The notes beneath the pieces were generated by a model. It was given only the letters and a program-made list of their open reading frames with translations, had not been told where the DNA came from and searched no databases. Made by a program: the position numbers and the translations under genes. Positions 1 through 64,000 of a stretch of DNA of 64,000 nt are shown one piece after another. The stretch is from Janthinobacterium silvisoli (lineage in GTDB: Bacteria; Pseudomonadota; Gammaproteobacteria; Burkholderiales; Burkholderiaceae_D), in assembly GCF_014200725.1 (NCBI RefSeq), contig NZ_JACHCL010000002.1:1-64000 (forward strand), in the 5' to 3' direction. Each line of letters begins with the position of its first letter. The first letter of the stretch is position 1.

Positions 1-1440
1 CAGGGGAAAACGTACGTCTTTGCTTGCTCATCAAACACCTCTCCATGGCGAGCATTCTCGCCTAAATCAGTGTCCGGGTACATTAAACCACTACAATTTA
101 ACACGCATATCGGAATTTTTGGTAATACTGGCAGTGGCAAGTCAAATACTCTAACCAAGCTTTACACCGCCTTGTTTGAAACCAAAGCACAGGATTTTGC
201 TGGCAAGAGCAAGTTCGTACTGCTCGACTTCAACGGGGAGTACACGAATAACCAGTTAATCGGTGCTGAACAAAAGCATGTAATCCGACTTCGGACCAAC
301 GCCGAAGGCGGGGACAAGATCACTATCAATGATGACGAGTTCTGGCATACCGAGACGCTTTCAATATTGTTTCAAGCAACCACGAACACGCAGCGGCCGT
401 TCATTAATCGTGTCGTGATGGCCAGGGCTAAGTACCGCGAACAAGAAAATAGCTTAGCACGCTTTTTTTCATATACTTGCAAGTCGGTTTTCACTTCAGC
501 GGGACCAAAAACGGAATGCTTGGATCTTCTGCGTGTCGTCTGCAAGATGACAAAAGCATATGACCTACAAGAATTCATGGCAACGATCAAATGGCACAGC
601 CAGCAGGGGAAGTTTTTTGTGGCGGGGCCTCGTTTTTTCGATTCTGATGGAATTGTTTACGCCGGGTTGCTTCAAGCATTGGTAAATGATGTAGACCTAG
701 CTGACTTCAACGCTTTTGATGAATTCATCTTGCGGGCACACCTGCAGCTCACACTGGACGTTCTCAGCGGATTTGTTCAGTTCGAGCACATCCAGCCGCT
801 ACTCAAACGCGCTGAGTCTGCATTCACGAACCTGCGACGCGTCGTCGAAATTTCGGGGGCCAATCCCGAAGATCGTATCTTGACTGTGATTTCGCTTCGG
901 AACTGTAACCAAGATACGAAGAAAGTTCTTCCCTTACTAGTTGCGAAGCACTATTACAACAGCCACCGCAACAGTGTCGCATCCCCGCCGGACAGAACGA
1001 TGCACCTGATAATTGATGAAGCCCATAATATATTGTCGGAACAATCGGCAAGGGAGCATGAGGTATGGCGGGACTACCGCCTTGAGCTGTTCGAGGAGAT
1101 CATCAAGGAAGGTCGCAAATTTGGCATGTTCTTAACATTGTCAAGCCAGCGCCCAGCAGACATTTCGCCGACAATTGTCTCGCAACTTCACAATTTTTTT
1201 ATTCATCGCTTGGTGAATGAACGAGACCTGTATTTGATCGAAAACGCGATCAGTACGCTGGACCAGATATCGAAGGCGCAGATCCCAAATTTATCAAAGG
1301 GCTGCTGCATCGTGACCGGCTCTTCATTTGACTTGCCAATGACTCTTCAGGTAGACCTTCTGGAAAGGCATAAGCAGCCAGACAGTGAGGACGTGGACCT
1401 CGCCGAAATCTGGTCGAACAACATTGATGATCTCTTTTGA
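1..1440 (+). CDS. HerA-like (DUF87) P-loop ATPase, 5' end outside the window
   Basis: This is an AAA+/FtsK-HerA superfamily ATPase that probably works as a hexameric DNA translocase. The reading frame stays open to base 1, so the gene starts upstream; a GTG at 70 is only an internal candidate start. Counting from that GTG, Walker A is GNTGSGKS (18-25), Walker B is LIIDEAH with the acidic pair D316/E317, and an SSQRP motif follows at about 358-362, as in HerA proteins. The N-terminal HerA barrel domain must lie outside. Base composition is visibly lower in GC than the core genes to the right, which suggests acquisition. HerA-family ATPases often pair with SIR2, DUF4297 or NurA-like nucleases in anti-phage systems, but no partner can be seen here. 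The family is secure; the defence role is inference. Confidence 0.85.
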   Translation, partial: QGKTYVFACSSNTSPWRAFSPKSVSGYIKPLQFNTHIGIFGNTGSGKSNTLTKLYTALFETKAQDFAGKSKFVLLDFNGEYTNNQLIGAEQKHVIRLRTNAEGGDKITINDDEFWHTETLSILFQATTNTQRPFINRVVMARAKYREQENSLARFFSYTCKSVFTSAGPKTECLDLLRVVCKMTKAYDLQEFMATIKWHSQQGKFFVAGPRFFDSDGIVYAGLLQALVNDVDLADFNAFDEFILRAHLQLTLDVLSGFVQFEHIQPLLKRAESAFTNLRRVVEISGANPEDRILTVISLRNCNQDTKKVLPLLVAKHYYNSHRNSVASPPDRTMHLIIDEAHNILSEQSAREHEVWRDYRLELFEEIIKEGRKFGMFLTLSSQRPADISPTIVSQLHNFFIHRLVNERDLYLIENAISTLDQISKAQIPNLSKGCCIVTGSSFDLPMTLQVDLLERHKQPDSEDVDLAEIWSNNIDDLF

Positions 1441-1510
1441 ATACGAGTTGGCTTCGCGCTGGCAGTATCCGGCCAGCGTTTCACCTGACCTCTAGAAGGG
1501 ACATGACGCA

Positions 1511-1745
1511 ATGCACATGAGTAACCTGTACATTTGGTGTTCCACGGCGGAGATTACATCAAGATCGGGAAGGCAGATGATATCCATGCCAGGATCGCTG
1601 CTCTTCAGTGCGTATCGAGCGTAAGCACGCTGATACTGAATCGTTTATCGATGATCTGTGGGCCAGCGGTATCAAACTAGGCCCGTCTCAGTCACGTCAC
1701 TACCAGCAAGTAATGGGTGTAATCCGCGCGAAGATTTCGGACTAG
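1511..1745 (+). pseudogene. Decayed GIY-YIG (T5orf172-like) nuclease gene
   Basis: Three short reading frames in a row look like one broken gene. Frame 2 starts at ATG 1511 and reads MSNLYI. Frame 1, from about 1528 to the stop at 1680, reads GGDYIKIGKADDIHARIAAL, which matches the signature block of T5orf172/MUG113 GIY-YIG proteins (KIG-x-n-R-x-x-x-L). Frame 3, from about 1611 to the stop at 1743-1745, continues with KHADTESFIDDLW and a polar C-terminal tail. At least two frameshifts are needed to join them. An AGAAGGG element lies upstream of the ATG. It sits directly behind the HerA-like ATPase and shares its low GC. The rest of the 432-base gap (1441-1510 and 1746-1872) shows no gene. Sequencing error is the main alternative. 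Confidence 0.5.
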
Positions 1746-1872
1746 GGAAAACATAAAAATCACAAAGCATATCGGCACCCAACAATTTAAATAACGCATC
1801 GAAGACAGCAATACGTTAGAAGGAATAACTCGCCGTCTGTACGCATGGTTGCACACGCACTTCCCTGCCTAT

Positions 1873-3360
1873 TCAAGCCCGCCCTGCCGCCCTCAGCGCA
1901 AAACAAAACACAGCACCCTTGCCCGGCTCGCTGCGCAATTCGATAGCGCTGCCGTGCAGTTGCAGGATGCGCTGCACGATCAGCAGGCCCAGGCCGCCGT
2001 TGCGGCCGTCGGTGCCGGGGCTGAAGGGGCGGCGGAACAGTTTTTCCAGCAACTGGGGCGGGATGCCGGGGCCTGTGTCGCTCACCGTCACCTGCACTTG
2101 CGGTCCTTCCCTGCGCAGCGCCACCGTCACTTTGCCGCCGGCTGGCGTATGGCGGATGGCGTTATCGAGCAGGTTGGTCAGCACGCGCTCGATCAGGCCC
2201 AGGTCGGCGTGCACCAGGTTGGCGTCGCGCGGCATGTCGGCGGCCAGGCTGACATTGCCTGCCTGCGCCTTCAACTCGCATTTCTGGAACACGTCCTGTA
2301 TCAGGTCGCTGAGCAGGAAATCTTCGGCTACCGGTTCGACCGAGCCGTGTTCCAGCCGCGCCAGCTCGAATAGGGACTGCGCCAGCTTGCCCACCTTGCT
2401 GCTTTGCGCCAGCGCAATACCCAGGTAGCGGCGGCGCTCGGCCGCTTCGAGCGTGGCGTCTTTCAGCAGCAGGGTTTCCAGGTAGCCATGTAGGGAACCC
2501 AAGGGCGTGCGCAAATCGTGGGAAATATTGGCCACCAGCTCGCGCCGTTCCTGGTCTTGCCGCGACAGGGTGCGCCATTGCTCGCCTATCCTGCCGGCCA
2601 TTTGCCCGAACGCCGTTTCCAGCACGGCAATTTCATCGCGCTGGCCGGCACTGGCTGGCGTTGCCGGCAAAGGCAGCTCCACCGGTTCAGCATGGGTGTC
2701 GAAACCGCGCATGGTTTCCGTCAGCCGGTGCAGCGGCCGCGTGATCAGGCGCAAGGCCACCAAGCCCGCCACCAATACCAGCAAACCGACCAGGGCCATC
2801 GACCACAGAGTGTTGCGCAGCACGGAGCTGGCCGCCACGCGCGCGGCCAGGCGGTCATGCTCTTCGCCCTGCAGCACCACGTAGATATAACCGGAAACGG
2901 GGCCATCCTGATGCGCGCCTGAACGCAAGGCGGCCACGCTGAAGACTTTTTTGCCGTCCACGCTGCGCGGGTCGTCGCCTAAAATCGGCAGCATGCCGCC
3001 TAGCAGGAAGCGGTGGATGGGCACCAGGTTCACCACCGGGCGCAGCAGGTGGCCGGCCGGCGCCGCATGGCCGATGATCACGCCATGCGGGTCCAGCAGA
3101 TAGACTTCGACGCTGGGGTTGACCGTCATCAACTGGTCGAACATGCGCCGCACGGCTTCGGGCATCAAGCCATGTTCGCCCATCACCGGCGTGTCGTGCG
3201 CGATGCTTTCCGCCACCCCGCGCGACAAGCCCTGCACCACTTCCTTTTCATGCATGCTGTTCGAACGGATCTGCAGCCAGGCCGAGGCGCCGCAGCAGGC
3301 CAGCAGCAAGATGGCAAACACCAGCGACAGCCGCTGGGTCAGGGTGAGGTTCAATTTCAC
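1873..3360 (-). CDS. Two-component sensor histidine kinase (HAMP, HisKA, HATPase)
   Basis: This is an inner-membrane sensor kinase of 495 aa. A first membrane segment (about 9-28) and a second (about 187-207) enclose a periplasmic sensor domain of some 155 residues. HAMP, HisKA and HATPase_c domains follow. The phosphorylatable histidine is H281 in the SHDLRTPL box; the N box (NLLDNAIRH) and glycine boxes (DTGPGIP, GLGLLIV) are intact. The start codon overlaps the end of the response regulator gene by 4 nt, so the two are translationally coupled. The pair is divergent from the msrB-dipZ-msrA operon, so periplasmic oxidative stress is a plausible cue, but the ligand cannot be read from the sequence. 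Confidence 0.93.
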   Translation of the reverse strand: MKLNLTLTQRLSLVFAILLLACCGASAWLQIRSNSMHEKEVVQGLSRGVAESIAHDTPVMGEHGLMPEAVRRMFDQLMTVNPSVEVYLLDPHGVIIGHAAPAGHLLRPVVNLVPIHRFLLGGMLPILGDDPRSVDGKKVFSVAALRSGAHQDGPVSGYIYVVLQGEEHDRLAARVAASSVLRNTLWSMALVGLLVLVAGLVALRLITRPLHRLTETMRGFDTHAEPVELPLPATPASAGQRDEIAVLETAFGQMAGRIGEQWRTLSRQDQERRELVANISHDLRTPLGSLHGYLETLLLKDATLEAAERRRYLGIALAQSSKVGKLAQSLFELARLEHGSVEPVAEDFLLSDLIQDVFQKCELKAQAGNVSLAADMPRDANLVHADLGLIERVLTNLLDNAIRHTPAGGKVTVALRREGPQVQVTVSDTGPGIPPQLLEKLFRRPFSPGTDGRNGGLGLLIVQRILQLHGSAIELRSEPGKGAVFCFALRAAGRA

Positions 3361-4076
3361 GCCGCACCCTCGTCGGCGGCAGCGAAACGGTAGCCACGGC
3401 CCCAGACGGTCAGGATGCGCTGCGGGTCGGCCGGGTCCAGCTCGATCTTGGCGCGCAGGCGGTTGATATGCGTGTTGACTGTATGTTCATAACCATCGTG
3501 CTGGTAGCCCCAGACCTGGTTGAGCAGGTCCAGCCGCGAAAACACCTTGCCGGGCTGTTTCACAAAGAAATACAGCAGGTCGAATTCTCGCGGCGTCAGG
3601 TCCAGCCGCTTGCCATCGGCGCTGGCGATGCGCGTGATCGGGTCCAGCGCCACGCCGTGCAAGGACAGGCTGCCCTCTTCGCCCTTGCGCTGCTTCAGCA
3701 TGGCGTCGGTGCGGCGCAGCAAGGCTTTCACGCGGGCCACCAGTTCCAGCACCGAAAACGGCTTGGCCAGGTAGTCGTCGGCGCCCAGTTCCAGGCCCAG
3801 GATGCGGTGCACCTCGCTGGCGCGCGCGCTGGTGATGATGATGGGGGTGTAGGTGGGCATGGCGCGCGCCTGGCGGCAAATCTCCAGGCCATCGACGCCG
3901 GGCAGCATCAGGTCGAGGATCAGCGCATCCCAGCCGCCCTGGCGCAGCTGCTGCAAACCCAGGTCGCCATCGGCGCAATGGCATACCTCGTAACCTTCAT
4001 CGCGCAGGTGCAAACGCAGCAGGTCGGCGATGGGCTGGTCGTCTTCAACGATCAGGATGCGCTTGTTCTTGTCCAA
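3357..4076 (-). CDS. OmpR/PhoB-family response regulator
   Basis: This DNA-binding response regulator has an N-terminal receiver domain (IVEDD acidic pocket, phospho-acceptor D55 in LILDLMLPG, switch ITSAR, lysine in AKPFS) and a C-terminal winged helix ending in TVWGRGYRF. I chose a TTG start at 4076 because it gives the usual family start (MDKNKRILIVEDD), the usual length of 239 aa, and an AAAGG ribosome-binding site 9 nt upstream. The longer frame from ATG 4148 adds 24 residues with no receiver homology and lacks a Shine-Dalgarno. It is the first gene of the kinase operon and is divergent from the methionine sulfoxide repair genes, which are its likeliest visible target. Confidence 0.9.
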   Translation of the reverse strand: MDKNKRILIVEDDQPIADLLRLHLRDEGYEVCHCADGDLGLQQLRQGGWDALILDLMLPGVDGLEICRQARAMPTYTPIIITSARASEVHRILGLELGADDYLAKPFSVLELVARVKALLRRTDAMLKQRKGEEGSLSLHGVALDPITRIASADGKRLDLTPREFDLLYFFVKQPGKVFSRLDLLNQVWGYQHDGYEHTVNTHINRLRAKIELDPADPQRILTVWGRGYRFAAADEGAA

Positions 4077-4213
4077 TTGTCCGGGCCTTTCATAGTCAGT
4101 ATGGCCGCATTGTGCCTGAGGATGCCCTTTGAAAGTATCACAAATCATTTAACTTTACGTGAGGACTTCGTCACCAGGGCAGGAACACAATGGCTACATC
4201 GAATCAACGATTC

Positions 4214-4238
4214 TTCAAGTAACTCAAGTTCAAGTAAC
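4214..4238. promoter_or_regulatory. Direct repeat upstream of msrB
   Basis: The 10-mer TTCAAGTAAC occurs at 4214-4223 and again at 4229-4238, a 15-nt period, 17 nt before the msrB start. OmpR-type regulators bind direct repeats, so it could be a site for the divergently encoded regulator, or a leader element. This is only a pattern; no -35/-10 was clear here. Confidence 0.3.
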
Positions 4239-4254
4239 CACGCCAGGAGGTCCT

Positions 4255-4767
4255 ATGTTATCGCGCCGCACATTCTTGCTCACCAGCGCCGCCAGTAGCG
4301 CTGCCCTGATCGCCGGCTCGCTTAGCTGGTGCAACGCCACCGGCGCTACCCCAGTCGCCGCAGCCAGCACCGTATATGAAGTCATGCACTCTGACGCCGA
4401 ATGGAAAAAATTGCTCACAGATCAACAGTTCGACGTGCTGCGCCGGGCCGGTACTGAACGCCCGTACAGCAGCCCCTTGAATTCCGAACACCGGCGCGGC
4501 ACGTTCAGCTGCGCCGGCTGCCAGCTCCCGCTGTTTTCGTCGAGCACCAAGTTCGATAGCCACACGGGCTGGCCCAGCTTCTGGAAGCCGCTGGCCCGCG
4601 CCGTCAATGACAAGACCGACAGCACGCTGGGCATGGAACGCACGGAAGTGCTGTGCCGTCGCTGCGGCGGCCACCTGGGCCATGTATTCGACGACGGCCC
4701 GGCGCCCACCGGCTTGCGCTACTGCATGAATGGCGTGGCGATGAACTTCAGTCCCGGCGCGGCCTGA
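4255..4767 (+). CDS. msrB: Exported peptide-methionine (R)-S-oxide reductase MsrB
   Basis: MsrB reduces the R epimer of methionine sulfoxide in proteins. The start at 4255 is fixed by AGGAGG 4 nt upstream and by the signal that follows: SRRTFLL then a hydrophobic stretch ending near SWCNA, a twin-arginine type leader, so export by Tat is expected. The mature part has the two zinc CxxC pairs (C86/C89 and C134/C137) and the catalytic cysteine C157 in GLRYCMNG; most family members read RYCIN or HCVN here. At 170 aa it is a single-domain MsrB with an N-terminal leader. It begins a three-gene operon with a thiol-relay protein and MsrA, which together would repair oxidised methionine outside the cytoplasm. 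Confidence 0.95.
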   Translation: MLSRRTFLLTSAASSAALIAGSLSWCNATGATPVAAASTVYEVMHSDAEWKKLLTDQQFDVLRRAGTERPYSSPLNSEHRRGTFSCAGCQLPLFSSSTKFDSHTGWPSFWKPLARAVNDKTDSTLGMERTEVLCRRCGGHLGHVFDDGPAPTGLRYCMNGVAMNFSPGAA

Positions 4768-4807
4768 GTATTGCTATCACTTTATCCACCTATAAAAAGA
4801 AGACACC

Positions 4808-6583
4808 ATGTTATTACTGCTCCTTTCCTACCTGGGCGGCGCCCTGACCATCGTCAGCCCCTGCATCCTGCCTGTCCTGCCCTTCGTGTTTGCGCGCAGC
4901 AGTGAACCGTTCCGCCGCAGCGGCTTGCCGCTGCTGGCCGGCATGGCTTTGACCTTTGCCGCCGTGGCGACTTTAGCTGCGGTCGGCGGCGGCTGGGTAG
5001 TGCAGGCGAATCAATATGGCCGCTGGCTGGCCATGGCGCTGATGGCGTTCTTCGGCGTGACCCTGCTGCTGCCGCGCCTGGCGGAAAAACTGACCGCGCC
5101 GCTGGTGGCGCTGGGCAGTCGTTTGTCGAACGCGGCGCAGCAACCCACCGCTGACGGCAAGCAAGGCAGCATCAGCGCATCTTTCTTGCTGGGGATTGCC
5201 ACCGGCTTGCTGTGGGCGCCCTGCGCCGGCCCCATCCTGGGCCTGGTATTGACGGGCGCTGCCTTGAATGGCGCCAGCGTGGGCACTACTTTCCTGCTGC
5301 TCGCTTATGCAGCCGGCGCCGCCACTTCGCTGGCCGTGGCCCTGCTGATCGGCGGCAAGGTATTTACGGCCATGAAGCGCTCGCTGGGCGCCGGCGAGTG
5401 GATACGCCGCGGCCTGGGCCTGGCCATGCTGGCTGGCGTGGCCGCCATCGCCCTGGGCCTGGACACGGGCTTGCTGACCAAGGTCTCGAACAACAGCACC
5501 ACTTCGCTGGAACAATCGCTGCTCGATAAATTCAAGCCCAAGCCAGCCGCTGCACCAGCGATGGCCGCCTCGAACGCCATGATGGCCGCCGCCTCGCATA
5601 CGACTGCCCTGCCGTCCGAAGGCCCGCTGCCGCCGCTCGATGGCGCCGTGCAATGGCTCAATTCGCCACCGCTGACGGCCGCCAGCCTGAAAGGCAAGGT
5701 CGTACTGGTCGATTTCTGGACCTATTCCTGCATCAATTGCCTGCGCAGCCTGCCGTACGTCAAGGCCTGGGCCGCGAAATATCACGACCAGGGCCTGGTA
5801 GTGATCGGCGTGCATGCACCGGAATTCGCTTTTGAACGCGATATCGGCAATGTACGCAAGGCTGTCAAGGACCTCGGTATTAATTACCCGGTCGCGATCG
5901 ACAACGATTACAGCATCTGGCGCGCCTTCAGCAACGAATACTGGCCTGCCCACTACTTCATCGACGCCAAGGGCCAGATCCGTGGCCACCATTTCGGTGA
6001 AGGCGAGTATGCAGAGTCGGAAAAAATCATCCAGCAACTGCTGGCCGAAGCGGGCAACAAGAACGTGGCAGGCGGCGTCGTCAGCGGCATGCCGGACGCC
6101 ACCGGTGTCGAGCAAGCCAGCAATGGCGCCGATGTGGGTTCGCCTGAAACCTATCTGGGCACCGACCGCGCCAGCAATTTCGCTTCGCCAGGCGGCGAAA
6201 AGAAAGACCGCACGCAGCGCTACACGGCGCCAGCGCAACTGGTCCTGAACCAGTGGGCGCTGGAAGGCAGTTGGCACGCCAGCGGCGAAAACGTCGCCCT
6301 GACGCAAGCGCCTGGCCGCATCGTCTACCGCTTCCATGCGCGTGACGTGCATCTGGTGCTGGGCCCGGGCAAGGATGGCAAACCGGTGCGCTTCAAGGTG
6401 ACGCTGGACGGCGTGGCGCCAAAAACCAATCACGGCAGCGACATCGATGCCGATGGCAGCGGCACGGTCACCGGCCAGCGCCTGTACCAGTTGCTGCGCC
6501 TGGATGGTCCGGTGATGGACCACACCTTCAGCATCGAATTCCTCGACCCCGGTGTGCAGGCCTATGCCTTCACCTTTGGCTGA
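4808..6583 (+). CDS. DipZ-like thiol-disulfide relay protein (CcdA + TlpA domains)
   Basis: This 591-aa protein should pass electrons from cytoplasmic thioredoxin across the inner membrane to the exported Msr enzymes. Residues 1 to about 225 are a CcdA/DsbD-beta type membrane domain with the redox pair C19 (SPCILP) and C139 (WAPCAGP). An alanine/serine-rich linker follows, then a periplasmic TlpA/thioredoxin-like domain with the active site C308-I-N-C311. The last 150 residues form the beta-rich DipZ C-terminal domain, often annotated as thiol-disulfide or carbohydrate-binding-like. It lies 40 nt after msrB and 28 nt before msrA. The CxxC content and gene order make the role firm; the actual partner specificity is inferred from context. 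Confidence 0.9.
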   Translation: MLLLLLSYLGGALTIVSPCILPVLPFVFARSSEPFRRSGLPLLAGMALTFAAVATLAAVGGGWVVQANQYGRWLAMALMAFFGVTLLLPRLAEKLTAPLVALGSRLSNAAQQPTADGKQGSISASFLLGIATGLLWAPCAGPILGLVLTGAALNGASVGTTFLLLAYAAGAATSLAVALLIGGKVFTAMKRSLGAGEWIRRGLGLAMLAGVAAIALGLDTGLLTKVSNNSTTSLEQSLLDKFKPKPAAAPAMAASNAMMAAASHTTALPSEGPLPPLDGAVQWLNSPPLTAASLKGKVVLVDFWTYSCINCLRSLPYVKAWAAKYHDQGLVVIGVHAPEFAFERDIGNVRKAVKDLGINYPVAIDNDYSIWRAFSNEYWPAHYFIDAKGQIRGHHFGEGEYAESEKIIQQLLAEAGNKNVAGGVVSGMPDATGVEQASNGADVGSPETYLGTDRASNFASPGGEKKDRTQRYTAPAQLVLNQWALEGSWHASGENVALTQAPGRIVYRFHARDVHLVLGPGKDGKPVRFKVTLDGVAPKTNHGSDIDADGSGTVTGQRLYQLLRLDGPVMDHTFSIEFLDPGVQAYAFTFG

Positions 6584-6611
6584 TTTTTCAACATTTTTAA
6601 AGGAGTAGCTC

Positions 6612-7334
6612 ATGAACAAGCAATCCAAATTCCGTGCGCCAACGCTGTTGAAACTGGCTGGTGGCGCCGCCCTGGCAGCTGTCTTGCTGCTGCCGCAACT
6701 GCCAGCCCTGTCGGCCGAAGACGCCGTCGTGATCGCCGCGCCGACCGTCGATGAACCAGTCACTGGCCATGAAGAGACGGCGGTGTTTGCCGGCGGCTGC
6801 TTCTGGGGCGTGCAAGGCGTGTTCCAGCACGTGAAGGGCGTGAAAAATGCGGTCTCCGGCTACACGGGCGGCGCGGCGGGCAGCGCGCACTATGAAGAAG
6901 TCGGCTATGGCAATACGGGCCACGCGGAATCGGTGCAAGTGACGTTTGATCCATCGCAAGTGAGCTATGGCAAGCTGCTGCAAGTATTCTTTTCGGTCGC
7001 CCACAACCCGACCATGCTGAACCGCCAGGGCCCGGACAGCGGCACGCAATACCGCTCGGCGATCTTCCCTGCCACGCCGGCCCAGCGCAAGGTGGCCGAA
7101 GCTTACATCGCCCAGCTCGACGCTTCGCACGCCTTCAAGGCGCCCATCGTGACGAAGATCGAAGATGGCAAGCGTTTTTATATGGCCGAGGCTTACCACC
7201 AGAACTTCCTGGCCATGTATCCGGACAATGGCTATATCGCCGTCAACGATTTGCCGAAAGTGGCGAACCTGAAGCGTTTCATGCCGACTGTCTATCGTAA
7301 CGATCCGGTACTGGTGAAGGTCGCCATGCAATAA
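6612..7334 (+). CDS. msrA: Exported peptide-methionine (S)-S-oxide reductase MsrA
   Basis: MsrA reduces the S epimer of methionine sulfoxide. The 240-aa product starts with a positively charged, then hydrophobic leader that ends around LSAEDA, a Sec-type signal. The catalytic motif GGCFWG places the nucleophile at C63. Other family marks are SGYTGG, the GHAESVQV block, and YHQNFL. An AAAGGAG ribosome-binding site precedes the ATG. As the last gene of the msrB-dipZ-msrA operon it completes repair of both sulfoxide epimers, with recycling electrons probably supplied by the DipZ-like protein. I did not see the usual C-terminal recycling cysteines, which fits reduction by an external thiol partner. 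Confidence 0.95.
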   Translation: MNKQSKFRAPTLLKLAGGAALAAVLLLPQLPALSAEDAVVIAAPTVDEPVTGHEETAVFAGGCFWGVQGVFQHVKGVKNAVSGYTGGAAGSAHYEEVGYGNTGHAESVQVTFDPSQVSYGKLLQVFFSVAHNPTMLNRQGPDSGTQYRSAIFPATPAQRKVAEAYIAQLDASHAFKAPIVTKIEDGKRFYMAEAYHQNFLAMYPDNGYIAVNDLPKVANLKRFMPTVYRNDPVLVKVAMQ

Positions 7335-7350
7335 AGCAATCTTGCCTGCC

Positions 7351-7368
7351 ACTGACAGAAACTGACAG
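7351..7368. repeat. 18-nt repeat, copy 1 (second copy at 36079-36096)
   Basis: The string ACTGACAGAAACTGACAG, itself a doubled CTGACAG, occurs here just after msrA and again, identical, at the end of the GNAT gene at 36079-36096. Both copies sit at the 3' end of a gene. Here CCACTG/CAGTGG flanks also allow a small stem. Confidence 0.5.
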
Positions 7369-7372
7369 TGGC

Positions 7373-7433
7373 GGCAGCTAAAGTGCTGCCTTTCCGCGCG
7401 CGCACCAGAGTCTCTCCGGTGCGCGCGCCTTTG
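7373..7433 (+). terminator. Tandem hairpins ending the msr operon
   Basis: Two hairpins follow in a row. The first is GGCAGC (7373-7378) with GCTGCC (7385-7390), followed by TTT. The second has a perfect 11-bp stem (7396-7406 with 7418-7428) followed by CTTT. Together they are a likely rho-independent end for msrB-dipZ-msrA. Confidence 0.65.
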
Positions 7434-7449
7434 CCTAGAAAGGACAGCC

Positions 7450-8022
7450 ATGCCACGCGCCATCACCATCCTGAGCGATAATTTTTCCGACTGGGAAACC
7501 GCCCTGCTCAATTCCACCGCCCGCCAGTACTACGGTTTCTACACCAGCTTTGCCACGCCGGGCGGCATGCAGGTGGCGTCATCGGGCGGCATGCTGGTCA
7601 CGCCGCAACTGGCGCTGGAAGATATCGCACTCGATGGGCTCGACGCCTTGATCGTCTGCGGCGGCAGCATCTGGCAAGCGCCGCAGGCGCCCGACCTCAC
7701 CGCCCTGCTGGCCGCCGCCCATGCGCGCGGCATCGTAGTAGCCGGCATTTGCGACGGCACGCGTGTGCTGGCGCAGGCGGGCCTGCTCGACCAGGTACGC
7801 CACACGTCGAACTCGGCCGCCAACCTTGTGCAGACAGGCTATGCGGGCGCCGCCCATTACCAGGATGTGCCGTACGCCGTCGCCGATGGCCGGGTAATAA
7901 CGGCGCCAGGATCGGCTCCGGTCAGCTTCATGCGTGAAATTTTGCACACCCTGGCTTTCTGCGATGACAATCTGTTAAGTTATTGTTCCCTGCATGCGGC
8001 CGAACACGGGCAAATCTGGTGA
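7450..8022 (+). CDS. DJ-1/PfpI family protein
   Basis: This 190-aa cytoplasmic protein belongs to the class I glutamine amidotransferase-like DJ-1/PfpI superfamily. The pattern is a Rossmann-like start (ITILSDNFSDWE), a central glycine pair in VCGGS, and the nucleophile elbow AGICDGTRVLA, in which the cysteine is the expected catalytic residue. Members act as glyoxalases, deglycases, proteases or chaperones, and the sequence does not separate these roles. It has its own AAAGGA ribosome-binding site and follows the tandem terminator, so it is probably transcribed apart from the msr genes, though both could serve stress repair. Confidence 0.8.
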   Translation: MPRAITILSDNFSDWETALLNSTARQYYGFYTSFATPGGMQVASSGGMLVTPQLALEDIALDGLDALIVCGGSIWQAPQAPDLTALLAAAHARGIVVAGICDGTRVLAQAGLLDQVRHTSNSAANLVQTGYAGAAHYQDVPYAVADGRVITAPGSAPVSFMREILHTLAFCDDNLLSYCSLHAAEHGQIW

Positions 8023-8204
8023 AATTGCGCCGCATCTTGTCATCGGCACTATAATGTCAGTATCGTGTGCGGCAGCAATGGTGGCGATAGACGGTAACAA
8101 TTTCATGCAGAGCTGCGTACAATAGCAGCTGGGCCGACACAGGGTTTCACTTTTGCCAGCACTTGCCAGCACATAACCATCTTTTTGACTAGTAAACACA
8201 CATT

Positions 8205-8978
8205 ATGAGTTCGATGAATGAAGAGCGCGTATTAAGCGTGCACCACTGGACGGATACCCTGTTCTCCTTTACCACTACGCGCGATACGTCGCTGCGTTTC
8301 TCGAATGGCCATTTCACGATGATCGGCTTGCGCGTGGACGGCAAGCCGCTGCTGCGCGCCTACAGCATCGCCAGCGCCAATTACGAAGAACATCTGGAAT
8401 TTTTCAGCATCAAAGTGCCAGGCGGCCCGCTGACCTCGCGCCTGCAGCATTTGCAAGTGGGCGACACCGTCATCGTCGGCCGCAAACCGACCGGCACCCT
8501 GGTCTCCGATTACCTGCTGCCAGGCAAGCGCCTGTACATGCTGTCGACCGGCACCGGCCTGGCCCCTTTCCTTAGCATCGTGCGCGATCCGGACATCTAC
8601 GAACGCTTCGACCAGCTGATCCTGGTCCATGGCGTACGCCAGGTCGACGAACTGGCTTACCACGACCTGCTGGTCGATCACTTGCCTAACCATGAATTCC
8701 TCGGCGAAATGGTCACCGACAAGCTGCGCTACTACCCGACCGTGACGCGCGAAGACTTCCGCAACACGGGCCGCATCACCGAGCTGATCGAAAACGGCAA
8801 GCTGTTCGAAGACCTGGGCGTGCCTGCGCTGGACCCAGCCGTTGACCGCGTGATGATCTGCGGCAGCTCCGACATGCTGCGCGACCTGAAAGAAATGCTG
8901 GAAGAACGCGGCTTCAAGGAAGGCAATACTTCCACGCCAGGCGACTTCGTGGTCGAGCGCGCCTTCGCCGAGAAGTAA
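8205..8978 (+). CDS. fpr: Ferredoxin-NADP reductase
   Basis: This 257-aa flavoprotein moves electrons between NADPH and ferredoxin or flavodoxin. The FAD-binding beta-barrel carries RAYSIAS (about 46-52), and the NADP half carries STGTGLAPF and the CGSSDML motif. The C-terminal end (VVERAFAEK) is like the bacterial subclass I/II enzymes with a short tail. The length is normal. It stands alone between a 182-nt upstream region and a strong hairpin. It is probably involved in oxidative-stress supply of reducing power and Fe-S upkeep; its exact redox partner is not visible here. Confidence 0.93.
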   Translation: MSSMNEERVLSVHHWTDTLFSFTTTRDTSLRFSNGHFTMIGLRVDGKPLLRAYSIASANYEEHLEFFSIKVPGGPLTSRLQHLQVGDTVIVGRKPTGTLVSDYLLPGKRLYMLSTGTGLAPFLSIVRDPDIYERFDQLILVHGVRQVDELAYHDLLVDHLPNHEFLGEMVTDKLRYYPTVTREDFRNTGRITELIENGKLFEDLGVPALDPAVDRVMICGSSDMLRDLKEMLEERGFKEGNTSTPGDFVVERAFAEK

Positions 8979-9010
8979 TTTTTTTCACGTTGAAGTAATT
9001 TTTCCACGTT
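8972..9010. repeat. 20-nt tandem duplication over the fpr stop codon
   Basis: Units 8972-8991 and 8992-9010 (GAAGTAATTTTTTTCACGTT and the same with a shorter T run and one change) lie head to tail. The first contains the fpr stop codon, so the duplication repeats the gene's last codons and stop in the untranslated region. Confidence 0.7.
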
Positions 9011-9013
9011 GTT

Positions 9014-9058
9014 CTGAGGCCCGGCCTTGCCGCATACAGCGGCAAGGCCGGGCCTCAG
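9014..9058 (+). terminator. Perfect 20-bp hairpin after fpr
   Basis: Left arm 9014-9033 and right arm 9039-9058 are perfectly complementary around a 5-nt loop (ATACA). The stem is mostly G+C. No T run follows directly, so it may act as an mRNA 3'-end stabiliser or a terminator of either strand. Confidence 0.6.
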
Positions 9059-9164
9059 GCGTTAACGGCCTGCGTTTTACCCTCCCATCCTGCCTCCTGC
9101 AGCATCCTTTTTGTCAATACGCATTAATCTTTTGTAGTTTTCAATCAAGCAATGCGATGTACGC

Positions 9165-9193
9165 TTGACATGCCTTTCTGCCTGCGATAACTT
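9165..9193 (+). promoter_or_regulatory. Sigma-70-type promoter of the di-haem lipoprotein gene
   Basis: TTGACA (9165-9170), a 17-nt spacer and TAACTT (9188-9193) form a near-consensus promoter, leaving a leader of about 180 nt before the ATG at 9379. Apart from the tandem repeat, the hairpin, this promoter and the dyad at 9210, the 400-base gap (8979-9378) shows no gene. Confidence 0.6.
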
Positions 9194-9209
9194 AGGCGCA
9201 CTATTTCCG

Positions 9210-9228
9210 TACGGCAATAGTTGCCGTA
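9210..9228. promoter_or_regulatory. Dyad just downstream of the promoter
   Basis: TACGGCAA (9210-9217) and TTGCCGTA (9221-9228) form a perfect 8-bp dyad with a 3-nt centre, about 10 nt past the expected transcription start. It could be an operator or a leader hairpin for the gene at 9379. Confidence 0.45.
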
Positions 9229-9378
9229 TGAAATAAATTCACGCACACCCCATCCCTATCAATAAAAACCGTCCCAGCACCGGATCAAACGGGGCGACAT
9301 AGCGGTGGTACGGCAATATCCGCACGGGTCGGAGAAGGTGGCGTATGTGTTTGACGCAGTGATAAAAAAGGAAAAATA

Positions 9379-12300
9379 ATGAACAATAACGCGGTACACG
9401 GGCGGAGCAGCAGCAAGCCGGCTCTGCGCCATCTTTCAACACGGGGAGTGCCTATCGCATTGGCACTATTGTTAGCTGCGTGCGGCGGTGGAAGCGATTC
9501 CAGCAGCCCGCAATCGCAGCGTCTGCTCGGTTCATCCGTATCATCAGTCGAAACGGCACTGACGCCAGTCGGCGCGACAGCCAGTTCCTCCGAACGGGGC
9601 GACCTGAATGCGGCGGCGGCCATCGACCATGACCTGAAGACCCGCTGGGGTAGCGCGTTTACCGACAATGAATACCTGACGCTCGATTTTGGCACCACGC
9701 AAACGATTACGCGCGTGCATATCGAGTGGGAAGACGCTCACGCCAGCCAGTACCTGCTGCAAGTGTCGGACGACAATAAAACTTGGACCACCGTCAAGGA
9801 AGTCAACGATAGCCAGGGCGGTATCGAGGATATTTCCGGCTTTTCGGGCCAGGGCCGCTACCTGCGCATGCAGGGCGTGCAACGCTCGGGCCGCTACGGC
9901 TATTCCATCCTGGAAATCCAGGCTTTCACTGGCACGCCAGATGCGCAGCCGCCGACCACCGAGCCGCAGCCACCTGTCGTCTTCGATCCAGGCCAGCCTG
10001 GCGTGGCCATCAAACCGGTAGCGGCTACCTCGTCGCGCCTGGAAAATCCGGGCCTGTCGGCCGCCATGACCCTCGATGGCAAGCTTGACACCCGCTGGGG
10101 CAGCGCGTTCGAAGACGGCGCCTGGATCCAGTTCGACTTTGGCGCCAAGACCCAGGTCGGCTACATGAAGCTGCAGTGGCAAGCCGCCTACGGCAAGCAA
10201 TATGCGCTGCAAGTGTCCGATGACGGCCAGACCTGGACGCAAGTGCGCTATGTAGCCAATGGCCAGGGCGGAACCGAGGAATTCTATAACCTGGGCATCA
10301 ACTCGCGCTACATCCGCCTGCAAGGCGTGGCACGCTCTTCGCAATACGGCTATTCCTTGCTGGAAGTGGGCTTCAAATCGCCAGGCAGCGATAACAGCTT
10401 GCCTGCCAACACCACTTCCGCACTGAAATACCCGCTCAATGGCACCGCTTTGCAGCCGCTGCCTGCCGTGGCCGAACCGCTGGAAACCTTGCAGTTCACC
10501 TTGCCCGACGGCACCCTGGTCACCCGCTTCGGCGCGCGCGGCCTGGCTCGCCACGGCCGCGAGCGCGGTGAAGAGTGGAACGAAATCGGCTATGGCCCGA
10601 ATGAAACGGTGGACCCGGTCACCGGCTTGCCGGTCGATAAAGGCCCAGGCAATTACCTGACGTTCGTACCGCAATACTTCCAGAACCGTACCTGGGGCGT
10701 CGAGATCATCGACAACAGCCGCGTTGCCGGCGTGACCAAGCCGACCCTGATCGTCAACCAGTACACCACCGTCGACTTCCTGAACGGCGGCATCGCCTTC
10801 TTCCGCGGCTTCGACCGTCCAGGCGTGACCGGCTACGGCTGGATGTCGCCAGGCGAACTGGTGGACCGCAACGTGCCGGTCTGCAAACCTGTTGCCTACC
10901 CTGCCAACAACAAGCTGAGCTCACCTAACGGCATCAATGGCGCTTGTACCTTGCTGGTCAAGGAATATCCAGGCCACGGCGGCCTCGATGCGAATGGCTT
11001 CCCGAATGGCCAGGACATCAAGGCGCGCAACCTGGTTGCCGGCGACATTATCGAAGTGTCGCCATCGATGTTTACCACCACCCAGTCGATGGGCGCGATC
11101 GGCGACAACGGCGGCATCCGCTACTACTCCTACGAGTGGAGCTATGTGGTCGGCGCCGGCCTGCGTCCGTGGTATGGCGTGCAGCCGCGCCTGAACTCGG
11201 TACCATTGCCAGACGAAACCTTGTCGGGCGGCCTGGGTTCGGTGTCGTATAACTACTCGGACAATGCCCTGTTCATGTTCCAGCAGCCGCACAACAATAT
11301 CGGCATGCAAAACATGCAGCGCTTTGTTGAAGGCCGCCGCCTGGTACACACCAACTTCACCACCGGTGACCATAACGAGAATGGCAACGACCGCTACCAG
11401 CCTGCTGTCGGCAAGCAAGGCCCGCGCTTCACGCAATCGGTCTGTATCGCCTGCCACGTCGACAATGGCCGCAGCCCGTCGCCAAACTCGATCAACCAGC
11501 GCCTCGACACCATGGGCGTGCGCGTCGCTGTGACCGGTCCGGATGGCAAGCAAGTGCCGCATCCGCAATACGGTACCGCGATCCAGATGAATGCCGTGTC
11601 GTCGACCGGCGCACCGCAGAACTGGGGCACCACCGTCAGCGTCGGCAGCTTCGATACGCGTAACGTCAGCCTGGCTGACGGCACCAAGGTCGAACTGCGC
11701 AAGCCTGTACTGGCCTTCGAAGGCCCGGTCCCCGAGATCTATTCTCTGCGTTCGGCCCAGCCAATGATCGGTACCGGTCTGCTGGAAGCCGTGCCGGAAG
11801 CGGACATCATCGCCCGTGCACGCACCACGCCAGACGCCGATGGCGTCAAGGGCCAGGCTAACTATGTGTTCGATCCTGAGTCGGGCGCCGTCCGCCTGGG
11901 CCGTTTCGGCTGGAAAGCCGGCAAGTCCACCCTGCGCCATCAGGCAGCCGAAGCGCTGATGCTGGACATGGCAGTGACCTCGCCGGTCTACCCTAACCGT
12001 GCCTGCATGAACGGCCCTGTCGCTTGCGCGGCGGGCGGTTCGCAGCCTGGCGTGTCGGAAGCGGATCTGCAAAAGATCTCCAACTACCTGGCACTGGTGG
12101 CCGTACCTGCACAGCGCAGCCTGCCGAGCGGCTTCCCGAAAGGCGTGGCGCCGATCGAAGAGCTCGACGTTGATCCTGTGAAAGTTGCTGCTGGTTCCAA
12201 GCTGTTCCAGGGCATGCGTTGTGCTGCTTGCCATACGGTAGAGATGAAAACCGGCAACGGCCACCTGTTTGCAGAGCTGCGCAACCAGACCATCCGTCCA

Positions 12301-12588
12301 TACAGCGACTTGTTGCTGCATGATATGGGTCCTGAGCTGGCCGACAAGTTCACCGAAGGCCAGGCAGCGGGCAGCATGTGGCGTACCGCTCCACTGTGGG
12401 GCATCGGCTACACGGATAAAGTCATGGGTACCAGCGGCAAGGCCGGCTACCTGCATGACGGCCGCGCCCGCAACCTCACCGAGGCCATCATGTGGCACGG
12501 TGGCGAAGGCACGGCAGCCCGCCAACGTTTCGCCAACCTGTCGAAGACAGACCGCGATTCGCTGCTGGCTTTCCTGAAGTCGCTGTAA
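9379..12588 (+). CDS. Lipoprotein with two discoidin (F5/8C) domains and a di-haem cytochrome c oxidoreductase domain
   Basis: The 1069-aa product starts with a lipoprotein signal (LALLLAAC then GGGSDS), so it should be anchored in a membrane. Two F5/8 type C discoidin domains follow (about 55-185 and 205-335); each has the TRWGSAF/YGYS pattern seen in carbohydrate- or surface-binding modules. The rest is a DUF1111-type di-haem oxidoreductase with two haem-c sites, C689-x-x-C692-H693 and C948-x-x-C951-H952. DUF1111 proteins resemble MauG/cytochrome c peroxidases and are usually about 450-550 aa, so this is an unusual fusion. Binding to a polymer or cell surface followed by a redox or peroxidase reaction is the obvious inference; the substrate is unknown. 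AAGGA precedes the ATG. Confidence 0.88.
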   Translation: MNNNAVHGRSSSKPALRHLSTRGVPIALALLLAACGGGSDSSSPQSQRLLGSSVSSVETALTPVGATASSSERGDLNAAAAIDHDLKTRWGSAFTDNEYLTLDFGTTQTITRVHIEWEDAHASQYLLQVSDDNKTWTTVKEVNDSQGGIEDISGFSGQGRYLRMQGVQRSGRYGYSILEIQAFTGTPDAQPPTTEPQPPVVFDPGQPGVAIKPVAATSSRLENPGLSAAMTLDGKLDTRWGSAFEDGAWIQFDFGAKTQVGYMKLQWQAAYGKQYALQVSDDGQTWTQVRYVANGQGGTEEFYNLGINSRYIRLQGVARSSQYGYSLLEVGFKSPGSDNSLPANTTSALKYPLNGTALQPLPAVAEPLETLQFTLPDGTLVTRFGARGLARHGRERGEEWNEIGYGPNETVDPVTGLPVDKGPGNYLTFVPQYFQNRTWGVEIIDNSRVAGVTKPTLIVNQYTTVDFLNGGIAFFRGFDRPGVTGYGWMSPGELVDRNVPVCKPVAYPANNKLSSPNGINGACTLLVKEYPGHGGLDANGFPNGQDIKARNLVAGDIIEVSPSMFTTTQSMGAIGDNGGIRYYSYEWSYVVGAGLRPWYGVQPRLNSVPLPDETLSGGLGSVSYNYSDNALFMFQQPHNNIGMQNMQRFVEGRRLVHTNFTTGDHNENGNDRYQPAVGKQGPRFTQSVCIACHVDNGRSPSPNSINQRLDTMGVRVAVTGPDGKQVPHPQYGTAIQMNAVSSTGAPQNWGTTVSVGSFDTRNVSLADGTKVELRKPVLAFEGPVPEIYSLRSAQPMIGTGLLEAVPEADIIARARTTPDADGVKGQANYVFDPESGAVRLGRFGWKAGKSTLRHQAAEALMLDMAVTSPVYPNRACMNGPVACAAGGSQPGVSEADLQKISNYLALVAVPAQRSLPSGFPKGVAPIEELDVDPVKVAAGSKLFQGMRCAACHTVEMKTGNGHLFAELRNQTIRPYSDLLLHDMGPELADKFTEGQAAGSMWRTAPLWGIGYTDKVMGTSGKAGYLHDGRARNLTEAIMWHGGEGTAARQRFANLSKTDRDSLLAFLKSL

Positions 12589-12622
12589 CCGCAATGTAAG
12601 ATCGTCACCGCCAGGTGACCGA

Positions 12623-12662
12623 CAAGACGCCGCAAGCCGCAAGGTCTGCGGCGTCTTGCATT
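12623..12662 (+). terminator. Terminator-like hairpin after the di-haem lipoprotein gene
   Basis: A 12-bp perfect stem (12623-12634 with 12647-12658, CAAGACGCCGCA and its complement) with a 12-nt loop is followed by CATTT. The T tail is short. Confidence 0.55.
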
Positions 12663-12710
12663 TCAGCGCTGCATTCAAGTACAGTCAGGCATCGCCCACG
12701 CTGAACGAGG

Positions 12711-13118
12711 ATGGCAGTGAAGAAGACCTACCATGGCAGTTGCCACTGCGGCGCCGTGCGCTTTGCGGCCGAGATCGACCTGGCCGCCCCTACCCTGCGC
12801 TGTAATTGTTCCTATTGCCTGAAAGTTCGCTGCTGGGCCAGCCTGGTGCCTCCTGACGCCTTCCACCTGCTGGCCGGCGAGCAAGACCTGGGCATTTACC
12901 GCTTCGGCGCAGGCAAGGAAAGCCATTATTTTTGCCGTCATTGCGGCGTACGGCCCTTTGGCCAGGGCGACTCGCCCCGCGTCGGCCCCTTTTACGGCAT
13001 CAGCGTGAGCTGCCTCGACGATGCCGCGGTAGCGGAACTGGCCAGCGCGCCCATCACCTTTGTCGATGGCTGGCACGACGCCTGGGACACGCCGCCACAG
13101 GAAACACGCCACTTGTAA
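12711..13118 (+). CDS. GFA (glutathione-dependent formaldehyde-activating / CENP-V) family protein
   Basis: This 135-aa zinc protein has the full GFA cysteine set: GSCHCGAVRF near the N-terminus, LRCNCSYC in the middle and YFCRHCGVRPF before the C-terminal half. The family is named after an enzyme proposed to combine formaldehyde with glutathione, but most members have unknown substrates. It stands as a single gene between two hairpins. The family is certain, the reaction is not. Confidence 0.88.
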   Translation: MAVKKTYHGSCHCGAVRFAAEIDLAAPTLRCNCSYCLKVRCWASLVPPDAFHLLAGEQDLGIYRFGAGKESHYFCRHCGVRPFGQGDSPRVGPFYGISVSCLDDAAVAELASAPITFVDGWHDAWDTPPQETRHL

Positions 13119-13269
13119 GTCTGCGCTGAGCCATGCGATCGGGAAATGGTTGCTACCTCTTAAAGAGTTCTCCTACATACCGGCAGGCGGTGTCCCTATG
13201 GCGCACGCTGGGTCAGGCAGGGAGAATGGTCCAGGCAAGATCATTCATCCACTCAAAGAGGACATCATC

Positions 13270-13638
13270 ATGGCAACCAATAGCAACGATAAAACCAGCA
13301 ACACAGGAAAATCATCGACTACGCAAGACCAGCAGAATCAACAATCGGGCAAACAGTCGGGCAGCCAGCAATCAGGTGGCCAACAATCGGGCACCCAGGG
13401 TGGAACACATGAGCAGCACGTCGAAGCTGGCCGTCAAAGCCACAAGAACGATATGGACAAAGGCTCGGCTTCACAGCAATCGGGCCAGAAAGGCGCTAGC
13501 CAGCAGTCGGGTTCGGGTGGCAGTTCCGGCTCCAGCTCAGGTTCGGGCGCAGGTTCTAGTTCAGGCACGCGCGGCGGCACGCCCGAACAGCATGCGGAAG
13601 CAGGCCGTCAAAGCCACAAGAATGACGACAAGTCGTAA
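13270..13638 (+). CDS. Low-complexity KGG-type stress protein
   Basis: This 122-aa protein is almost entirely Gln, Ser, Gly, Asn, Lys and His, with no hydrophobic core, so it is probably disordered. It holds two copies of a KGG/YciG-like unit, GGTHEQHVEAGRQSHKND (about 44-61) and GGTPEQHAEAGRQSHKND (about 101-118), joined by Q/S/G-rich linkers. KGG-repeat proteins are linked to general stress responses. The ATG at 13270 is preceded by AGAGGA; longer upstream frames lack a ribosome-binding site. A CTCTT-A-AAGAG dyad lies at 13157-13167 in the upstream region. Its function is unknown. Confidence 0.75.
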   Translation: MATNSNDKTSNTGKSSTTQDQQNQQSGKQSGSQQSGGQQSGTQGGTHEQHVEAGRQSHKNDMDKGSASQQSGQKGASQQSGSGGSSGSSSGSGAGSSSGTRGGTPEQHAEAGRQSHKNDDKS

Positions 13639-13669
13639 TTGACCGTCATCTCGACGTTAGGCTTCGCCG

Positions 13670-13706
13670 GACAGTTGCCGGATCTACCGTCGGCAACTGT
13701 CAGTTT
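13670..13706. terminator. Hairpin between the KGG-type gene and the CzcE-like gene
   Basis: An 11-bp perfect stem (13670-13680 with 13691-13701) and a 10-nt loop are followed by AGTTTT on the plus strand. It lies between two convergent genes and could end both. Confidence 0.65.
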
Positions 13707-13718
13707 TGCCCGCTGCGC

Positions 13719-14069
13719 TTATCCAAGGTAGAGCGGATTGCCATCGATATACACGGTAACGTCCTTGCTATCGATGCCGGCTGGCGCGATGCGCGACAGT
13801 TTGATGCTGAAGGTGTCAGGATAGGTGTCGAAATGCCACACGAAGCTTTTGCCGTTGACATTAAATTTGATGGTTTCGCCATCTTCGACGTTGACTGACC
13901 TGGTCTTTGCATCGATGGTGACGACACGGGCCGGCATATCTGACGCTACTTGGATGCCGTAATCGGCGCTGCCGCCGGTAGGCGCCTGCGCTTGGGCAGC
14001 AGGTGCCAGCATGCTTGCAGACAGGGCGGCAATGGCCGCCGAGGCGGCGAGTTTTTTCAATGTGAACAT
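13719..14069 (-). CDS. CzcE-like periplasmic metal-binding protein
   Basis: This 116-aa exported protein has a Sec signal ending at AAQAQA (about residue 28), then a small beta-sandwich-like domain with the features of the CzcE family: a WHFDTYPD stretch, a hydrophobic IKLSRIAPAGI segment and a C-terminal VTVYIDGNPLYLG. CzcE from Cupriavidus binds copper in the periplasm. No czc or cop efflux genes are next to it. The 255-nt region beyond its start (14070-14324) contains a TTTCATGAAA palindrome near 14154 but no gene. Family assignment is from sequence pattern; metal specificity is not shown. Confidence 0.7.
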   Translation of the reverse strand: MFTLKKLAASAAIAALSASMLAPAAQAQAPTGGSADYGIQVASDMPARVVTIDAKTRSVNVEDGETIKFNVNGKSFVWHFDTYPDTFSIKLSRIAPAGIDSKDVTVYIDGNPLYLG

Positions 14070-14324
14070 GATGAGTTTCTTTCAATGAGAGCGATTTGTA
14101 TCGGTATCGATGGTCTGCAGTATGGCCATTGGCACCGGTACATTTATTAAGCTTTCATGAAATTTTTATTAAAGCTGGGGAAGGTAAGGCGCCAGGCAGG
14201 CGGCCGATGTGACAAAATTGCCACACAGCAAGCATCGTCACTGGCCAGCAAGCACGCCCCCTAAGCATGTTCCCTAAGCATGTCCCCGTTGTCTGGATCA
14301 GCATTCTGGGCGATAATTCAGCCC

Positions 14325-14573
14325 ATGAACGATACCACCACCTTACCCCCATTGCCCGATCGCCTGTCGATCGATCCTAGCAGCCCTTTCCACGTCGCCG
14401 CCGTATTCGAGCACGACGTCGGCATCAAGTTCAACGACAAGGAACGCCTTGACGTGGAAGAGTATTGCATCAGCGAACGCTGGATCAAGGTCGCTTCCGC
14501 CAAGTCGCTGGACCGCCGCGGCCGTCCTTTGCAAATCAAACTGAAAGGCAAGGTCGAAGCGTTCTACCGCTAA
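14325..14573 (+). CDS. DUF3297 family protein
   Basis: This small soluble protein of 82 aa has the typical DUF3297 pattern: LPDRLSIDPSSPFH at the start, GIKFNDKER in the middle and a basic C-terminus (GRPLQIKLKGKVEAFYR). The family is widespread in proteobacteria and has no known function. I placed the start at 14325 because upstream in-frame residues have no similarity to the family. It is convergent with the HvfC-type gene. Confidence 0.85.
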   Translation: MNDTTTLPPLPDRLSIDPSSPFHVAAVFEHDVGIKFNDKERLDVEEYCISERWIKVASAKSLDRRGRPLQIKLKGKVEAFYR

Positions 14574-14595
14574 GATTTTTTGTGCGCATTGCAAT

Positions 14596-15480
14596 TCAAA
14601 AAGGCTGATCTTGATCAGCCTTTTCCATATCCAGAGTATGGATCAGGCCGGCGTCCAGGGCCAGCGGCAGCCACAGCATGGTCTCGGCCAGTACCTCGGC
14701 CACCGGCATGCGACTATCGCGGCTGGCCTGCTGCGCGCACAGCATGACGGATGCGGCTCGCCCGGCGGCCTGCAGGAAATAAAATTGCCACGGCTGCAAG
14801 TCATGCATGGCCAGCCGATAATGCAGGCGGCTTATCGCGACATGGCTGGCTGCCGCCCCGGGCTGGTCCGGCATTTCCTCTGCTCCTGAAGCCTGCGCCT
14901 GCTGCCAGAAAGCGCGCAAGGGAAATGACAGGGCCAGCAGGCGCGTGCATGGCGCCAGGCAAATCATGGGCATATCGCCGGCCAGGCTATCGAAACCGTG
15001 GCGCATGACCGGGCGCGCGTGCTTTTCCAGCCCGGGCGCCCTGCCCGCCTCGCTACGCGCCCGCTCCAGCCGCGCCAGCTCAATGGGAAAGCACAGCAAG
15101 GCTGACGCTTCGGCCCCGGCAGCGGCCTGGCTATCAAGCAGGAAATCGGCAAAGCCAGCGCCCAAGTCATACAAGGTAGGCGAACGCGAGGGATGGCGCC
15201 AGATGTAGGCACGGGCGAAAAAGTCAAACAGCTCTTCCCCCATCGTCTTGCGCAGCACGGGATAATCGGCTTGCAGGCAGTCGAGCAGGCGCATCACATA
15301 ACCGTCGGCATAGATGAACAGGCGGTCGCTGCCGTCCGGCGCAGGCCGCAGCACTTGTGCCTGCGCAAGACCATGATGTTGCCGGGCCAGCTCTGCGCCG
15401 CGGGCCGCCCCGCCCGGCGTCATCATGGCCGTCAAAAACCAGGCTTGCAATTGTTGCAGTTCCACCTGGTCGGCATTCAT
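14596..15480 (-). CDS. DUF2063 (HvfC-type) partner protein of a DUF692 oxidase
   Basis: This 294-aa protein matches the DUF2063/HvfC family: N-terminal helical domain with [12 protein letters not shown], then [29 protein letters not shown] and [17 protein letters not shown], and a second domain to the C-terminus. In MNIO systems (TglI/HvfC-like partners) such a protein recruits the precursor peptide to the oxidase. Its start overlaps the end of the DUF692 gene by 4 nt (ATGA), so the two are translationally coupled. It is the third gene of the operon that starts with the ferritin-like, cysteine-rich protein. The annotation is strong for family; the actual substrate is inferred. Confidence 0.88.
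14599..14624. terminator. Bidirectional terminator-like hairpin
   Basis: AAAAGGCTGATC (14599-14610) and GATCAGCCTTTT (14613-14624) are perfectly complementary, with A and T runs at the outer ends, so it works as an intrinsic terminator in both directions. It overlaps the last codons of the minus-strand gene. Confidence 0.7.
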
Positions 15481-16409
15481 GGCATGGCCTGTGCATCAAG
15501 GTGGAAAGCCAGCGGCGTCGAAATGGAAGCGCTGGCGCAGATGACCGGGCTATCGCGCACGTCGCCAAGCATGGCGGCATGCGCCTTGTGCAATTCCGCC
15601 AGCAATTCGGGATAGTCGGGGATATTGGCGTCCCACTCCAGGCAAGCAGAAACACCGCCCGTCAGTTGCTGCGCCAGCGCATACAAGCGCCAGACGGCTG
15701 CCGGCACGGGCGCATCATGCGTATCGATCAGACAAGTACCGCAATCGCTGGGGCCGGCCAGGTGGATTTGCACGATGTGGGAGGCCGGCAACTGGCGGAT
15801 GTAATGGGCTGCATCATAACCATGGTTAAACGCCGAGACATGTACATTGTTTACGTCGAGCAAGAGCCCGCAGCCGGTAGCCTCGCACAGGCGGCCCATA
15901 AATTCCCATTCTGGCATGCTGGAACGGCTAAATTCCACGTAGGTGCTGGGGTTCTCCAGGATCAGCGGGCGCCCCAGGAATTCCTGCACCTGCCGCACGC
16001 GCGCCGCCACATGGCGCAAGCTCGCTTCGTCGAGCGGTAGCGGCAGCAAATCGTGGCTGTTGAGCGTGGCCACACCGGTCCAGCACAGATGGTCGGAAAT
16101 CCAGGCCGGCTTGAAGTCTTCCGCCAGCTGGCGCAGCTGGCGCAGGTACTGCAAGTCCAGCGCATCGCTGCTGCCGATTGACAGCGACACGCCGTGCATG
16201 ACGATGGGCACCTGCGCCGCCACTTGTTCCAGCACATGGCGCGCATAACCGTGGTTGTCGATGAAGTTCTCGCTGATGATCTCGAACCAGCCGACTTGCG
16301 GTCCATGCTGCAGGATGTGTCCATAATGGGGATGACGCAGCCCCAGACCCAGGCCCAGATTGGGCAGGCCCAGGCGGGGCTGCAGCACTTGCTGGCCGCC
16401 GTCCATCAA
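15477..16409 (-). CDS. DUF692 multinuclear non-haem iron oxidase (MNIO, HvfB/MbnB-like)
   Basis: This 310-aa TIM-barrel enzyme belongs to the DUF692 (MNIO) family, whose characterised members (MbnB, TglH, ChrH) oxidatively rearrange cysteines in ribosomally made peptides using two or three iron atoms. The conserved blocks are all present: [49 protein letters not shown] and LIDTHDAPV, which supply the His, Asp and Glu metal ligands. It overlaps the upstream ferritin-like gene and the downstream DUF2063 gene by 4 nt each. No short HvfA or DUF2282 type precursor gene is seen nearby; the cysteine-rich tail of the upstream protein is the only visible candidate substrate. Confidence 0.92.
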
Positions 16410-18418
16410 GTCGAAGGTGGCAAGGCCAGGCGCAGGTCGGTTGGCGCCGGCTTGTCCCCTGGTGTCTTGCCGCGCGCCGCCATCACCTTGGCATACGCTT
16501 CCCAGGCCTTGTCATGCACGTTTTCACCGAGCTTGAAACTGAGCGTGTCCTTCAAGGGTAGTGACTTGTGTTCCGGTGCAGGGCCGAAGTTATACAAGGT
16601 CATGGTCTCTGGCTGTGCATTGGGAAACAGTTGCGACGCAGAAATCGGCACCGCGCAGCCGCCGAAACTGGCGCATTTATTATCGCTGGGAGCACTGTAA
16701 ACCTGGCTTCCAGGCGTAGGTTTGGGCGCGCCGCACAGATTGCCCGCCACCTTGCTGACCTTGGCGGAATGGCCACAGGAAGAGCCGCCGCACTGGCCAC
16801 CGCCAGTATCGAGCTGGGCAAAGCCGCAGCCACCCTGGGCCCGGCAACCGTTGGAACCGCGGCAGGTATGGTAGACGGCCAGCGCCGCGCACGACGAGGC
16901 AGCATCGCCTTCCAGCTGCATGCCCTGGCAGGCGTGGTAGAGCACGTCTTTTTCCGGCAGCGGCACGCCCGTCGCCAGGGTCGGTGCCTGGCCCAATACA
17001 GCCCAGCAGATGGCCATGCGGTCGCCCGCGCCCACCATCGATGGATAAGGAAAAACCGTATCCTGCTTGAGCCAATAAGTGTCGAGTACGGACGTGATGC
17101 CATAGATGGCACCGGTGGCTACCGTGCTCAGCATGGCTTGCGTACCGGACTTGTCCTTCAGGCGGTTCAAGGCGCCGGCCACGTCGGACGGCTTGGGAAT
17201 GTTGGCCGGAGCCGTGGCCGGGTTGTAGCGTGCATTGGTCAGCATGGCTTCGTCCCAGCGATTTCCCTGCGCATGCCATGAAGCCCAGGTCTTGATGGGC
17301 AGCTTGTCCTTCACCTGGCCAAAGCGTTCATAGTGATCGTATTCGGCGCTGTCGTGACGGGCGGCGGCATCGCGCGAGGGGGCGCCCTTGCCATCATTCG
17401 TATACGACGGGTAATCGGCTTCCAGCGCGGCCAGGTCTTCGCGGTAATCGGGCTTGACGGCAGCAAGCATGACGCTGCGGCGATAGCGTTGAATGGCGGT
17501 ATCGCTGCCCTCGCCCTGGTCGGTAATGGCCGCCATCATGTCGATCGCCTTGTTGAAGGAGCCGACCTGGCCGCCATCCTGGTCTTGCGGACCGAAACAG
17601 GTATCGAAGCGGGGAAATTCGGCCTTTTCATGGCCGCTCACCTTGCTGTTGAACATATCCTGCTGTACCGAGCCATTGACGAACAGCTTTTGCCACAGGG
17701 TCTGGCCATCCGTATACTCGATGCTGATGTAGCGGGCATAGCATTCATACATATAACCGATGGTGCCGAACAGGGGCAAGTCGTGTACCGACTTGCCCGG
17801 CGTCCAGCCTGGCAGCGGCACCTCGGGGAAATACTTGGTATGGTCGATGCTGTCATAGGCTTGCAGCTGTTCGCGCGCCTGCTGCTCCGGCTGCTCGATG
17901 GCCAGGAACAGGTCGCACTGGTTGTCGTTCAGCTCTTCCAGGTTGACCCGCACATGCTGGTAGCCAGCGGTGTCTTTCAGGTCGACGATATGGGGAATGA
18001 TGGTGAGGTCCTTGCCGTAGCAAGTCCAGCCATGCTGCTGGTTTTGCAGCTCGGTCCCCGTAAAGCATGGCGCGGCGCCGATGGCCGTGCTCAGGTTGGC
18101 GGCCATCTGCAGATGCAGCATTTCCTGGATAAACACGCTGAAAATGATATTGAAAGCGTGCTGCTCGGGCGAGTCAGGCTTGGCCGTGGTGCTCATGCCA
18201 GGCCACTGGCGCCCATCGTAATAGTTGATGCCCTTGGAATTGATCTGGTGCGTGCCCTGTATCGAATACATGGTGCACATATACAGCGGGATGGTGAACA
18301 GTTCCACGCTGACGGCGGCCTGGGCGATGGCCCGCAGGGCGGCAGTATCGGTGGCGAGGCAGTCCAGCGGACGGTTGGTGATAGCTGGCTGCGTACTTCC
18401 TAAAACGGGCATTTTCAT
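16406..18418 (-). CDS. Ferritin-like (VioB-type) protein with a cysteine-rich C-terminal segment
   Basis: This 670-aa protein has an N-terminal ferritin-like domain of the type named after the iminophenyl-pyruvate dimer synthase VioB: helix 1 holds [13 protein letters not shown] and helix 2 holds [14 protein letters not shown] (an ExxH metal pair). Residues around 491-590 contain ten of the eleven cysteines of the C-terminal third, including the run [15 protein letters not shown], then QCGGSSCG, then KCASFGGC. This resembles the CxGxNxCxxxGxC repeats of MNIO-modified proteins. No signal peptide is visible. I chose ATG 18418 over GTG 18430 because GGAG lies 6 nt upstream. It is the first gene of an overlapping operon with the DUF692 oxidase and DUF2063 partner, which suggests its cysteines are modified. 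The reaction of the ferritin-like part is unknown. Confidence 0.85.
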
Positions 18419-18787
18419 TCTTGTCTCCACAGGAAAGATGCGTTTCGGACGTCAATTTCTGGCTGGCAAAGTGTGCGGCTGGGAGATCATACGCCAAACA
18501 AATATGCTTATTCCATTTTTGCCATTTTATTTTTTTGTTATTGTTTTTATTGATTATTTCGCTGGTGGGCTTTTAAAATCTCTATCCATACGGCACCTTT
18601 TAATGACAATTGGATAGATTTTTTGTCCTGCAAATGTGTAAGGTCGATCCGCGCGCGCAGTGCGCACCTACCGATACAAACATTCAGACACCATCAGGTT
18701 CTCGCTGGAAAATGTCCAGATGGCCTGAATCATCACAGGCAAGTATGCTTGAGAACGTGACTTCCCTATATCCTCAGGAGAGATAGT
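18419..18787. other. Divergent intergenic region before the ferritin-like operon
   Basis: This stretch of 369 bases is AT-rich between 18490 and 18620 and lies between two divergent genes, so it should carry both promoters. A GC-rich self-complementary patch (GCGCGCGCAGTGCGC) lies near 18650. I see no gene and no clear consensus promoter. Confidence 0.5.
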
Positions 18788-19033
18788 ATGGCAACTTGCA
18801 CGGTGTACCACAACCGCCCAGGCGCAGGCCCTGGCCGTATGGCTGCACAAGTGGCACTCGATGACATCCGGCAGCTGCAGCCACTCTGGAACATCACGAT
18901 GGATTGGGACGCGGACCGTAGTGTCTACACCGCCACGCCCAGTCCAGGTGCAACGGTCACTGCCGATGGCTTGCAAACCATCGTCGAGCCGCAGTTCCAG
19001 GGACAGGGTTATCTGTTTTCCAGCACCGCTTAA
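18788..19033 (+). CDS. Small hypothetical protein (81 aa)
   Basis: I do not recognise this protein. The ATG is preceded by AGGAGAG at proper spacing, which supports translation. The product is neutral to acidic with no signal peptide, no membrane segment and one cysteine (residue 4). Part of it (LQPLWNITMDWDADRSVYTA) could form a beta hairpin. It is divergent from the ferritin-like/MNIO operon and convergent with the cyclotransferase gene, with a hairpin between them. It could be a small accessory protein to the MNIO locus, but nothing beyond position supports that. Confidence 0.6.
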   Translation: MATCTVYHNRPGAGPGRMAAQVALDDIRQLQPLWNITMDWDADRSVYTATPSPGATVTADGLQTIVEPQFQGQGYLFSSTA

Positions 19034-19036
19034 GTC

Positions 19037-19065
19037 CAGGCAGCAGGCGCCATGGCTGCTGCCTG
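19037..19065. terminator. Hairpin between convergent genes
   Basis: CAGGCAGCAG (19037-19046) and CTGCTGCCTG (19056-19065) form a perfect 10-bp stem with a 9-nt loop. There is no T run, but its place between convergent stops suits transcription end. Confidence 0.45.
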
Positions 19066-19073
19066 ATCGGCTA

Positions 19074-19892
19074 TCAGCGCCCTTCGATGCGGATCAGTTC
19101 GATCTCGAACAGCTTGGGCCACAGCTTGCCGGTGACAAACAGGCGCTTGCCGTGCGCATCCCAGGCGATGCCGTTGAGCACAGCATCTGGATTGTCGGTG
19201 CCCCGCTGATCCGTTGGCAGCAAGCCGGTCAGGTCGATCCATCCCACCACCTTGCCGCTGGCCGGATCGATGCGGGCGATCACGTCGGCGCCCCAGACGT
19301 TGGCGAACAGCTGGCCGTCGACCATTTCCAGCTCATTCAGGCGCGTGATCGGCTTGCCCTCGGCCTTGACTTCGACGCGGCGTACTTCGGCCAGGGTTTT
19401 CGGGTCCAGCACGCGGATGAAGGCGCTGCCGTCGCTCATGTAGACATACTTTCGGTCGCTGGCCAGGCCCCAGCCTTCGCCCGTGTAGCTGAACTTGCGC
19501 TTGAGCTTAAAGGTTTTCTGGTCGAACACATAACCGACTTGCGAAGTCCAGGTCAGGCCAACGATCTCATCGCCCACATCGGTGATGCCTTCGCCGAATA
19601 CATCCTTGTCCATCATGGTTCGCTGCAACACCTTGCCGGTGCTCAGTTCCACCTTGCGCAAGGACGATTGCCCGTTCTGGCCCGTGCTTTCATACAAATG
19701 GCCATCCTTGAAAATCAAGCCCTGCGTAAATGCCTGCGGATCGTGCGGATAGGTATTCTTGACAAAGTAACCATACACGGGGATAGCGGCCTGGGCATAG
19801 CCCATCTCGCTCATCAGGCCCACGGTGCATAACAAGCCCAGCAGCAAAGATCCCGCGTGGCGCTTCCAATTGGCTTTCCCGGTGATGTACAT
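19074..19892 (-). CDS. Glutaminyl-peptide cyclotransferase (bacterial beta-propeller type)
   Basis: This exported enzyme converts N-terminal glutamine to pyroglutamate. It belongs to the plant/bacterial five-bladed propeller family (glutamine cyclotransferase): FTQGLIFKDGHLYESTGQNG, LNELEMVDGQLFANVW and the C-terminal LNGIAWDAHGKRLFVTGKLWP are diagnostic. A hydrophobic leader (about LLLGLLCTVGLM) ends near YAQAA, so it is probably periplasmic. Start choice is uncertain: ATG 19892 gives a normal leader, and a GTG at 19919 abuts the LysR stop. It follows the LysR regulator on the same strand and may be cotranscribed with it. Confidence 0.88.
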   Translation of the reverse strand: MYITGKANWKRHAGSLLLGLLCTVGLMSEMGYAQAAIPVYGYFVKNTYPHDPQAFTQGLIFKDGHLYESTGQNGQSSLRKVELSTGKVLQRTMMDKDVFGEGITDVGDEIVGLTWTSQVGYVFDQKTFKLKRKFSYTGEGWGLASDRKYVYMSDGSAFIRVLDPKTLAEVRRVEVKAEGKPITRLNELEMVDGQLFANVWGADVIARIDPASGKVVGWIDLTGLLPTDQRGTDNPDAVLNGIAWDAHGKRLFVTGKLWPKLFEIELIRIEGR

Positions 19893-19919
19893 TTGTGGTG
19901 GCAAAAAGTGGAGAAGCAC

Positions 19920-20828
19920 CTATTGTAAGCGGGCGGCGCGCGCCATGTGCGAACGCAGTAATTCGACCCAGGCGCGGGCCGCAAAGGACAGCCGGCTGCC
20001 ACGGCGCCAGGCCAGCATCAAATTCCATTCCAGCACCGGTTCCGTCACGGGGACGATAGCGAACTGGGATGCGTCGAGGGTGTCGCAAAACGTTTTCGGC
20101 AACAGACACACACCCACGCCCAAGCGTACCAGCGAAGCAATAAAATCCCACTGGCCGCTGCGGCCGGCGATGCGCGGCGTAAAGCCCGCTTGCTGGCAGG
20201 CCGCCATCACCACATCGTTAAGGGCGTAGGAATCGCCATAAAATACAAAGGGGCTGTCAGACAGCTCGGCCATGGCAACGGTCTGCCGGCCGCGCCATGG
20301 CGATTCCAGCGGTGCCAGCAGGCACAAGGGCGAGCGCACCAGCGGCAGCGCTTCGAAATCTTGCCAGATGCCGGCATTGCCCGAATAGTCGAGCATGGTA
20401 CCCAGTTCAATATTACCCTTGCGTAATTCACGCTCGATCGCCTGCGAGCCACTTTCATACATTTTCAGTGCTATGCGCGGATAACGCCGGTGGTATTCGG
20501 CCAGCCAGGGCGCCATCACCGAATGGGTCTGCGGCGATACACCGATGCATAGTTCGCCCCGTTCCATCTGTTGCAGATCGCGCAATTCCACGCCCAGTTC
20601 CGCATGCAGGGCCAGCAAGGCATGCGCACGCGACAGCACCACCCTGCCCGCATCCGTCAAGGTAAAACGCTTGCCCTGGCGATCCAGCAAATCAAGGCCC
20701 AGCGACTGTTCCAGCTGCGCAATCATCTTGCTGACCGTCGGCTGCGTCACATGCAGCCTGGCGGCGGCGCGCGTAAAACTGGCTTGTTCGACCACTTCAA
20801 CGAAGTAGCGCAAGGAGCGTATATCCAT
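19920..20828 (-). CDS. LysR-family regulator, probable control of the CidA/LrgB pair
   Basis: This 302-aa LysR-type regulator has the N-terminal winged helix (MDIRSLRYFVEVVEQASFTRAA and the recognition helix around TQPTVSKMIAQLE) and a C-terminal effector-binding domain of the periplasmic-protein fold. I chose ATG 20828, which gives the family start; an ATG four codons upstream is possible. It is divergent from a CidA-LrgB type pair, an arrangement found for CidR-like and YwbI-like regulators, which respond to acetate or pyruvate overflow. That effector is knowledge of the family, not visible here. Confidence 0.9.
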   Translation of the reverse strand: MDIRSLRYFVEVVEQASFTRAAARLHVTQPTVSKMIAQLEQSLGLDLLDRQGKRFTLTDAGRVVLSRAHALLALHAELGVELRDLQQMERGELCIGVSPQTHSVMAPWLAEYHRRYPRIALKMYESGSQAIERELRKGNIELGTMLDYSGNAGIWQDFEALPLVRSPLCLLAPLESPWRGRQTVAMAELSDSPFVFYGDSYALNDVVMAACQQAGFTPRIAGRSGQWDFIASLVRLGVGVCLLPKTFCDTLDASQFAIVPVTEPVLEWNLMLAWRRGSRLSFAARAWVELLRSHMARAARLQ

Positions 20829-20839
20829 GATGCATTCCA

Positions 20840-20853
20840 ATATCGAATGATAT
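20840..20853. promoter_or_regulatory. Candidate LysR operator
   Basis: ATATC-GAAT-GATAT is a perfect interrupted dyad containing a T-N11-A core, just upstream of the LysR start and in the divergent region of the CidA-like gene. LysR regulators bind such sites. Confidence 0.45.
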
Positions 20854-20987
20854 CCATGATTTTAAGTCATTTTATCTTTCGATGAGTGGCCCCTACAATG
20901 ACATCTCCCTCTTCCTGAAAGTGTGTCTTGAAAGCCCCCGCCCGTCCTGCGCCGTATTCCACCCTGTCTTTTCATCTATGGACGCCC

Positions 20988-21386
20988 ATGCAAACCTTAT
21001 GGCAAGTGGGGCTGCTGATCGTGATCTGGTGGCTGGCTGACCGCGCCGTCAACGCTGTGCATTTGCCGCTGTCCGGCGGCGTGGTCGGCCTGTTCGTGCT
21101 GGTGGCCTTGCTACTGTCGGGCAAGATGCGCCCGGCCAGCGTGGAACGGGGAGCCAACTGGCTGCTGGCAAACATGCTGCTGTTTTTTATCCCGCTGGTG
21201 GTATCGGTGGTGCAATTCACCCAGTTACTGAAGGACCAGGGCTTGAGCCTGCTGCTCGATATCGGCCTCGGTTTTATCTGCGTTCTGCTGGCCACGGCCT
21301 GGACTGTGGAGCATGTGTGCCGTTATGAACGGCAGCGGCGCCTGGCCATGCTGCGCCGCCAGCGCGCTGCGCGGAGAGCCGCATGA
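20988..21386 (+). CDS. CidA/LrgA family holin-like membrane protein
   Basis: This small inner-membrane protein has four hydrophobic segments and the family block LPLSGGVVGLFVLVALLL followed by ANMLLFFIPLVVSVVQF. The C-terminus is strongly basic (RRQRAARRAA). CidA/LrgA proteins are holin-like and influence murein hydrolase activity, autolysis and pyruvate uptake together with a CidB/LrgB partner. The ATG at 20988 matches the family N-terminus; an in-frame TTG at 20928 would add 20 residues. Its last codons overlap the next gene by 4 nt. Confidence 0.85.
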   Translation: MQTLWQVGLLIVIWWLADRAVNAVHLPLSGGVVGLFVLVALLLSGKMRPASVERGANWLLANMLLFFIPLVVSVVQFTQLLKDQGLSLLLDIGLGFICVLLATAWTVEHVCRYERQRRLAMLRRQRAARRAA

Positions 21387-22078
21387 GCTTGCTGCCGCTG
21401 ATATTTTTGCTGCTGACCCTGGTCCTGTTTTACGCCAACCAGGCCTTGCACCGCCGTCACCCACACTTTTTGCTGACGCCGGCCATTTGCACTTCGGCCA
21501 TCCTGATCGCCACCCTGGCTCTGACATCAACCCCGTTTGCCACCTATTTTGGCGAAACGCAGTGGCTGTCTTGGCTGCTGGGCCCGGCTACGGTGGCGTT
21601 TGCCCTGCCGCTGTACCAGGAACGCAAGCTGATCCGCAAGCACTGGCTGGCCTTGTCGCTGGGCAGCCTGGCGGGTATCGCCGCCTCGCTGCTTGCCACC
21701 GTGCTGCTGGACCATGTGCTGGGCTTGCACGGCAGCATGGCGCGCAGCCTGCTGGCCCGCTCCGTGTCGACGCCATTCGCACTGGAAGCGTCACGCCATA
21801 TGGGCGGCTCAAGCCAGCTAACGGGCGTGTTCGTGATCATCACCGGGCTGTTCGGCTTGTTGCTGGGCAGGCCGCTGCTGCAACTGCTGCCCTTGCGCAT
21901 GCGTATCGCCCGTGGTGCGCCATACGGAGCGGCTGCGCATGCCTTCGGCCTGTCCGTGGCGCGCAAGGTGGGGGGCGAAGAAGGCGCCGTGGCCAGCCTG
22001 ACGATGATTTTTTCCGGCATCGTCACGGTACTGCTGTCGCCGCTGCTGGGGCCATTGCTGGGACGGCTGCTGGGCTAA
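21383..22078 (+). CDS. LrgB/CidB family membrane protein
   Basis: This 231-aa inner-membrane protein belongs to the LrgB family, with many hydrophobic segments and the conserved blocks ATVAFALPLYQ, ARSVSTPFALE and GAAAHAFGLSVAR. It is the partner of the upstream CidA/LrgA protein and is translationally coupled to it. The pair is thought to control autolysis and metabolite (pyruvate or glycolate) movement. Its stop overlaps the stop of the convergent small gene by 4 nt. Confidence 0.9.
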   Translation: MSLLPLIFLLLTLVLFYANQALHRRHPHFLLTPAICTSAILIATLALTSTPFATYFGETQWLSWLLGPATVAFALPLYQERKLIRKHWLALSLGSLAGIAASLLATVLLDHVLGLHGSMARSLLARSVSTPFALEASRHMGGSSQLTGVFVIITGLFGLLLGRPLLQLLPLRMRIARGAPYGAAAHAFGLSVARKVGGEEGAVASLTMIFSGIVTVLLSPLLGPLLGRLLG

Positions 22079-22437
22079 TCTGTCTCCAGCAGCCTGAAAA
22101 CCAGCGAGTTTTGAGCATAGTCGGCAACCAGGGTGAGGTCCGTCGCTGCCCCTGCCGACCATAATTGACACCACAGTCGCTTGGACTGCGGCTCGTCTTG
22201 CATCTCTTCGCTGTCAAACGGCACCCTGCCCGTCCTGTCTGCCTGGAACGCCAGCGCATACGGCGGCAGCGTCAATTGTTCAAGGTTGTCGCCCGACGAA
22301 ACCAGCTCCTCGCTAATCTCTTCAGCAATGGCCCGGTTGATGCCAAAGTGCGCTAAAGCAGCTGCATCGCCGCTCTGGATGGCCTTCAACAGCTCGCCAG
22401 CGAGCCGATACGCGGTGTCGTTGTCAAATACTGTCAT
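22075..22437 (-). CDS. Hypothetical protein (120 aa)
   Basis: I do not recognise this family. The 120-aa acidic, soluble product has an N-terminal helical part (YRLAGELLKAIQSGDAAALAHFG) and a C-terminal part with LWCQLWSAGAATDLTLVADY that looks like alternating beta strands ending in a short FRLLETD tail. The arrangement resembles small proteins with an SnoaL-like or DUF7668-like fold, but that is a guess. Its start overlaps the stop of the TetR gene by 4 nt, so it is cotranscribed with it. Confidence 0.65.
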   Translation of the reverse strand: MTVFDNDTAYRLAGELLKAIQSGDAAALAHFGINRAIAEEISEELVSSGDNLEQLTLPPYALAFQADRTGRVPFDSEEMQDEPQSKRLWCQLWSAGAATDLTLVADYAQNSLVFRLLETD

Positions 22438-23135
22438 TGCCTGGTTCCCGTGTTGTGAAGCATGCCTTGCACGATCAAATCGATCCCTGCCAGAAAGTCC
22501 GCCCGGTCGTCATGCTCGCGTAATTTCGCAGCCACGCTGCGGGTAAACGGATACTCTTGCGCATCGAGCTGCGACCAGGCAGCCGACAGGGTTTCCAGGA
22601 AATGTGTTCGTTCCAGATCCTGGACCCGGGCGATCGATGCATTGGCCGCGTTCTGGCCGCCGACGCCCAGCAGATAATTCAACAAGGTACAGGCCGCAAC
22701 CCATTGCCGGCTAGCCGGTACGCCCAGCGCGGCCACTTGCTGACCCAGCCGCTCGAGGAGTCGCACGGTGGGCAGCTGGCCTGGAGCCTGTGACAAGGCC
22801 GAGCCCAGCCAGGGGTGCTGGTCCATGGCATCGAACACGGCCAGCGCCAGGGTCTGGATGTTTTGCCGAGGCGTAGCAGCCGGCAAGGAAACGCCGATAG
22901 CCCGGGCCATGATCACGTCGGACGCCGCCGTAAACAAGGCATCCTTGTCCGCCACATGCCAGTAAATCGCCCCTGCGCCCGTGGCCAGCTTCGTTGCCAG
23001 CGCGCGGAAGGTCAGGCCATTCTCGCCGCTGCTATCGAGCAAGGCGATCGCCGCGTCGATGATGGTATCGCGCGATAAGGCTGCTTCACCTCTTGAGGCG
23101 CGCCTTGAATTCTTCGTTACATTTTCAGTCATCAC
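22434..23135 (-). CDS. TetR-family transcriptional repressor
   Basis: This 233-aa regulator has an N-terminal TetR helix-turn-helix (TIIDAAIALLDSSGENGLTFRALATKLATGAGAIYWHVADKD region, about 24-66) and a TetR_C type ligand-binding domain. It is divergent from a TetX-like flavin monooxygenase, so it should repress that gene and itself; the perfect dyad at 23173-23191 between them is the candidate operator. The inducer is unknown. A 120-aa unknown protein is coupled downstream. Confidence 0.9.
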   Translation of the reverse strand: MMTENVTKNSRRASRGEAALSRDTIIDAAIALLDSSGENGLTFRALATKLATGAGAIYWHVADKDALFTAASDVIMARAIGVSLPAATPRQNIQTLALAVFDAMDQHPWLGSALSQAPGQLPTVRLLERLGQQVAALGVPASRQWVAACTLLNYLLGVGGQNAANASIARVQDLERTHFLETLSAAWSQLDAQEYPFTRSVAAKLREHDDRADFLAGIDLIVQGMLHNTGTRQ

Positions 23136-23140
23136 TTATC

Positions 23141-23169
23141 TTGACACAGATGATGGCCAGGTGCAAAAT
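23141..23169 (+). promoter_or_regulatory. Promoter of the TetX-like monooxygenase gene
   Basis: TTGACA (23141-23146), a 17-nt spacer and CAAAAT (23164-23169) form a reasonable sigma-70 promoter reading toward the monooxygenase gene. Confidence 0.5.
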
Positions 23170-23172
23170 CCG

Positions 23173-23191
23173 AATGGAACATTGTTCCATT
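23173..23191. promoter_or_regulatory. Candidate TetR operator
   Basis: AATGGAAC-ATT-GTTCCATT is a perfect dyad with 8-bp arms and a 3-nt centre, placed across the expected transcription start of the monooxygenase promoter. Its place in the TetR/monooxygenase divergent region makes it the likely repressor site. Confidence 0.6.
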
Positions 23192-23224
23192 AACGTTTTT
23201 ACGACTTTCCTTAAAGGAAACACC

Positions 23225-24355
23225 ATGCATACACCTATCGCTATCATCGGCGCGGGCCTGGGCGGCTTGATACTGGCCCGCGTGCTGCACGTGCACGGCA
23301 TCGCCGCCACGGTCTACGAAGCGGAAGCCTCGGCGCAAGCGCGCAGCCAGGGCGGCATGCTCGATATACACGAATACAACGGGCAACTGGCGCTCAAGGC
23401 GGCCGGTTTGTTCGATGCTTTCCAGACCCTGATCCACCCGGGCGGACAAGCCACCCGCATGCTGGACAGCCAGGGTGTAGTCTTGTTCGAACAGCCGGAC
23501 GACGGCAGCGGTGGCCGGCCTGAGGTGCAGCGGGGCGAGCTGCGCCGCATCCTGCTCGAGTCCTTGCCTGCCGGCACGGTGCGCTGGGGCCACAAACTGA
23601 CGTCCGTTCACGCACTGGGCGACGGCCGGCACAGCTTGACCTTTGCCGATAACACCATGGCCACCACCAGCCTGCTGGTCGGCGCAGACGGCGCCTGGTC
23701 CAAAGTCCGTCCACTGGTTTCCGAGGCAAAACCGGTGTACACAGGCACCTCCTTCGTTGAAACCTATCTGTTCGACAGCGATAAACGCCACCCGGCTAGC
23801 GCGGTCGCCGTGGGCGGCGGCTCGCTGTTTTCCTTGACGCCTGGCAAAGGCATACTGGCCCACCGCGAACCCGATGGTCTGCTGCATACCTACGTGGCCT
23901 TGAGTAAGCCGCAAGAGTGGTTTGCCAGCATCGACTTCAGCGATGCGGCCGCCCTGGCCCGCGTGGCGGCAGAGTTTGCCGGCTGGGCGCCAGCGCTGAC
24001 CGCCCTGATCACCGATGGCGAAACCACGCCCGTGCTGCGCGCCCTGCATGCCCTGCCCCTGGCCCACCAATGGCCACGCGTACCGGGTGTGACCTTGCTG
24101 GGGGACGCAGCCCATTTGATGGTGCCATCCGGCGAAGGCGCCAACCTGGCCATGTACGACGGCGCCGAGCTGGCGCAAGCGATTGCCGCCCACCCAGGCG
24201 ACGTGGAAGCGGCGCTGCTGGCCTATGAAACAGCCTTGTTCGTGCGCAGTGCAACAGAGGCGCAAGATGCGGAAAAGCTCTTCAAGATCTGCTTTGGTGA
24301 TGAGGCGCCGCATAGCCTGGTGCGCTTCTTCAGGGGTTTTCAGGAAGCAAAGTGA
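23225..24355 (+). CDS. TetX-like FAD-dependent monooxygenase
   Basis: This 376-aa class A flavin monooxygenase has the FAD-binding GAGLGGLILARVL near the N-terminus, the GADGAWSKVR block in the middle and the second FAD motif LLGDAAHLMVPSGEGAN, a TetX-type signature. AAAGGA precedes the ATG at 23225. TetX enzymes hydroxylate tetracyclines, but many relatives oxidise other aromatic compounds, so resistance should not be assumed. Regulation by the divergent TetR protein fits a substrate-induced detoxification gene. Confidence 0.85.
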   Translation: MHTPIAIIGAGLGGLILARVLHVHGIAATVYEAEASAQARSQGGMLDIHEYNGQLALKAAGLFDAFQTLIHPGGQATRMLDSQGVVLFEQPDDGSGGRPEVQRGELRRILLESLPAGTVRWGHKLTSVHALGDGRHSLTFADNTMATTSLLVGADGAWSKVRPLVSEAKPVYTGTSFVETYLFDSDKRHPASAVAVGGGSLFSLTPGKGILAHREPDGLLHTYVALSKPQEWFASIDFSDAAALARVAAEFAGWAPALTALITDGETTPVLRALHALPLAHQWPRVPGVTLLGDAAHLMVPSGEGANLAMYDGAELAQAIAAHPGDVEAALLAYETALFVRSATEAQDAEKLFKICFGDEAPHSLVRFFRGFQEAK

Positions 24356-24421
24356 CACGCACTGACGCCGGCAACGTTTATCGGGGATAATAAGCGTCCA
24401 CGCCCTGTCAACTTTGCCACA

Positions 24422-25504
24422 ATGAAATATCCAGCCATCTTGCCGTTTGGCGAGATCCTGCCGAGCCTGAACGCCTTCGATGCCATCATCGATGTGCGCA
24501 GCCCTTCCGAATTTGCCGAAGACCATTTGCCGGGCGCCATCAACTTGCCCGTGCTCAATGACGAGGAACGCGTGCGCGTGGGCACCCTGTACAAGCAGAC
24601 CAGCGCTTTCGAAGCAAAGAAGCTGGGGGCGGCCTTGATCGCCGCCAATATCGCGCGTCATATCGAAGAGCATTTCCTGGGCCATGCACAGAACTGGAAG
24701 CCGCTCGTGTATTGCTGGCGCGGCGGCAACCGCAGCGGCGCCATGGTGCATATTCTGGCGCGCATAGGCTGGCCTGTGACGCAACTCGATGGCGGCTACA
24801 AGCAATACCGGCGCCACGTGAATGCCGAGCTGGCCGAACTGCCCGCGAAGTTTGACTTCATCAACGTGCTGTGCGGCCCTACCGGCAGCGGCAAGAGCCG
24901 TTTGCTGCAAGTGCTGGACCGGCAAGGCGCGCAAGTGATCGACCTGGAACACCTGGCGGCCCACCGCGGCTCGGTGCTGGGCGGCTTGCCCGAGGCGGAC
25001 CAGCCATCGCAAAAAGCGTTTGAAAGCGGCTTGTGGCAGCAATTGCGCCATTTCGACCCGGCACTGCCCGTGTTCGTGGAGTCGGAAAGCAAGAAAGTGG
25101 GCCGGCTGCGCGTGCCCGACGCGCTGATGGAAAAAATGCGCGCCGCCGACTGTACTGCCGTGCAACTCGATACCCGCCACCGCGTGCAGTTGCTGATCGA
25201 CGATTACGGCCATTTCGTGTCTGATCCAGAGCAACTGAACCTGCAATTGAGCCATTTGACGCAGCTGCACGGCCGTGAAAAGATCCATCACTGGCAGCAA
25301 CTGGCGCTGGCTGGCCGCATGGCCGAGCTGGTGGAAGAATTACTGCTCCAGCATTACGATCCGGCCTACCAACAATCGATCAAGCGCAATTTCAGCCGCT
25401 ACGAACAGGCCGCGCCGCTGGTCTTGAACGATATTTCAGGGCAAGCTTTTGAACAAGCCGCGAGGGCATTATGTGCTATCGTCGGCAATAAAAACCCGCT
25501 TTGA
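24422..25504 (+). CDS. mnmH: tRNA 2-selenouridine synthase MnmH
   Basis: MnmH (SelU) replaces the sulfur of 2-thiouridine at tRNA position 34 by selenium, through a geranylated intermediate. The 360-aa protein has an N-terminal rhodanese domain with the catalytic cysteine in VYCWRGGNRSGAM and a P-loop domain with GPTGSGKSRLL. Length is as usual. It is followed 36 nt later by selD, whose product selenophosphate is its substrate, and by a transport system probably bringing in selenium compounds. The group forms a selenium-use operon for tRNA modification. Confidence 0.95.
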   Translation: MKYPAILPFGEILPSLNAFDAIIDVRSPSEFAEDHLPGAINLPVLNDEERVRVGTLYKQTSAFEAKKLGAALIAANIARHIEEHFLGHAQNWKPLVYCWRGGNRSGAMVHILARIGWPVTQLDGGYKQYRRHVNAELAELPAKFDFINVLCGPTGSGKSRLLQVLDRQGAQVIDLEHLAAHRGSVLGGLPEADQPSQKAFESGLWQQLRHFDPALPVFVESESKKVGRLRVPDALMEKMRAADCTAVQLDTRHRVQLLIDDYGHFVSDPEQLNLQLSHLTQLHGREKIHHWQQLALAGRMAELVEELLLQHYDPAYQQSIKRNFSRYEQAAPLVLNDISGQAFEQAARALCAIVGNKNPL

Positions 25505-25540
25505 ATTTGCTCCCCGTACATCTTATCCGCAGGAACCCTT

Positions 25541-26605
25541 ATGTCAGATAGCGCAGCAACCCAAAACACCCCTATCCGCCTGACCGAGTTCGCCCACGGT
25601 GGCGGCTGCGGCTGCAAGATCGCGCCCGGCGTACTTGCCGACATATTAAAAGGCAGCGGCGGCTTTCCCTTGCCGAAAGAATTGCTGGTCGGCATAGAAA
25701 CCTCGGACGACGCCGCCGTCTACCAGCTTAACGATGAACAGGCGCTGATCGCCACCACCGATTTCTTCATGCCCATCGTCGACGATCCATTCGACTTTGG
25801 CCGCATCGCCGCCACCAATGCCATTTCCGATGTGTATGCCATGGGCGGCACGCCCATCATGGCGCTGGCCCTGGTCGGCATGCCGATCAACAAGCTGCCG
25901 GTGGAAACCATCGGCTTGATTTTGAAAGGCGGCGAAACCGTCTGTGCCCAGGCCGGCATCCCGATTGCGGGCGGCCACACCATCGATTCCGTCGAACCTA
26001 TCTATGGCCTGGTCGTACTGGGCCTGGTGCATCCGTCGCAAGTCAAACGCAATGCGGGCGCGCGCGCTGGCGACAAGCTGGTGCTGGGCAAACCTATCGG
26101 CGTGGGCATCCTGTCGGCCGCGCTGAAAAAAAATGCACTCGATACAGATGGCTACACCTCGCTGATCGACAACACCACCAAATTGAATACCCCGGGCAAG
26201 AAACTGGCCCTGCTCGACGGCGTGCATGCGCTGACCGACGTGACGGGCTTTGGTTTGCTGGGCCATACCCTGGAACTGGCGCGCGGCGCCCAATTGCAGG
26301 CGCAGATCCAGCTGGCGGAAGTGCCGCTGCTGCCGCAAGTGCGGCAACTGGCCGACAACGGCAATATCACGGGCGCATCGAACCGCAACTGGCAAGGCTA
26401 CGGCGCGCAAGTGCAGCTGGCCGACAGCCTGAGCGCCATCGACAAGGCAATATTGACCGATCCGCAAACGGCAGGCCCGCTGCTGGTGGCATGCGCGCCG
26501 GAGGCTGTCGAGCAAGTGCTGGCGATCTTCCGCGATGAAGGGTTTGCCGAGGCAACCGTGATCGGCGAGATGGCTGAAGGCAGTACCGGGGTTTCCGTAT
26601 TTTAA
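25541..26605 (+). CDS. selD: Selenide, water dikinase SelD
   Basis: SelD makes selenophosphate from selenide and ATP. The 354-aa protein has the glycine-rich N-terminus HGGGCGCKIAP with the catalytic Cys (not selenocysteine; no in-frame TGA is found at this site), the ATTDFFMPIVDDPFDFGRIAATNA block and IAGGHTIDS. No selA, selB or selC is present here, so in this window selenophosphate supports MnmH only. It is in the operon mnmH-selD-ABC transporter. Confidence 0.96.
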   Translation: MSDSAATQNTPIRLTEFAHGGGCGCKIAPGVLADILKGSGGFPLPKELLVGIETSDDAAVYQLNDEQALIATTDFFMPIVDDPFDFGRIAATNAISDVYAMGGTPIMALALVGMPINKLPVETIGLILKGGETVCAQAGIPIAGGHTIDSVEPIYGLVVLGLVHPSQVKRNAGARAGDKLVLGKPIGVGILSAALKKNALDTDGYTSLIDNTTKLNTPGKKLALLDGVHALTDVTGFGLLGHTLELARGAQLQAQIQLAEVPLLPQVRQLADNGNITGASNRNWQGYGAQVQLADSLSAIDKAILTDPQTAGPLLVACAPEAVEQVLAIFRDEGFAEATVIGEMAEGSTGVSVF

Positions 26606-26629
26606 TCAGTTAATAAAGAGACACACACC

Positions 26630-27496
26630 ATGAGCGCTTTTTCCAAATTTACTGCCATCCTGGTCACCGTGGCCAGCACCTTGACCATCCATTGCGGCCT
26701 GGCGCAGGCGCAGCAAGTGCTGCGCGTATCGGCCATTCCCGATGAAGCGCCGACGGAATTGCAGCGCAAGTTCAAGCCGCTAGGCAATTACCTGGAGAAA
26801 AAGCTGAACATGAAGGTGGAATTTACGCCCGTGACCGATTACGCGGCGTCCGTGGAAGGCTTGATCAACCACAAGCTGGACATGGTCTGGTTTGGCGGCT
26901 TTACCTTCGTGCAAGCCAATGAGCGCAGCGGCGGCAAGATCATACCGCTGGTGCAGCGCGAGGAAGACACCAAGTTCCAGTCCGTTTTCATTACCACCAG
27001 CAAGGACATCAACAAGCTGACCGACTTGAAGGGCAAGAACTTCACGTTTGGTTCTGAATCGTCGACTTCCGGCCACTTGATGCCGCGCTACTACCTGCTG
27101 GCCGCCAAGATCAACCCGGACACTGACCTGAAACGCATCGCGTTTTCCGGCGCGCATGACGCTACCGTGGCCGCTGTCGCCGGCGGCAAGGTCGATGCCG
27201 GCGCCTTGAATATCTCCGTGTGGGAAAAACTGGTGTCGTCCAACAAGGTTGATCCAAGCAAGGTACGCGTGTTCTACACCACGCCCGGCTACTTCGATTA
27301 CAACTGGAGCGTGCGCGCCGACATGAATCCCGCCGTGCGCCAGAAGCTGACGGACGCCTTTTTGTCGCTGAACCCATCTACGCCTGAAGGCAAGGAAATC
27401 CTCGACCTGCAGCGCGCCAGCAAGTTCATCCCGACCAAGGCCGAGAACTACAAGGATATCGAAGCAGCCGCGCGCAATGCGGGCTTGCTGAAGTAA
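26630..27496 (+). CDS. PhnD-type substrate-binding protein, putative selenium-compound importer
   Basis: This 288-aa exported binding protein of the phosphate/phosphonate family has a Sec leader ending at LAQAQQ, the PDEAPTELQRKFKPLGNYLE start, GLINHKLDMVWFGGFTF and GSESSTSGHLMPRYYL. The family next to selD/mnmH is commonly annotated as a putative selenate ABC transporter binding protein. It lies 24 nt after selD. A selenium oxyanion as ligand is inferred from this gene neighbourhood; phosphonate or phosphite is the alternative. Confidence 0.85.
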   Translation: MSAFSKFTAILVTVASTLTIHCGLAQAQQVLRVSAIPDEAPTELQRKFKPLGNYLEKKLNMKVEFTPVTDYAASVEGLINHKLDMVWFGGFTFVQANERSGGKIIPLVQREEDTKFQSVFITTSKDINKLTDLKGKNFTFGSESSTSGHLMPRYYLLAAKINPDTDLKRIAFSGAHDATVAAVAGGKVDAGALNISVWEKLVSSNKVDPSKVRVFYTTPGYFDYNWSVRADMNPAVRQKLTDAFLSLNPSTPEGKEILDLQRASKFIPTKAENYKDIEAAARNAGLLK

Positions 27497-27510
27497 GAAA
27501 GCCAGAGGCA

Positions 27511-27545
27511 CAATTCTGGGGTCAGTCCCGACGGGTCTGCCCCCG
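27511..27545. repeat. Imperfect inverted repeat, possible dispersed element
   Basis: The stretch CAATTCTGGGGTCAGTCCC then GACGGGTCTGCCCCCG folds into an imperfect hairpin (27517-27529 with 27533-27545). Similar GGGGTCAGACCC...GGGTCTGACCCC elements recur in Oxalobacteraceae genomes as I recall; I see no second copy in this window. Confidence 0.4.
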
Positions 27546-27592
27546 GCTCTTTGTCGCTGGCTTAATCAATGTAAATGGTCCCCACCCACCGC

Positions 27593-28405
27593 ATGACATT
27601 TCAACTTAACAAGCTCAGCGTCCACCACGCCGGCGCCGCCACCAATGCGCTGGCCTTGCGCGAGCTGGACCTCGTCGTCGCGCCGGGCGAACAGATTGCC
27701 CTGATCGGCCCTTCGGGCGCGGGCAAGACCAGCTTGCTGCATACCCTGGCTGCCGCCTTGCGCCCCGCTTCAGGCAGTCTGGAAATTCTTGGCGTGCAAC
27801 CGTGGCAAGTAAGCAGCGCCGAACGCCACGCCTTGCGTACCCGTCTATTCCTGGCGCCGCAAACGCCGCCGCTGCCGCCGCGCCAGCGGGTAGTCAATGC
27901 CGTGCTGGCAGGCCGCTTGCCGCAATGGAGCTTGTGGACCGCCATCCGTTCGCTGTTCGTGCCGCTCGATCCGCGCGCCGCGTGGGAAGCGCTAGGCAAA
28001 TTCAATCTGCAAGACAAGCTGTATGCACGGGTGGACCGCTTGTCCGGCGGCGAACGCCAGCGCTGCGGCATGGCGCGTGCGTTGGTTTCGGATGCCGAAG
28101 TGTTCCTGGTCGACGAACCATTGTCCGCACTCGATCCCACCCTGGCTTTGCAAACTATCGCCGTATTACAGGAAGAAGCAAAGGCTCGCCAAGCAACGTT
28201 GATTTGCAGCTTGCACCAGGTGGATATCGCCAGGGCTTGCTTTCCCCGCATTATTGGTTTGCGCGATGGCAAAATCGTCTTCGACGCGGCCCGGCTTGAT
28301 GTCAGCGACAACATGATTGCCGCACTGTACCAAAACAAGGACGATGTTCCTTCCCCCTTTACAACGATCGATGCCGATGGTGCTGCCGTGAGGCTGCATT
28401 GTTGA
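27593..28405 (+). CDS. ABC transporter ATP-binding protein (PhnC-like)
   Basis: This is the ATPase of the importer. It has Walker A (GPSGAGKTS), the ABC signature (LSGGERQRCGMARAL), Walker B (VFLVDEPLSALD) and the switch histidine (SLHQVD). The 270-aa length is normal for PhnC-like ATPases. An ATG at 27575 would add six residues; MTFQLNKLSV at 27593 is the family-like start, though neither has a good ribosome-binding site. It follows the binding protein by about 95 nt and its end overlaps the first permease gene by 7 nt. Confidence 0.88.
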   Translation: MTFQLNKLSVHHAGAATNALALRELDLVVAPGEQIALIGPSGAGKTSLLHTLAAALRPASGSLEILGVQPWQVSSAERHALRTRLFLAPQTPPLPPRQRVVNAVLAGRLPQWSLWTAIRSLFVPLDPRAAWEALGKFNLQDKLYARVDRLSGGERQRCGMARALVSDAEVFLVDEPLSALDPTLALQTIAVLQEEAKARQATLICSLHQVDIARACFPRIIGLRDGKIVFDAARLDVSDNMIAALYQNKDDVPSPFTTIDADGAAVRLHC

Positions 28406-29229
28406 AGTCTGCCACCATGCCGCGCGACCCCGCCTGGCGCGGCCGCCTGATCACTACGGCAGTCGTCCTGATCGTGCTATGGCCGATGCTGGTGCAAGCC
28501 GAATTCAAGCCCTGGATTTTATGGGACGCGCAAAGCCTGTCAGCCACCTGGCAATTTTTGTCCAGCTTTGTGCCGCCTGCCCACAGCGCCGAATTCCTGG
28601 CCATTGTTGCCACGTCCACCTGGGAAACCATCGCCATGGCCACGGCTGGCATGGCGCTGGCCATGTTGGGCGCCATCCCTTTGACCCTGCTGGTGACGGA
28701 GCGGTTATCGATTTCGCGCCTGGGCAGCGGCAAGGTGGCACCTTTGTCCGCCGCCATCCGCCATGCCGTGCGCACCCTGCTGGTGGTGCTGCGCAGCGTA
28801 CCGGAACTGGTCTGGGCTTTATTGCTGGTGCGCATAGTGGGCCTGGGACCGACGGCCGGCGTGATCGCCATCGCCCTCACCTATTGCGGCATGCTGGGCA
28901 AGGTCTACGCGGAAATCCTCGAATCGTCGGACGCTGCCGCCTGCAACGCCCTGCTGAACAACGGCAGCGGCCGCCTGGCCGCGCTGCTGTATGGCGCCCT
29001 GCCTGAAGCGGCCGCCGAACTGGTGTCCTATACCATCTACCGCTGGGAATGCGCGATCCGTGGTTCCGTCGTGATGGGTTTCGTCGGCGCGGGCGGCCTG
29101 GGCCAGCGCATGGATGAATCGATGAAGATGATGGCAGGCGACGAACTGGCCACCATGCTGATGGTGTTCGTGGTGCTGGTGGCAGGCGCCGATGCCGTTT
29201 CGGCCATGCTGCGCAGGAGGCTGTCGTGA
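28399..29229 (+). CDS. ABC transporter permease (PhnE-like), first subunit
   Basis: This 276-aa inner-membrane permease of the PhnE type has an N-terminal segment (LITTAVVLIVLWPMLV), several further membrane spans and the EAA loop around LPEAAAELVSYTIYRWECAIRGSVVMGFVGAGGLG. TTG 28399 is taken as start; ATG 28417 is an alternative. It overlaps the ATPase gene upstream and the second permease gene downstream (4 nt). With its partner it forms the membrane channel of the putative selenium importer. Confidence 0.86.
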   Translation: MLKSATMPRDPAWRGRLITTAVVLIVLWPMLVQAEFKPWILWDAQSLSATWQFLSSFVPPAHSAEFLAIVATSTWETIAMATAGMALAMLGAIPLTLLVTERLSISRLGSGKVAPLSAAIRHAVRTLLVVLRSVPELVWALLLVRIVGLGPTAGVIAIALTYCGMLGKVYAEILESSDAAACNALLNNGSGRLAALLYGALPEAAAELVSYTIYRWECAIRGSVVMGFVGAGGLGQRMDESMKMMAGDELATMLMVFVVLVAGADAVSAMLRRRLS

Positions 29230-30017
29230 ACTCCCTGCTGCCAGTCCCGCCTCGCAGACACTGGTCCACCTGGGCCTTGCTGGCTGGCTTGTTGCTGCTC
29301 GTCATCACCAGCTTCGCCACCCTGCCCCTGAAATGGGGCGACTTTTTCAGCGCCGACGCCGTGCGCACGACGGCCGACTTCCTGCACGGCTTTGCGCCGC
29401 CCGAGTTGTCACCCAATTTCCTGCTCAAGGTGGGCACCGCCACGTTTGAAACGCTGGCCATGTCGGCCATTGGCACCATCATCGCGGCCGTGTTCGGCGC
29501 CCTGCTGGCCTTGCCTGCCAGCGGCCGTTTCGGCAAGGCGGCCCGCCAGGCCACGCGGGGCGTATTGAATGTGCTGCGCTCGATACCGGAACTGGTCTGG
29601 GCGTCCATCCTGCTGATCGCGGCCGGCCTGGGGCCATTCGCCGGCACCCTGGCGCTGGCGCTGCATACGGTAGGCGTGCTGGGCCGGCTATTTGCCGATG
29701 CCTTTGAAAACTGCCCACCCCTGCCCGCCGCCAGCCTGCGCATCAATGGCGCGGGCCCGGCGGCAACGTTTTTGTACGCCACCTTGCCCCAGTGCAGCCC
29801 GCAAATGCTGTCCTACACTTTGTACCGCTGGGAAAACAATATCCGCGCCGCCGCCATCCTGGGCGTGGTGGGCGCCGGTGGCCTGGGGCAGATGCTGAAA
29901 TACCATTTATCATTGTTCCAGATGCAGCCAGCGGCCACCGTCATTATTGCCATGCTGCTCATGGTGGCTGCCGTTGACGGCCTCAGCTATGTGCTGCGGC
30001 GCGCCATGACACGCTGA
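29226..30017 (+). CDS. ABC transporter permease (PhnE-like), second subunit
   Basis: This 263-aa inner-membrane permease is a paralogue of the preceding one: AIGTIIAAVFGALLALPAS, VLNVLRSIPELVWASILL and the EAA loop LPQCSPQMLSYTLYRWENNIR followed by GVVGAGGLGQML. The first 30 residues are less conserved. It is the last gene of the operon mnmH-selD-importer. A heterodimeric permease pair suits the phosphonate transporter class. Confidence 0.86.
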   Translation: MNSLLPVPPRRHWSTWALLAGLLLLVITSFATLPLKWGDFFSADAVRTTADFLHGFAPPELSPNFLLKVGTATFETLAMSAIGTIIAAVFGALLALPASGRFGKAARQATRGVLNVLRSIPELVWASILLIAAGLGPFAGTLALALHTVGVLGRLFADAFENCPPLPAASLRINGAGPAATFLYATLPQCSPQMLSYTLYRWENNIRAAAILGVVGAGGLGQMLKYHLSLFQMQPAATVIIAMLLMVAAVDGLSYVLRRAMTR

Positions 30018-30082
30018 TCAAATCAACATGGACGCTGGAAAATCAGCGACAATACTGCGTCAGATAACTATTCTTTTGATTT

Positions 30083-30715
30083 ATGCGCGATATCATTGCT
30101 GGTTTTTTACGTTTCCAGAAAGAAGTTTTCCCGCAACGCCGGGAACTCTTCAAGACCTTGGCCACAGGACAAACGCCCAAGGCCCTGTTCATTTCCTGCT
30201 CCGATAGCCGCATGGTGCCGGAACTGGTGACGCAACGCGAACCGGGCGAACTCTTCGTGATCCGCAACGCAGGCAATATCGTGCCTTCGTTCGGCCCGGA
30301 ACCGGGCGGCGTCAGTGCGACCGTGGAATATGCGGTGGCCGCCTTGAAGGTCACCGATATCGTCATTTGCGGCCATTCCGATTGCGGCGCCATGAAGGCC
30401 ATCGCCACTTGCGCCTGTCTCGATCATATGCCGGCGGTCAAGCATTGGCTGCACTACGCCGATGCAGCGCGCATGATCAATGAATCGGTCGAGCATCCGA
30501 CCGAACAACATCGTATCGACGGCATGGTGCGCGCCAACGTCATCTCGCAACTGAACAACCTGCGTACCCATCCTTCGGTGGCGCTGGGCATCGCGCAAAA
30601 ACGCTTGAACCTGCATGGCTGGGTATACGACATCGAGAACGGCTCGCTCGATGCGCTGGACGAAGCCACCGGCCAGTTTGTGCCGCTGGCGGACCACCCG
30701 GCTTCGCAGCCGTAA
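30083..30715 (+). CDS. Beta-class carbonic anhydrase
   Basis: This 210-aa zinc enzyme interconverts CO2 and bicarbonate. The beta-class ligands are CSDSRM (Cys, Asp-Arg dyad) and HSDCGAM (His and Cys). [10 protein letters not shown] and GVSATVEYA are typical of the CynT-like subgroup. The lack of a signal peptide points to the cytoplasm, where it supplies bicarbonate to carboxylases and helps pH balance. It has its own upstream region and is convergent with the DUF4431 gene. Confidence 0.93.
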
Positions 30716-30726
30716 GTGGTGAAAGG

Positions 30727-31128
30727 CTATGGGTCGACTCTCAGCAGCACGTCGGCGTGATGATGCCCCGTGAAACTGGAAAATAATTGCCCCCGCAACT
30801 TGAGCTGCTGGCCAAGTTGCGGCCTCAACGAGGCGTACTGTTCTTTTGATAGCACCAGTTGTACTTCCCGAACGGACTCATGCGCCTGGCGGTCTGACCC
30901 GCTATCTGCCTGCGTGCAGATCGGCTGCGCGAGCGTCAGGTAAAAACCGGTTTCCCGCTCGTCGCCGTCAGCCACGCTTTCGAAGTTGGGACTACCTGGA
31001 AAAGTCTCCCTGTGCAACTTGCCGGCCAATGTGACTTCTTCCGGCTCATATTTCAGGCAGGCCGCGTTGACTGTCATATAAGAAAAACTGCATAGTGCAA
31101 TACTTGCAATTTTTAATACGGTGCGCAT
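30727..31128 (-). CDS. DUF4431 exported protein
   Basis: This 133-aa exported protein has a Sec leader (VLKIASIALCSFSYMTVNA, then ACLKYEP) and the pattern of DUF4431: CLKYEPEEVTLAGKLHRETFPG, FYLTLAQPICT, and a C-terminal VVLSKEQYASL-like strand with LRGQLFSSFTGHHHADVLL. I placed the start at 31128 because AAAGGAAAG lies 8 nt upstream; the longer frame lacks support. The function of the family is unknown; it is likely periplasmic. Confidence 0.8.
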   Translation of the reverse strand: MRTVLKIASIALCSFSYMTVNAACLKYEPEEVTLAGKLHRETFPGSPNFESVADGDERETGFYLTLAQPICTQADSGSDRQAHESVREVQLVLSKEQYASLRPQLGQQLKLRGQLFSSFTGHHHADVLLRVDP

Positions 31129-31286
31129 CGCATCTTTCCTTTCCGACATGCAAATGATACTAGCATGGCTTCGACACATCGCAAGCTTGCCGGCCTTTTC
31201 ATACACAACCCAATCAATTGCTTAACACTTAGCCCAGAATTTCAAAAATAGACTGCAGCAAACATAGGCGGAGAACGCTCAAGAAT

Positions 31287-31319
31287 AAGAAAAAGGCTGG
31301 CGTTTCCAACCTTTTTCTT
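31287..31319 (-). terminator. Rho-independent terminator of the chemoreceptor gene
   Basis: Arms 31287-31300 and 31306-31319 pair with one mismatch over 14 bp around a 5-nt loop. On the minus strand the hairpin ends in TTTTTCTT, so it should end transcription of the chemoreceptor gene whose stop is at 31336. Confidence 0.75.
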
Positions 31320-31335
31320 CGAAAGTGTTATTTTA

Positions 31336-32898
31336 TCAAGCGTAGCTTCCCAAGCGCTGCAGCTTGAACGCACTGACTACCTGCGCCAGATGGCCCGCTT
31401 CGCTGCGCAACGCCTGCGAGGCGGCCGCCGCCTGTTCGACCAGCGCGGCATTTTGCTGGGTGGCTTCATCCATTTGCGTGATCGCCTGGTTCACCTGCTG
31501 GATGCCGACCGTTTGTTCCCGGCTGGCGGCGCTGATGTCGGCAATGATTTCAGCCACCTGGCGCACGCTGTGCACGATTTCATCCATCGTGCTGCCGGCC
31601 TTCTCCACCAAACGGGTGCCCGAGCCGACTTTATCCACTGAATCGTCGATCAAGCCCTTGATTTCGCGGGCGGCGGCGCTTGACCTCTGCGCCAGGCTGC
31701 GCACTTCGGTCGCGACCACGGCAAATCCCCTGCCCGCCTCGCCTGCGCGGGCCGCTTCCACGGCCGCATTCAATGCCAGGATATTGGTCTGGAAGGCGAT
31801 GCTGTCGATCACGCCGATGATGTCGACGATCTTGCGTGAAGAGTCATTGATGGACGACATGGTCTTGACCACCTCGCCCACCACCTGACCGCCTGCGGCC
31901 GCCACCTTCGATGCGCTGGCCGCCTTGCTGTTGGCCAGGTCGGCGTTGTCGGCGTTCTGCTGCACCGTGGTGGTCAATTCCTCCATTGCCGCCGCCGTTT
32001 CCTGCAGGGAGCTGGCTTGCTGTTCCGTGCGGCTGGACAAGTCCGCATTGCCGTCGGCGATCTCGCTGGCGGCGGTGGCAATCGCGCCCGTGCCGTCGCG
32101 TACCTGGCTGACGATGCTCAGCAAACCCTGGTTCATGTCCTTCAGCGAGTGCAGCAATTGGCCCGTTTCATCGCGGGTATCGGCCACGATCACGCTGGTC
32201 AGGTCGCCATCGGCCACCTTGCGCGCCACGGCGACGGCATTGGCCAGCGGTTCGGTAATCGAGCGCGTGACATACCAGGCCACGCCGGCACCGATGGCCA
32301 GGGCAGCCAGGGTCAATGCCAGCACCAGTTCCTTGGTGTTCGAGGCGTTCTCGATGGCCTGCTTGCCGGACTGCTGCATCAGCTTGTCTTCATGCGCGAC
32401 CAGTTGGTCCAATACGCCGTAATAGGCCATTTGCGTCGGCCCCACTTCATCGAACAGGGCGGCGTAGGCTTCATCGACTTTCTGCTCGCGCACCAGGCCT
32501 GCAAAGTGCGTGCGCGCCGTCACGAATTTGCCGCGCACCTGCGCCAGGTTGGTGATGAATTGGCGGTCTTCATCCGTGCTGGCGCTCTTTTCCAGCTGGT
32601 TTATCGAGGCAACGATAATTTTCGCGCCCGTTTCTATGCTGTCGAGCTCGCGCTTGATCTGCGCCGGATCGGACAGCAGCATGGCATTGCGCATGCTGAT
32701 GACGGCTTCCGTGACCTTGCCCTTGATCTGGGTGGCCAGCACGGTTTTCGGGTACAGATAATTATTGGTGGAATCGATATCGCGGTCCAGCGCATCGATA
32801 CGTACAAAGGTCAGCGCGGCGATAATCGCCAGCAACGCCGCCACCACACCGAAGCTCAGGCTCAGCCTGTGCCCGATGCGCAAATTCTTGACATCCAT
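31336..32898 (-). CDS. Methyl-accepting chemotaxis protein (4HB/Tar-type sensor)
   Basis: This 520-aa chemoreceptor has TM1 (about 12-30), a four-helix-bundle type periplasmic domain (about 35-190), TM2 (about 192-212), HAMP (TRSITEPLANAVAVARKVADGDL) and the cytoplasmic signalling domain with the hairpin tip IIGVIDSIAFQTNILALNAA and EAARAGEAGRGFAVVA. There is no C-terminal NWETF-type CheR tether; it ends in QRLGSYA. It senses a periplasmic ligand of unknown identity and feeds the CheA/CheW system, which is not in this window. Confidence 0.95.
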   Translation of the reverse strand: MDVKNLRIGHRLSLSFGVVAALLAIIAALTFVRIDALDRDIDSTNNYLYPKTVLATQIKGKVTEAVISMRNAMLLSDPAQIKRELDSIETGAKIIVASINQLEKSASTDEDRQFITNLAQVRGKFVTARTHFAGLVREQKVDEAYAALFDEVGPTQMAYYGVLDQLVAHEDKLMQQSGKQAIENASNTKELVLALTLAALAIGAGVAWYVTRSITEPLANAVAVARKVADGDLTSVIVADTRDETGQLLHSLKDMNQGLLSIVSQVRDGTGAIATAASEIADGNADLSSRTEQQASSLQETAAAMEELTTTVQQNADNADLANSKAASASKVAAAGGQVVGEVVKTMSSINDSSRKIVDIIGVIDSIAFQTNILALNAAVEAARAGEAGRGFAVVATEVRSLAQRSSAAAREIKGLIDDSVDKVGSGTRLVEKAGSTMDEIVHSVRQVAEIIADISAASREQTVGIQQVNQAITQMDEATQQNAALVEQAAAASQALRSEAGHLAQVVSAFKLQRLGSYA

Positions 32899-33115
32899 TT
32901 TCTTCCTTGAGTGATAAATATCGGTACGTAAATACGCACGCTGACCGTCGCGTTGCCCTTGCTAATGATCATGATGATCTTGAGGCAATCTACCAAAATA
33001 GCATATTAGACAAATGTTTCACTAAGGAATTATTATTGCGGATTGTACACATTGCGTTACATTGGAAAGAATACGATGGCAGCCTGCCCCCTCATGGGCA
33101 GGCCATGTTTTGATA

Positions 33116-35029
33116 TCAGATTGGCGCAGTGAACAGCTGTTGAAGACGATCGACCGTGCCCGGGATACGCTCAAGCCGCGGATAGCGCAAGGAATCGAAA
33201 TAGTTGATGGCCACCGCATGCGTTGCGCCGTCGGCGTCGTAAGTCAGTTGTATCGGTTTCCTGGACACGGCAGCGGCCTTGATCGCCTCCTTCAAACCCT
33301 CATCGGTATAGGCTTGGTCGCCAACTTTCAGCAAGCGCGCGCCCAGGCTGATACCGGCGCGAAATGCCGGCCCCTCCCACGCAACACTTTTTACCAAGCC
33401 CTTCTTGCCTATCGTCACACCCAGCGAAGTCGACAGATCCACGGCGCCCAGGTCGGCTTCGTGGTAGCCAAAAAACTCGGTTGGCGTATCCGAGTACACC
33501 AGGCGATAGCCGGCACGCTGCAAGCCATCGAGCAGATGCACGTCATCGTGTGCCTGCAAACGGGCCGTGAAATAGGCTGGCCAGTCATAGGACGCGATAT
33601 TGTTCAGTGCCTTGCAGACATCCTCGAAGGTATAGGTGGAAATGGTGCGCGTGTTTTGCCCGGCGCCAAAGAAAGTCGATGCAAAGTCGGCCATGTTTTT
33701 CTTGTCGTGCGTCAGTTCGCGCAGCAGCATATCTACATCCAGCCACAGCAGGACGCCATCACCGTAGTAATCGGTGCGGCGCTGCCAGTCGCGCCAGAAG
33801 ACAGCCTTGCCTGGCATATAGATCGCGTCCACGTTGCTATCCTGTAGCGATTTCCATTGCCGGCCCACCCGCGCCTTCGATATGCTGGCCACCACCGCCA
33901 GCGCATCCCTGCTTTGCTGGACGGATTGCAAGCCTATGCGCGGCGCGATAACGCTGCCCCAGAATTCGGTTTGTCCTTCGTACAGCCACAGCAGGCTGCC
34001 GCCTATCGGCAAGTTCAGGTTCGGCTGCCACAGATCGGCTGGCTGGCGCGTACGGCCATTCCAGGAATGGGCAAACTCGTGGATCATCAGGCTGGCCATG
34101 AATACTTGCGTGCCGGTATTGCCGAAGTAATCGGCAGGCAGGTTGATCTCGGTTGACTCCTGATGCTCGGTGCCGCCGCCGGACAGCATGACATCGGACA
34201 GCGACATCAGGAAATCAAAATGACGGTAGTGGCGCGAACGGAACAAACGTGGCAGCGCATCGGCCATGGCGCGATATTTCGCCAGCTGCTCCGGTGTAAT
34301 GGCCAAGGCCGATTCCGTATCGCCAAACAGGTTCAGGCGCACTGGCCTGCCCTCCGCTTCACTGAGCAGATAGCGCTTGACGTGCAAGCCTGCATACACG
34401 GGCGCATCGACCAGGTCTTCCAAGCTGGCCGCCTTGAAGCTGATCCGATTACCCAGCACCTGATCCGTTTCCAGTGCGCTGGCAAAGTCAAAACCTTGCG
34501 GCACCGTCAATTGCGCTTGTACCGCAATATTGCGAATGAACCAGCCGGCTGGATACAGGACGACTTTTTGCCACGGCAGCATCAGCATCGCCGGTGACAA
34601 TAGCTTGGGGCCGTTCATGGCCGGCACATGCTGGAATTCAAGGTCCAGTTGATGCACGCCGGCGGGTACCGTCAGATGGAAGGCAAACGGATTGGCGGCA
34701 TCGCGCTGCCATTCAATGCGCTGCCCGGCACCCTTGATGAGCAAGCCCGCCAGGGGCGCTGCCTCCAGCGTGGGCGAGTGGCTGGCCGGTTCCCACTGCG
34801 GATACAGCAAGACCATGGGACCAGCTTGTTGAACGGGTATCGATTCCCTGACGCGCAGGATCTTGTGCACGTGGTCGGTCGCATCCACGGCGAGATTGAT
34901 GGTTCCAAGGAAAGCGATATCTTGCGGCGCCTGGATCGGCGGGACAGGCGGTAGCGGTTGCGGCCCGGCGCTGGCATGGGCTGTGCCTATACTGAGAAAG
35001 GCAAGCAAGGCGGCGGCGATGATTTTCAT
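33116..35029 (-). CDS. M61 family (glycyl aminopeptidase-like) metallopeptidase with PDZ domain
   Basis: This exported zinc peptidase of about 637 aa has a Sec leader (KIIAAALLAFLSIGTAHA), an N-terminal beta domain, the HExxH motif in MIHEFAHSWNG, a downstream glutamate in LYEGQTEFWG as third zinc ligand, and a C-terminal PDZ segment (GVTIGKKGLVKSVAWEGPAFRAGI). The start is uncertain: ATG 35029 gives a clean leader, ATG 35044 or 35089 would add residues, and none has a strong ribosome-binding site. M61 enzymes remove N-terminal glycine or alanine. The 217-nt region downstream (32899-33115) toward the chemoreceptor shows no gene I believe. Confidence 0.87.
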   Translation of the reverse strand: MKIIAAALLAFLSIGTAHASAGPQPLPPVPPIQAPQDIAFLGTINLAVDATDHVHKILRVRESIPVQQAGPMVLLYPQWEPASHSPTLEAAPLAGLLIKGAGQRIEWQRDAANPFAFHLTVPAGVHQLDLEFQHVPAMNGPKLLSPAMLMLPWQKVVLYPAGWFIRNIAVQAQLTVPQGFDFASALETDQVLGNRISFKAASLEDLVDAPVYAGLHVKRYLLSEAEGRPVRLNLFGDTESALAITPEQLAKYRAMADALPRLFRSRHYRHFDFLMSLSDVMLSGGGTEHQESTEINLPADYFGNTGTQVFMASLMIHEFAHSWNGRTRQPADLWQPNLNLPIGGSLLWLYEGQTEFWGSVIAPRIGLQSVQQSRDALAVVASISKARVGRQWKSLQDSNVDAIYMPGKAVFWRDWQRRTDYYGDGVLLWLDVDMLLRELTHDKKNMADFASTFFGAGQNTRTISTYTFEDVCKALNNIASYDWPAYFTARLQAHDDVHLLDGLQRAGYRLVYSDTPTEFFGYHEADLGAVDLSTSLGVTIGKKGLVKSVAWEGPAFRAGISLGARLLKVGDQAYTDEGLKEAIKAAAVSRKPIQLTYDADGATHAVAINYFDSLRYPRLERIPGTVDRLQQLFTAPI

Positions 35030-35224
35030 TAAGCAATGGGGCATAGTTATGGGTGGTGAGACTCTACACCTATGTTCCTTTCCATTCATGCCTAAATACT
35101 TTTCAGGCTATACAAATTACATAAATAATCGTTGTGTCCGCAAAAACAGTTGTCAAAAATATGGCCGCTGGCGATACTGCTACCCAACAATGCTTCCTTT
35201 GATTTGAGCAACCTTGAAGGCCAT

Positions 35225-35584
35225 ATGAAAAAATTATTCCTCGGTGCACTCGCTACCTTGAGCCTGCTTGCCGCTGGCGCCGCCAGTGCCGGCACGGTAG
35301 ATGACTTTATCGGCACCTGGAAACTAAGCAGCACGACACGCCCGGACTATGTGGTGATCAAGAAAGACAGCGTCGGCCTGGTCGCGCTCACCTACAGCCG
35401 CAATAGCCTGACCAACAAAATCGTCGAACAGCGCTTTCCAGCAGCCTATGCCGCCGACCAGTTGCTGATCGCTGCCGGCGACCTCAAGATCGATGCCAAA
35501 GTCATCGATGGCGTGGCATCGCTGAGCTATCTGGGTTATGCCTATGCCAAGGTGTCAAACGCTACCGATGCGCCACTGAGCTGA
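35225..35584 (+). CDS. Hypothetical exported protein (119 aa)
   Basis: I do not recognise this family. It has a clear Sec leader (KKLFLGALATLSLLAAGAASA), so it is exported, then a small beta-rich domain starting TVDDFIGTWKLSST, similar to the beginning of lipocalin-like or META-like single-domain proteins. AAGG lies 5 nt before the ATG. Its stop overlaps the start of the GNAT gene (TGATG), so the two are coupled. Confidence 0.72.
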   Translation: MKKLFLGALATLSLLAAGAASAGTVDDFIGTWKLSSTTRPDYVVIKKDSVGLVALTYSRNSLTNKIVEQRFPAAYAADQLLIAAGDLKIDAKVIDGVASLSYLGYAYAKVSNATDAPLS

Positions 35585-36093
35585 TGGCCCTGGCAGCTTC
35601 CATCACCGTCCGCGCCACGACGCCAACCGACTGGCGCGCGCTGAAAGCCATCCGCCTGGCTGCCCTGCTGGACGCGCCAACGGCGTTTGGCGTCAGCCAC
35701 GCCAGCGCGGCGGCACAAACCGATGAAGAGTGGCATGAACGGGCCAGCAGTTCCGAGCAGCGAGCCTTTTTCCTGGCCTGGGATGGTCAACAGGCGGTCG
35801 GTATCGCCGCCCAGGTCGTCAGTAGTGTTGGGGAATGCCAACTGATCGCCATGTGGGTCGATCCCGGATACCGGGGCATGGACGTAGCGGCACAGCTGGT
35901 CGACGCCGTCAAGCAGCGCGCCGTGGCTAGTGGGCATCGCCGGCTGGTGCTCGATGTAGCGCCAGACAATGCCCGTGCAGCAGCGTTTTATCTGAAGCAG
36001 GGATTTGTGTTTTTGCCGGAATGGGAGCCATTGGCCAGCCATCCGCATATCCAGGTGCAAAAGATGGAGTGGCTGGCTACTGACAGAAACTGA
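35584..36093 (+). CDS. GNAT family N-acetyltransferase
   Basis: This 169-aa acetyl-CoA dependent acetyltransferase has the GNAT fold: an N-terminal strand (ITVRATTPTDWRALKAIRLAAL), motif A around IAMWVDPGYRGMDVAAQLVDAVKQRA, and the C-terminal VAPDNARAAAFYLKQGFVFLPEWEPL. It is translationally coupled to the small exported protein upstream. The substrate is not known; RimI/PhnO-like small-molecule or peptide acetylation is possible. Its stop lies in the second copy of the 18-nt repeat. Confidence 0.88.
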   Translation: MALAASITVRATTPTDWRALKAIRLAALLDAPTAFGVSHASAAAQTDEEWHERASSSEQRAFFLAWDGQQAVGIAAQVVSSVGECQLIAMWVDPGYRGMDVAAQLVDAVKQRAVASGHRRLVLDVAPDNARAAAFYLKQGFVFLPEWEPLASHPHIQVQKMEWLATDRN

Positions 36094-36096
36094 CAG
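36079..36096. repeat. 18-nt repeat, copy 2
   Basis: The same ACTGACAGAAACTGACAG as at 7351-7368. Here it spans the last four codons and the stop of the GNAT gene, so the repeat is part of a coding end. Confidence 0.5.
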
Positions 36097-36144
36097 CAGC
36101 ATGGATCATACTCGCGGCTCTCTGCACTGGAACCCTGCGTCATC

Positions 36145-37248
36145 ATGACAACATCCACCAATACGCCACTCAAACAATCGATGGGCGCGCAGCAACTGCG
36201 CACCCTGTCGGCCACCCTGGCTGCGATCGCGCCCGCGTTTGATGAAACCGCTTTTCTTGCCACCGCACTCGACGGGCTCGAACAGCTGAGTCTGATGCAG
36301 CGCGTGCGCCGCGCCAGCGAGGCGATTGCCGCAGCCAGCCTGGCCATGGATGGCTACGAGGCGGTCTTGCCGATGCTGATGGAAGCGGCGCCGCGCCTGG
36401 GGAACGGTTTTGTTTCGCTGGTGGCGCCCGACTATGTCAGCCAGCATGGCCGCCATGCCTTCGAGCGCTCCATGGATGCCCTGAAATTTTTTACGCGCTA
36501 CGGTACTTCAGAGTTCGCCGTGCGCGACTTCCTGCGCGACGAACCACAGCGTGCGCTCGATATCATGCAGGGCTGGTCGCGCGATACGGACGCTGCCGTG
36601 CGCCGGCTGGCCAGCGAAGGCTCTCGGCCACGTTTGCCGTGGTCATTCCGTTTGCGCATGATCGAACAGTCGCCCGAACTGGCTGCCCCCATCCTCGACA
36701 ATCTGCGCGCCGACACCAGCCTGTACGTGCGCAAGTCGGTCGCCAATCACTTGAACGACGTCACAAAAACACACCCTGCATGGGTACTCGAACGGGCGGC
36801 GTTATGGGGTGTGGAAGATGCAAACACCCGCTGGATCGTGCGGCACGCCTTGCGCACCCTGCTCAAACAGGGCAACCAACAAGCACTCAGCATGCTGGGG
36901 GCGGAAACTGCAACGGCGATTGTCGTCGGCAAGTTTGAAGTCACGCCGGGCCAGATCAACCTTGGCGACTCCGTGATCCTGGCATGCCAGTTGAGCTCGA
37001 CCGCTGCCGAACCGCAAAAGCTGTTGATACACCACCGCATCAGCTATGTGCGGCAAAACCAGTCCACCACGGCGAAGGTTTTCAAGCTCAAGGAAGTGAC
37101 TTTGGAACCTGGCCAGCATATTGCATTTGAGCGCAGGCAGCAGATCCGCGACTTCACGACGCGCACGCATTATGCCGGCCATCACCAGGTGGAATTGATC
37201 GTCAATGGACAGTTGGTCGCGCAGAGTTTTTTTGATCTGGTCCGCTAG
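36145..37248 (+). CDS. DNA alkylation repair protein (HEAT-like, AlkD-related)
   Basis: This 367-aa helical protein of the COG4335 group has many HEAT-like repeats: LMQRVRRASEAIA, SFRLRMIEQSPELAAPILDNLRAD and LYVRKSVANHLNDVTKTHPAWVLE, the last being a conserved AlkD-like block, followed by a C-terminal beta domain. Related AlkD proteins remove bulky alkylated bases without base flipping, but this longer group has not been studied as well. The start at 36145 has no strong ribosome-binding site. It stands alone. Confidence 0.82.
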   Translation: MTTSTNTPLKQSMGAQQLRTLSATLAAIAPAFDETAFLATALDGLEQLSLMQRVRRASEAIAAASLAMDGYEAVLPMLMEAAPRLGNGFVSLVAPDYVSQHGRHAFERSMDALKFFTRYGTSEFAVRDFLRDEPQRALDIMQGWSRDTDAAVRRLASEGSRPRLPWSFRLRMIEQSPELAAPILDNLRADTSLYVRKSVANHLNDVTKTHPAWVLERAALWGVEDANTRWIVRHALRTLLKQGNQQALSMLGAETATAIVVGKFEVTPGQINLGDSVILACQLSSTAAEPQKLLIHHRISYVRQNQSTTAKVFKLKEVTLEPGQHIAFERRQQIRDFTTRTHYAGHHQVELIVNGQLVAQSFFDLVR

Positions 37249-37272
37249 TGTTCATCTGGCCTTCCCCAGCAT

Positions 37273-37291
37273 GATGTTGCCCGGCAACATC
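37273..37291 (+). terminator. Small hairpin after the DNA alkylation repair gene
   Basis: GATGTTGC (37273-37280) and GCAACATC (37284-37291) pair perfectly around a 3-nt loop, followed by TGCTTTAAAAG. It is a weak terminator at best. Confidence 0.35.
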
Positions 37292-37363
37292 TGCTTTAAA
37301 AGACTATGCCCTGTGATATCTTTGCGATAATCTGTAAGAATATCAACATTTTCCATCGCTACC

Positions 37364-37786
37364 ATGAAAATCCTGTCTGCCCTGATCGTCGCCGCTACTG
37401 TGTTTGCCGTTCAACCCGTAATTGCCCAGGAATCGCCAGCCGTCACGGCCGCCAAAATATCGGCCGATGCCTGGCTCAAGCGCATGGATGCGGAAGACTA
37501 TGCGGGCACCTGGGATACCAGTTCATCCAGCATGCATAAGGAAATGTCGAAATCGAGCTGGAAGATGTTGATCACAGCCCTGCATTGGCCACTGGGCGAC
37601 TTTAAATCGCGCAAATTCAAGTCGGCCGTGCTGCAAAAAGCGCCCGCCAGCAAGCCGGGCCCAGACCAGGTCGTCATCGATTACGTGAGCCAATATGAAA
37701 ACAAGGCCGACGTGAAGGAAACTGTCACGACGACCCTGGAGAAAGACAATAGCTGGAAGGTGTCTGGCTTTAATATTAATGGTTGA
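37364..37786 (+). CDS. DUF4019 exported protein
   Basis: This 140-aa exported protein has a Sec leader (MKILSALIVAATVFAVQPVIA) and the DUF4019 pattern: AAKISADAWLKRMDAEDYAGTWDT near the start of the mature part and VIDYVSQYENKADVKETVT... in the second half, ending in a strand around WKVSGFNING. The function is unknown. The upstream region has no clear promoter. It is followed by the AT-rich patch of small unknown genes. Confidence 0.8.
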   Translation: MKILSALIVAATVFAVQPVIAQESPAVTAAKISADAWLKRMDAEDYAGTWDTSSSSMHKEMSKSSWKMLITALHWPLGDFKSRKFKSAVLQKAPASKPGPDQVVIDYVSQYENKADVKETVTTTLEKDNSWKVSGFNING

Positions 37787-37816
37787 TTCAGCTGTGGTGA
37801 CTGAGACTAGACTGGC

Positions 37817-38458
37817 ATGAATCCGCTGCAACTTCACTCTGCCGGTGCCACGGTCGCGCATACTAGTCCATTTGCCGCACTTGAGGTGCCGATGGACACG
37901 GGAATGCTGGCAAGCGAGCTGCGGGAAACGTGGGTACAGCCTCTCTATTTTGGCATCCATAAAGCTGCCGCTCAAGATTTTCTGGTGGGGAATGCGCACT
38001 GCATAACAGTCGAATTGATATCGCAATTATTAGCCAACTTCGACTGGCGTTCGCGAACAGTTGGCGCCTACCTCGTCGCCGTGTCAGACAAAGCGGAATT
38101 GACGACCTGGATCGACCGCCTGTTGCTCAGGAGCGATGTGTGTTATGCCGGCGCGGCGTATTGCTTCGCACTCGCGGCCATCAATTCGGAAGAATCTATT
38201 GCCTTTCTTGAAGAATACCTGTCCTACTACCTGAGCCAGACCGAGCTCTGGTTCGACCAGGCGCATGCGATGGCCGCGCTCTCTTACCTTGACGATGTAA
38301 ATGGTACGGCACGCGCCGCTCATTACGGCGAGGAATGGGCCAGCTTCGTGGCAAACAAGACAAACTGGAATCTTGAAGAAAGCATCGCTCGCTTTAAAGA
38401 GTCCATGATCAAGCTGCAAAACATCAGATCGCGCATCGCTTTGAACGACGCCCTTTAG
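37817..38458 (+). CDS. Hypothetical helical protein (213 aa, possibly DUF6000)
   Basis: I am not sure of this family. The soluble, acidic 213-aa protein has a motif ELRETWVQPLYFGIHKAAA near residue 36 and several helical pairs (ITVELISQLLANFDWRSRTVGAYLVAV, CYAGAAYCFALAAINS, SIAFLEEYLSYYLSQTE) in the style of HEAT-like DUF6000 proteins. It begins a run of four or five plus-strand unknown genes with lower GC content than the surroundings. No signal peptide or membrane segment is visible. It may be an orphan immunity-type protein by analogy with such patches, but no toxin gene is next to it. Confidence 0.62.
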   Translation: MNPLQLHSAGATVAHTSPFAALEVPMDTGMLASELRETWVQPLYFGIHKAAAQDFLVGNAHCITVELISQLLANFDWRSRTVGAYLVAVSDKAELTTWIDRLLLRSDVCYAGAAYCFALAAINSEESIAFLEEYLSYYLSQTELWFDQAHAMAALSYLDDVNGTARAAHYGEEWASFVANKTNWNLEESIARFKESMIKLQNIRSRIALNDAL

Positions 38459-38536
38459 GCAGCCCCCTGCCAGAAGAAGACGTTCAAGCCATCGCTAACA
38501 GTCAATCATTATTCACGCTTACATTCAATCCCGACA

Positions 38537-39229
38537 ATGAGTATTTGTATTTCAGCTTTCCTGGGTAAAAAAACCGATGACCTGGATGCGCGCTTCATTC
38601 AAGCATTTTCAAAGCTTGGCTTTGATGTGCAACTGCATCCGGAGCTCACATTGGCAAAGTCTTCGGCGCAGGGAATTCTTTATCTGCGAATTAGCAAGAC
38701 GCCAGCTGAGTTCCTGCGCATAGAAGCCGGCACGCCTTTGCTGATTGCGTTTGAGTTTCACATGCAAAAAAGAGAAAAGAAAGAAGCTCGCAGCATGTCA
38801 TGGCCACCCAGGGGCGTTGCTGCTTATAGTTATACGGCGAGTTCCAGGACGGCCGCAGGAAGAAGCCACTCCGCCGCTACCATGCAAATACTCTCGATGG
38901 CCATACTGGCGAAAGAAAGCGATGGCTATTTCCATGCAGACGACGAGGAAGTCGCCTCCCCGGGCGAGCTTGCCCTCGACCGTGCTGTTCAAGAGCAGCA
39001 TCTGTTTAATAGAATAAACTTCGACGCTGACGCTTATCGTTTTGAATCCTGGCCGCCTATTGACGGAATGACTGCGTTTGTATGGCCCAAAAAAATCGCT
39101 CCACCAGAGTCCGTAACGAAAACAATTCCAAAACGCCGCTCCCGATTCAGATACAAATTTTCATGGCTCCATCTAGTGAGTGCATTGTTGGTTAGTTATC
39201 TTGTCTTGATCACACTGCTATATCCATAA
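38537..39229 (+). CDS. Hypothetical protein with C-terminal membrane anchor (230 aa)
   Basis: I do not recognise this gene. The product has a soluble N-terminal part of some 180 residues and ends in RRSRFRYKFSWLHLVSALLV followed by more hydrophobic residues, that is, a basic stretch and one membrane span near the C-terminus, so it is likely tail-anchored with the bulk in the cytoplasm. The base composition is visibly lower in GC than that of the core genes. Start ATG 38537 has no strong ribosome-binding site. It lies among other unknown genes in the same orientation. Confidence 0.62.
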   Translation: MSICISAFLGKKTDDLDARFIQAFSKLGFDVQLHPELTLAKSSAQGILYLRISKTPAEFLRIEAGTPLLIAFEFHMQKREKKEARSMSWPPRGVAAYSYTASSRTAAGRSHSAATMQILSMAILAKESDGYFHADDEEVASPGELALDRAVQEQHLFNRINFDADAYRFESWPPIDGMTAFVWPKKIAPPESVTKTIPKRRSRFRYKFSWLHLVSALLVSYLVLITLLYP

Positions 39230-39258
39230 CAACGAGGACTTCCTGATACGATTACACT

Positions 39259-39621
39259 ATGACACTAAATTATAAAATTCGCCCAAGGATGCTGCGCACA
39301 GAAGAGGATTTACTAATTCGAGTCTTGCTTAGTTCACAGCAAAACAAGCTCGACTTTTTAAGGCAACTGGATATTGCTTTAGTTAGCGATATGCAGGATG
39401 GAGGAATGGGAAGTATCAGGTTCGTCTGTGACGAAAACCGTCACCTGGGACGTGCAATCGTGGAAGCCGACTATGTTGATAGTGATGACGTGCTGGTTAG
39501 TATCGTTGTCAATGTGGATCAGAACGAGAGACTTTTTGAAGTGGATATGTGGAAGGTCAATTTTCTTCCACTTAGACGCTATCCATCGCCCGAAGCAGTC
39601 ACCATAAAAAAGCCAGTTTGA
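39259..39621 (+). CDS. Hypothetical protein (120 aa, possibly DUF6984)
   Basis: This is a small acidic soluble protein of 120 aa. The opening RPRMLRTEEDLLIRVLLSSQ, the DMQDGGMGSIRFV stretch (about 47-59) and the alternating strands that follow recall DUF6984 proteins, but the match is from memory of a pattern and not firm. It is part of the AT-rich patch. Function unknown. Confidence 0.58.
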   Translation: MTLNYKIRPRMLRTEEDLLIRVLLSSQQNKLDFLRQLDIALVSDMQDGGMGSIRFVCDENRHLGRAIVEADYVDSDDVLVSIVVNVDQNERLFEVDMWKVNFLPLRRYPSPEAVTIKKPV

Positions 39622-39672
39622 AATTTTCTGCAATCGGCCAGGAGTAGCCGCTTGAACGTTTTGGAAGAATTG

Positions 39673-39963
39673 ATGCCTTTTAATGCTCTACCAATCCATG
39701 ACGCTACGGTGTCAGCCATTCACATCAGTTGGGAAGCCGCCAGATGCGATACCCGTTTGCGCCCCGTTGGCTTGCCACCTCATTTGCTCGTATTCGAAGG
39801 TTTTACAAAGATCAAACCTCCACGACGCGAGAGCTGGGGCCCATCTTCATCGGTCAATAGCTCCATGGAACTGGAGGGCAGGCAATTTGAAACTGAGCTT
39901 CAATCGGCTGATACGCTAAGGATTGAAGCTGCGCATTGGACATTTCGGCCGGAAATCGGTTGA
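39673..39963 (+). CDS. Hypothetical small protein, immunity-like (96 aa)
   Basis: This protein belongs to a recurrent small family with the pattern HDATVSAIHISWEAA...LVFEGFTKIKPPRRESWGPSSSVN, which reads as a small beta-sandwich. Similar proteins are often found alone or beside toxin loci. ATG 39673 is chosen; a TTG at 39652 would add seven residues. There is no signal peptide. The exact role is unknown. Confidence 0.58.
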   Translation: MPFNALPIHDATVSAIHISWEAARCDTRLRPVGLPPHLLVFEGFTKIKPPRRESWGPSSSVNSSMELEGRQFETELQSADTLRIEAAHWTFRPEIG

Positions 39964-40008
39964 TAGTTACCAGCCAAAAGCAGACTTACCATCCCTACTA
40001 CAATTTTT

Positions 40009-40497
40009 ATGAACATAGATGAACTTACACTCCGCCGTGTTGAAACCGCTCTTCTGGACTGTGATGGCTCTTGCAGAGATATCAACTTCACCGAAGACAT
40101 TTCGACATCTGCAGCCATTGACGTCCTGGCGTATCTGGCATTGTCCTGGACTATGGTACGGTCGATTACAAGCGAAGGCGATGAGATTGCAAACGCCGAA
40201 TTGCTAGCCTATCTTCGAAAGACATACGGTTCGCTATCGACTGCCTGGAATGGCGGTAACAACCCTGAGCATATTCAAGCGTACTTCCACTGGGATGAGC
40301 CAGAAAAAGTGTTTTGCGAGATTACGTTTTTCCCCCAAGACATTGACTCTGAAACCTTCAATATCCTGGACTTTCTGTCGACGCTAAGCAAGTTGACCTT
40401 GGCCGCATGCAGCACTGAATATTACGTGCGCTACGAAGATGCGTCCTGGCGTCACGGACAGCATGAGAAAGAAAGCGTTATTCTTTCTCATAGTTAG
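40009..40497 (+). CDS. Hypothetical protein (162 aa)
   Basis: I do not recognise this gene. The 162-aa acidic product has an N-terminal region (TLRRVETALLDCDGSCRDINF) with strands and a C-terminal half with two cysteines. It is AT-rich like its upstream neighbours. An 11-bp inverted repeat covers its last codons, so transcription may end there. The protein has no signal peptide or membrane span. The run of genes from 37.8 kb ends here. Confidence 0.58.
   Translation: MNIDELTLRRVETALLDCDGSCRDINFTEDISTSAAIDVLAYLALSWTMVRSITSEGDEIANAELLAYLRKTYGSLSTAWNGGNNPEHIQAYFHWDEPEKVFCEITFFPQDIDSETFNILDFLSTLSKLTLAACSTEYYVRYEDASWRHGQHEKESVILSHS
40463..40491 (+). terminator. Hairpin overlapping the end of the last unknown gene
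   Basis: ATGAGAAAGAA (40463-40473) and TTCTTTCTCAT (40481-40491) are perfectly complementary around a 7-nt loop, right before the stop codon. There is no T run, so it may be a processing or pause site. Confidence 0.4.
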
Positions 40498-40633
40498 ACT
40501 ATGGGAAAATGTTCCTCCCGAAGAGCAAGAGCGTCGAGATAGACTGCTTGCTGCATTTTCAGGGTTGTCAAATCATACCCGCCGCAGACAAGCTATTGTG
40601 CCTGCCTTAGTCTGCGTTAGCAGAATAGCCCGC

Positions 40634-41170
40634 TTACTTCACCCTCTGCTTCTCCAGCTTCCTCGCCAAAGTGCGCCGGTGCATGCCCAGGCGGCGGGCG
40701 GTTTCGGAAATATTGAAATCGGTTTCGGCCAGCATTTCGTGGATGCGTTCCCATTCCAGGGTCTTGATGTTGGTGGCGCGACTGGTCAGTTCGATCTCGG
40801 CGCTGCCGGCCACATGGCCGAAGGCCGCTTCGATATCGTCTGTGTTGGACGGTTTGGCCAGGTATTGGCAAGCGCCCAGCTTGATCGCCTCCACCGCCGT
40901 GCCGATACTGGCGTAGCCGGTCAGCACCACGATCAGCATGTCCTCGTTGCGCTGGTGCAGCATCTGCACGCAGGCCAGGCCAGACGTGTTGCCGTTGAGC
41001 TTGAGGTCGACCACCGCATAATCGGGCTTGTGGTGTTCCAGCAAGGTACTGGCTTCATCATAATTGGTGGCGTGGATCACGGCGTAGCCGCGCCGCTCGA
41101 ACGAGCGGGCCAGGGTGCGCGCAAACGCCGCATCGTCTTCCACGATCAGTAATAAACGCTCGTCAGTCAT
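40634..41170 (-). CDS. regA: RegA/PrrA-type redox response regulator
   Basis: This 178-aa response regulator has an N-terminal receiver domain (LLIVEDDAAFARTLARSF; phospho-acceptor in YAVVDLKL; VLTGYAS; LAKPSNT) and a Fis-type helix-turn-helix C-terminus (ISETARRLGMHRRTLARKLEK), the compact plan of RegA/PrrA/ActR. RegA systems control respiration and oxidases according to the redox state of the quinone pool. Its start overlaps the end of regB by 8 nt and it is the last gene of the cyo operon, so the oxidase and its putative regulator are cotranscribed. Confidence 0.9.
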   Translation of the reverse strand: MTDERLLLIVEDDAAFARTLARSFERRGYAVIHATNYDEASTLLEHHKPDYAVVDLKLNGNTSGLACVQMLHQRNEDMLIVVLTGYASIGTAVEAIKLGACQYLAKPSNTDDIEAAFGHVAGSAEIELTSRATNIKTLEWERIHEMLAETDFNISETARRLGMHRRTLARKLEKQRVK

Positions 41171-42512
41171 CGTTCTTGTTTTCTATATCCAGTTTGATGG
41201 CCGCCAGCGGCAAGGTCAGGTGGACCACCGCCCCGCCCTGCACGCGGTTGCGCGCCGTTACCGTGCCGCCCAGGGTGCGCGCCACGTTGACCACCAGGAA
41301 CAGGCCCAGTCCGCCGCCAGGCTTGCCCTTGCTGGACTGGTACGGTTTGCCCAGATGGTTCAGCATCGAAGGCTCGAAACCGGGGCCGGCGTCGGTGACG
41401 ACCAGATGCAAGGCATCCTGTTCGCGCGTGGCTTCGAAGCGCAGCCAGTCCGGCGACGCTTCCAAAGCATTATCGAGCACATTGCAAATGGTTTGTTTCA
41501 GGGTCGAATCAAACACCACGGGCACATCGTGCTCGATGCGGTTATCGTATTCAAAATCATGTATCGGGCGGCTGCCGCGCCACTCATCCACCAGGTCACC
41601 CAAAAAGGTATTGATGGTGGTTTTCACGGAAGATTCACCGCGCGCCTCGCCGGCCGACAGCAAAATGCCGCTGACGATGCTCTTGCAGCGTTGCAACTGC
41701 GCCTGCATTTCGGTGATTTCTTCCAGCAACTCGCCATTCTTGCTCAGCTCCGGCATGCGGCGCCAGTCGCCCAGGATCACGGACAAGGTGGCCAGCGGCG
41801 TGCCCAGTTCGTGCGCCGCGCCCGAGGCCAGCAGCCCCATGCGGATGATATGTTCTTCTTCAGCCGCGCGCTGGCGCAAATCGGCCACCTTGGCATCGCC
41901 GGCGCGCTGGTTACGGTTGATGCGCGTGATAAACATCACCAGCAAGGCCGCGTTCAGGATAAAGCAGATCAGCAAGCCCTGCACATACAGGCTGGAAAAA
42001 CCGCGCTCGGGATCGATGGGCAGGATTAGCGGTGGCCCCGGCAGCAAGGCCAGGCCGGCCAGGCACAGGCCGGTGATGGCCACCATGATCCAGGTCGACC
42101 ACACTTCCAGCAGCACGGCGCTGAGGATGACTTGCAATAAATACAGGAAGGCAAACGGGTTGCTGATGCCGCCGCTCAGGTAGAGCTGGGCCGTCAGCAC
42201 GGTCACATCGACCAGCAAGGCCAGGAACAGCGCCGTGTTCGACACGGGCTGACGTTCGTGCCAGCGCAACAGGCTGGCCAGGTTGAAGGCGATCAGGCAA
42301 GACAGCACTTCCAACATATAGGGCACGGGCAAGGCGATCCCGAGGCCCACGCCGACGCCAAAAATCGTGCTGATCTGGCCGATCACGGCCAGCCAGCGCA
42401 ACTGGATCAGCAGCTTCATGTTTTGGTGGCCGGCCGGATGTTCCATCTCGGCCGCCACCGCACCGCGTTCCAGCACGGCGCGGTTAGGCAGTATTTCCAC
42501 CTTAGCCGCCAT
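41163..42512 (-). CDS. regB: RegB/PrrB-type membrane histidine kinase
   Basis: This membrane kinase with about six transmembrane segments carries the RegB hallmark GGISNPFAFLYLLQV (quinone-sensing GGxxNPF), the H box AAHELGTPLATLSVI with the phosphorylated histidine, and a cysteine in the segment following the H box (LQRCKSIVSG) that corresponds to the redox-active cysteine of RegB. N and G boxes follow. I took ATG 42512 as start; ATG 42563 would add 17 residues and overlap surf1 by 62 nt. It is cotranscribed with cyoABCD and surf1. Confidence 0.92.
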   Translation of the reverse strand: MAAKVEILPNRAVLERGAVAAEMEHPAGHQNMKLLIQLRWLAVIGQISTIFGVGVGLGIALPVPYMLEVLSCLIAFNLASLLRWHERQPVSNTALFLALLVDVTVLTAQLYLSGGISNPFAFLYLLQVILSAVLLEVWSTWIMVAITGLCLAGLALLPGPPLILPIDPERGFSSLYVQGLLICFILNAALLVMFITRINRNQRAGDAKVADLRQRAAEEEHIIRMGLLASGAAHELGTPLATLSVILGDWRRMPELSKNGELLEEITEMQAQLQRCKSIVSGILLSAGEARGESSVKTTINTFLGDLVDEWRGSRPIHDFEYDNRIEHDVPVVFDSTLKQTICNVLDNALEASPDWLRFEATREQDALHLVVTDAGPGFEPSMLNHLGKPYQSSKGKPGGGLGLFLVVNVARTLGGTVTARNRVQGGAVVHLTLPLAAIKLDIENKNDD

Positions 42513-43320
42513 GCTGTGCAGTTTGCGCTTCCGCCGCACGGGCACGGCGCTTGCGGTCTTCACGCAGCAGCCACCAGCTGATGCCGGCCACCATCAGGGC
42601 CAGCGCATACCAGGTGAAGGCGTACACCAGATGGCTGTTATGGAAGGAAATCACGGTCAGGCCACCGACGGGTGCATCGGCTGCCGTTTCCTGATTTTTT
42701 TCGGCATCGACAAAATATGGCGCCACCTTGGTCAGCATATTCGAGTTGGCAATCGCCGCCACGTCGCGCGAATACCAGTGTTGCGTGGCAGGATTGTTTT
42801 CACGCAAAAAGCCGCCGCCCGTCTCGCTCAGGCGCAGCAAGCCCGTGACGGTAACGATGCCGGCCGGTGTGCTGGCGGCGATGCCGTCACGCTTGGGCAC
42901 GAAACCGCGGTTGATCAGCACGGTGCTGCCGTCTTGCAGGCGCAATGGCGTCATCAGCCAATAGCCGCTGCCGAGTTCCGTGGTGGCTTGCACCAGGGTA
43001 TTGAATATGGGGAGATAGGTACCGGACAGCCGCACATGGCGGTATTCATCCGTTTGCTGCGTAATGCTGGCCCATGCTGCAGGTCCAGGTGCGTCCGTTG
43101 CGGGCGCATGTACGCGTTGGTCGACGCGCGCGATCAGGTCAAGCTTCCATTGCAGGCGCTTGACTTGCCAGGTGCCCAGGGCACAGAAACCGGCAAACAA
43201 GATCCCCGCCAGCAACAGCCATACATAACGCATGACTGTGCCGCGTGGGCCTGGCGCGGCATCTTGCGATGCAGCGCCAGGGGCGCGCCCGATACTGCCT
43301 GGGCGCGGTTGACTCATCAT
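42502..43320 (-). CDS. SURF1 family cytochrome oxidase biogenesis protein
   Basis: SURF1 proteins help insert haem a/o and copper into haem-copper oxidases. The 272-aa protein has a N-terminal span (YVWLLLAGILFAGFCALGTW), the family QVKRLQWKLDLIARVDQRV motif and a second span near VYAFTWYALALMVAGIS. The start overlaps the end of cyoD (ATGA) and the end overlaps the presumed regB start. Having surf1 within a cyo operon supports assistance in bo3-type oxidase assembly. Confidence 0.88.
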   Translation of the reverse strand: MMSQPRPGSIGRAPGAASQDAAPGPRGTVMRYVWLLLAGILFAGFCALGTWQVKRLQWKLDLIARVDQRVHAPATDAPGPAAWASITQQTDEYRHVRLSGTYLPIFNTLVQATTELGSGYWLMTPLRLQDGSTVLINRGFVPKRDGIAASTPAGIVTVTGLLRLSETGGGFLRENNPATQHWYSRDVAAIANSNMLTKVAPYFVDAEKNQETAADAPVGGLTVISFHNSHLVYAFTWYALALMVAGISWWLLREDRKRRARAAEAQTAQHGG

Positions 43321-43718
43321 GGAGCCGATTGCATGTGCATGGCGTCAGGCATCATGCTAGGCATCATGTTGTGGTTCATGTGGTACATGACCCACAGCGA
43401 ACCAGCCATGGCAATGACCACCACCATGATGGTGAAGACCAGTGCCATCATGTTCCAGCCGCCTTCCGACTTGGCGTTCATGTGCAGGAAGTACACCATG
43501 TGTACCACCACTTGCACTGCTGCAAACGCCAGCAGGACCAGACCCATGGTGCCCGAATCGGTGATGACCTTGTTCATCACCAGCCAGAAAGGAATTGCCG
43601 TCAGGATCACCGAGAGGATGAAACCGATGCTGTAGCTTTTCAGGCTGCCATGATCGTGGTTGTCATGGTGGTGGCTGTCATGGTGGCCATGATCGCCGTG
43701 TGTGTGGTGCTCGCTCAT
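43317..43718 (-). CDS. cyoD: Cytochrome o ubiquinol oxidase subunit IV
   Basis: This small membrane subunit (133 aa) has a His/Asp-rich N-terminus ([20 protein letters not shown]) that could bind metal and three membrane spans (YSIGFILSVILTAIPFWLVM, TMGLVLLAFAAVQVVVHMVYF, MMALVFTIMVVVIAMAG). MSEHH at 43718 is the family start; the longer frame upstream overlaps cyoC. It overlaps cyoC by 4 nt and surf1 by 4 nt. Confidence 0.9.
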   Translation of the reverse strand: MSEHHTHGDHGHHDSHHHDNHDHGSLKSYSIGFILSVILTAIPFWLVMNKVITDSGTMGLVLLAFAAVQVVVHMVYFLHMNAKSEGGWNMMALVFTIMVVVIAMAGSLWVMYHMNHNMMPSMMPDAMHMQSAP

Positions 43719-44350
43719 GGCAGGACTCCCATCAGGTAAACAAAGGTAAATACGCCGATCCAGATCACGTCCAGGAAGTGCCAGAACAGCGACAGGCACA
43801 TCATGCGACGACCATTTTCAGGTGTCAGGCCATGTTTCTTCAACTGGAACATCAACGTCACGAGCCAGACGATACCGAACGTCACGTGCAAGCCGTGGGT
43901 GGCAACCAGCGCGAAGAACGAAGACAGGAACGCGCTGCGTTGCGGGCCTGCGCCTTCGTGGATCAGGTGATGGAACTCATACAGTTCCAGCGACAGGAAG
44001 GCCAGGCCGAACAGGCCGGTGATGGCCAGCCATACCAGGGTGCTGCCCAGTTTCTTGCGCTGCATGGCCAGCATGGCGAAGCCGTAGGTGATCGACGACA
44101 GCAGCAGCATGGCCGTGTTGACGGCCACCAGCGGCAGGTCGAACAGTGCAGCGCCGGTCGGACCGTCTGCGTAGTTGCGGCCCAATACTGCATAGACGGC
44201 AAACAGGCAGGCGAAGATCAGGCAATCGCTCATCAGGTAAAGCCAGAAACCCAGCAAGCTGCCGTTTTCCGGGTGGTGCTCGCGCACAAAGTAGCTGCGC
44301 GATGGTGTGGCGCCAGCGGCGCCGGTGTTATGGGCGATGGTATCAGACAT
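43715..44350 (-). CDS. cyoC: Cytochrome o ubiquinol oxidase subunit III
   Basis: This 211-aa subunit with five membrane spans has the family blocks [21 protein letters not shown] and [14 protein letters not shown]. It stabilises the bo3-type ubiquinol oxidase. It overlaps cyoB by 8 nt and cyoD by 4 nt. Confidence 0.94.
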
Positions 44351-46346
44351 GGCTGCTCAGCAATTTAGTGTAAGCGTCTTCGGTACGGGTAACTTCTTCC
44401 GCCGAAATATAGAAATCGCGATTGTAGTTAAAGGTATGGATGATGATGGCAGCCATCATGACCACGAAGCCGAGACCGGCGACGAGCCACATTTGCCAGA
44501 TCAAACCAAAACCAACCACGGCGCTCAGTGCGGCGATCACGAAACCAGCCCAGGTGTTCTTAGGCATGTGAATCTTCGTGAAACCGGACGTAGGACGCTG
44601 GTAACCGTGTTTTTTCATGTCTGTCCATGCATCGAGTTCGTGCACTTGCGGCGTGAAGGCGAAGTTGTAGTCTGGCGGTGGCGACGAAGTCGACCATTCC
44701 AGCGTACGGCCGCCCCATGGGTCGCCGGTCACATCGCGCAGTGCTTCGCGGTTGCGGAAGCTGACATAGAACTGCACCAGCATCGAACCGATACCCAGAG
44801 CAATCGAGACAGCGCCAAACCAGGCGATGATGGTCCACACTTGCAGCGATGGATCTTCAAAGTGGTTCATGCGGCGGGTTACGCCCATCAGACCCAGCAC
44901 GTACAGCGGCATGAAGGCCAGGTAGAAGCCGACGAACCAGAACCAGAACGAGCATTTGCCCCAGAACACGTTCAGCTTGAAGCCGAATGCTTTCGGGAAC
45001 CAGTAGTTGATCGCAGCGAACACACCGAACACCACGCCACCGATAATCACGTTATGGAAGTGGGCGATCAGGAACAGGCTGTTGTGCAGCACGAAGTCGG
45101 CAGGTGGTACCGCCAGCAGCACGCCGGTCATGCCGCCGATGGTGAAGGTGACCATGAAGCCGATCGTCCACAGCATAGGCAGTTCGAAGCGGATACGGCC
45201 GCGGTACATGGTAAACAGCCAGTTGAAGATCTTCGCGCCCGTCGGGATCGAGATAATCATGGTGGTGATACCAAAGAAGGAATTGACGCTGGCGCCCGAA
45301 CCCATGGTGAAGAAGTGATGCAGCCATACCAGGTAGGACAGGATCATGATGACGCAGGTGGCGTACACCATCGAAGCATAGCCGAACAGGCGTTTGCTGC
45401 TGAAGGTGGCAACGACTTCCGAGAACACGCCGAACAGTGGCAAGATCAGGATGTAGACCTCTGGGTGGCCCCAGATCCAGATCAGGTTGACGTACATCAT
45501 GGCGTTGCCGCCCAGTTCGGTGGTGAAGAAGTTAAAGCCAGCGATACGGTCCAGCGACAGCATGGCCAGAACAGCGGTCAGCACTGGGAAAGCAGCAACG
45601 ATCAGGATGTTGGTGCACAGGGCGGTCCAGGTGAACACTGGCATTTTCATCCAGGTCATGCCAGGCGCGCGGAACTTGACGATGGTAGCGATCAGGTTGA
45701 CGCCAGATAATAGCGTCCCGACCCCGGCAATCTGCAAGGACCATATGTAATAGTCTACCCCCACATCCGGGCTGGCAGCGATGCCAGACAATGGTGGATA
45801 CGCCAGCCAGCCGGTACGGGCGAATTCACCGACGAACAGCGAAGCCATCACCAGCACGGCGCCGAAGGTCGTCATCCAGAAGCTGAAGTTGTTCAGGAAT
45901 GGGAAGGCCACGTCGCGGGCACCGATTTGCATCGGCACGACATAGTTCATCAGACCCGTCACGAACGGCATCGCCACGAAGAAGATCATGATCACGCCGT
46001 GGGCGGTGAAGATCTGGTCGTAGTGGTGTGGTGGCAGGAAGCCAGGGTTGTCGCCAAAGGCGATCGCCTGCTGGGTACGCATCATCAGCGCGTCGGCAAA
46101 GCCGCGCAACAGCATGACCAGGCCCAGGATCATGTACATGATACCGATTTTTTTATGGTCGATACTGGTGATCCAGTCGCGCCACAGGGTACCCCAGACG
46201 CGGAAATACGTCAGCGCTGCAAGCAGCGCGACGCCGCCCACTGCGACCATGGCAAAGGTCGCGAGCAGGATAGGTTCGTGAAATGGAATTGCATCCCAAG
46301 TCAGACGGCCGAATATAAGCTTCGTCAGATCAATATGGTCTAGCAT
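44343..46346 (-). CDS. cyoB: Cytochrome o ubiquinol oxidase subunit I
   Basis: This is the catalytic haem-copper subunit (667 aa, many spans). Marks are [17 protein letters not shown] (haem ligand), [14 protein letters not shown] (CuB histidine and Tyr cross-link region), [11 protein letters not shown] and HFHNVIIGG. It pumps protons while reducing O2 to water with quinol electrons. The start [15 protein letters not shown] at 46346 is chosen; a longer frame adds 12 residues. It follows cyoA by 90 nt. Confidence 0.96.
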
Positions 46347-46436
46347 TGTTACTCTCAGAGAAAAAAGGGAGGCGCCAGGCAAACGGCGCCAGTATCTGCA
46401 GCGCTAATACCATGCGCTGCCTGATTCATGCAGTTG

Positions 46437-47420
46437 TTACTTGGCTTGAACGCCCTTTTCAACGACTGCATCGCTAGCGACTACTGCCGTTACGGCCGCT
46501 ACCGGGCTGTTTGCCACCGGCGCCTTGTAAGGCTCGACCGGCGTAACACACAGGGCGTCCGAAACGATGGTGCGATTCAGGATAGCCTTGTACAAATCAG
46601 TCGGCACATTGCTGTAGCGGCGCACAGGTTCACGCTCGCTCGGCTTTTCCAATGCCAGGTAATCGTCGCGGTTCAGCGCGCCGCCACCGGCACGTGCCGT
46701 TTCTACCCATTTATCAAAGTCCGCGTCGCTCACGCCATGGAACTTGAAGCGCATGCCCGAGAAGCCGGCGCCGCTGTAGTTCGAGGAGAAACCGTCATAC
46801 ACGCCAGTCTTGTTCATCACGGCATTGAGCTTCGTTTCCATGCCCGGCATGGCGTAGATCTGACCTGCCAGTGCTGGAATGAAGAACGAATTCATGACGG
46901 ACGAAGCGGTGATCTTGAAGCGGATAGGACGGTCGATCGGCGCATACAGCTCATTGACCGTCGCGATACCTTGCTCAGGGTAAATGAACAGCCATTTCCA
47001 GTCCAGTGCCACGACTTCCACGATCATCGGCTTGGTGCTGGCCGGAATCGGGCGGTTGGCGTCGATACGGCTCAATGGACGGTAGGGATCGAGGGTGTGG
47101 GTGCTGATCCAGGTCAGCAGGCCCAGCACGATGATGATCAGCAGGGGCGCGCCCCATATGATCAGCTCGAGGCGAGTCGAGTGGTCCCAGTCCGGCTCAT
47201 ATTTGGCCGCGGTGTTGTTTTTACGGTAGCGCCATGCGAAGAGCAGGGTCAGGGCGATGACCGGAACGATAATCAACAGCATCAGCAATGTCGATATAAC
47301 AATCAGATTGCCTTGCTGAATAGCAATGTCACCGGACGGATTCAGTACCACTGTATTGCAACCAGCCAACAGAGTCAGGGGTAACAAAGCCAGTCCGTGA
47401 CGAACTTTTAATGAAAACAT
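46437..47420 (-). CDS. cyoA: Cytochrome o ubiquinol oxidase subunit II
   Basis: This 327-aa lipoprotein subunit has the lipobox LTLLAGCNTVV, two membrane spans (LIVISTLLMLLIIVPVIAL and LIIWGAPLLIIIVLGLLTW) and a periplasmic cupredoxin-like domain without the CuA ligands, as expected for quinol oxidases (VVALDWKWLFIYPEQGIATVNEL, SSVMNSFFIPALAGQIYAMPG). It is the first gene of the operon cyoABCD-surf1-regBA. A long C-terminal extension rich in alanine and valine ends the protein. Confidence 0.95.
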   Translation of the reverse strand: MFSLKVRHGLALLPLTLLAGCNTVVLNPSGDIAIQQGNLIVISTLLMLLIIVPVIALTLLFAWRYRKNNTAAKYEPDWDHSTRLELIIWGAPLLIIIVLGLLTWISTHTLDPYRPLSRIDANRPIPASTKPMIVEVVALDWKWLFIYPEQGIATVNELYAPIDRPIRFKITASSVMNSFFIPALAGQIYAMPGMETKLNAVMNKTGVYDGFSSNYSGAGFSGMRFKFHGVSDADFDKWVETARAGGGALNRDDYLALEKPSEREPVRRYSNVPTDLYKAILNRTIVSDALCVTPVEPYKAPVANSPVAAVTAVVASDAVVEKGVQAK

Positions 47421-47455
47421 ACAGGAAAATCCAGTACAGGGGATGAAGATATGTT

Positions 47456-47484
47456 ACTGTATTCTCACTGGAGCGCGTTGGCAA
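47456..47484 (-). promoter_or_regulatory. Putative promoter of the cyo operon
   Basis: On the minus strand TTGCCA (47484-47479), a 17-nt spacer and TACAGT (47461-47456) lie about 35 nt before the cyoA start. A small dyad TGGAC-GTTTT-GTCCA (47486-47500) abuts the -35 and could bind a regulator. Confidence 0.45.
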
Positions 47485-47640
47485 TTGGACGTTTTGTCCA
47501 CCCCCTGGCTCGGACTTTTACTCGGCAATAGCTAGCTTTTCAGCCACTACCGCATGAATAGTCCACCTCCGGGCGTGAGACCCCCGGGGTAGTGAGCAAA
47601 CGCGTTGGCCGAACTCGAAACTATATTGGAGACGATCATC

Positions 47641-48987
47641 ATGTCCAGCACGCGCACACACAACGGGGACGTTCCTGCCGATTTTTCCCCACATTCCCTG
47701 CGCGACGCACGCGGGGCCGGCACCGAAGAGTCGCACATCGACCCCGGCGAAATTGCCGTCGGAGTCATCATCGGCCGCGCTTCCGAATACTTTGACTTCT
47801 TTGTCTACGCCATCGCCTCGGTGCTGGTGTTTCCGCGCGTCTTCTTCCCGTTTGAAGAGCGGCTCGAGGGCACTTTATACGCCTTTTTGATCTTTTCCTT
47901 TGCTTTCATCGCCCGCCCGTTCGGCACCGTGATCTTCATGGAGATCCAGCGCCGCATGGGCCGCAGCGCCAAACTGACCATCGCCCTGTTCCTGCTGGGC
48001 GTGTCGACCGCCGGCATCGCCTTCCTGCCCACCTACGCCCATCTCGGCTTCGCCGCCATCATCTGGCTATCCGTGCTGCGTATCGGCCAGGGCGTGGCGC
48101 TCGGTGGTTCCTGGGATGGCTTGCCGTCCTTGCTGGCACTGAACGCGCCAGCCAACAAGCGCGGCTGGTACGCCATGCTGGGCCAGCTGGGCGCACCGGT
48201 CGGCTTTTTGCTCGCTGGCGGCCTGTTCTTCTATATGCTGGTCACCCTGTCTGACGATGAATTCCTTGACTGGGGCTGGCGCTATCCTTTCTATGTCGCC
48301 TTCGCCATCAACGTGGTCGCCCTGTTTGCGCGGCTGCGCCTGGTGTCGACCAATGAATATGCGCGCCTGCTGGACGAACGCGAATTGCAGCCCGTCAGCG
48401 TGTTCGAGATGAGCCGTGGCCAGGGCCGCAACGTGCTGATCGGCGCCCTCGCCGCACTGGCCAGCTACGCCCTGTTCCACCTGGTCACCGTGTTCCCGCT
48501 GTCGTGGATTTCCGTCTACCAGACGCGTTCAGCGCCCGACTTCCTGAAAGTCCAGATGCTGGGCGCCGTACTGGCCGCCATCGGCATCGTCCTGTCGGGC
48601 TTGCTGGCGGACCGCTTCGGCCGCCGCACCACCTTGGGAGTGCTGGCCGTGCTGATCGCCATCTTCAGCGCCTTCGTGCCAACCCTGATGGGCGGCGGCA
48701 ATACCGGCCAGGACGTCTTCATCCTGGTTGGCTTCAGCCTGCTTGGCTTGTCCTACGGCCAGGCCGCCGGCGCCGTGACAGCCAACTTCCCTGCCCGCTT
48801 CCGCTACACGGGCGCCGCATTGACGTCCGACCTGGCCTGGCTGGTCGGCGCCGGCTTCGCCCCGCTGGTGGCGCTGGGACTGTCGGCCAACTTCGGCCTG
48901 GCCTACGTCAGCTTCTATCTGCTGTCGGGCGCCGTCGCTTCGCTGGCGGCATTGAGCCTGAACCGGGCGCTGGAGATACGCGACTGA
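47641..48987 (+). CDS. MFS transporter (metabolite:H+ symporter type)
   Basis: This 448-aa transporter has twelve expected spans. The start region AVGVIIGRASEYFDFFVYAIASVLVFPRVFF and the loop IFMEIQRRMGRSAKLT, plus LRIGQGVALGGSWDG, put it in the MHS/SHS family near ShiA and ProP, which carry organic acids or osmolytes; the substrate is not given by the sequence. ATG 47641 has GGAGA 9 nt upstream. It is divergent from the cyo operon and ends before a clear terminator. Confidence 0.88.
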   Translation: MSSTRTHNGDVPADFSPHSLRDARGAGTEESHIDPGEIAVGVIIGRASEYFDFFVYAIASVLVFPRVFFPFEERLEGTLYAFLIFSFAFIARPFGTVIFMEIQRRMGRSAKLTIALFLLGVSTAGIAFLPTYAHLGFAAIIWLSVLRIGQGVALGGSWDGLPSLLALNAPANKRGWYAMLGQLGAPVGFLLAGGLFFYMLVTLSDDEFLDWGWRYPFYVAFAINVVALFARLRLVSTNEYARLLDERELQPVSVFEMSRGQGRNVLIGALAALASYALFHLVTVFPLSWISVYQTRSAPDFLKVQMLGAVLAAIGIVLSGLLADRFGRRTTLGVLAVLIAIFSAFVPTLMGGGNTGQDVFILVGFSLLGLSYGQAAGAVTANFPARFRYTGAALTSDLAWLVGAGFAPLVALGLSANFGLAYVSFYLLSGAVASLAALSLNRALEIRD

Positions 48988-49018
48988 CGTATAGATATAC
49001 AGTCAGCGCTAAACCGAT

Positions 49019-49056
49019 AAAAAGCGCCGGACAGTTCACTGTCCGGCGCTTTTTTC
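49019..49056 (+). terminator. Rho-independent terminator of the MFS gene
   Basis: Arms 49019-49034 and 49039-49054 are perfectly complementary (16 bp) around the 4-nt loop TTCA and end in a run of six T. This is a classic intrinsic terminator. Confidence 0.88.
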
Positions 49057-49251
49057 ATCTGCCCAATCGCAAGGACATCAAACGATCATGGCAGTGCATG
49101 CTCTGGATGCCTCATGAATGATGAGGAAACGACAGCTTTTGTGACATCAATGATAACCATCCAGGCATGCTCACGCCTGGTGCGCTCCCGTGCATGAAAA
49201 ACATTGCACATCAGTTAAAATCCTTCCCACCGCTTATCCACCCCGGACCCG

Positions 49252-52200
49252 ATGAATACCAAGACGCCTATCGATACCTTCAGTTTCCGCCGCATCCTGG
49301 CCCGCAACGTCACCCTGCCCCTGATCGTGGGCGTGGTGACGGCGCTGGTCTTTGTTGGCCTGATCGCCTACCTCTTGTCCTCCTTACGCTCTGTGGAGCA
49401 TTCGGAAAGGGTGATCGGCAATGCCAATGAAGTCATGAAACTGTCGGTCGACCTGGAAACGGGCATGCGCGGCTATTTGCTGACAGGCGATGAAGCCTTC
49501 CTGGCGCCCTATAAATCGGGCAAGGCCAAGATTGCCGTCGAAATGTCGACCCTGCTGGAACTGGTGGCCGACAGCCCGATACAGATCGACCGGCTGCGCC
49601 GCATCCGCGCCTTGCAGGGCCAGTGGATGGACTACGCGGAAAGCGTGATCGCGCAGCGCCGCAACAACCAGGAATTCCTGGCCCGCGTGCGCCAGGGCGA
49701 AGGCAAGCTGGAGTTCGATGAAATCCGCCGCGAATTTCTCAACTTCATCACCATGGAACAGCGCTTGCGCCAGGAACGCAGCGACCAGGCCGAAAATGGC
49801 ACCGCGCTCACCGTACTGGTGTTTCTTTTCCTGAGCCTGGGCTTGTCGGGTCTGCTGGCCTACCTGGGACGACGCGAACTGCTGCACTTGTCTTCCATCT
49901 ACAATGGGGCGCTGGAGCAGCGCGGCAAGGATAATGAAGTGCTGCAGGAACAGGCATGGCTGCGCACGGGGCAGACCGAACTGGCGGAACACACGCGGGG
50001 CCAGCTTGCCCTGCCGCAGCTGGGACGGCAAATACTCGATTTCCTGTCCAGGCGGCTGGACGTGGCCGTCGCCACCTTTTATGTGATCGATGACGATGGC
50101 AGCCTGCGCCGTACGGCCGTATATGGTTTCACCGAGCAAGGTGCGCGTGAAAAGCAAGTCTTCAAGCTGGGCGAAGGACTGGTCGGTGAAACGGCACGCG
50201 AAAAACGCCTCAAGCATATCCGCCAGGTGCCTGGCAACTATCTGACCGTCAATTCCAGTATCGGCCATGGCGCGCCGCTGGAACTGGTGCTGTTGCCGGT
50301 GGACAATGAAGGCACGGTGAATGGCGTGATCGAGCTGGCCTTTACGCACGCCGTCGGCCAGCGCGATCTGGAATTGCTGCGCCTGATCGCCGCCAATGTG
50401 GGCACCTCGGTAGAAGCGGCCCAGTATCGCCAGCGCCTGCAAAATGTGCTGGAAGAAACACAGCAACTGAATGAAGAGCTGGAAGTGCAGCAGGAGGAAT
50501 TGCGCACTGCCAACGAAGAACTCGGTGAACAGTCGCGCGTGCTGGAACAGTCGCAAGCGCACCTGGAAGCGCAAAAAGCCGCGCTGGAACATTCCAACGA
50601 GCAACTCGCCGTACAAGCGCTGGCGCTGGACCAGAAGAACATGGCCATCGGTGAAGCGCATACCCAACTCGAAGCGCGCGCCGAGGAATTGCAAAAAGCC
50701 AGCCGCTACAAGTCTGAATTCCTGGCCAATATGTCGCACGAGCTACGCACCCCGCTCAATAGCTCCCTGATCCTGTCGAAATTGCTTGCCGACAATAGCA
50801 ACGGCAACCTGACGCCCGAACAAGTCACGTTCGCGCAAACCATTTATTCAGCCGGCAACGACTTGCTGACCCTGATCAACGACATCCTCGACATTTCCAA
50901 GGTCGAGGCCGGCAAGCTGGAACTGGTGCCGGAATCCGTGCCTTTCGAGGAATTATTAAGCAGCATGAAGATGATGTTCGGCCCGCAAGCGCAGCAAAAG
51001 CACCTGGAATTCGTAGTGCAAGTGGCGCCCGATGCGCCGCCAGCCTTGGTCACCGACCGCCAGCGCCTGGAACAAATCCTCAAGAACCTGCTGTCGAACG
51101 CCATCAAATTCACCGATGCCGGCACGGTAACCCTGCACGCCGGCGTCGATGAAGCCGGCAATGCGCGCTTCCAGGTGCAAGATTCCGGCATCGGCATCGC
51201 CGACGACCAGCAGCAACGCATCTTTGACGCCTTCCACCAGGCGGACGGCACGACCAGCCGCCGCTATGGCGGCACCGGCCTGGGCCTGTCGATTTCACGC
51301 GACCTGGCAGCGTTGCTGGGCGGCAGCATCGAACTGGCCAGCACGCCTGGCCAGGGCAGCACGTTCAGTTTGATCTTGCCGCTGGCCTGGCAAGCAGCAG
51401 TGCCACGGCGCCCAGCCTCCGTCAGCGCGCCAGCCATCGAGCCTGCCGCAACGGCCACTGCACCTGCCGCTGTAGCGCTACCTGCCAGGGCCGTACCTTT
51501 ACCCACCTTCAAGGATGACCGCGACCAGGCGATCACCCCCAAGACCGGCCAGCGCTCGGTGCTGGTGATCGAGGATGAACCGGCGTTTGCCGGCATCCTG
51601 TTCGACCTGGCGCATGAGATGCACTACCGCTGCCTGGTGGCGCACGGCGCCGACGAAGGCTTGCGCCTGGCGCTGGAATTTTTGCCCGACGCCATCTTGC
51701 TTGATATCGGCTTACCCGATCGTCCGGGCTTGCTGGTGTTGCAGATGCTCAAGGAAAACCCGCTGACCCGCCATATTCCCGTGCACATCGTGTCCGGCAA
51801 CGACCAGGTACAAGCGGCCATGCAACTGGGCGCCATCGGCTACGCAACAAAGCCGCGCACGCGCGACCAGTTGAAGGAAGTCTTCCTCAAGCTGGAAGCG
51901 AAATTCACGCAAAAGATGAAACGCATCTTGCTGGTGGAAGACGATGAACGCCAGCGCGAAAGCGTGGTGCGCCTGATCAGCGACGATGACGTCGAAATCA
52001 CCGCCGTGGCGCTGGGCGAAGAAGCCCTGGCCCTGCTGAAAACCCAGACCTTCGACTGCATGATCATCGACTTGAAACTGCCCGATATCCAGGGCAACGA
52101 GTTACTGGAACGCATGGAACACGAGGAATTGTGTTCCTTCCCGCCCGTCATCGTCTACACGGGACGCAACCTGAGCCGCGAAGAAGAAGCGGACCTGATG

Positions 52201-52734
52201 AAGTATTCACGCTCGATCATCATCAAGGGCGCCCGTTCGCCTGAACGCCTGCTCGACGAAGTGACCTTGTTCCTGCACAAGGTGGAATCGGAACTGTCGA
52301 GCGAGCGCCAGGGCATGCTGCAACAGGTGCGCAGCCGCGAACGCGTGTTCGAAGGGCGCAAGATCTTGCTGGTTGACGACGATGTACGCAACATCTTTGC
52401 CTTGACCAATGCGCTGGAGCAAAAAGGCGTGCTGGTGGAAATCGGCCGCAATGGCTTCGAAGCCATCAGCAAGCTCAATAGCGTGGACGATATCGACCTG
52501 GTGCTGATGGACGTGATGATGCCCGGCATGGATGGCCTGGAAGCGACGCGCCAGATCCGCGCGGACGGCCGTTTCAACAAGCTGCCCATCATCGCCATCA
52601 CGGCCAAGGCCATGAAAAATGACCAGGAAGAATGCCTGCAGGCAGGCGCTTCCGATTATCTGGCCAAGCCTATCGACCTCGACCGCCTGTATTCGCTGCT
52701 GCGCGTGTGGATGCCAAAGATGGAACGCATGTGA
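49252..52734 (+). CDS. CHASE3-GAF hybrid histidine kinase with three receiver domains
   Basis: This 1160-aa membrane kinase has a first span (about 23-43), a CHASE3 sensor (ANEVMKLSVDLETGMRGYLLTG onward), a second span (about 182-202), a GAF domain, a long coiled coil rich in Glu/Gln (about 395-485), HisKA with H496 (NMSHELRTPLN), HATPase_c (GTGLGLSISRDL), then three receivers with phospho-acceptors D818, D940 and D1087. It starts a plus-strand gene cluster with CheR and further kinases, to which it is coupled by a GTGA overlap. The signal is unknown; the three receivers suggest a branched phosphorelay. Confidence 0.94.
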   Translation: MNTKTPIDTFSFRRILARNVTLPLIVGVVTALVFVGLIAYLLSSLRSVEHSERVIGNANEVMKLSVDLETGMRGYLLTGDEAFLAPYKSGKAKIAVEMSTLLELVADSPIQIDRLRRIRALQGQWMDYAESVIAQRRNNQEFLARVRQGEGKLEFDEIRREFLNFITMEQRLRQERSDQAENGTALTVLVFLFLSLGLSGLLAYLGRRELLHLSSIYNGALEQRGKDNEVLQEQAWLRTGQTELAEHTRGQLALPQLGRQILDFLSRRLDVAVATFYVIDDDGSLRRTAVYGFTEQGAREKQVFKLGEGLVGETAREKRLKHIRQVPGNYLTVNSSIGHGAPLELVLLPVDNEGTVNGVIELAFTHAVGQRDLELLRLIAANVGTSVEAAQYRQRLQNVLEETQQLNEELEVQQEELRTANEELGEQSRVLEQSQAHLEAQKAALEHSNEQLAVQALALDQKNMAIGEAHTQLEARAEELQKASRYKSEFLANMSHELRTPLNSSLILSKLLADNSNGNLTPEQVTFAQTIYSAGNDLLTLINDILDISKVEAGKLELVPESVPFEELLSSMKMMFGPQAQQKHLEFVVQVAPDAPPALVTDRQRLEQILKNLLSNAIKFTDAGTVTLHAGVDEAGNARFQVQDSGIGIADDQQQRIFDAFHQADGTTSRRYGGTGLGLSISRDLAALLGGSIELASTPGQGSTFSLILPLAWQAAVPRRPASVSAPAIEPAATATAPAAVALPARAVPLPTFKDDRDQAITPKTGQRSVLVIEDEPAFAGILFDLAHEMHYRCLVAHGADEGLRLALEFLPDAILLDIGLPDRPGLLVLQMLKENPLTRHIPVHIVSGNDQVQAAMQLGAIGYATKPRTRDQLKEVFLKLEAKFTQKMKRILLVEDDERQRESVVRLISDDDVEITAVALGEEALALLKTQTFDCMIIDLKLPDIQGNELLERMEHEELCSFPPVIVYTGRNLSREEEADLMKYSRSIIIKGARSPERLLDEVTLFLHKVESELSSERQGMLQQVRSRERVFEGRKILLVDDDVRNIFALTNALEQKGVLVEIGRNGFEAISKLNSVDDIDLVLMDVMMPGMDGLEATRQIRADGRFNKLPIIAITAKAMKNDQEECLQAGASDYLAKPIDLDRLYSLLRVWMPKMERM

Positions 52735-53606
52735 CGCAAACGATGCATGCCTCGGTAGTACCCTATACAGATGCGCAACTGCAAGCGTTGATGGAAGCGC
52801 TGTACCAGCGCTATAGCTACGACTTTCGCGACTACTCCCTGCCATCGCAGCGGCGCCGACTGAATCACGCACTGGAGCGTTTCCAGTGCAACAGCCTGTC
52901 AGCGCTGCAGCGTATCGTGCTGGACGACGCGGTTGCCTTTGGCCAGCTGCTGCAGATTTTGACCGTGCCAGTGACGCAAATGTTCCGCGACCCCGGCTTT
53001 TTCCTGGCCTTGCGCCAGCAAGTAGTACCGGTGCTCAAGACTTACCCCTCACCCAGGATCTGGGTGGCCGGCTGCTGCACGGGCGAGGAAGCGCTGTCGC
53101 TGGCCATTGTGCTGCACGAAGAAGGCTTGCTGGCGCGCAGCCTGATCTACGCCACCGATATCAATCCGCAAGCGCTGGAAAAAGCAGCAACAGGCGTGTA
53201 CTCCATATTGCGCATGGAACAGGCCAGTGCCGATTACCTGGCGGCAGGCGGCACGGGCCGGCTGGAAGACTATTACACGGTAGCGCATGCAACGGTGCGT
53301 TTCGACGCCCGCCTGCTGGAACACATCAATTACGCCGATCACAGTCTGGCGACGGACAGCGTTTTCGCGGAAACGCAATTGGTCTGTTGCCGTAACGTCT
53401 TGATCTACTTTAACAAAACCTTGCAAGACCGGGCACTGGGCCTGTTCCACGAATCGCTGTGCCACCGGGGTTTCCTGGGACTGGGAAGCCGCGAAGTACC
53501 GAATTTTTCCAGTGTTGCCGACGATTTCGAGCCGCTGCCGGAAGCAGAAAAGCTGTACCGCAAGCGCGCCAGGAAACACGCATCAGGAGTACACCATGAC
53601 ACATGA
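52731..53606 (+). CDS. CheR-type protein-glutamate methyltransferase
   Basis: This 291-aa SAM-dependent methyltransferase has the N-terminal CheR helical domain (YDFRDYSLPSQRRRLNHALERF) and a catalytic domain with WVAGCCTGEEALSLAIVL (SAM pocket), IYATDINPQALEKA and VCCRNVLIYFNKTLQ. GTG 52731 overlaps the stop of the hybrid kinase (GTGA). In clusters of this type a CheB methylesterase normally follows, but none is here; the gene that follows is a receiver-kinase. It may methylate a receptor elsewhere or a kinase of this cluster. Confidence 0.9.
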   Translation: MTQTMHASVVPYTDAQLQALMEALYQRYSYDFRDYSLPSQRRRLNHALERFQCNSLSALQRIVLDDAVAFGQLLQILTVPVTQMFRDPGFFLALRQQVVPVLKTYPSPRIWVAGCCTGEEALSLAIVLHEEGLLARSLIYATDINPQALEKAATGVYSILRMEQASADYLAAGGTGRLEDYYTVAHATVRFDARLLEHINYADHSLATDSVFAETQLVCCRNVLIYFNKTLQDRALGLFHESLCHRGFLGLGSREVPNFSSVADDFEPLPEAEKLYRKRARKHASGVHHDT

Positions 53607-54786
53607 CAGCAGCACCAAATTATTGATCGTCGACGATCTGCCTGAAAACCTGCGCGCGCTGAACGCCCTGATCCGCGAACACGACCGCAGCATCTATCAA
53701 GCGTCGTCGGGCGAAGAAGCGCTGGCCTTGCTGCTGGAACATGATTTCGCGCTGGCCATCCTCGACGTACAAATGCCGGAGATGGATGGTTTCGAGCTGG
53801 CGCAATTGATGCGCGGCACCGAAAAAACCCGCCATATTCCCATCGTCTTCGTCACGGCGGCCGGCAAGGAAATGAATTTTTCCTTCCAGGGTTATGAAAG
53901 CGGCGCCGTCGATTTCCTGCACAAGCCGCTCGACATCAATGCCGTGCAAAGCAAGGTCAACGTCTTCGTGGCCTTGCACCAGCAGCGCATGGAAACGCGG
54001 CGCCAGGTCTTGGCGCTCGAAGAAAGCCGCCGGCAGCAGGAAGCGCTGCTGCAGGAATTGCGCACCACCCAGGCTGAACTGCAGCGCTCGCTACGCATGC
54101 GCGACGAATTCATGTCGATGGTGGCGCACGAATTGCGCACGCCCTTGAATACCCTGTTCCTGGAGACGCAGATGCGCACGCTCAATCTGGAGCGCGACAA
54201 CCTGGCCGCGTTCGCGCCAGACAAGCTGCAAAAGATGGTCGAGCGCGACGGGCGCCAGATCCGCAGCATGGTGCGCCTGATCGACGACATGCTCGACGTG
54301 TCGCGCATCAGCAGCGGCAAGCTGTCGATACGCCGCGAGCCGGTCGACCTGAGCAGCCTGGTGCGGCGCCTGGCCGACGATCTGTCACCGTATGCGGCGT
54401 CGACCGGCAGCACCCTGGCAGTGCAGGCGCTGGAGCAGGTCAGCGGCTACTGGGACGCCTTCCGCGTCGAACAGATCGTCGTCAACCTGATCAGCAATGC
54501 CTTGCGCTACGGCGAAGGTCAACCGGTGGAAATCAGCCTGGCCGCCACCCAAAACAGCGCCGTGATCGAGGTGCGCGACCATGGCATTGGCATCAGCGGC
54601 AAGGACCAGGAACGCATCTTCGACGCCTTCGAGCGCGTGGTGCAGCATGACCGCAGCGGCGGCCTTGGCCTGGGACTGTTCATCACCAAACAGCTGGTCG
54701 ACGCCCACGGCGGCGCCATCACCCTGCAAAGCCAGCCCGGCCATGGTGCCCTGTTCAGCGTCACCTTGCCGCTGGCGGGAAGCTGA
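53596..54786 (+). CDS. Receiver-histidine kinase (REC-HisKA-HATPase)
   Basis: This 396-aa soluble hybrid has an N-terminal receiver (LLIVDDLPENLRALNALI; phospho-acceptor D57 in LAILDVQMPEMDG) and a kinase domain with H178 (MVAHELRTPLNTL), N box NLISNALRYGEG and GGLGLGLFITKQ. It has no membrane segment, so input comes through its receiver. AGGAG precedes the ATG 53596, which lies within the last codons of cheR. It likely continues the phosphorelay that begins with the CHASE3 kinase. Confidence 0.92.
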   Translation: MTHDSSTKLLIVDDLPENLRALNALIREHDRSIYQASSGEEALALLLEHDFALAILDVQMPEMDGFELAQLMRGTEKTRHIPIVFVTAAGKEMNFSFQGYESGAVDFLHKPLDINAVQSKVNVFVALHQQRMETRRQVLALEESRRQQEALLQELRTTQAELQRSLRMRDEFMSMVAHELRTPLNTLFLETQMRTLNLERDNLAAFAPDKLQKMVERDGRQIRSMVRLIDDMLDVSRISSGKLSIRREPVDLSSLVRRLADDLSPYAASTGSTLAVQALEQVSGYWDAFRVEQIVVNLISNALRYGEGQPVEISLAATQNSAVIEVRDHGIGISGKDQERIFDAFERVVQHDRSGGLGLGLFITKQLVDAHGGAITLQSQPGHGALFSVTLPLAGS

Positions 54787-54793
54787 GGCCGTC

Positions 54794-55936
54794 ATGACTG
54801 CGATGAATAAACCAGCCGGCGGAGCTTTTTTGCTGCAACTGGAACGCCGCGTACGCCAGTTGCAGGGCACAGACGATATTGTCTGCCTGTTGACGCAGAT
54901 GCTGGGCCAGCGCCTGGGCGCCCAGCAAGTTATGTGTTTTGACGTCGACCAGAAACTGCCGGCCCCAGCCTTGCTGCATGCCTGGAGCGACAACCAGAAG
55001 TTCGGCGCCGTGGGTGAATATATACTGGGCGACGAGCTGCGTGCACAATTGCTCGATGAGTGGCTGGCAGCCTGTCCGGTTGCCGTCAGCGACGTCAGCC
55101 ATGATCCGCGCACGGCCGCGCCAGCCACGCTGGCCACCTTCGCCCGCCTGTCGATCCAGGCCTTGCTGCACGTGCCCATCATCAGGGACAGCCGGCTGGC
55201 CGCACTGTTCGTGATACACAGCCGTTCGGTACGCCTGTGGCACGCCGACGATATCGAACTGGCCGTACACGTGTCGGAGCGCATCTGGTCGACCATCGTG
55301 CGGGCCCAGGCTGAAGAACAATTGCGCACCTTGCGCAGCGACATGGAACGCCTGGTGGCCGAGCGTGCACGCGCATTCGGCCGCACCTGGAAAGTCAGCC
55401 CCGACCTGCTGGGCGTGCTCAACCTGGAGGGCTATTTCGAACACTCGAATCCCGCCTGGCAAGCCACCCTGGGCTGGAGCGAAGAAGAAATCCGCAGCAC
55501 GCGCTTCCTGGACCTACTGCATCCCGACGACCTGGAACGTACCCGGACCGGCTGGGCAGCGGCCAAACAGGGCCAGCCGGCATTGCGCTTTGAAAACCGC
55601 TACCGCCACAAACTGGGTGGATGGCGCTGGCTATCGTGGGTAGCCGTGCCCGAGGGAAACAAGGTGTATTGCAGCGCACGCGACATCAGCGTGGAAAAGA
55701 AAAACGCTGAAGAACTGGCAGCGCACCACCGCCTCGCGGTCCCACCTGCGCCAACCAGCAGCCTGGCCCACGACTTCAACGACGTGCTGCAGACTATTGC
55801 TGGCAAGCTGCAACTGCTGCAGACCAGCGTGGCTAACAATGAACAAGCGGCGCTGCAGCTGGCCAGTTGCCAGGCGGCGGTCGAACGAGCGGCCACACTG
55901 GCGGCACAGTTACTGTCCCGCCGAACAGACTGTTAG
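54794..55936 (+). CDS. GAF-PAS sensor protein truncated inside its kinase domain
   Basis: This 380-aa protein begins with a GAF domain (about 12-175), then a PAS domain (TWKVSPDLLGVLNLEGYFEHSNPAW, about 200-300), then only the start of a HisKA domain with H326 (LAHDFNDVLQTIAGKLQLLQ) ending at AAQLLSRRTDC. The ATP-binding domain is missing, and the downstream sequence belongs to the convergent kinase gene. The tail is closely similar to the HisKA of that convergent kinase (VAHDFNNVLQIISGNLQLLK). It could be an orphan phosphate carrier or a decaying duplicate. Its stop overlaps the stop of the convergent gene by 4 nt. Confidence 0.82.
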   Translation: MTAMNKPAGGAFLLQLERRVRQLQGTDDIVCLLTQMLGQRLGAQQVMCFDVDQKLPAPALLHAWSDNQKFGAVGEYILGDELRAQLLDEWLAACPVAVSDVSHDPRTAAPATLATFARLSIQALLHVPIIRDSRLAALFVIHSRSVRLWHADDIELAVHVSERIWSTIVRAQAEEQLRTLRSDMERLVAERARAFGRTWKVSPDLLGVLNLEGYFEHSNPAWQATLGWSEEEIRSTRFLDLLHPDDLERTRTGWAAAKQGQPALRFENRYRHKLGGWRWLSWVAVPEGNKVYCSARDISVEKKNAEELAAHHRLAVPPAPTSSLAHDFNDVLQTIAGKLQLLQTSVANNEQAALQLASCQAAVERAATLAAQLLSRRTDC

Positions 55937-58900
55937 CTTGCCGGCACCACACTTTTGCGCTTGAGCGCGGTTGCCAGTTCGTCCAGGCCGTAGGGCTTTT
56001 GCAGGAAATGGGCGCGCTGGTCCTGCGCCAGGCTGGCGCCCCAGTCGTGGCCTGAGGCGAACACCACGTCCAGGTGGGGCCAGCCGGCGCGCGCATGGCG
56101 GGCCAGCTCGGCGCCGGACATGCCGGGCAGGCTGATGTCGGTCACCAGGATATCGAGTCCCGGCAAGGCCAGCAGTGGCAAGGCTTCCTCTGCGCTACGC
56201 ACGCCGTGCACCGTATGGCCGAGGATATTGAGCATTTCCGTGCTCATCACGCGGGCATCGTCATTGTCTTCCACCAGCAGCACGCGCCGGCCCGACGGAT
56301 CAGGCGCGCCAGGCAGGCGGCGGTCGGCCAGCAGATGGCGCACGGTGCGCGCCAGGTCTTCACGCCGGTAGGGTTTGCTCAGCAGCTCTACGCTGGGCGC
56401 CAGGCGGCCATCCTGCATGATGACGTTGTGCGTGTAGCCCGAAGTAAACAAGACGGCCAGTTCAGGCAGTAGCTGCCGGGCCTGGCGCGCCAGTTCGGTA
56501 CTGCCCACGGGGCCGGGCATCACCACATCGGTAAACAGCAGGTCGACGCTGACGCCGCCGCGCAAGATCGTCAGAGCGGTCGCGCCATCACCCGCATGCA
56601 GCACTTCATAGCCAAGTCCGCGCAGCATGTCGACTACCGTGTTGCGCACGGCGGCGTCATCTTCCACCACCAAAATGGTTTCGCCGCCGCCCAGCACGGG
56701 CCCGGCCAGGCCAGGCGGCGGTTCGGCCAGGCGCTCCAGCGAGCGCGGCAGGTAAATCTTGAAGGTGGTGCCAGCGCCGGGCGCGCTGTCTACCTTGATG
56801 TGGCCAGCGCTCTGGCGTATGAAACCATAGGCCATGCTCAACCCCAGACCCGTGCCATCGCCCTCTTTCTTGGTGGTAAAGAACGGCTCGAAAATCTGGT
56901 CGATCACGTCACGGTCCATGCCATGGCCCGTATCGGTAATACTCAGCAAGACATACTGGCCGGGCAACACATCGGCATGCAGACGGGCATAGGCGGCATC
57001 CAGGGTCACATTGCTCAAGGCAAAAGTGATCCGGCCGCCGTCTTCCATCGCGTCGCGCGCATTGATCGCCATGTTGAGCAGCACGTTTTCCATCTGGTTC
57101 GGGTCGACCAGCGTATGCCATAGTCCATCGCTGATAAACGTTTCTTCGGCAATTTGCTCGCCCAGGGCGCGCCGTATCAATTCATGCATGCGGCGCAGCA
57201 AGCGTCCCAGGTCGGTCACCAGCGGGCGCAAAGGCTGGCGGCGCGCAAAGGCCAGCAATTGCGACGACAGCTTGGCGCCCCGCTCGACAGCCGCAGCAGC
57301 CGACGCCAGGCGCTGCGCCGCCTGCGAGTTGTCGGCCAAAGTCAGTTTCAGCAGTTGCAGATTGCCCGAAATAATTTGCAGCACGTTATTGAAATCATGG
57401 GCCACGCCGCCCGTCAGCTTGCCGATCGATTCCAGCTTTTGCGCCTGCAGCAAGGCTTGCTCGCTGCGCACCAGCGCCAGCCGGGCGTCACGCTCATCGG
57501 TCACGTCGCGCCCTATCGCATGCACCAGCTCTTGCGCGGGCACCGCCGTCCAGGAGATCCAGCGATAGCTGCCATCGCGGCGCCGGTAGCGGTTTTCCAT
57601 GCGCAAGGTGGCGCCGCAGCGGGCCATGCGCGCCAGGTCGTCGAGCGCCGCGCTGCGGTCTTCGGGATGCACCAGGCTAATGAAATCCATGCCTAGCGAC
57701 TCGATTTCAGGCCGCTCCAGTATATTGGTCCAGGCAGGATTGACTGCGATAATCTTGCCGCGCATATCGGCCACCAGCATGATGTCGGTCGACAAGCGCC
57801 ACATGCGGTCCCGGTCGGCCGTGCGGTTGGCCATTTCCTCTTCCAGCGAGGAATTCAGATAGGCCATCTTTTCCAGCAAATTCTTTTGTTCCTGCACGTC
57901 CGTGTTGGTGCCGACCCAGCGCAGGACCAAGCCTTGCTCATCGAACAGCGGCATGGCGCGCGCCAGGAACCAGCGGTAGCTGCCGTCGCTGGCACCGCGC
58001 ATGCGGAATTCATTTTCATAGGCGCTGGCCTGGGCCACGGCCTGCCGCCAGCTATCTTTGGAAGCCTGGCGGTCGTCGGGATGCACGCATTCGCGCAAAC
58101 CGCCCTCCACCAGCGCTTGCAGCGACAATCCCGTGTATTCGCAGACGCGCTCGTTGACCCAGTAAGTGTTGCCCTGGCTGCAGGCCAGCCAGGCCTGGTT
58201 GGGCATGGCCGAGGCCAGCGAGCGGAACTGGGCTTCCCGGTCGAGCAAGGCGTGGCGCGCATGCCAGTGATCGTCGATGTCTTCGGTAGAGCCATACCAT
58301 TTCATGGGCTGGCCAGACTCGTCGCGCCGGCAATAGGCGCGCGCCCTTACCCAGCGGTAGCGCCCGCCGCGCCGCTGCACGCGCAATTCCACGTCGCAGG
58401 GCTGGCCACTGGCCACCGCCTCGCCCCAGGCCGCTTCGGTGCGCGCCAGGTCTTCCGGGTGCACGGCATCGCGCCAGTCATCGCCCAGGCCTGGGTTTCC
58501 CGTCCATTCACGCCAGCGCTGGGCCACGTAATCGAGCTGGCCCGCCTGATCCGCCGTCCACAGTACCTGGGCATTGAGTTCGATGGCGTACTGGAAATGT
58601 TCGCGGCTGGCGTGCAAGGTCGCTTCCAGCTCGCTGCGTTCGATCACATGGGCCATGATGCGCGCGGCCACCAGCAGCAGCTCAGTCTCGTCTTGCGTAG
58701 GATGGCCAGGCGCCTGGAACAGCAGGCCCAGCACACCGAGGATGTGGCCCTTGGCGCTGAACACGGGGGCAACCCAGCAGGCGCGATAGCCGTGCAACAA
58801 CGCTTGCTTGCGGCCCAGGCTCCAGTTTTGCTCGCGCGCAATGTCGCCGCAATACACGGGCGCACCGGAAAATGCCGCCACGCCGAATGGCGACAGCGGC

Positions 58901-59142
58901 GATGGCGGCGTATCTTGCTGCAGGCTATGGCAAAGCTCGTGCGGCAGGCTGGGAGCGGACAAACCACTGATGCGGTCAGCCTCGTCGATCGTGACAACGC
59001 AGCCGTGCATGGTTTCCTCGGACTGGCCTTGCAGCGCCAGCAACAGTTGTTCCAGCACATGCGCCAGACTGGCGCCTGCAGCGATGCTTCCCAAGGCGCC
59101 ATGTTCGGCGTCCAGCAGTTGGATGATGTTGTTTGCGTGCAC
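55933..59142 (-). CDS. GAF-PAS hybrid histidine kinase with two C-terminal receivers
   Basis: This 1069-aa kinase, with no membrane span visible, has a GAF domain (about 1-170), three PAS domains (about 185-310, 315-435, 445-560), HisKA with H582 (GGVAHDFNNVLQ), HATPase_c (GDGTGLGLSMAYGFIRQS) and two receivers (LFTDVVMPGP and ILVTDISLPGMSG). Two receivers behind one kinase suggest phosphorelay. It is convergent with the truncated GAF-PAS protein and is likely its paralogue in the HisKA region. The signal is unknown. Confidence 0.93.
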   Translation of the reverse strand: MHANNIIQLLDAEHGALGSIAAGASLAHVLEQLLLALQGQSEETMHGCVVTIDEADRISGLSAPSLPHELCHSLQQDTPPSPLSPFGVAAFSGAPVYCGDIAREQNWSLGRKQALLHGYRACWVAPVFSAKGHILGVLGLLFQAPGHPTQDETELLLVAARIMAHVIERSELEATLHASREHFQYAIELNAQVLWTADQAGQLDYVAQRWREWTGNPGLGDDWRDAVHPEDLARTEAAWGEAVASGQPCDVELRVQRRGGRYRWVRARAYCRRDESGQPMKWYGSTEDIDDHWHARHALLDREAQFRSLASAMPNQAWLACSQGNTYWVNERVCEYTGLSLQALVEGGLRECVHPDDRQASKDSWRQAVAQASAYENEFRMRGASDGSYRWFLARAMPLFDEQGLVLRWVGTNTDVQEQKNLLEKMAYLNSSLEEEMANRTADRDRMWRLSTDIMLVADMRGKIIAVNPAWTNILERPEIESLGMDFISLVHPEDRSAALDDLARMARCGATLRMENRYRRRDGSYRWISWTAVPAQELVHAIGRDVTDERDARLALVRSEQALLQAQKLESIGKLTGGVAHDFNNVLQIISGNLQLLKLTLADNSQAAQRLASAAAAVERGAKLSSQLLAFARRQPLRPLVTDLGRLLRRMHELIRRALGEQIAEETFISDGLWHTLVDPNQMENVLLNMAINARDAMEDGGRITFALSNVTLDAAYARLHADVLPGQYVLLSITDTGHGMDRDVIDQIFEPFFTTKKEGDGTGLGLSMAYGFIRQSAGHIKVDSAPGAGTTFKIYLPRSLERLAEPPPGLAGPVLGGGETILVVEDDAAVRNTVVDMLRGLGYEVLHAGDGATALTILRGGVSVDLLFTDVVMPGPVGSTELARQARQLLPELAVLFTSGYTHNVIMQDGRLAPSVELLSKPYRREDLARTVRHLLADRRLPGAPDPSGRRVLLVEDNDDARVMSTEMLNILGHTVHGVRSAEEALPLLALPGLDILVTDISLPGMSGAELARHARAGWPHLDVVFASGHDWGASLAQDQRAHFLQKPYGLDELATALKRKSVVPAS

Positions 59143-59223
59143 CTTATCGATAAGCTATGTCACTGATGCCCGGAATATACCATGGTGCAAGCCTATCAAG
59201 ACAGAAAAGCATAACAGCGTTTT

Positions 59224-60147
59224 CTATCTGGCCGCCATCTTCAGCGTCTCTGGCAAACGTTGTTGCAGCAGCGCCAGCAAGGCGCGCGTCTTGGCCGCCA
59301 GGTGGCGATGGCTGGGATAACAAGCCACCACGTCAAGCGGCATCGCTTCAAGATCGAGTTTGACATGCACCAGATTGCCTTTCTCCAAGTCAGCCTCGCA
59401 GGCAGCGCGGGCCAGCAGTGCATAACCTATCCCTGCCAGCGCCGCGCTGCCCGCCATCTCGCCGCTATCGACCCGGTAACGGGCCTGCACGTCCGTGTGC
59501 AGTGGCCGGCCATCGGCAGCGCGAAATTGCCAGGCCTTGCCGTGCAAGGCAGCCCGCGTGGTAATACAGGGCAAGCTTGTCAGCTGGCTCACCGTCTGTG
59601 GCATGCCGTGCCGTTCGACTAGTGACGGCGAGCCCACCACAATGCTGGGAAAGGACAATAAAGTCTGCTGGATCAATGAGCTGTCGGGTGGCAAGCCGCG
59701 CTGGAACACGATCGCCAGGTCCACGTCGTCGCGCACCGGTTCGCTGCCCGTCATCGTGGTCTGGCATTCGATCTCCAGCAAAGGATGCTGGGCCGCAAAC
59801 TCGGCGACCAGAGGACCGATTCGCCGCGTGCCGAACTCTCCAGGCAGGCTGAGCTTCAATACACCGCGCAAGGTAGCGTGCTGGTCCTGCAACTCGGCTT
59901 CCAGCAACAACAAATCGTCCATCAGCGGCCGCGCCCGCGCGTGCAGCAGCCTTCCCTGCCCCGTCATGCGCAATTGCCGCGTGGTCCGCTCCAGCAGCCG
60001 CGATCCCATATCCGCTTCCAGCTGGGCGATATGGCGGCTGATGTTTGAAGTGGGCAAGCCCATGGTCCGCGCCGCAGCGGCAAAACTGCCTGCGTCCACG
60101 ACCGCCAGGAAATAGCGTAAGTGATTCAGATCGATGGTGTTATTCAT
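59224..60147 (-). CDS. LysR-family regulator divergent from a flavin monooxygenase
   Basis: This 307-aa LysR-type regulator has an N-terminal winged helix (NNTIDLNHLRYFLAVVDAGSFAAAARTMGLPTSNISRHIAQLE) and a C-terminal effector-binding domain, of the PecT/DsdC-like CrgA group by pattern. MNNTID at 60147 gives the normal family start; a longer frame upstream is not needed. It is divergent from an FAD monooxygenase gene, which is its likely target. The inducer is unknown. Confidence 0.9.
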   Translation of the reverse strand: MNNTIDLNHLRYFLAVVDAGSFAAAARTMGLPTSNISRHIAQLEADMGSRLLERTTRQLRMTGQGRLLHARARPLMDDLLLLEAELQDQHATLRGVLKLSLPGEFGTRRIGPLVAEFAAQHPLLEIECQTTMTGSEPVRDDVDLAIVFQRGLPPDSSLIQQTLLSFPSIVVGSPSLVERHGMPQTVSQLTSLPCITTRAALHGKAWQFRAADGRPLHTDVQARYRVDSGEMAGSAALAGIGYALLARAACEADLEKGNLVHVKLDLEAMPLDVVACYPSHRHLAAKTRALLALLQQRLPETLKMAAR

Positions 60148-60160
60148 CCAGATTATCCCG

Positions 60161-60208
60161 ATATTGCAAAGATGCATGCCAATTATCACCCATTCCGCCA
60201 ATTGCAAT
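60161..60208. promoter_or_regulatory. Repeated ATTGCAA motif between LysR and monooxygenase genes
   Basis: ATTGCAA occurs at 60163-60169 and again inside the palindrome ATTGCAAT (60201-60208), 38 nt apart, in the divergent region. LysR proteins bind paired half-sites, so this may be the operator area. No promoter elements were clear. Confidence 0.35.
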
Positions 60209-60249
60209 GCTGATCTACCATGCCTGTCCTTGATCAACTGGGAGTAAAC

Positions 60250-61437
60250 ATGCATATTTTGATATTGGGCGCCGGCATCGCGGGCGCCGCTTGCGCCTTG
60301 ACCTTGCAGCGCCAGGGCCACCGGATTACCGTACTGGAGCGCCAGCAGGCGCCAGACACCATGGGTGGCGGCGTAGTGCTGTGGCCGAATGCCAGTTGGG
60401 TGCTGGAGCAGATGGGTTTGCTGGACGCGGTGGCTGCCAAAGCTGGTACACCGGTGCAGATGCGCCGGCTGGATCGTCACGGCGAATTACTGAGCGCGCT
60501 CGATATCGGCCAGCTCGACCGTGCCATGGGCCAGGCCAGCCATGCGATCTTGCGGCGCGACCTGCAAGCCATTTTGCTGGGCAAGCTGCAAGAGCTGGGG
60601 GTGGAGGTGCAATATGGCAGGCCAGTGGTCTCGGTGTCTCACGGTGCGGACCAGCAAGCACGGGTGCACTTGTCTGACGGCCAGGTGCTGCAGGCAGACC
60701 TGATCCTGGGCGCCGAAGGCCGCATGAACTCAAGCGCGCGGCAGTTTGTGCTCGATGGTGCAGCTTCACCGCGTTATCAGGGGTTTCTTAACTGGGTGGG
60801 TATGACACAGATGCCTGCCGATCAGCCGCCCCTGTTCGATGCGATGGCCATCCACGATTACCTGGGCCAGGGATTGCGGTTCGGTATCGTGCCTGTATCT
60901 CCGCACGCGTTTTACTGGGCGGGCGCGCAAACGGCGCCGCTTCTACCGGAGTCGGCGCCGCCCAATCTGCAAACCCATCTGCTTGATCTGTTCCACGACT
61001 GGCCCGATCCCGTGCGCAGGGTCATAAAGCATAGCCAGCCACAAGCCATCCGCCAGATCGCTATTTACGACCACGATCCCATCGAGCGCTGGCACCGGGG
61101 CAACGTCTTGCTGGTAGGCGACGCCGCCCACGCCGCCCTGCCTACTTCAGGCCAGGGCGCCTGCCAGGCGCTGGAAGACGCGTATCACCTGGCGCAGTGC
61201 CTGCAACAGTGTCTGCAAGGAAGTGACCTGGAGACGGCCTTGCCTGCGTTCACGGCCCGCCGGCAAACCAAGACAAGCCAGATCACCTTGCAGGCGCGCG
61301 CCGTGGCGCAAGCCTTGTTCAACACGGACGAACACGCCTGTCGGCAACGCGACGAACAGGCGCGCCAGGCCGATGCACGGCAAATCATGGCCGATATGGC
61401 GCGCGGCTGGGGCAGTGGATTGCCGCTCTCTTCATAG
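60250..61437 (+). CDS. FAD-dependent monooxygenase (class A, UbiH/salicylate hydroxylase-like)
   Basis: This 395-aa flavoprotein has the N-terminal FAD motif LILGAGIAGAACALTLQRQG, a central LILGAEGRMNS block (the GD/G motif) and the second FAD motif LLVGDAAHAALPTSGQGACQALED. It hydroxylates an aromatic or similar ring using NAD(P)H and O2; the substrate cannot be told. GGGAG precedes the ATG at 60250; it is divergent from a LysR regulator, a common arrangement for inducible catabolic genes. Confidence 0.88.
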   Translation: MHILILGAGIAGAACALTLQRQGHRITVLERQQAPDTMGGGVVLWPNASWVLEQMGLLDAVAAKAGTPVQMRRLDRHGELLSALDIGQLDRAMGQASHAILRRDLQAILLGKLQELGVEVQYGRPVVSVSHGADQQARVHLSDGQVLQADLILGAEGRMNSSARQFVLDGAASPRYQGFLNWVGMTQMPADQPPLFDAMAIHDYLGQGLRFGIVPVSPHAFYWAGAQTAPLLPESAPPNLQTHLLDLFHDWPDPVRRVIKHSQPQAIRQIAIYDHDPIERWHRGNVLLVGDAAHAALPTSGQGACQALEDAYHLAQCLQQCLQGSDLETALPAFTARRQTKTSQITLQARAVAQALFNTDEHACRQRDEQARQADARQIMADMARGWGSGLPLSS

Positions 61438-61479
61438 CTATAAGCCTGTGCTACAGTGTTGTTATTACTTCCAGACAAC

Positions 61480-62397
61480 ATGAATACGCCCATGCAGCAT
61501 TCCCTGATCGCCACCGCCCTGCTCGCTTCCATCCACGGCGCCGTCGCCGCGCCCATGAGTCTCGATGACTATCTGGCCTTGCATGGCCCCGAACCGACGG
61601 TGCAAATCCCGTATGGCGCGGCGCCCTCGCAATATGCGCAATTGTTCCGCCCCACTGGCGCGGGGCCGTTCCCGGTGGTGGTGCTGGTGCATGGCGGCTG
61701 CTGGACGGTGGCGTTCGGCGGCATCAGGCAAATGCACAATGTGGCAGGCGCGCTGGCTGCGCAAGGCATTGCCGTGTGGAATGTGGAGTATCGCCGCGTC
61801 GATGAAGCGGGCGGCGGTTATCCCGGCACCTACCAGGATATGCATGCAGCGCTCGACAGCCTGCAAAGCCATGCGACGCAATATCAGCTCGATACCAGCC
61901 GTATCGTGGCCATGGGCCATTCGGCCGGTGGGCAACTGGTGCAATGGATCGCCGGCCGGACAAAACTGCCGAAGACCAGCCCGCTGTATCGCGACAACTT
62001 CCTGCCCGTCAATAACATCATCAGCCTGGGTGGCCTGGCCGACCTGCGCCATGAAAAAGACTTGATCAAGACTAGTTGCGAGCGCGAGATGGTGCAACTG
62101 GCGGGCAGCGCCAGCAGCGAGCGGCCGGACATCTACAGCGACACCAACGCGGCCGAGCTGATGCCCAACGGCAGCCGCACCGTGCTAGCCACCGGGGAAC
62201 TGGACACCATCTCCCCGCCGAGGGTCGCGCACGACTATGCGGCCAAAGCCACACTGGCTGGCGACCAGGCGGAAGTGCTGATCCTGCCTGGCGCCAGCCA
62301 TTACGATGAAATCGCCGCTACCTCGAATGCGTGGAAGATGATCTTGCCGGTGATCCGCCAGATGCTGGGTATGGAGGCCGGGGAGATTCGCCCATGA
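61480..62397 (+). CDS. Exported alpha/beta hydrolase
   Basis: This 305-aa hydrolase has a leader (SLIATALLASIHGAVAAP), then a beta-strand start, the oxyanion motif VLVHGGCW (HGG of the hormone-sensitive lipase/esterase type), the nucleophile elbow MGHSAGGQ (Ser) and a C-terminal catalytic His in LPGASHYDEI. It probably cleaves esters or peptides in the periplasm; kynurenine formamidase-like proteins share the HGG pattern. The start MNTPMQHS at 61480 is used. It overlaps the next small gene by 4 nt. Confidence 0.83.
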   Translation: MNTPMQHSLIATALLASIHGAVAAPMSLDDYLALHGPEPTVQIPYGAAPSQYAQLFRPTGAGPFPVVVLVHGGCWTVAFGGIRQMHNVAGALAAQGIAVWNVEYRRVDEAGGGYPGTYQDMHAALDSLQSHATQYQLDTSRIVAMGHSAGGQLVQWIAGRTKLPKTSPLYRDNFLPVNNIISLGGLADLRHEKDLIKTSCEREMVQLAGSASSERPDIYSDTNAAELMPNGSRTVLATGELDTISPPRVAHDYAAKATLAGDQAEVLILPGASHYDEIAATSNAWKMILPVIRQMLGMEAGEIRP

Positions 62398-62612
62398 AGG
62401 AACTGAAATTCAATATCTTCGGTGCATTGATTTCCGTGCGCGGCGCTCCCGGCGCATGGTCTGCGTTTTATTTCGGCGCCGAAGGCAAGCGCCGCCCCGC
62501 CGACTTTGTCATACCCGGCAACTTGGCGGAAGAGGAACTGTGCGAATACCTGGCCGACCTGTTCCATGAAGACGCCACACCGCGCAATCATTCGGCAAAA
62601 CAATTATCATGA
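62394..62612 (+). CDS. Small conserved protein (72 aa, possibly DUF7661)
   Basis: This 72-aa soluble protein has the pattern KELKFNIFGALISVRG then WSAFYFGAEGKRRPADFVIPG, EEELCEYLADLFHE, which I associate with the DUF7661 family. The ATG at 62394 overlaps the stop of the hydrolase gene and its own stop overlaps the next gene, so the three are an operon. The function is unknown. Confidence 0.7.
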   Translation: MKELKFNIFGALISVRGAPGAWSAFYFGAEGKRRPADFVIPGNLAEEELCEYLADLFHEDATPRNHSAKQLS

Positions 62613-63118
62613 AGCGGGCCATCGCCTTCATGCTGCTGGCCGCCGCTTCCACCCTGGCGCATGCCGGGAATGCACAGCAACTGGAAGACAGCCTGATCCA
62701 CGCACTGCAACTCAAACCAGGCACGAACGAGCGCAGCGGCTATTCCGGCAAGGCAATCCAGGCCTATAAACAAGCTGGCCTGGTCGGCAGGAGGCCGAAC
62801 CAGCGCTTTGACTACACCGATTACTATCTGGTGGCCAAGGGTGCCAGCTTCCTGGGCCATGAACTGGTGCTGATCGAAGAGGAATACATCACGCAATATA
62901 TAGGCTGCTGCGTCAGTCCCGGCGTTGGCGTCACGGTGAAAGTGAACAGCAGCACAAAAAACCTGGCAGCCTTCGCCAAGGCCAATCACTGCACCTTGCT
63001 AGATCCGGTCGATCTCAACCATGCACTGCGCGACGTCGCCATCCAGGCCAGGTTTCCCAAGGCACACTATGCCTCACTGAGTTGCAGGGAGCGCGATGCC
63101 GATCGTGACGATGACTGA
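62609..63118 (+). CDS. Hypothetical exported protein (169 aa)
   Basis: I do not recognise this gene. A Sec leader (MKRAIAFMLLAAASTLAHA) marks it as exported; the mature part of some 150 residues is soluble and has four cysteines, including the pair in QYIGCCVSPGVG, that could form disulfides. It is translationally coupled to the two preceding genes. The C-terminus is strongly acidic and basic (RERDADRDDD). Confidence 0.68.
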   Translation: MKRAIAFMLLAAASTLAHAGNAQQLEDSLIHALQLKPGTNERSGYSGKAIQAYKQAGLVGRRPNQRFDYTDYYLVAKGASFLGHELVLIEEEYITQYIGCCVSPGVGVTVKVNSSTKNLAAFAKANHCTLLDPVDLNHALRDVAIQARFPKAHYASLSCRERDADRDDD

Positions 63119-63186
63119 TTAGTATCTATACCCAGCGGGACTAAGAATAGCCAGAAGTTACTCCCCAGCTCCGCCCAAGATAACAA

Positions 63187-63948
63187 TCAAACCTGGCGCC
63201 GGCGTAAAGCTAAGCCTATCAACGCCAGCCCAGCCAGCGACATCATCACACTACCGGGCTCCGGCACAACCGAAATGGCTTGAGCATCGAATATCCATTT
63301 GCCGCTCGTTGCCGTTGCGCTGGTGATCACATTAATACCGCCATTTTGTCCGCCATCGAAAATACTGAAATACATGGCATAAGAAAGGGCTGACGTACTC
63401 CATTGCGGGAGATCATCATCGCCATACCACTGGCCGCGCCAGCTTGCACCTTTAGCATCAGACAAAGTATATTCCTGTACACCAGACTGGCCGTTATACA
63501 GATTCATAGAGTTCACCGCAACAGTAACCCTGGTCAAGCCATCGGCCTCGGGACGGACCACAAATTTCCCGTCTGCGAAGGTCCCAAACATCGCATTGTG
63601 CGCAACCAGGGCATAAGCGCCACCCTCCCCTCCCCCAAAGCGAGCCGTCTCATATGTACCGCCCATCACCATCGTGGGCGCGACACTAACGCTGAATCCG
63701 GCATGCGGCACTACGATCAGACCGCCGAATGAGCGCTCAAAGCTACCAGTCGGATAGGAAAAGTGTAAAGGGATGTCCAGCGTATTGCCATTGACGCTAA
63801 GGCCGTCGACGCCATATGTATCGGTGTCGTAATAAAAATCCATATTACTACCAACCAACTTTTCATAATTAGCAGCCTGCACAGGAAAGATACAAGCCAG
63901 TGCCAACGCTGCGGTAGGCAGGCGACGAAGCAAGTTCAAAGTTTTCAT
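63187..63948 (-). CDS. PEP-CTERM sorting domain-containing protein
   Basis: This 253-aa exported protein has a Sec leader (LLRRLPTAALALACIFPVQA) and a C-terminal PEP-CTERM signal: VPEPGS followed by a hydrophobic span and a basic end (LALRRRQV), which directs the protein to exosortase processing linked with extracellular polysaccharide. The middle part is a beta-rich domain with many Gly, Tyr and Asp residues. No exosortase gene is in the window. The gene is convergent with the exported hypothetical gene upstream. Confidence 0.88.
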   Translation of the reverse strand: MKTLNLLRRLPTAALALACIFPVQAANYEKLVGSNMDFYYDTDTYGVDGLSVNGNTLDIPLHFSYPTGSFERSFGGLIVVPHAGFSVSVAPTMVMGGTYETARFGGGEGGAYALVAHNAMFGTFADGKFVVRPEADGLTRVTVAVNSMNLYNGQSGVQEYTLSDAKGASWRGQWYGDDDLPQWSTSALSYAMYFSIFDGGQNGGINVITSATATSGKWIFDAQAISVVPEPGSVMMSLAGLALIGLALRRRQV

Positions 63949-64000
63949 TGAGTGTCCTGAAATATAATCAAGACATAAAGATAACTATATTGTTTCTTTT

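Follow-up and report, generated by a model that had tools for sequence, protein, structure and literature searches.

The window, a 64,000-nucleotide stretch of Janthinobacterium silvisoli DNA, contains an operon in which a ferritin-like protein is fused to a Cys-rich C-terminal domain and is followed by an MNIO (DUF692) and a DUF2063 partner protein. The Cys-rich domain is related to the BufA2 bufferin precursors. Judged from these sequence relationships, the fusion is probably a ferritin-like metalloprotein with a bufferin precursor core as its C-terminal domain, which is modified by the MNIO and serves as a cytoplasmic metal-buffering or redox protein.

Operon layout and ferritin-like domain

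A sequence-only reading had proposed three overlapping genes here and had identified two of them as DUF692 and DUF2063. All three were confirmed on the minus strand (Table 1). The stop of the ferritin-like gene and the start of the MNIO gene overlap as TGATG, the MNIO and DUF2063 genes as ATGA. The fusion protein starts at ATG 18418, from which its homologues were aligned; GTG at 18430 is a possible alternative. The MNIO starts at ATG 16406, with TTG at 16409 as the alternative. The MNIO matched PF05114 with an E-value of 4.7e-105 and scored 350.6 bits with the NF050167 MNIO_BufB model, above the curated cut-off of 310. The partner protein is of PME-type 1; the PF09836 match was also present in the partners of 8/8 relatives tested. 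The fusion gene stands directly before the MNIO and DUF2063 genes, which is the position of the precursor gene in BufA2 operons.

Table 1. Features of the ferritin-like/MNIO operon in the window.
Feature	Position	Strand	Basis
Ferritin-like (PF12902)/Cys-rich fusion protein, 670 aa	16406..18418	(-)	No signal peptide seen
Ferritin-like domain, residues 33-308	17495..18322	(-)	PF12902, E 1.6e-23
Middle region, residues 320-485, conserved in type I proteins	16964..17461	(-)	MID profile
BufA2-like Cys core, residues 497-588, candidate MNIO substrate	16655..16930	(-)	Conserved Cys, split genes, profile comparison
Conserved C-terminal tail, residues 657-670 ([14 protein letters not shown])	16409..16450	(-)	P657, R663 and P668 kept in all 14 type I proteins
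MNIO (DUF692, bufferin-maturase type)	15477..16406	(-)	PF05114, NF050167 above cut-off, tree, junction
DUF2063 partner protein (PME-type 1)	14596..15480	(-)	PF09836, E 1.6e-19

PF12902 was the sole match in a Pfam search of the fusion protein (84.2 bits; cut-off 22.3). The putative dimetal ligands E39, E99, H102, E175 and E303 are located in this domain and H362 shortly C-terminal to the Pfam match. All six were invariant in 19/19 PF12902 proteins compared, and the domain and these ligands are common to PF12902 ferritin-like proteins (PDB 3hl1). The profile of the middle region matched in L043, L079, L086, L090, L094 and L101. The label 'VioB-type', used in the sequence-only reading, is correct as far as the common PF12902 family is concerned. 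This family includes VioB and neighbours of LodA-like quinoproteins. VioB, however, has a length of about 1000 aa; the window protein has 670 aa and matched none of the NCBIfam models, so it is not VioB. Because Chromobacterium carries the system in addition to Janthinobacterium, a link to violacein was considered. In a search with PF12902 the genome showed only two places, the other one with 527 aa, and neither has the length of VioB.

Cys-rich tail and its kinship to BufA2

The clustering of about ten Cys at residues 491-590, as noted at first reading, was borne out: 10 of the 18 Cys of the fusion protein are in this segment (hypergeometric p 5.6e-5). C497, C519, C531, C582 and C588 did not vary among 14 type I proteins including that of the window, and C510 and C525 were each kept in 13 (L079 is without C510, L119 without C525). 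The motif QCGGSSCG does contribute Cys to the cluster, yet it is located in a gappy spacer and is not conserved (C543 in 11/14, C548 in 4/14). The Cys-Lys motif of BufA2 appears as Cys-Arg, Cys-His or Cys-Lys in type I tails. The core was conserved from Janthinobacterium to Pseudoalteromonas and further genomes of the phylum. The conserved stretch behind it (residues 657-670) is a possible recognition element.

In four loci (L080, L081, L082, L084) the Cys domain is a separate protein of 157-172 aa, encoded between the ferritin-like and the MNIO genes, i.e. at the usual precursor position. A second fused form is present in L083 and L120. Four split proteins and one fused tail were combined as type II Cys proteins for profile comparisons. 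The type I tail was related to type II at 96.8% and type II to BufA2 at 94.5%; the direct comparison of the type I tail with BufA2 gave 79% in a match which spans only 19 columns. The observed score was reached by 0/100 column shuffles in each of the three comparisons, and the reversed-profile and Buf1 controls were low. The NF050166 BufA2 model matched two of the split proteins below the cut-off of 60 bits (E 2e-5 and 4e-4; 24.7 and 20.4 bits) and neither the window protein nor its isolated tail. A six-frame search with the type II profile (A2) at E 0.001 did not find the window protein. Therefore, the type I and type II tails are distant. The profiles thus relate the Cys domain to BufA2 precursors.

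The MNIO phylogeny agreed with this. After omission of loci repeating others and removal of 11 near-identical Janthinobacterium MNIOs, the ferritin-linked MNIOs formed one clade which included that of the window (SH-aLRT 99). The clade grouped with 13 BufA2-linked MNIOs (Buf2 rows with E 7e-10 or better; SH-aLRT 98), apart from the Buf1 MNIOs; the Buf2 tree labels of L057, L060, L062, L069, L076 and L078 correspond to weak or no profile matches and are to be ignored. Thus, the operon has the MNIO family, the DUF2063 partner, a related Cys core and a neighbouring MNIO clade in common with bufA2-MNIO-DUF2063 operons (Buf2, Buf_6/12Cys). It differs in that the core is fused to, or partnered with, a full-size ferritin-like protein, is below the BufA2 cut-off and has no visible signal peptide. 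The latter was examined by a hydropathy scan, used in place of a signal-peptide program and with three start sites trimmed by hand. The maximal 12-residue means were 0.1-1.8 in eight fusion and three split Cys proteins compared to 2.07-2.41 in seven bufferin controls, i.e. the scan showed no Sec signal of the BufA2 kind in the fusion protein.

The window was also searched for a short precursor. Among 793 open reading frames of at least 25 aa, only the ferritin-like protein clearly matched any of three Cys profiles, the next best having an E-value of 0.09. This agrees with the earlier statement that no short precursor is present. Mechanical reading frames with 5-15 Cys overlap genes in other frames; none matched the Cys profiles.

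Linkage of the Cys domain to MNIO genes

Is the fusion always next to DUF692 and DUF2063 genes? Both adjoined the Cys domain in 36/36 examined loci. Unlike the fusion protein, PF12902 proteins without a Cys domain had neither gene nearby in five informative loci (0/5; 15.6-19 kb of context each). L113 and L117, also without an MNIO, were not counted because their contigs of 6.5 and 3.9 kb are too short, and L111 was set aside as below the Pfam cut-off. One of the five controls, L114, has 15 Cys in CDGSH and ferredoxin-like (4Fe-4S-type) tails, which did not match the Cys profiles. Within the genus, fusion protein, MNIO and tail were present in exactly the same 20/40 genomes. With the type I tail alone as a query, 20/90 relatives matched, which were again those 20 genus genomes; among genomes of the order the one match (1/200) was that of the window itself. 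Accordingly, the Cys segment was not encountered without a DUF692 gene in these 90 relatives and 200 order genomes.

The genome of the window had no BufA2 match at E 0.001, so that a BufA2 precursor supplied in trans was rejected there. Elsewhere in the genus BufA2 exceeded the cut-off in 3/40 genomes, and all three are without the ferritin protein. Weak NF050166 matches in other genus genomes adjoin 39-42% MNIOs in the cases compared by position (e.g. G004, G011). The Buf1-type precursor that was found sits with its own MNIO-DUF2063 fusion. The suggestion of a built-in MNIO substrate segment in the large protein is thus supported by the split genes, the relation to BufA2, the MNIO clade, the constant linkage and the exact co-occurrence in the genus.

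Possible roles of the modified tail

In the reading we prefer, the MNIO and its DUF2063 partner would convert some of the conserved Cys of residues 497-588 to oxidised heterocycles in the cytoplasm. These would be of the 5-thiooxazole type, each with a mass shift of about -4 Da. Rather than being released, the modified tail would form a soft-metal site, copper(I)-type or other, next to the dimetal site, and the product would be a cytoplasmic metal-buffering or redox protein instead of an exported peptide. Published MNIO-DUF2063 pairs are described as installing thiooxazoles, and their products bind copper (PMC13097082, PMC12538549). Copper would be the metal by analogy to such MNIO systems; a link to copper via a neighbouring CzcE gene was rejected because the gene has no match in the flanks of 29 compared loci. 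A more far-reaching version, which we consider doubtful, has two oxidation systems in one operon: a dimetal catalyst and a bufferin-derived, thiooxazole-type tail site rebuilt by the MNIO would work together in a cytoplasmic metalloenzyme.

Conceivably, though with the odds against it, the system is borosin-like and the ferritin-like domain serves as another tailoring oxidase. It would act on the Cys core before or after the MNIO, in cis or, in split operons, in trans, and a small peptide, freed by an unlinked protease, may be the end product. Enzymes fused to their core peptides, and split versions, are known in borosins (PMC7878506, PMC8429565), and here too both arrangements exist and the putative ligands are intact. 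Further, a prolyl-oligopeptidase-type gene is located 4.0 and 5.7 kb from the operon on the other strand in 2/14 loci; for this reason the tail may be released. However, beyond the core genes only six gene pairs recur among the 14 loci compared, and neither peptidase nor exporter genes are recurrent immediate neighbours of the operon. An MNIO is missing at the five informative PF12902 loci that lack a Cys domain, and the conserved stretch behind the core would speak for the whole protein as the product. The borosin enzyme is unrelated and the domain fused here is not the known modifying enzyme; an alpha-N-methyltransferase was not detected in the fusion protein by Pfam, so it is not a borosin.

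Somewhat less probable is that the modified tail serves the dimetal site as an internal cofactor or relay of electrons, i.e. as a self-carried, MNIO-made prosthetic group. The strict association between Cys domain and ferritin-like genes and the conservation of the core across the phylum are consistent with this, and L114 is a parallel for redox or metal tails in PF12902 proteins. Yet BufA2 peptides are taken as copper buffers in print (PMC12452194). Two AlphaFold2 models, of the full protein (A1, 11 alignment rows, mean pLDDT 39.6) and of residues 14-380 (A5, 19 rows, 38.8), were too poor for judging whether the tail comes close to the dimetal site and were discarded. Alternatively, the Cys segment could simply bind metal or have a structural role without being modified, and the MNIO would have another target. 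This would fit the failure of the tail in the BufA2 model, but is improbable in view of the split gene at the precursor position, the BufA2 kinship, the linkage that was exclusive in the genomes and loci searched, the lack of another BufA2 match in the genome and the Buf1-type precursor with a maturation fusion of its own.

To our knowledge, proven MNIO substrates are peptides and small precursors. For these, the initial statement that MNIO systems modify Cys of short precursors is valid; larger bufferin fusions have nevertheless been proposed, i.e. Buf1/cytochrome c/FGE-sulfatase, MerC/Buf1 and MerC/Buf2 (PMC12452194). As in the window protein, the bufferin core of these fusions is part of a larger polypeptide. 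No ferritin-like fusion is named in the text, and the MerC fusions are membrane proteins whereas the window protein looks cytoplasmic. Adjamnio-I precursors (122-293 aa, 8-21 Cys, no signal peptide, gene before the MNIO; PMC12452194 Table 2) resemble the ferritin-linked Cys system in these features. Their partner is of PME-type 2 instead of DUF2063; going by the table description this sets them apart, and an overlap with the split proteins is possible. A literature search of main texts found no description of a ferritin-like/Cys-rich MNIO system. PMC8224329 contains both 'DUF692' and 'ferritin-like'; the latter term occurs there solely in the title of a reference, whereas a copper-response table lists DUF692 genes.

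In the published set, as far as it is described in PMC12452194, precursors without a signal peptide go with PME-type 2 and not with DUF2063. The ferritin-linked system is an exception to this correlation and is of interest for the question of how MNIO-DUF2063 pairs recognise their substrates. In this lineage an MNIO goes together with a full-size metalloenzyme, and the natural fused and split versions allow tests of modification in cis. If the tail is modified, a protein-derived metal site would be next to a ferritin-like centre. Should dimetal catalyst and tail indeed work together, a bufferin precursor would have given rise to a cofactor that is genetically encoded, installed by an enzyme and carried by a full-size enzyme.

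The operon, its genome and type I relatives

The three overlapping genes proposed in the sequence-only reading, for a ferritin-like protein, an MNIO (DUF692 oxidase) and a DUF2063 partner, were borne out: they overlap on the minus strand, and Pfam matches agree with their families. NCBIfam had zero matches to the 670 aa protein, and its isolated Cys tail had zero matches in NCBIfam and Pfam. The 5.9 Mb genome contains two MNIO genes and two DUF2063 places. At the second MNIO locus a 544 aa MNIO-DUF2063-like fusion adjoins a Buf1-type precursor, which from a sequence motif we take to be Buf1/DUF2282. A search of this genome for BufA2, like Buf1 a bufferin precursor class, found none at E 0.001; BufA2 was above cut-off in 3/40 genus genomes (G001, G016, G034), and the ferritin protein in 0/3 of these. 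A CzcE heavy-metal resistance gene is located near the operon; no counterpart was found among 29 loci whose flanks were compared. The window also encodes a di-haem oxidoreductase of 1069 aa that has F5/8 type C domains.

Coordinates of features in the window, in compared loci (L) and in searched genomes (G; C, contig)
Feature	Location	Strand	Matches
Ferritin-like/Cys protein, 670 aa	window 16406-18418	minus	PF12902 Ferritin-like, residues 33-308 (Pfam)
MNIO	window 15477 to 16406 or 16409	minus	PF05114 (Pfam); NCBIfam MNIO_BufB, above cut-off
DUF2063 protein	window 14596-15480	minus	PF09836 (Pfam)
CzcE	window 13719-14069	minus	PF16986, E 3.9e-23
Di-haem oxidoreductase	window 9379-12588	plus	
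Second MNIO locus, own genome	L002 673-2675 (C3)		
BufA2-like protein	L095 1504-1785	minus	
BufA2 gene pairs	G016:C1:268101-268949 and 5747417-5749090		
Divergent MNIO, example	G004:C1:4117326-4118129		
PF12902 protein with own tail	L114 7776-9830	minus	CDGSH, 4Fe-4S-type
PF12902 gene before LodA-like gene	L087 7745-10873		LodA_N, LodA_C
PF12902 gene before LodA-like gene	L115 9381-12487		LodA_N, LodA_C

Full-length matches to the 670 aa protein (type I, ferritin-like and Cys domains in one chain) were present in its own genome and, among 120 relatives, in 19 of the 39 other genus genomes; two additional genomes had weak partial matches and nothing more. Outside the genus, type I was found in Massilia glaciei, Undibacterium curvum, three Chromobacterium and one further genome of the order. 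Genomes G613, G626 and G1077 carry it as well, and two Pseudoalteromonas records share 35% identity with the query across 99% of its length. In 14 aligned type I proteins, including that of the window, C497, C519, C531, C582 and C588 were invariant; C510 and C525 were conserved in 13 of them, C543 and C562 in 11, C548 in four.

Linkage of the Cys domain to MNIO

With a profile of the whole protein we recovered four type II loci in which the ferritin-like and Cys parts are separate genes (L080, L081, L082, L084). In L083 and L120, also type II, the two parts are joined as one protein. The split loci are ordered ferritin-like (422-432 aa), Cys protein (157-172 aa, 11-12 Cys), MNIO and DUF2063. 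Between the longest ORFs the first gap measures 39, 45 and 70 bases in L080, L082 and L084; from Cys gene to MNIO there are 2 bases, an overlap and 276 bases, respectively. Counting from a shared ATG, 14 residues precede the first Cys of the small protein, and a hydropathy scan revealed no signal peptide on it.

The earlier reading had asked whether the fusion always lies beside DUF692 and DUF2063 genes. This was the case: MNIO and DUF2063 matches came next downstream in 36/36 examined loci with a ferritin-linked Cys domain (20 from the genus including the window, 10 further type I loci and 6 of type II). Judged from coordinates, MNIO also lies just downstream of the type I protein in the second Pseudoalteromonas record. 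Near PF12902 proteins without the Cys domain it was found in 0/5 (L085, L087, L114, L115, L116; 15.6-19 kb of context each). Counted per genus (14 vs 5, two of the 14 possibly being one genus and the lineages not independent) Fisher's p was ~1e-4. Within the genus, the ferritin protein and an MNIO of at least 77% identity each occurred in 20/40 genomes, and the two sets of genomes coincided. A Cys segment without DUF692, named at the outset as counter-evidence, did not turn up with the profile of the type I tail alone (A6): its matches in 20/90 relatives fell in the same 20 MNIO-bearing genus genomes, always within the long ferritin reading frame, and 200 order genomes yielded one match, the window's own genome. 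Profile A2, of the type II Cys proteins, misses the window protein itself; it produced 12 matches in a set of 369 genomes and 4 in a set of 398. Four were ferritin-linked, 4/4 with MNIO; nine were BufA2-like small proteins, with MNIO within a 1.5 kb flank in 5/9; the remaining three are unassigned.

A BufA2-like protein adjoining an MNIO in L095 is built of repeats of CKG-type motifs that follow a putative lipoprotein start, and one genus genome (G016) carries BufA2 gene pairs near MNIO genes.

Relation to bufferin precursors

Profile comparison of the type I tail with type II Cys proteins, of which four were split and one was a fused tail, gave 96.8% (97.1% in another run), that of type II with seven BufA2-like family proteins 94.5%, and that of the type I tail with BufA2 79%, over 19 columns. 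Column shuffles reached the observed score in 0/100 for each of the three, and reversed alignments gave 0.5-2.8%. A template of twelve Buf1 proteins scored 5% with type II, 1% with type I and 16% with BufA2 itself. The NCBIfam BufA2 model matched two split Cys proteins (E 2e-5 and 4e-4), both below its cut-off. Because the profile comparisons were high, the shuffle, reversal and Buf1 controls low and the model matches below cut-off, the tail is, by sequence profile, BufA2-related, yet outside BufA2 membership as this model defines it.

The 21 ferritin-linked MNIOs came out as a single clade (99) in a quick IQ-TREE analysis of 54 MNIO sequences, with midpoint root and SH-aLRT as the sole support measure. 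Within the clade, type I (15 rows) had a support of 96 and type II (6 rows) one of 99. With a support of 98 the clade grouped with 13 MNIOs having BufA2-matching neighbours (E at most 7e-10). The Buf1 MNIOs, among them the second MNIO of the own genome, were placed elsewhere. A divergent MNIO type, 25-29% identical to that of the window, occurs in 27/40 genus genomes.

According to the 2025 MNIO-substrate landscape paper, DUF2063 (PME-type 1) accompanies precursors bearing a signal peptide, and PME-type 2 accompanies precursors that lack one (PMC12452194). In contrast, the candidate substrate here, without visible signal peptide, pairs with PME-type 1: DUF2063 was identified by Pfam in the window and 8/8 relatives tested. 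The word ferritin is absent from the main text of that paper and likewise from the available text of the captophorin paper. Among the matches listed in full-text searches, no title or abstract start described a ferritin-like/MNIO pairing, which may be new.

The ferritin-like domain and a possible role of the tail

Four Glu and two His are the residue set expected of a ferritin-like dimetal site. E39, E99, H102, E175, E303 and H362 were invariant in 19 PF12902 proteins, of which 13 have a linked Cys domain and 6 lack one. Because these six putative ligands are invariant, the domain is probably active rather than serving as a carrier alone. The sole solved relative found with the full-length profile (A1) was 3hl1 (E 1.1e-5). 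Redox or metal tails have a parallel within the PF12902 family: a control protein in L114 (684 aa, 15 Cys) has a tail of its own, composed of CDGSH and 4Fe-4S-type domains. Two bacterial PF12902 genes directly precede LodA-like genes; a ferritin-like neighbour of fungal lodA-like genes was noted in 2015 (PMC4417212, available text).

According to the available texts, bufferin-type MNIO-DUF2063 pairs strip four hydrogens from each Cys, generating copper-binding thiooxazoles (PMC13097082, PMC12538549, PMC12452194). By homology, the conserved Cys core would be expected to undergo the same modification, in the cytoplasm. Apart from the core genes, six neighbour pairs recurred among 14 loci, one being a prolyl-oligopeptidase-type gene on the opposite strand, whose distances to the operon are 4.0 and 5.7 kb; hints of release or export were absent among the genes beside the operon in these loci. 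Possibly the fusion is to be read as borosin-like, or the modified tail serves as a cofactor of the ferritin-like site. Since modification is expected by homology and no hint of release or export was seen beside the operon, we favor a modified tail that would stay permanently attached and may buffer or handle a soft metal next to the dimetal site.
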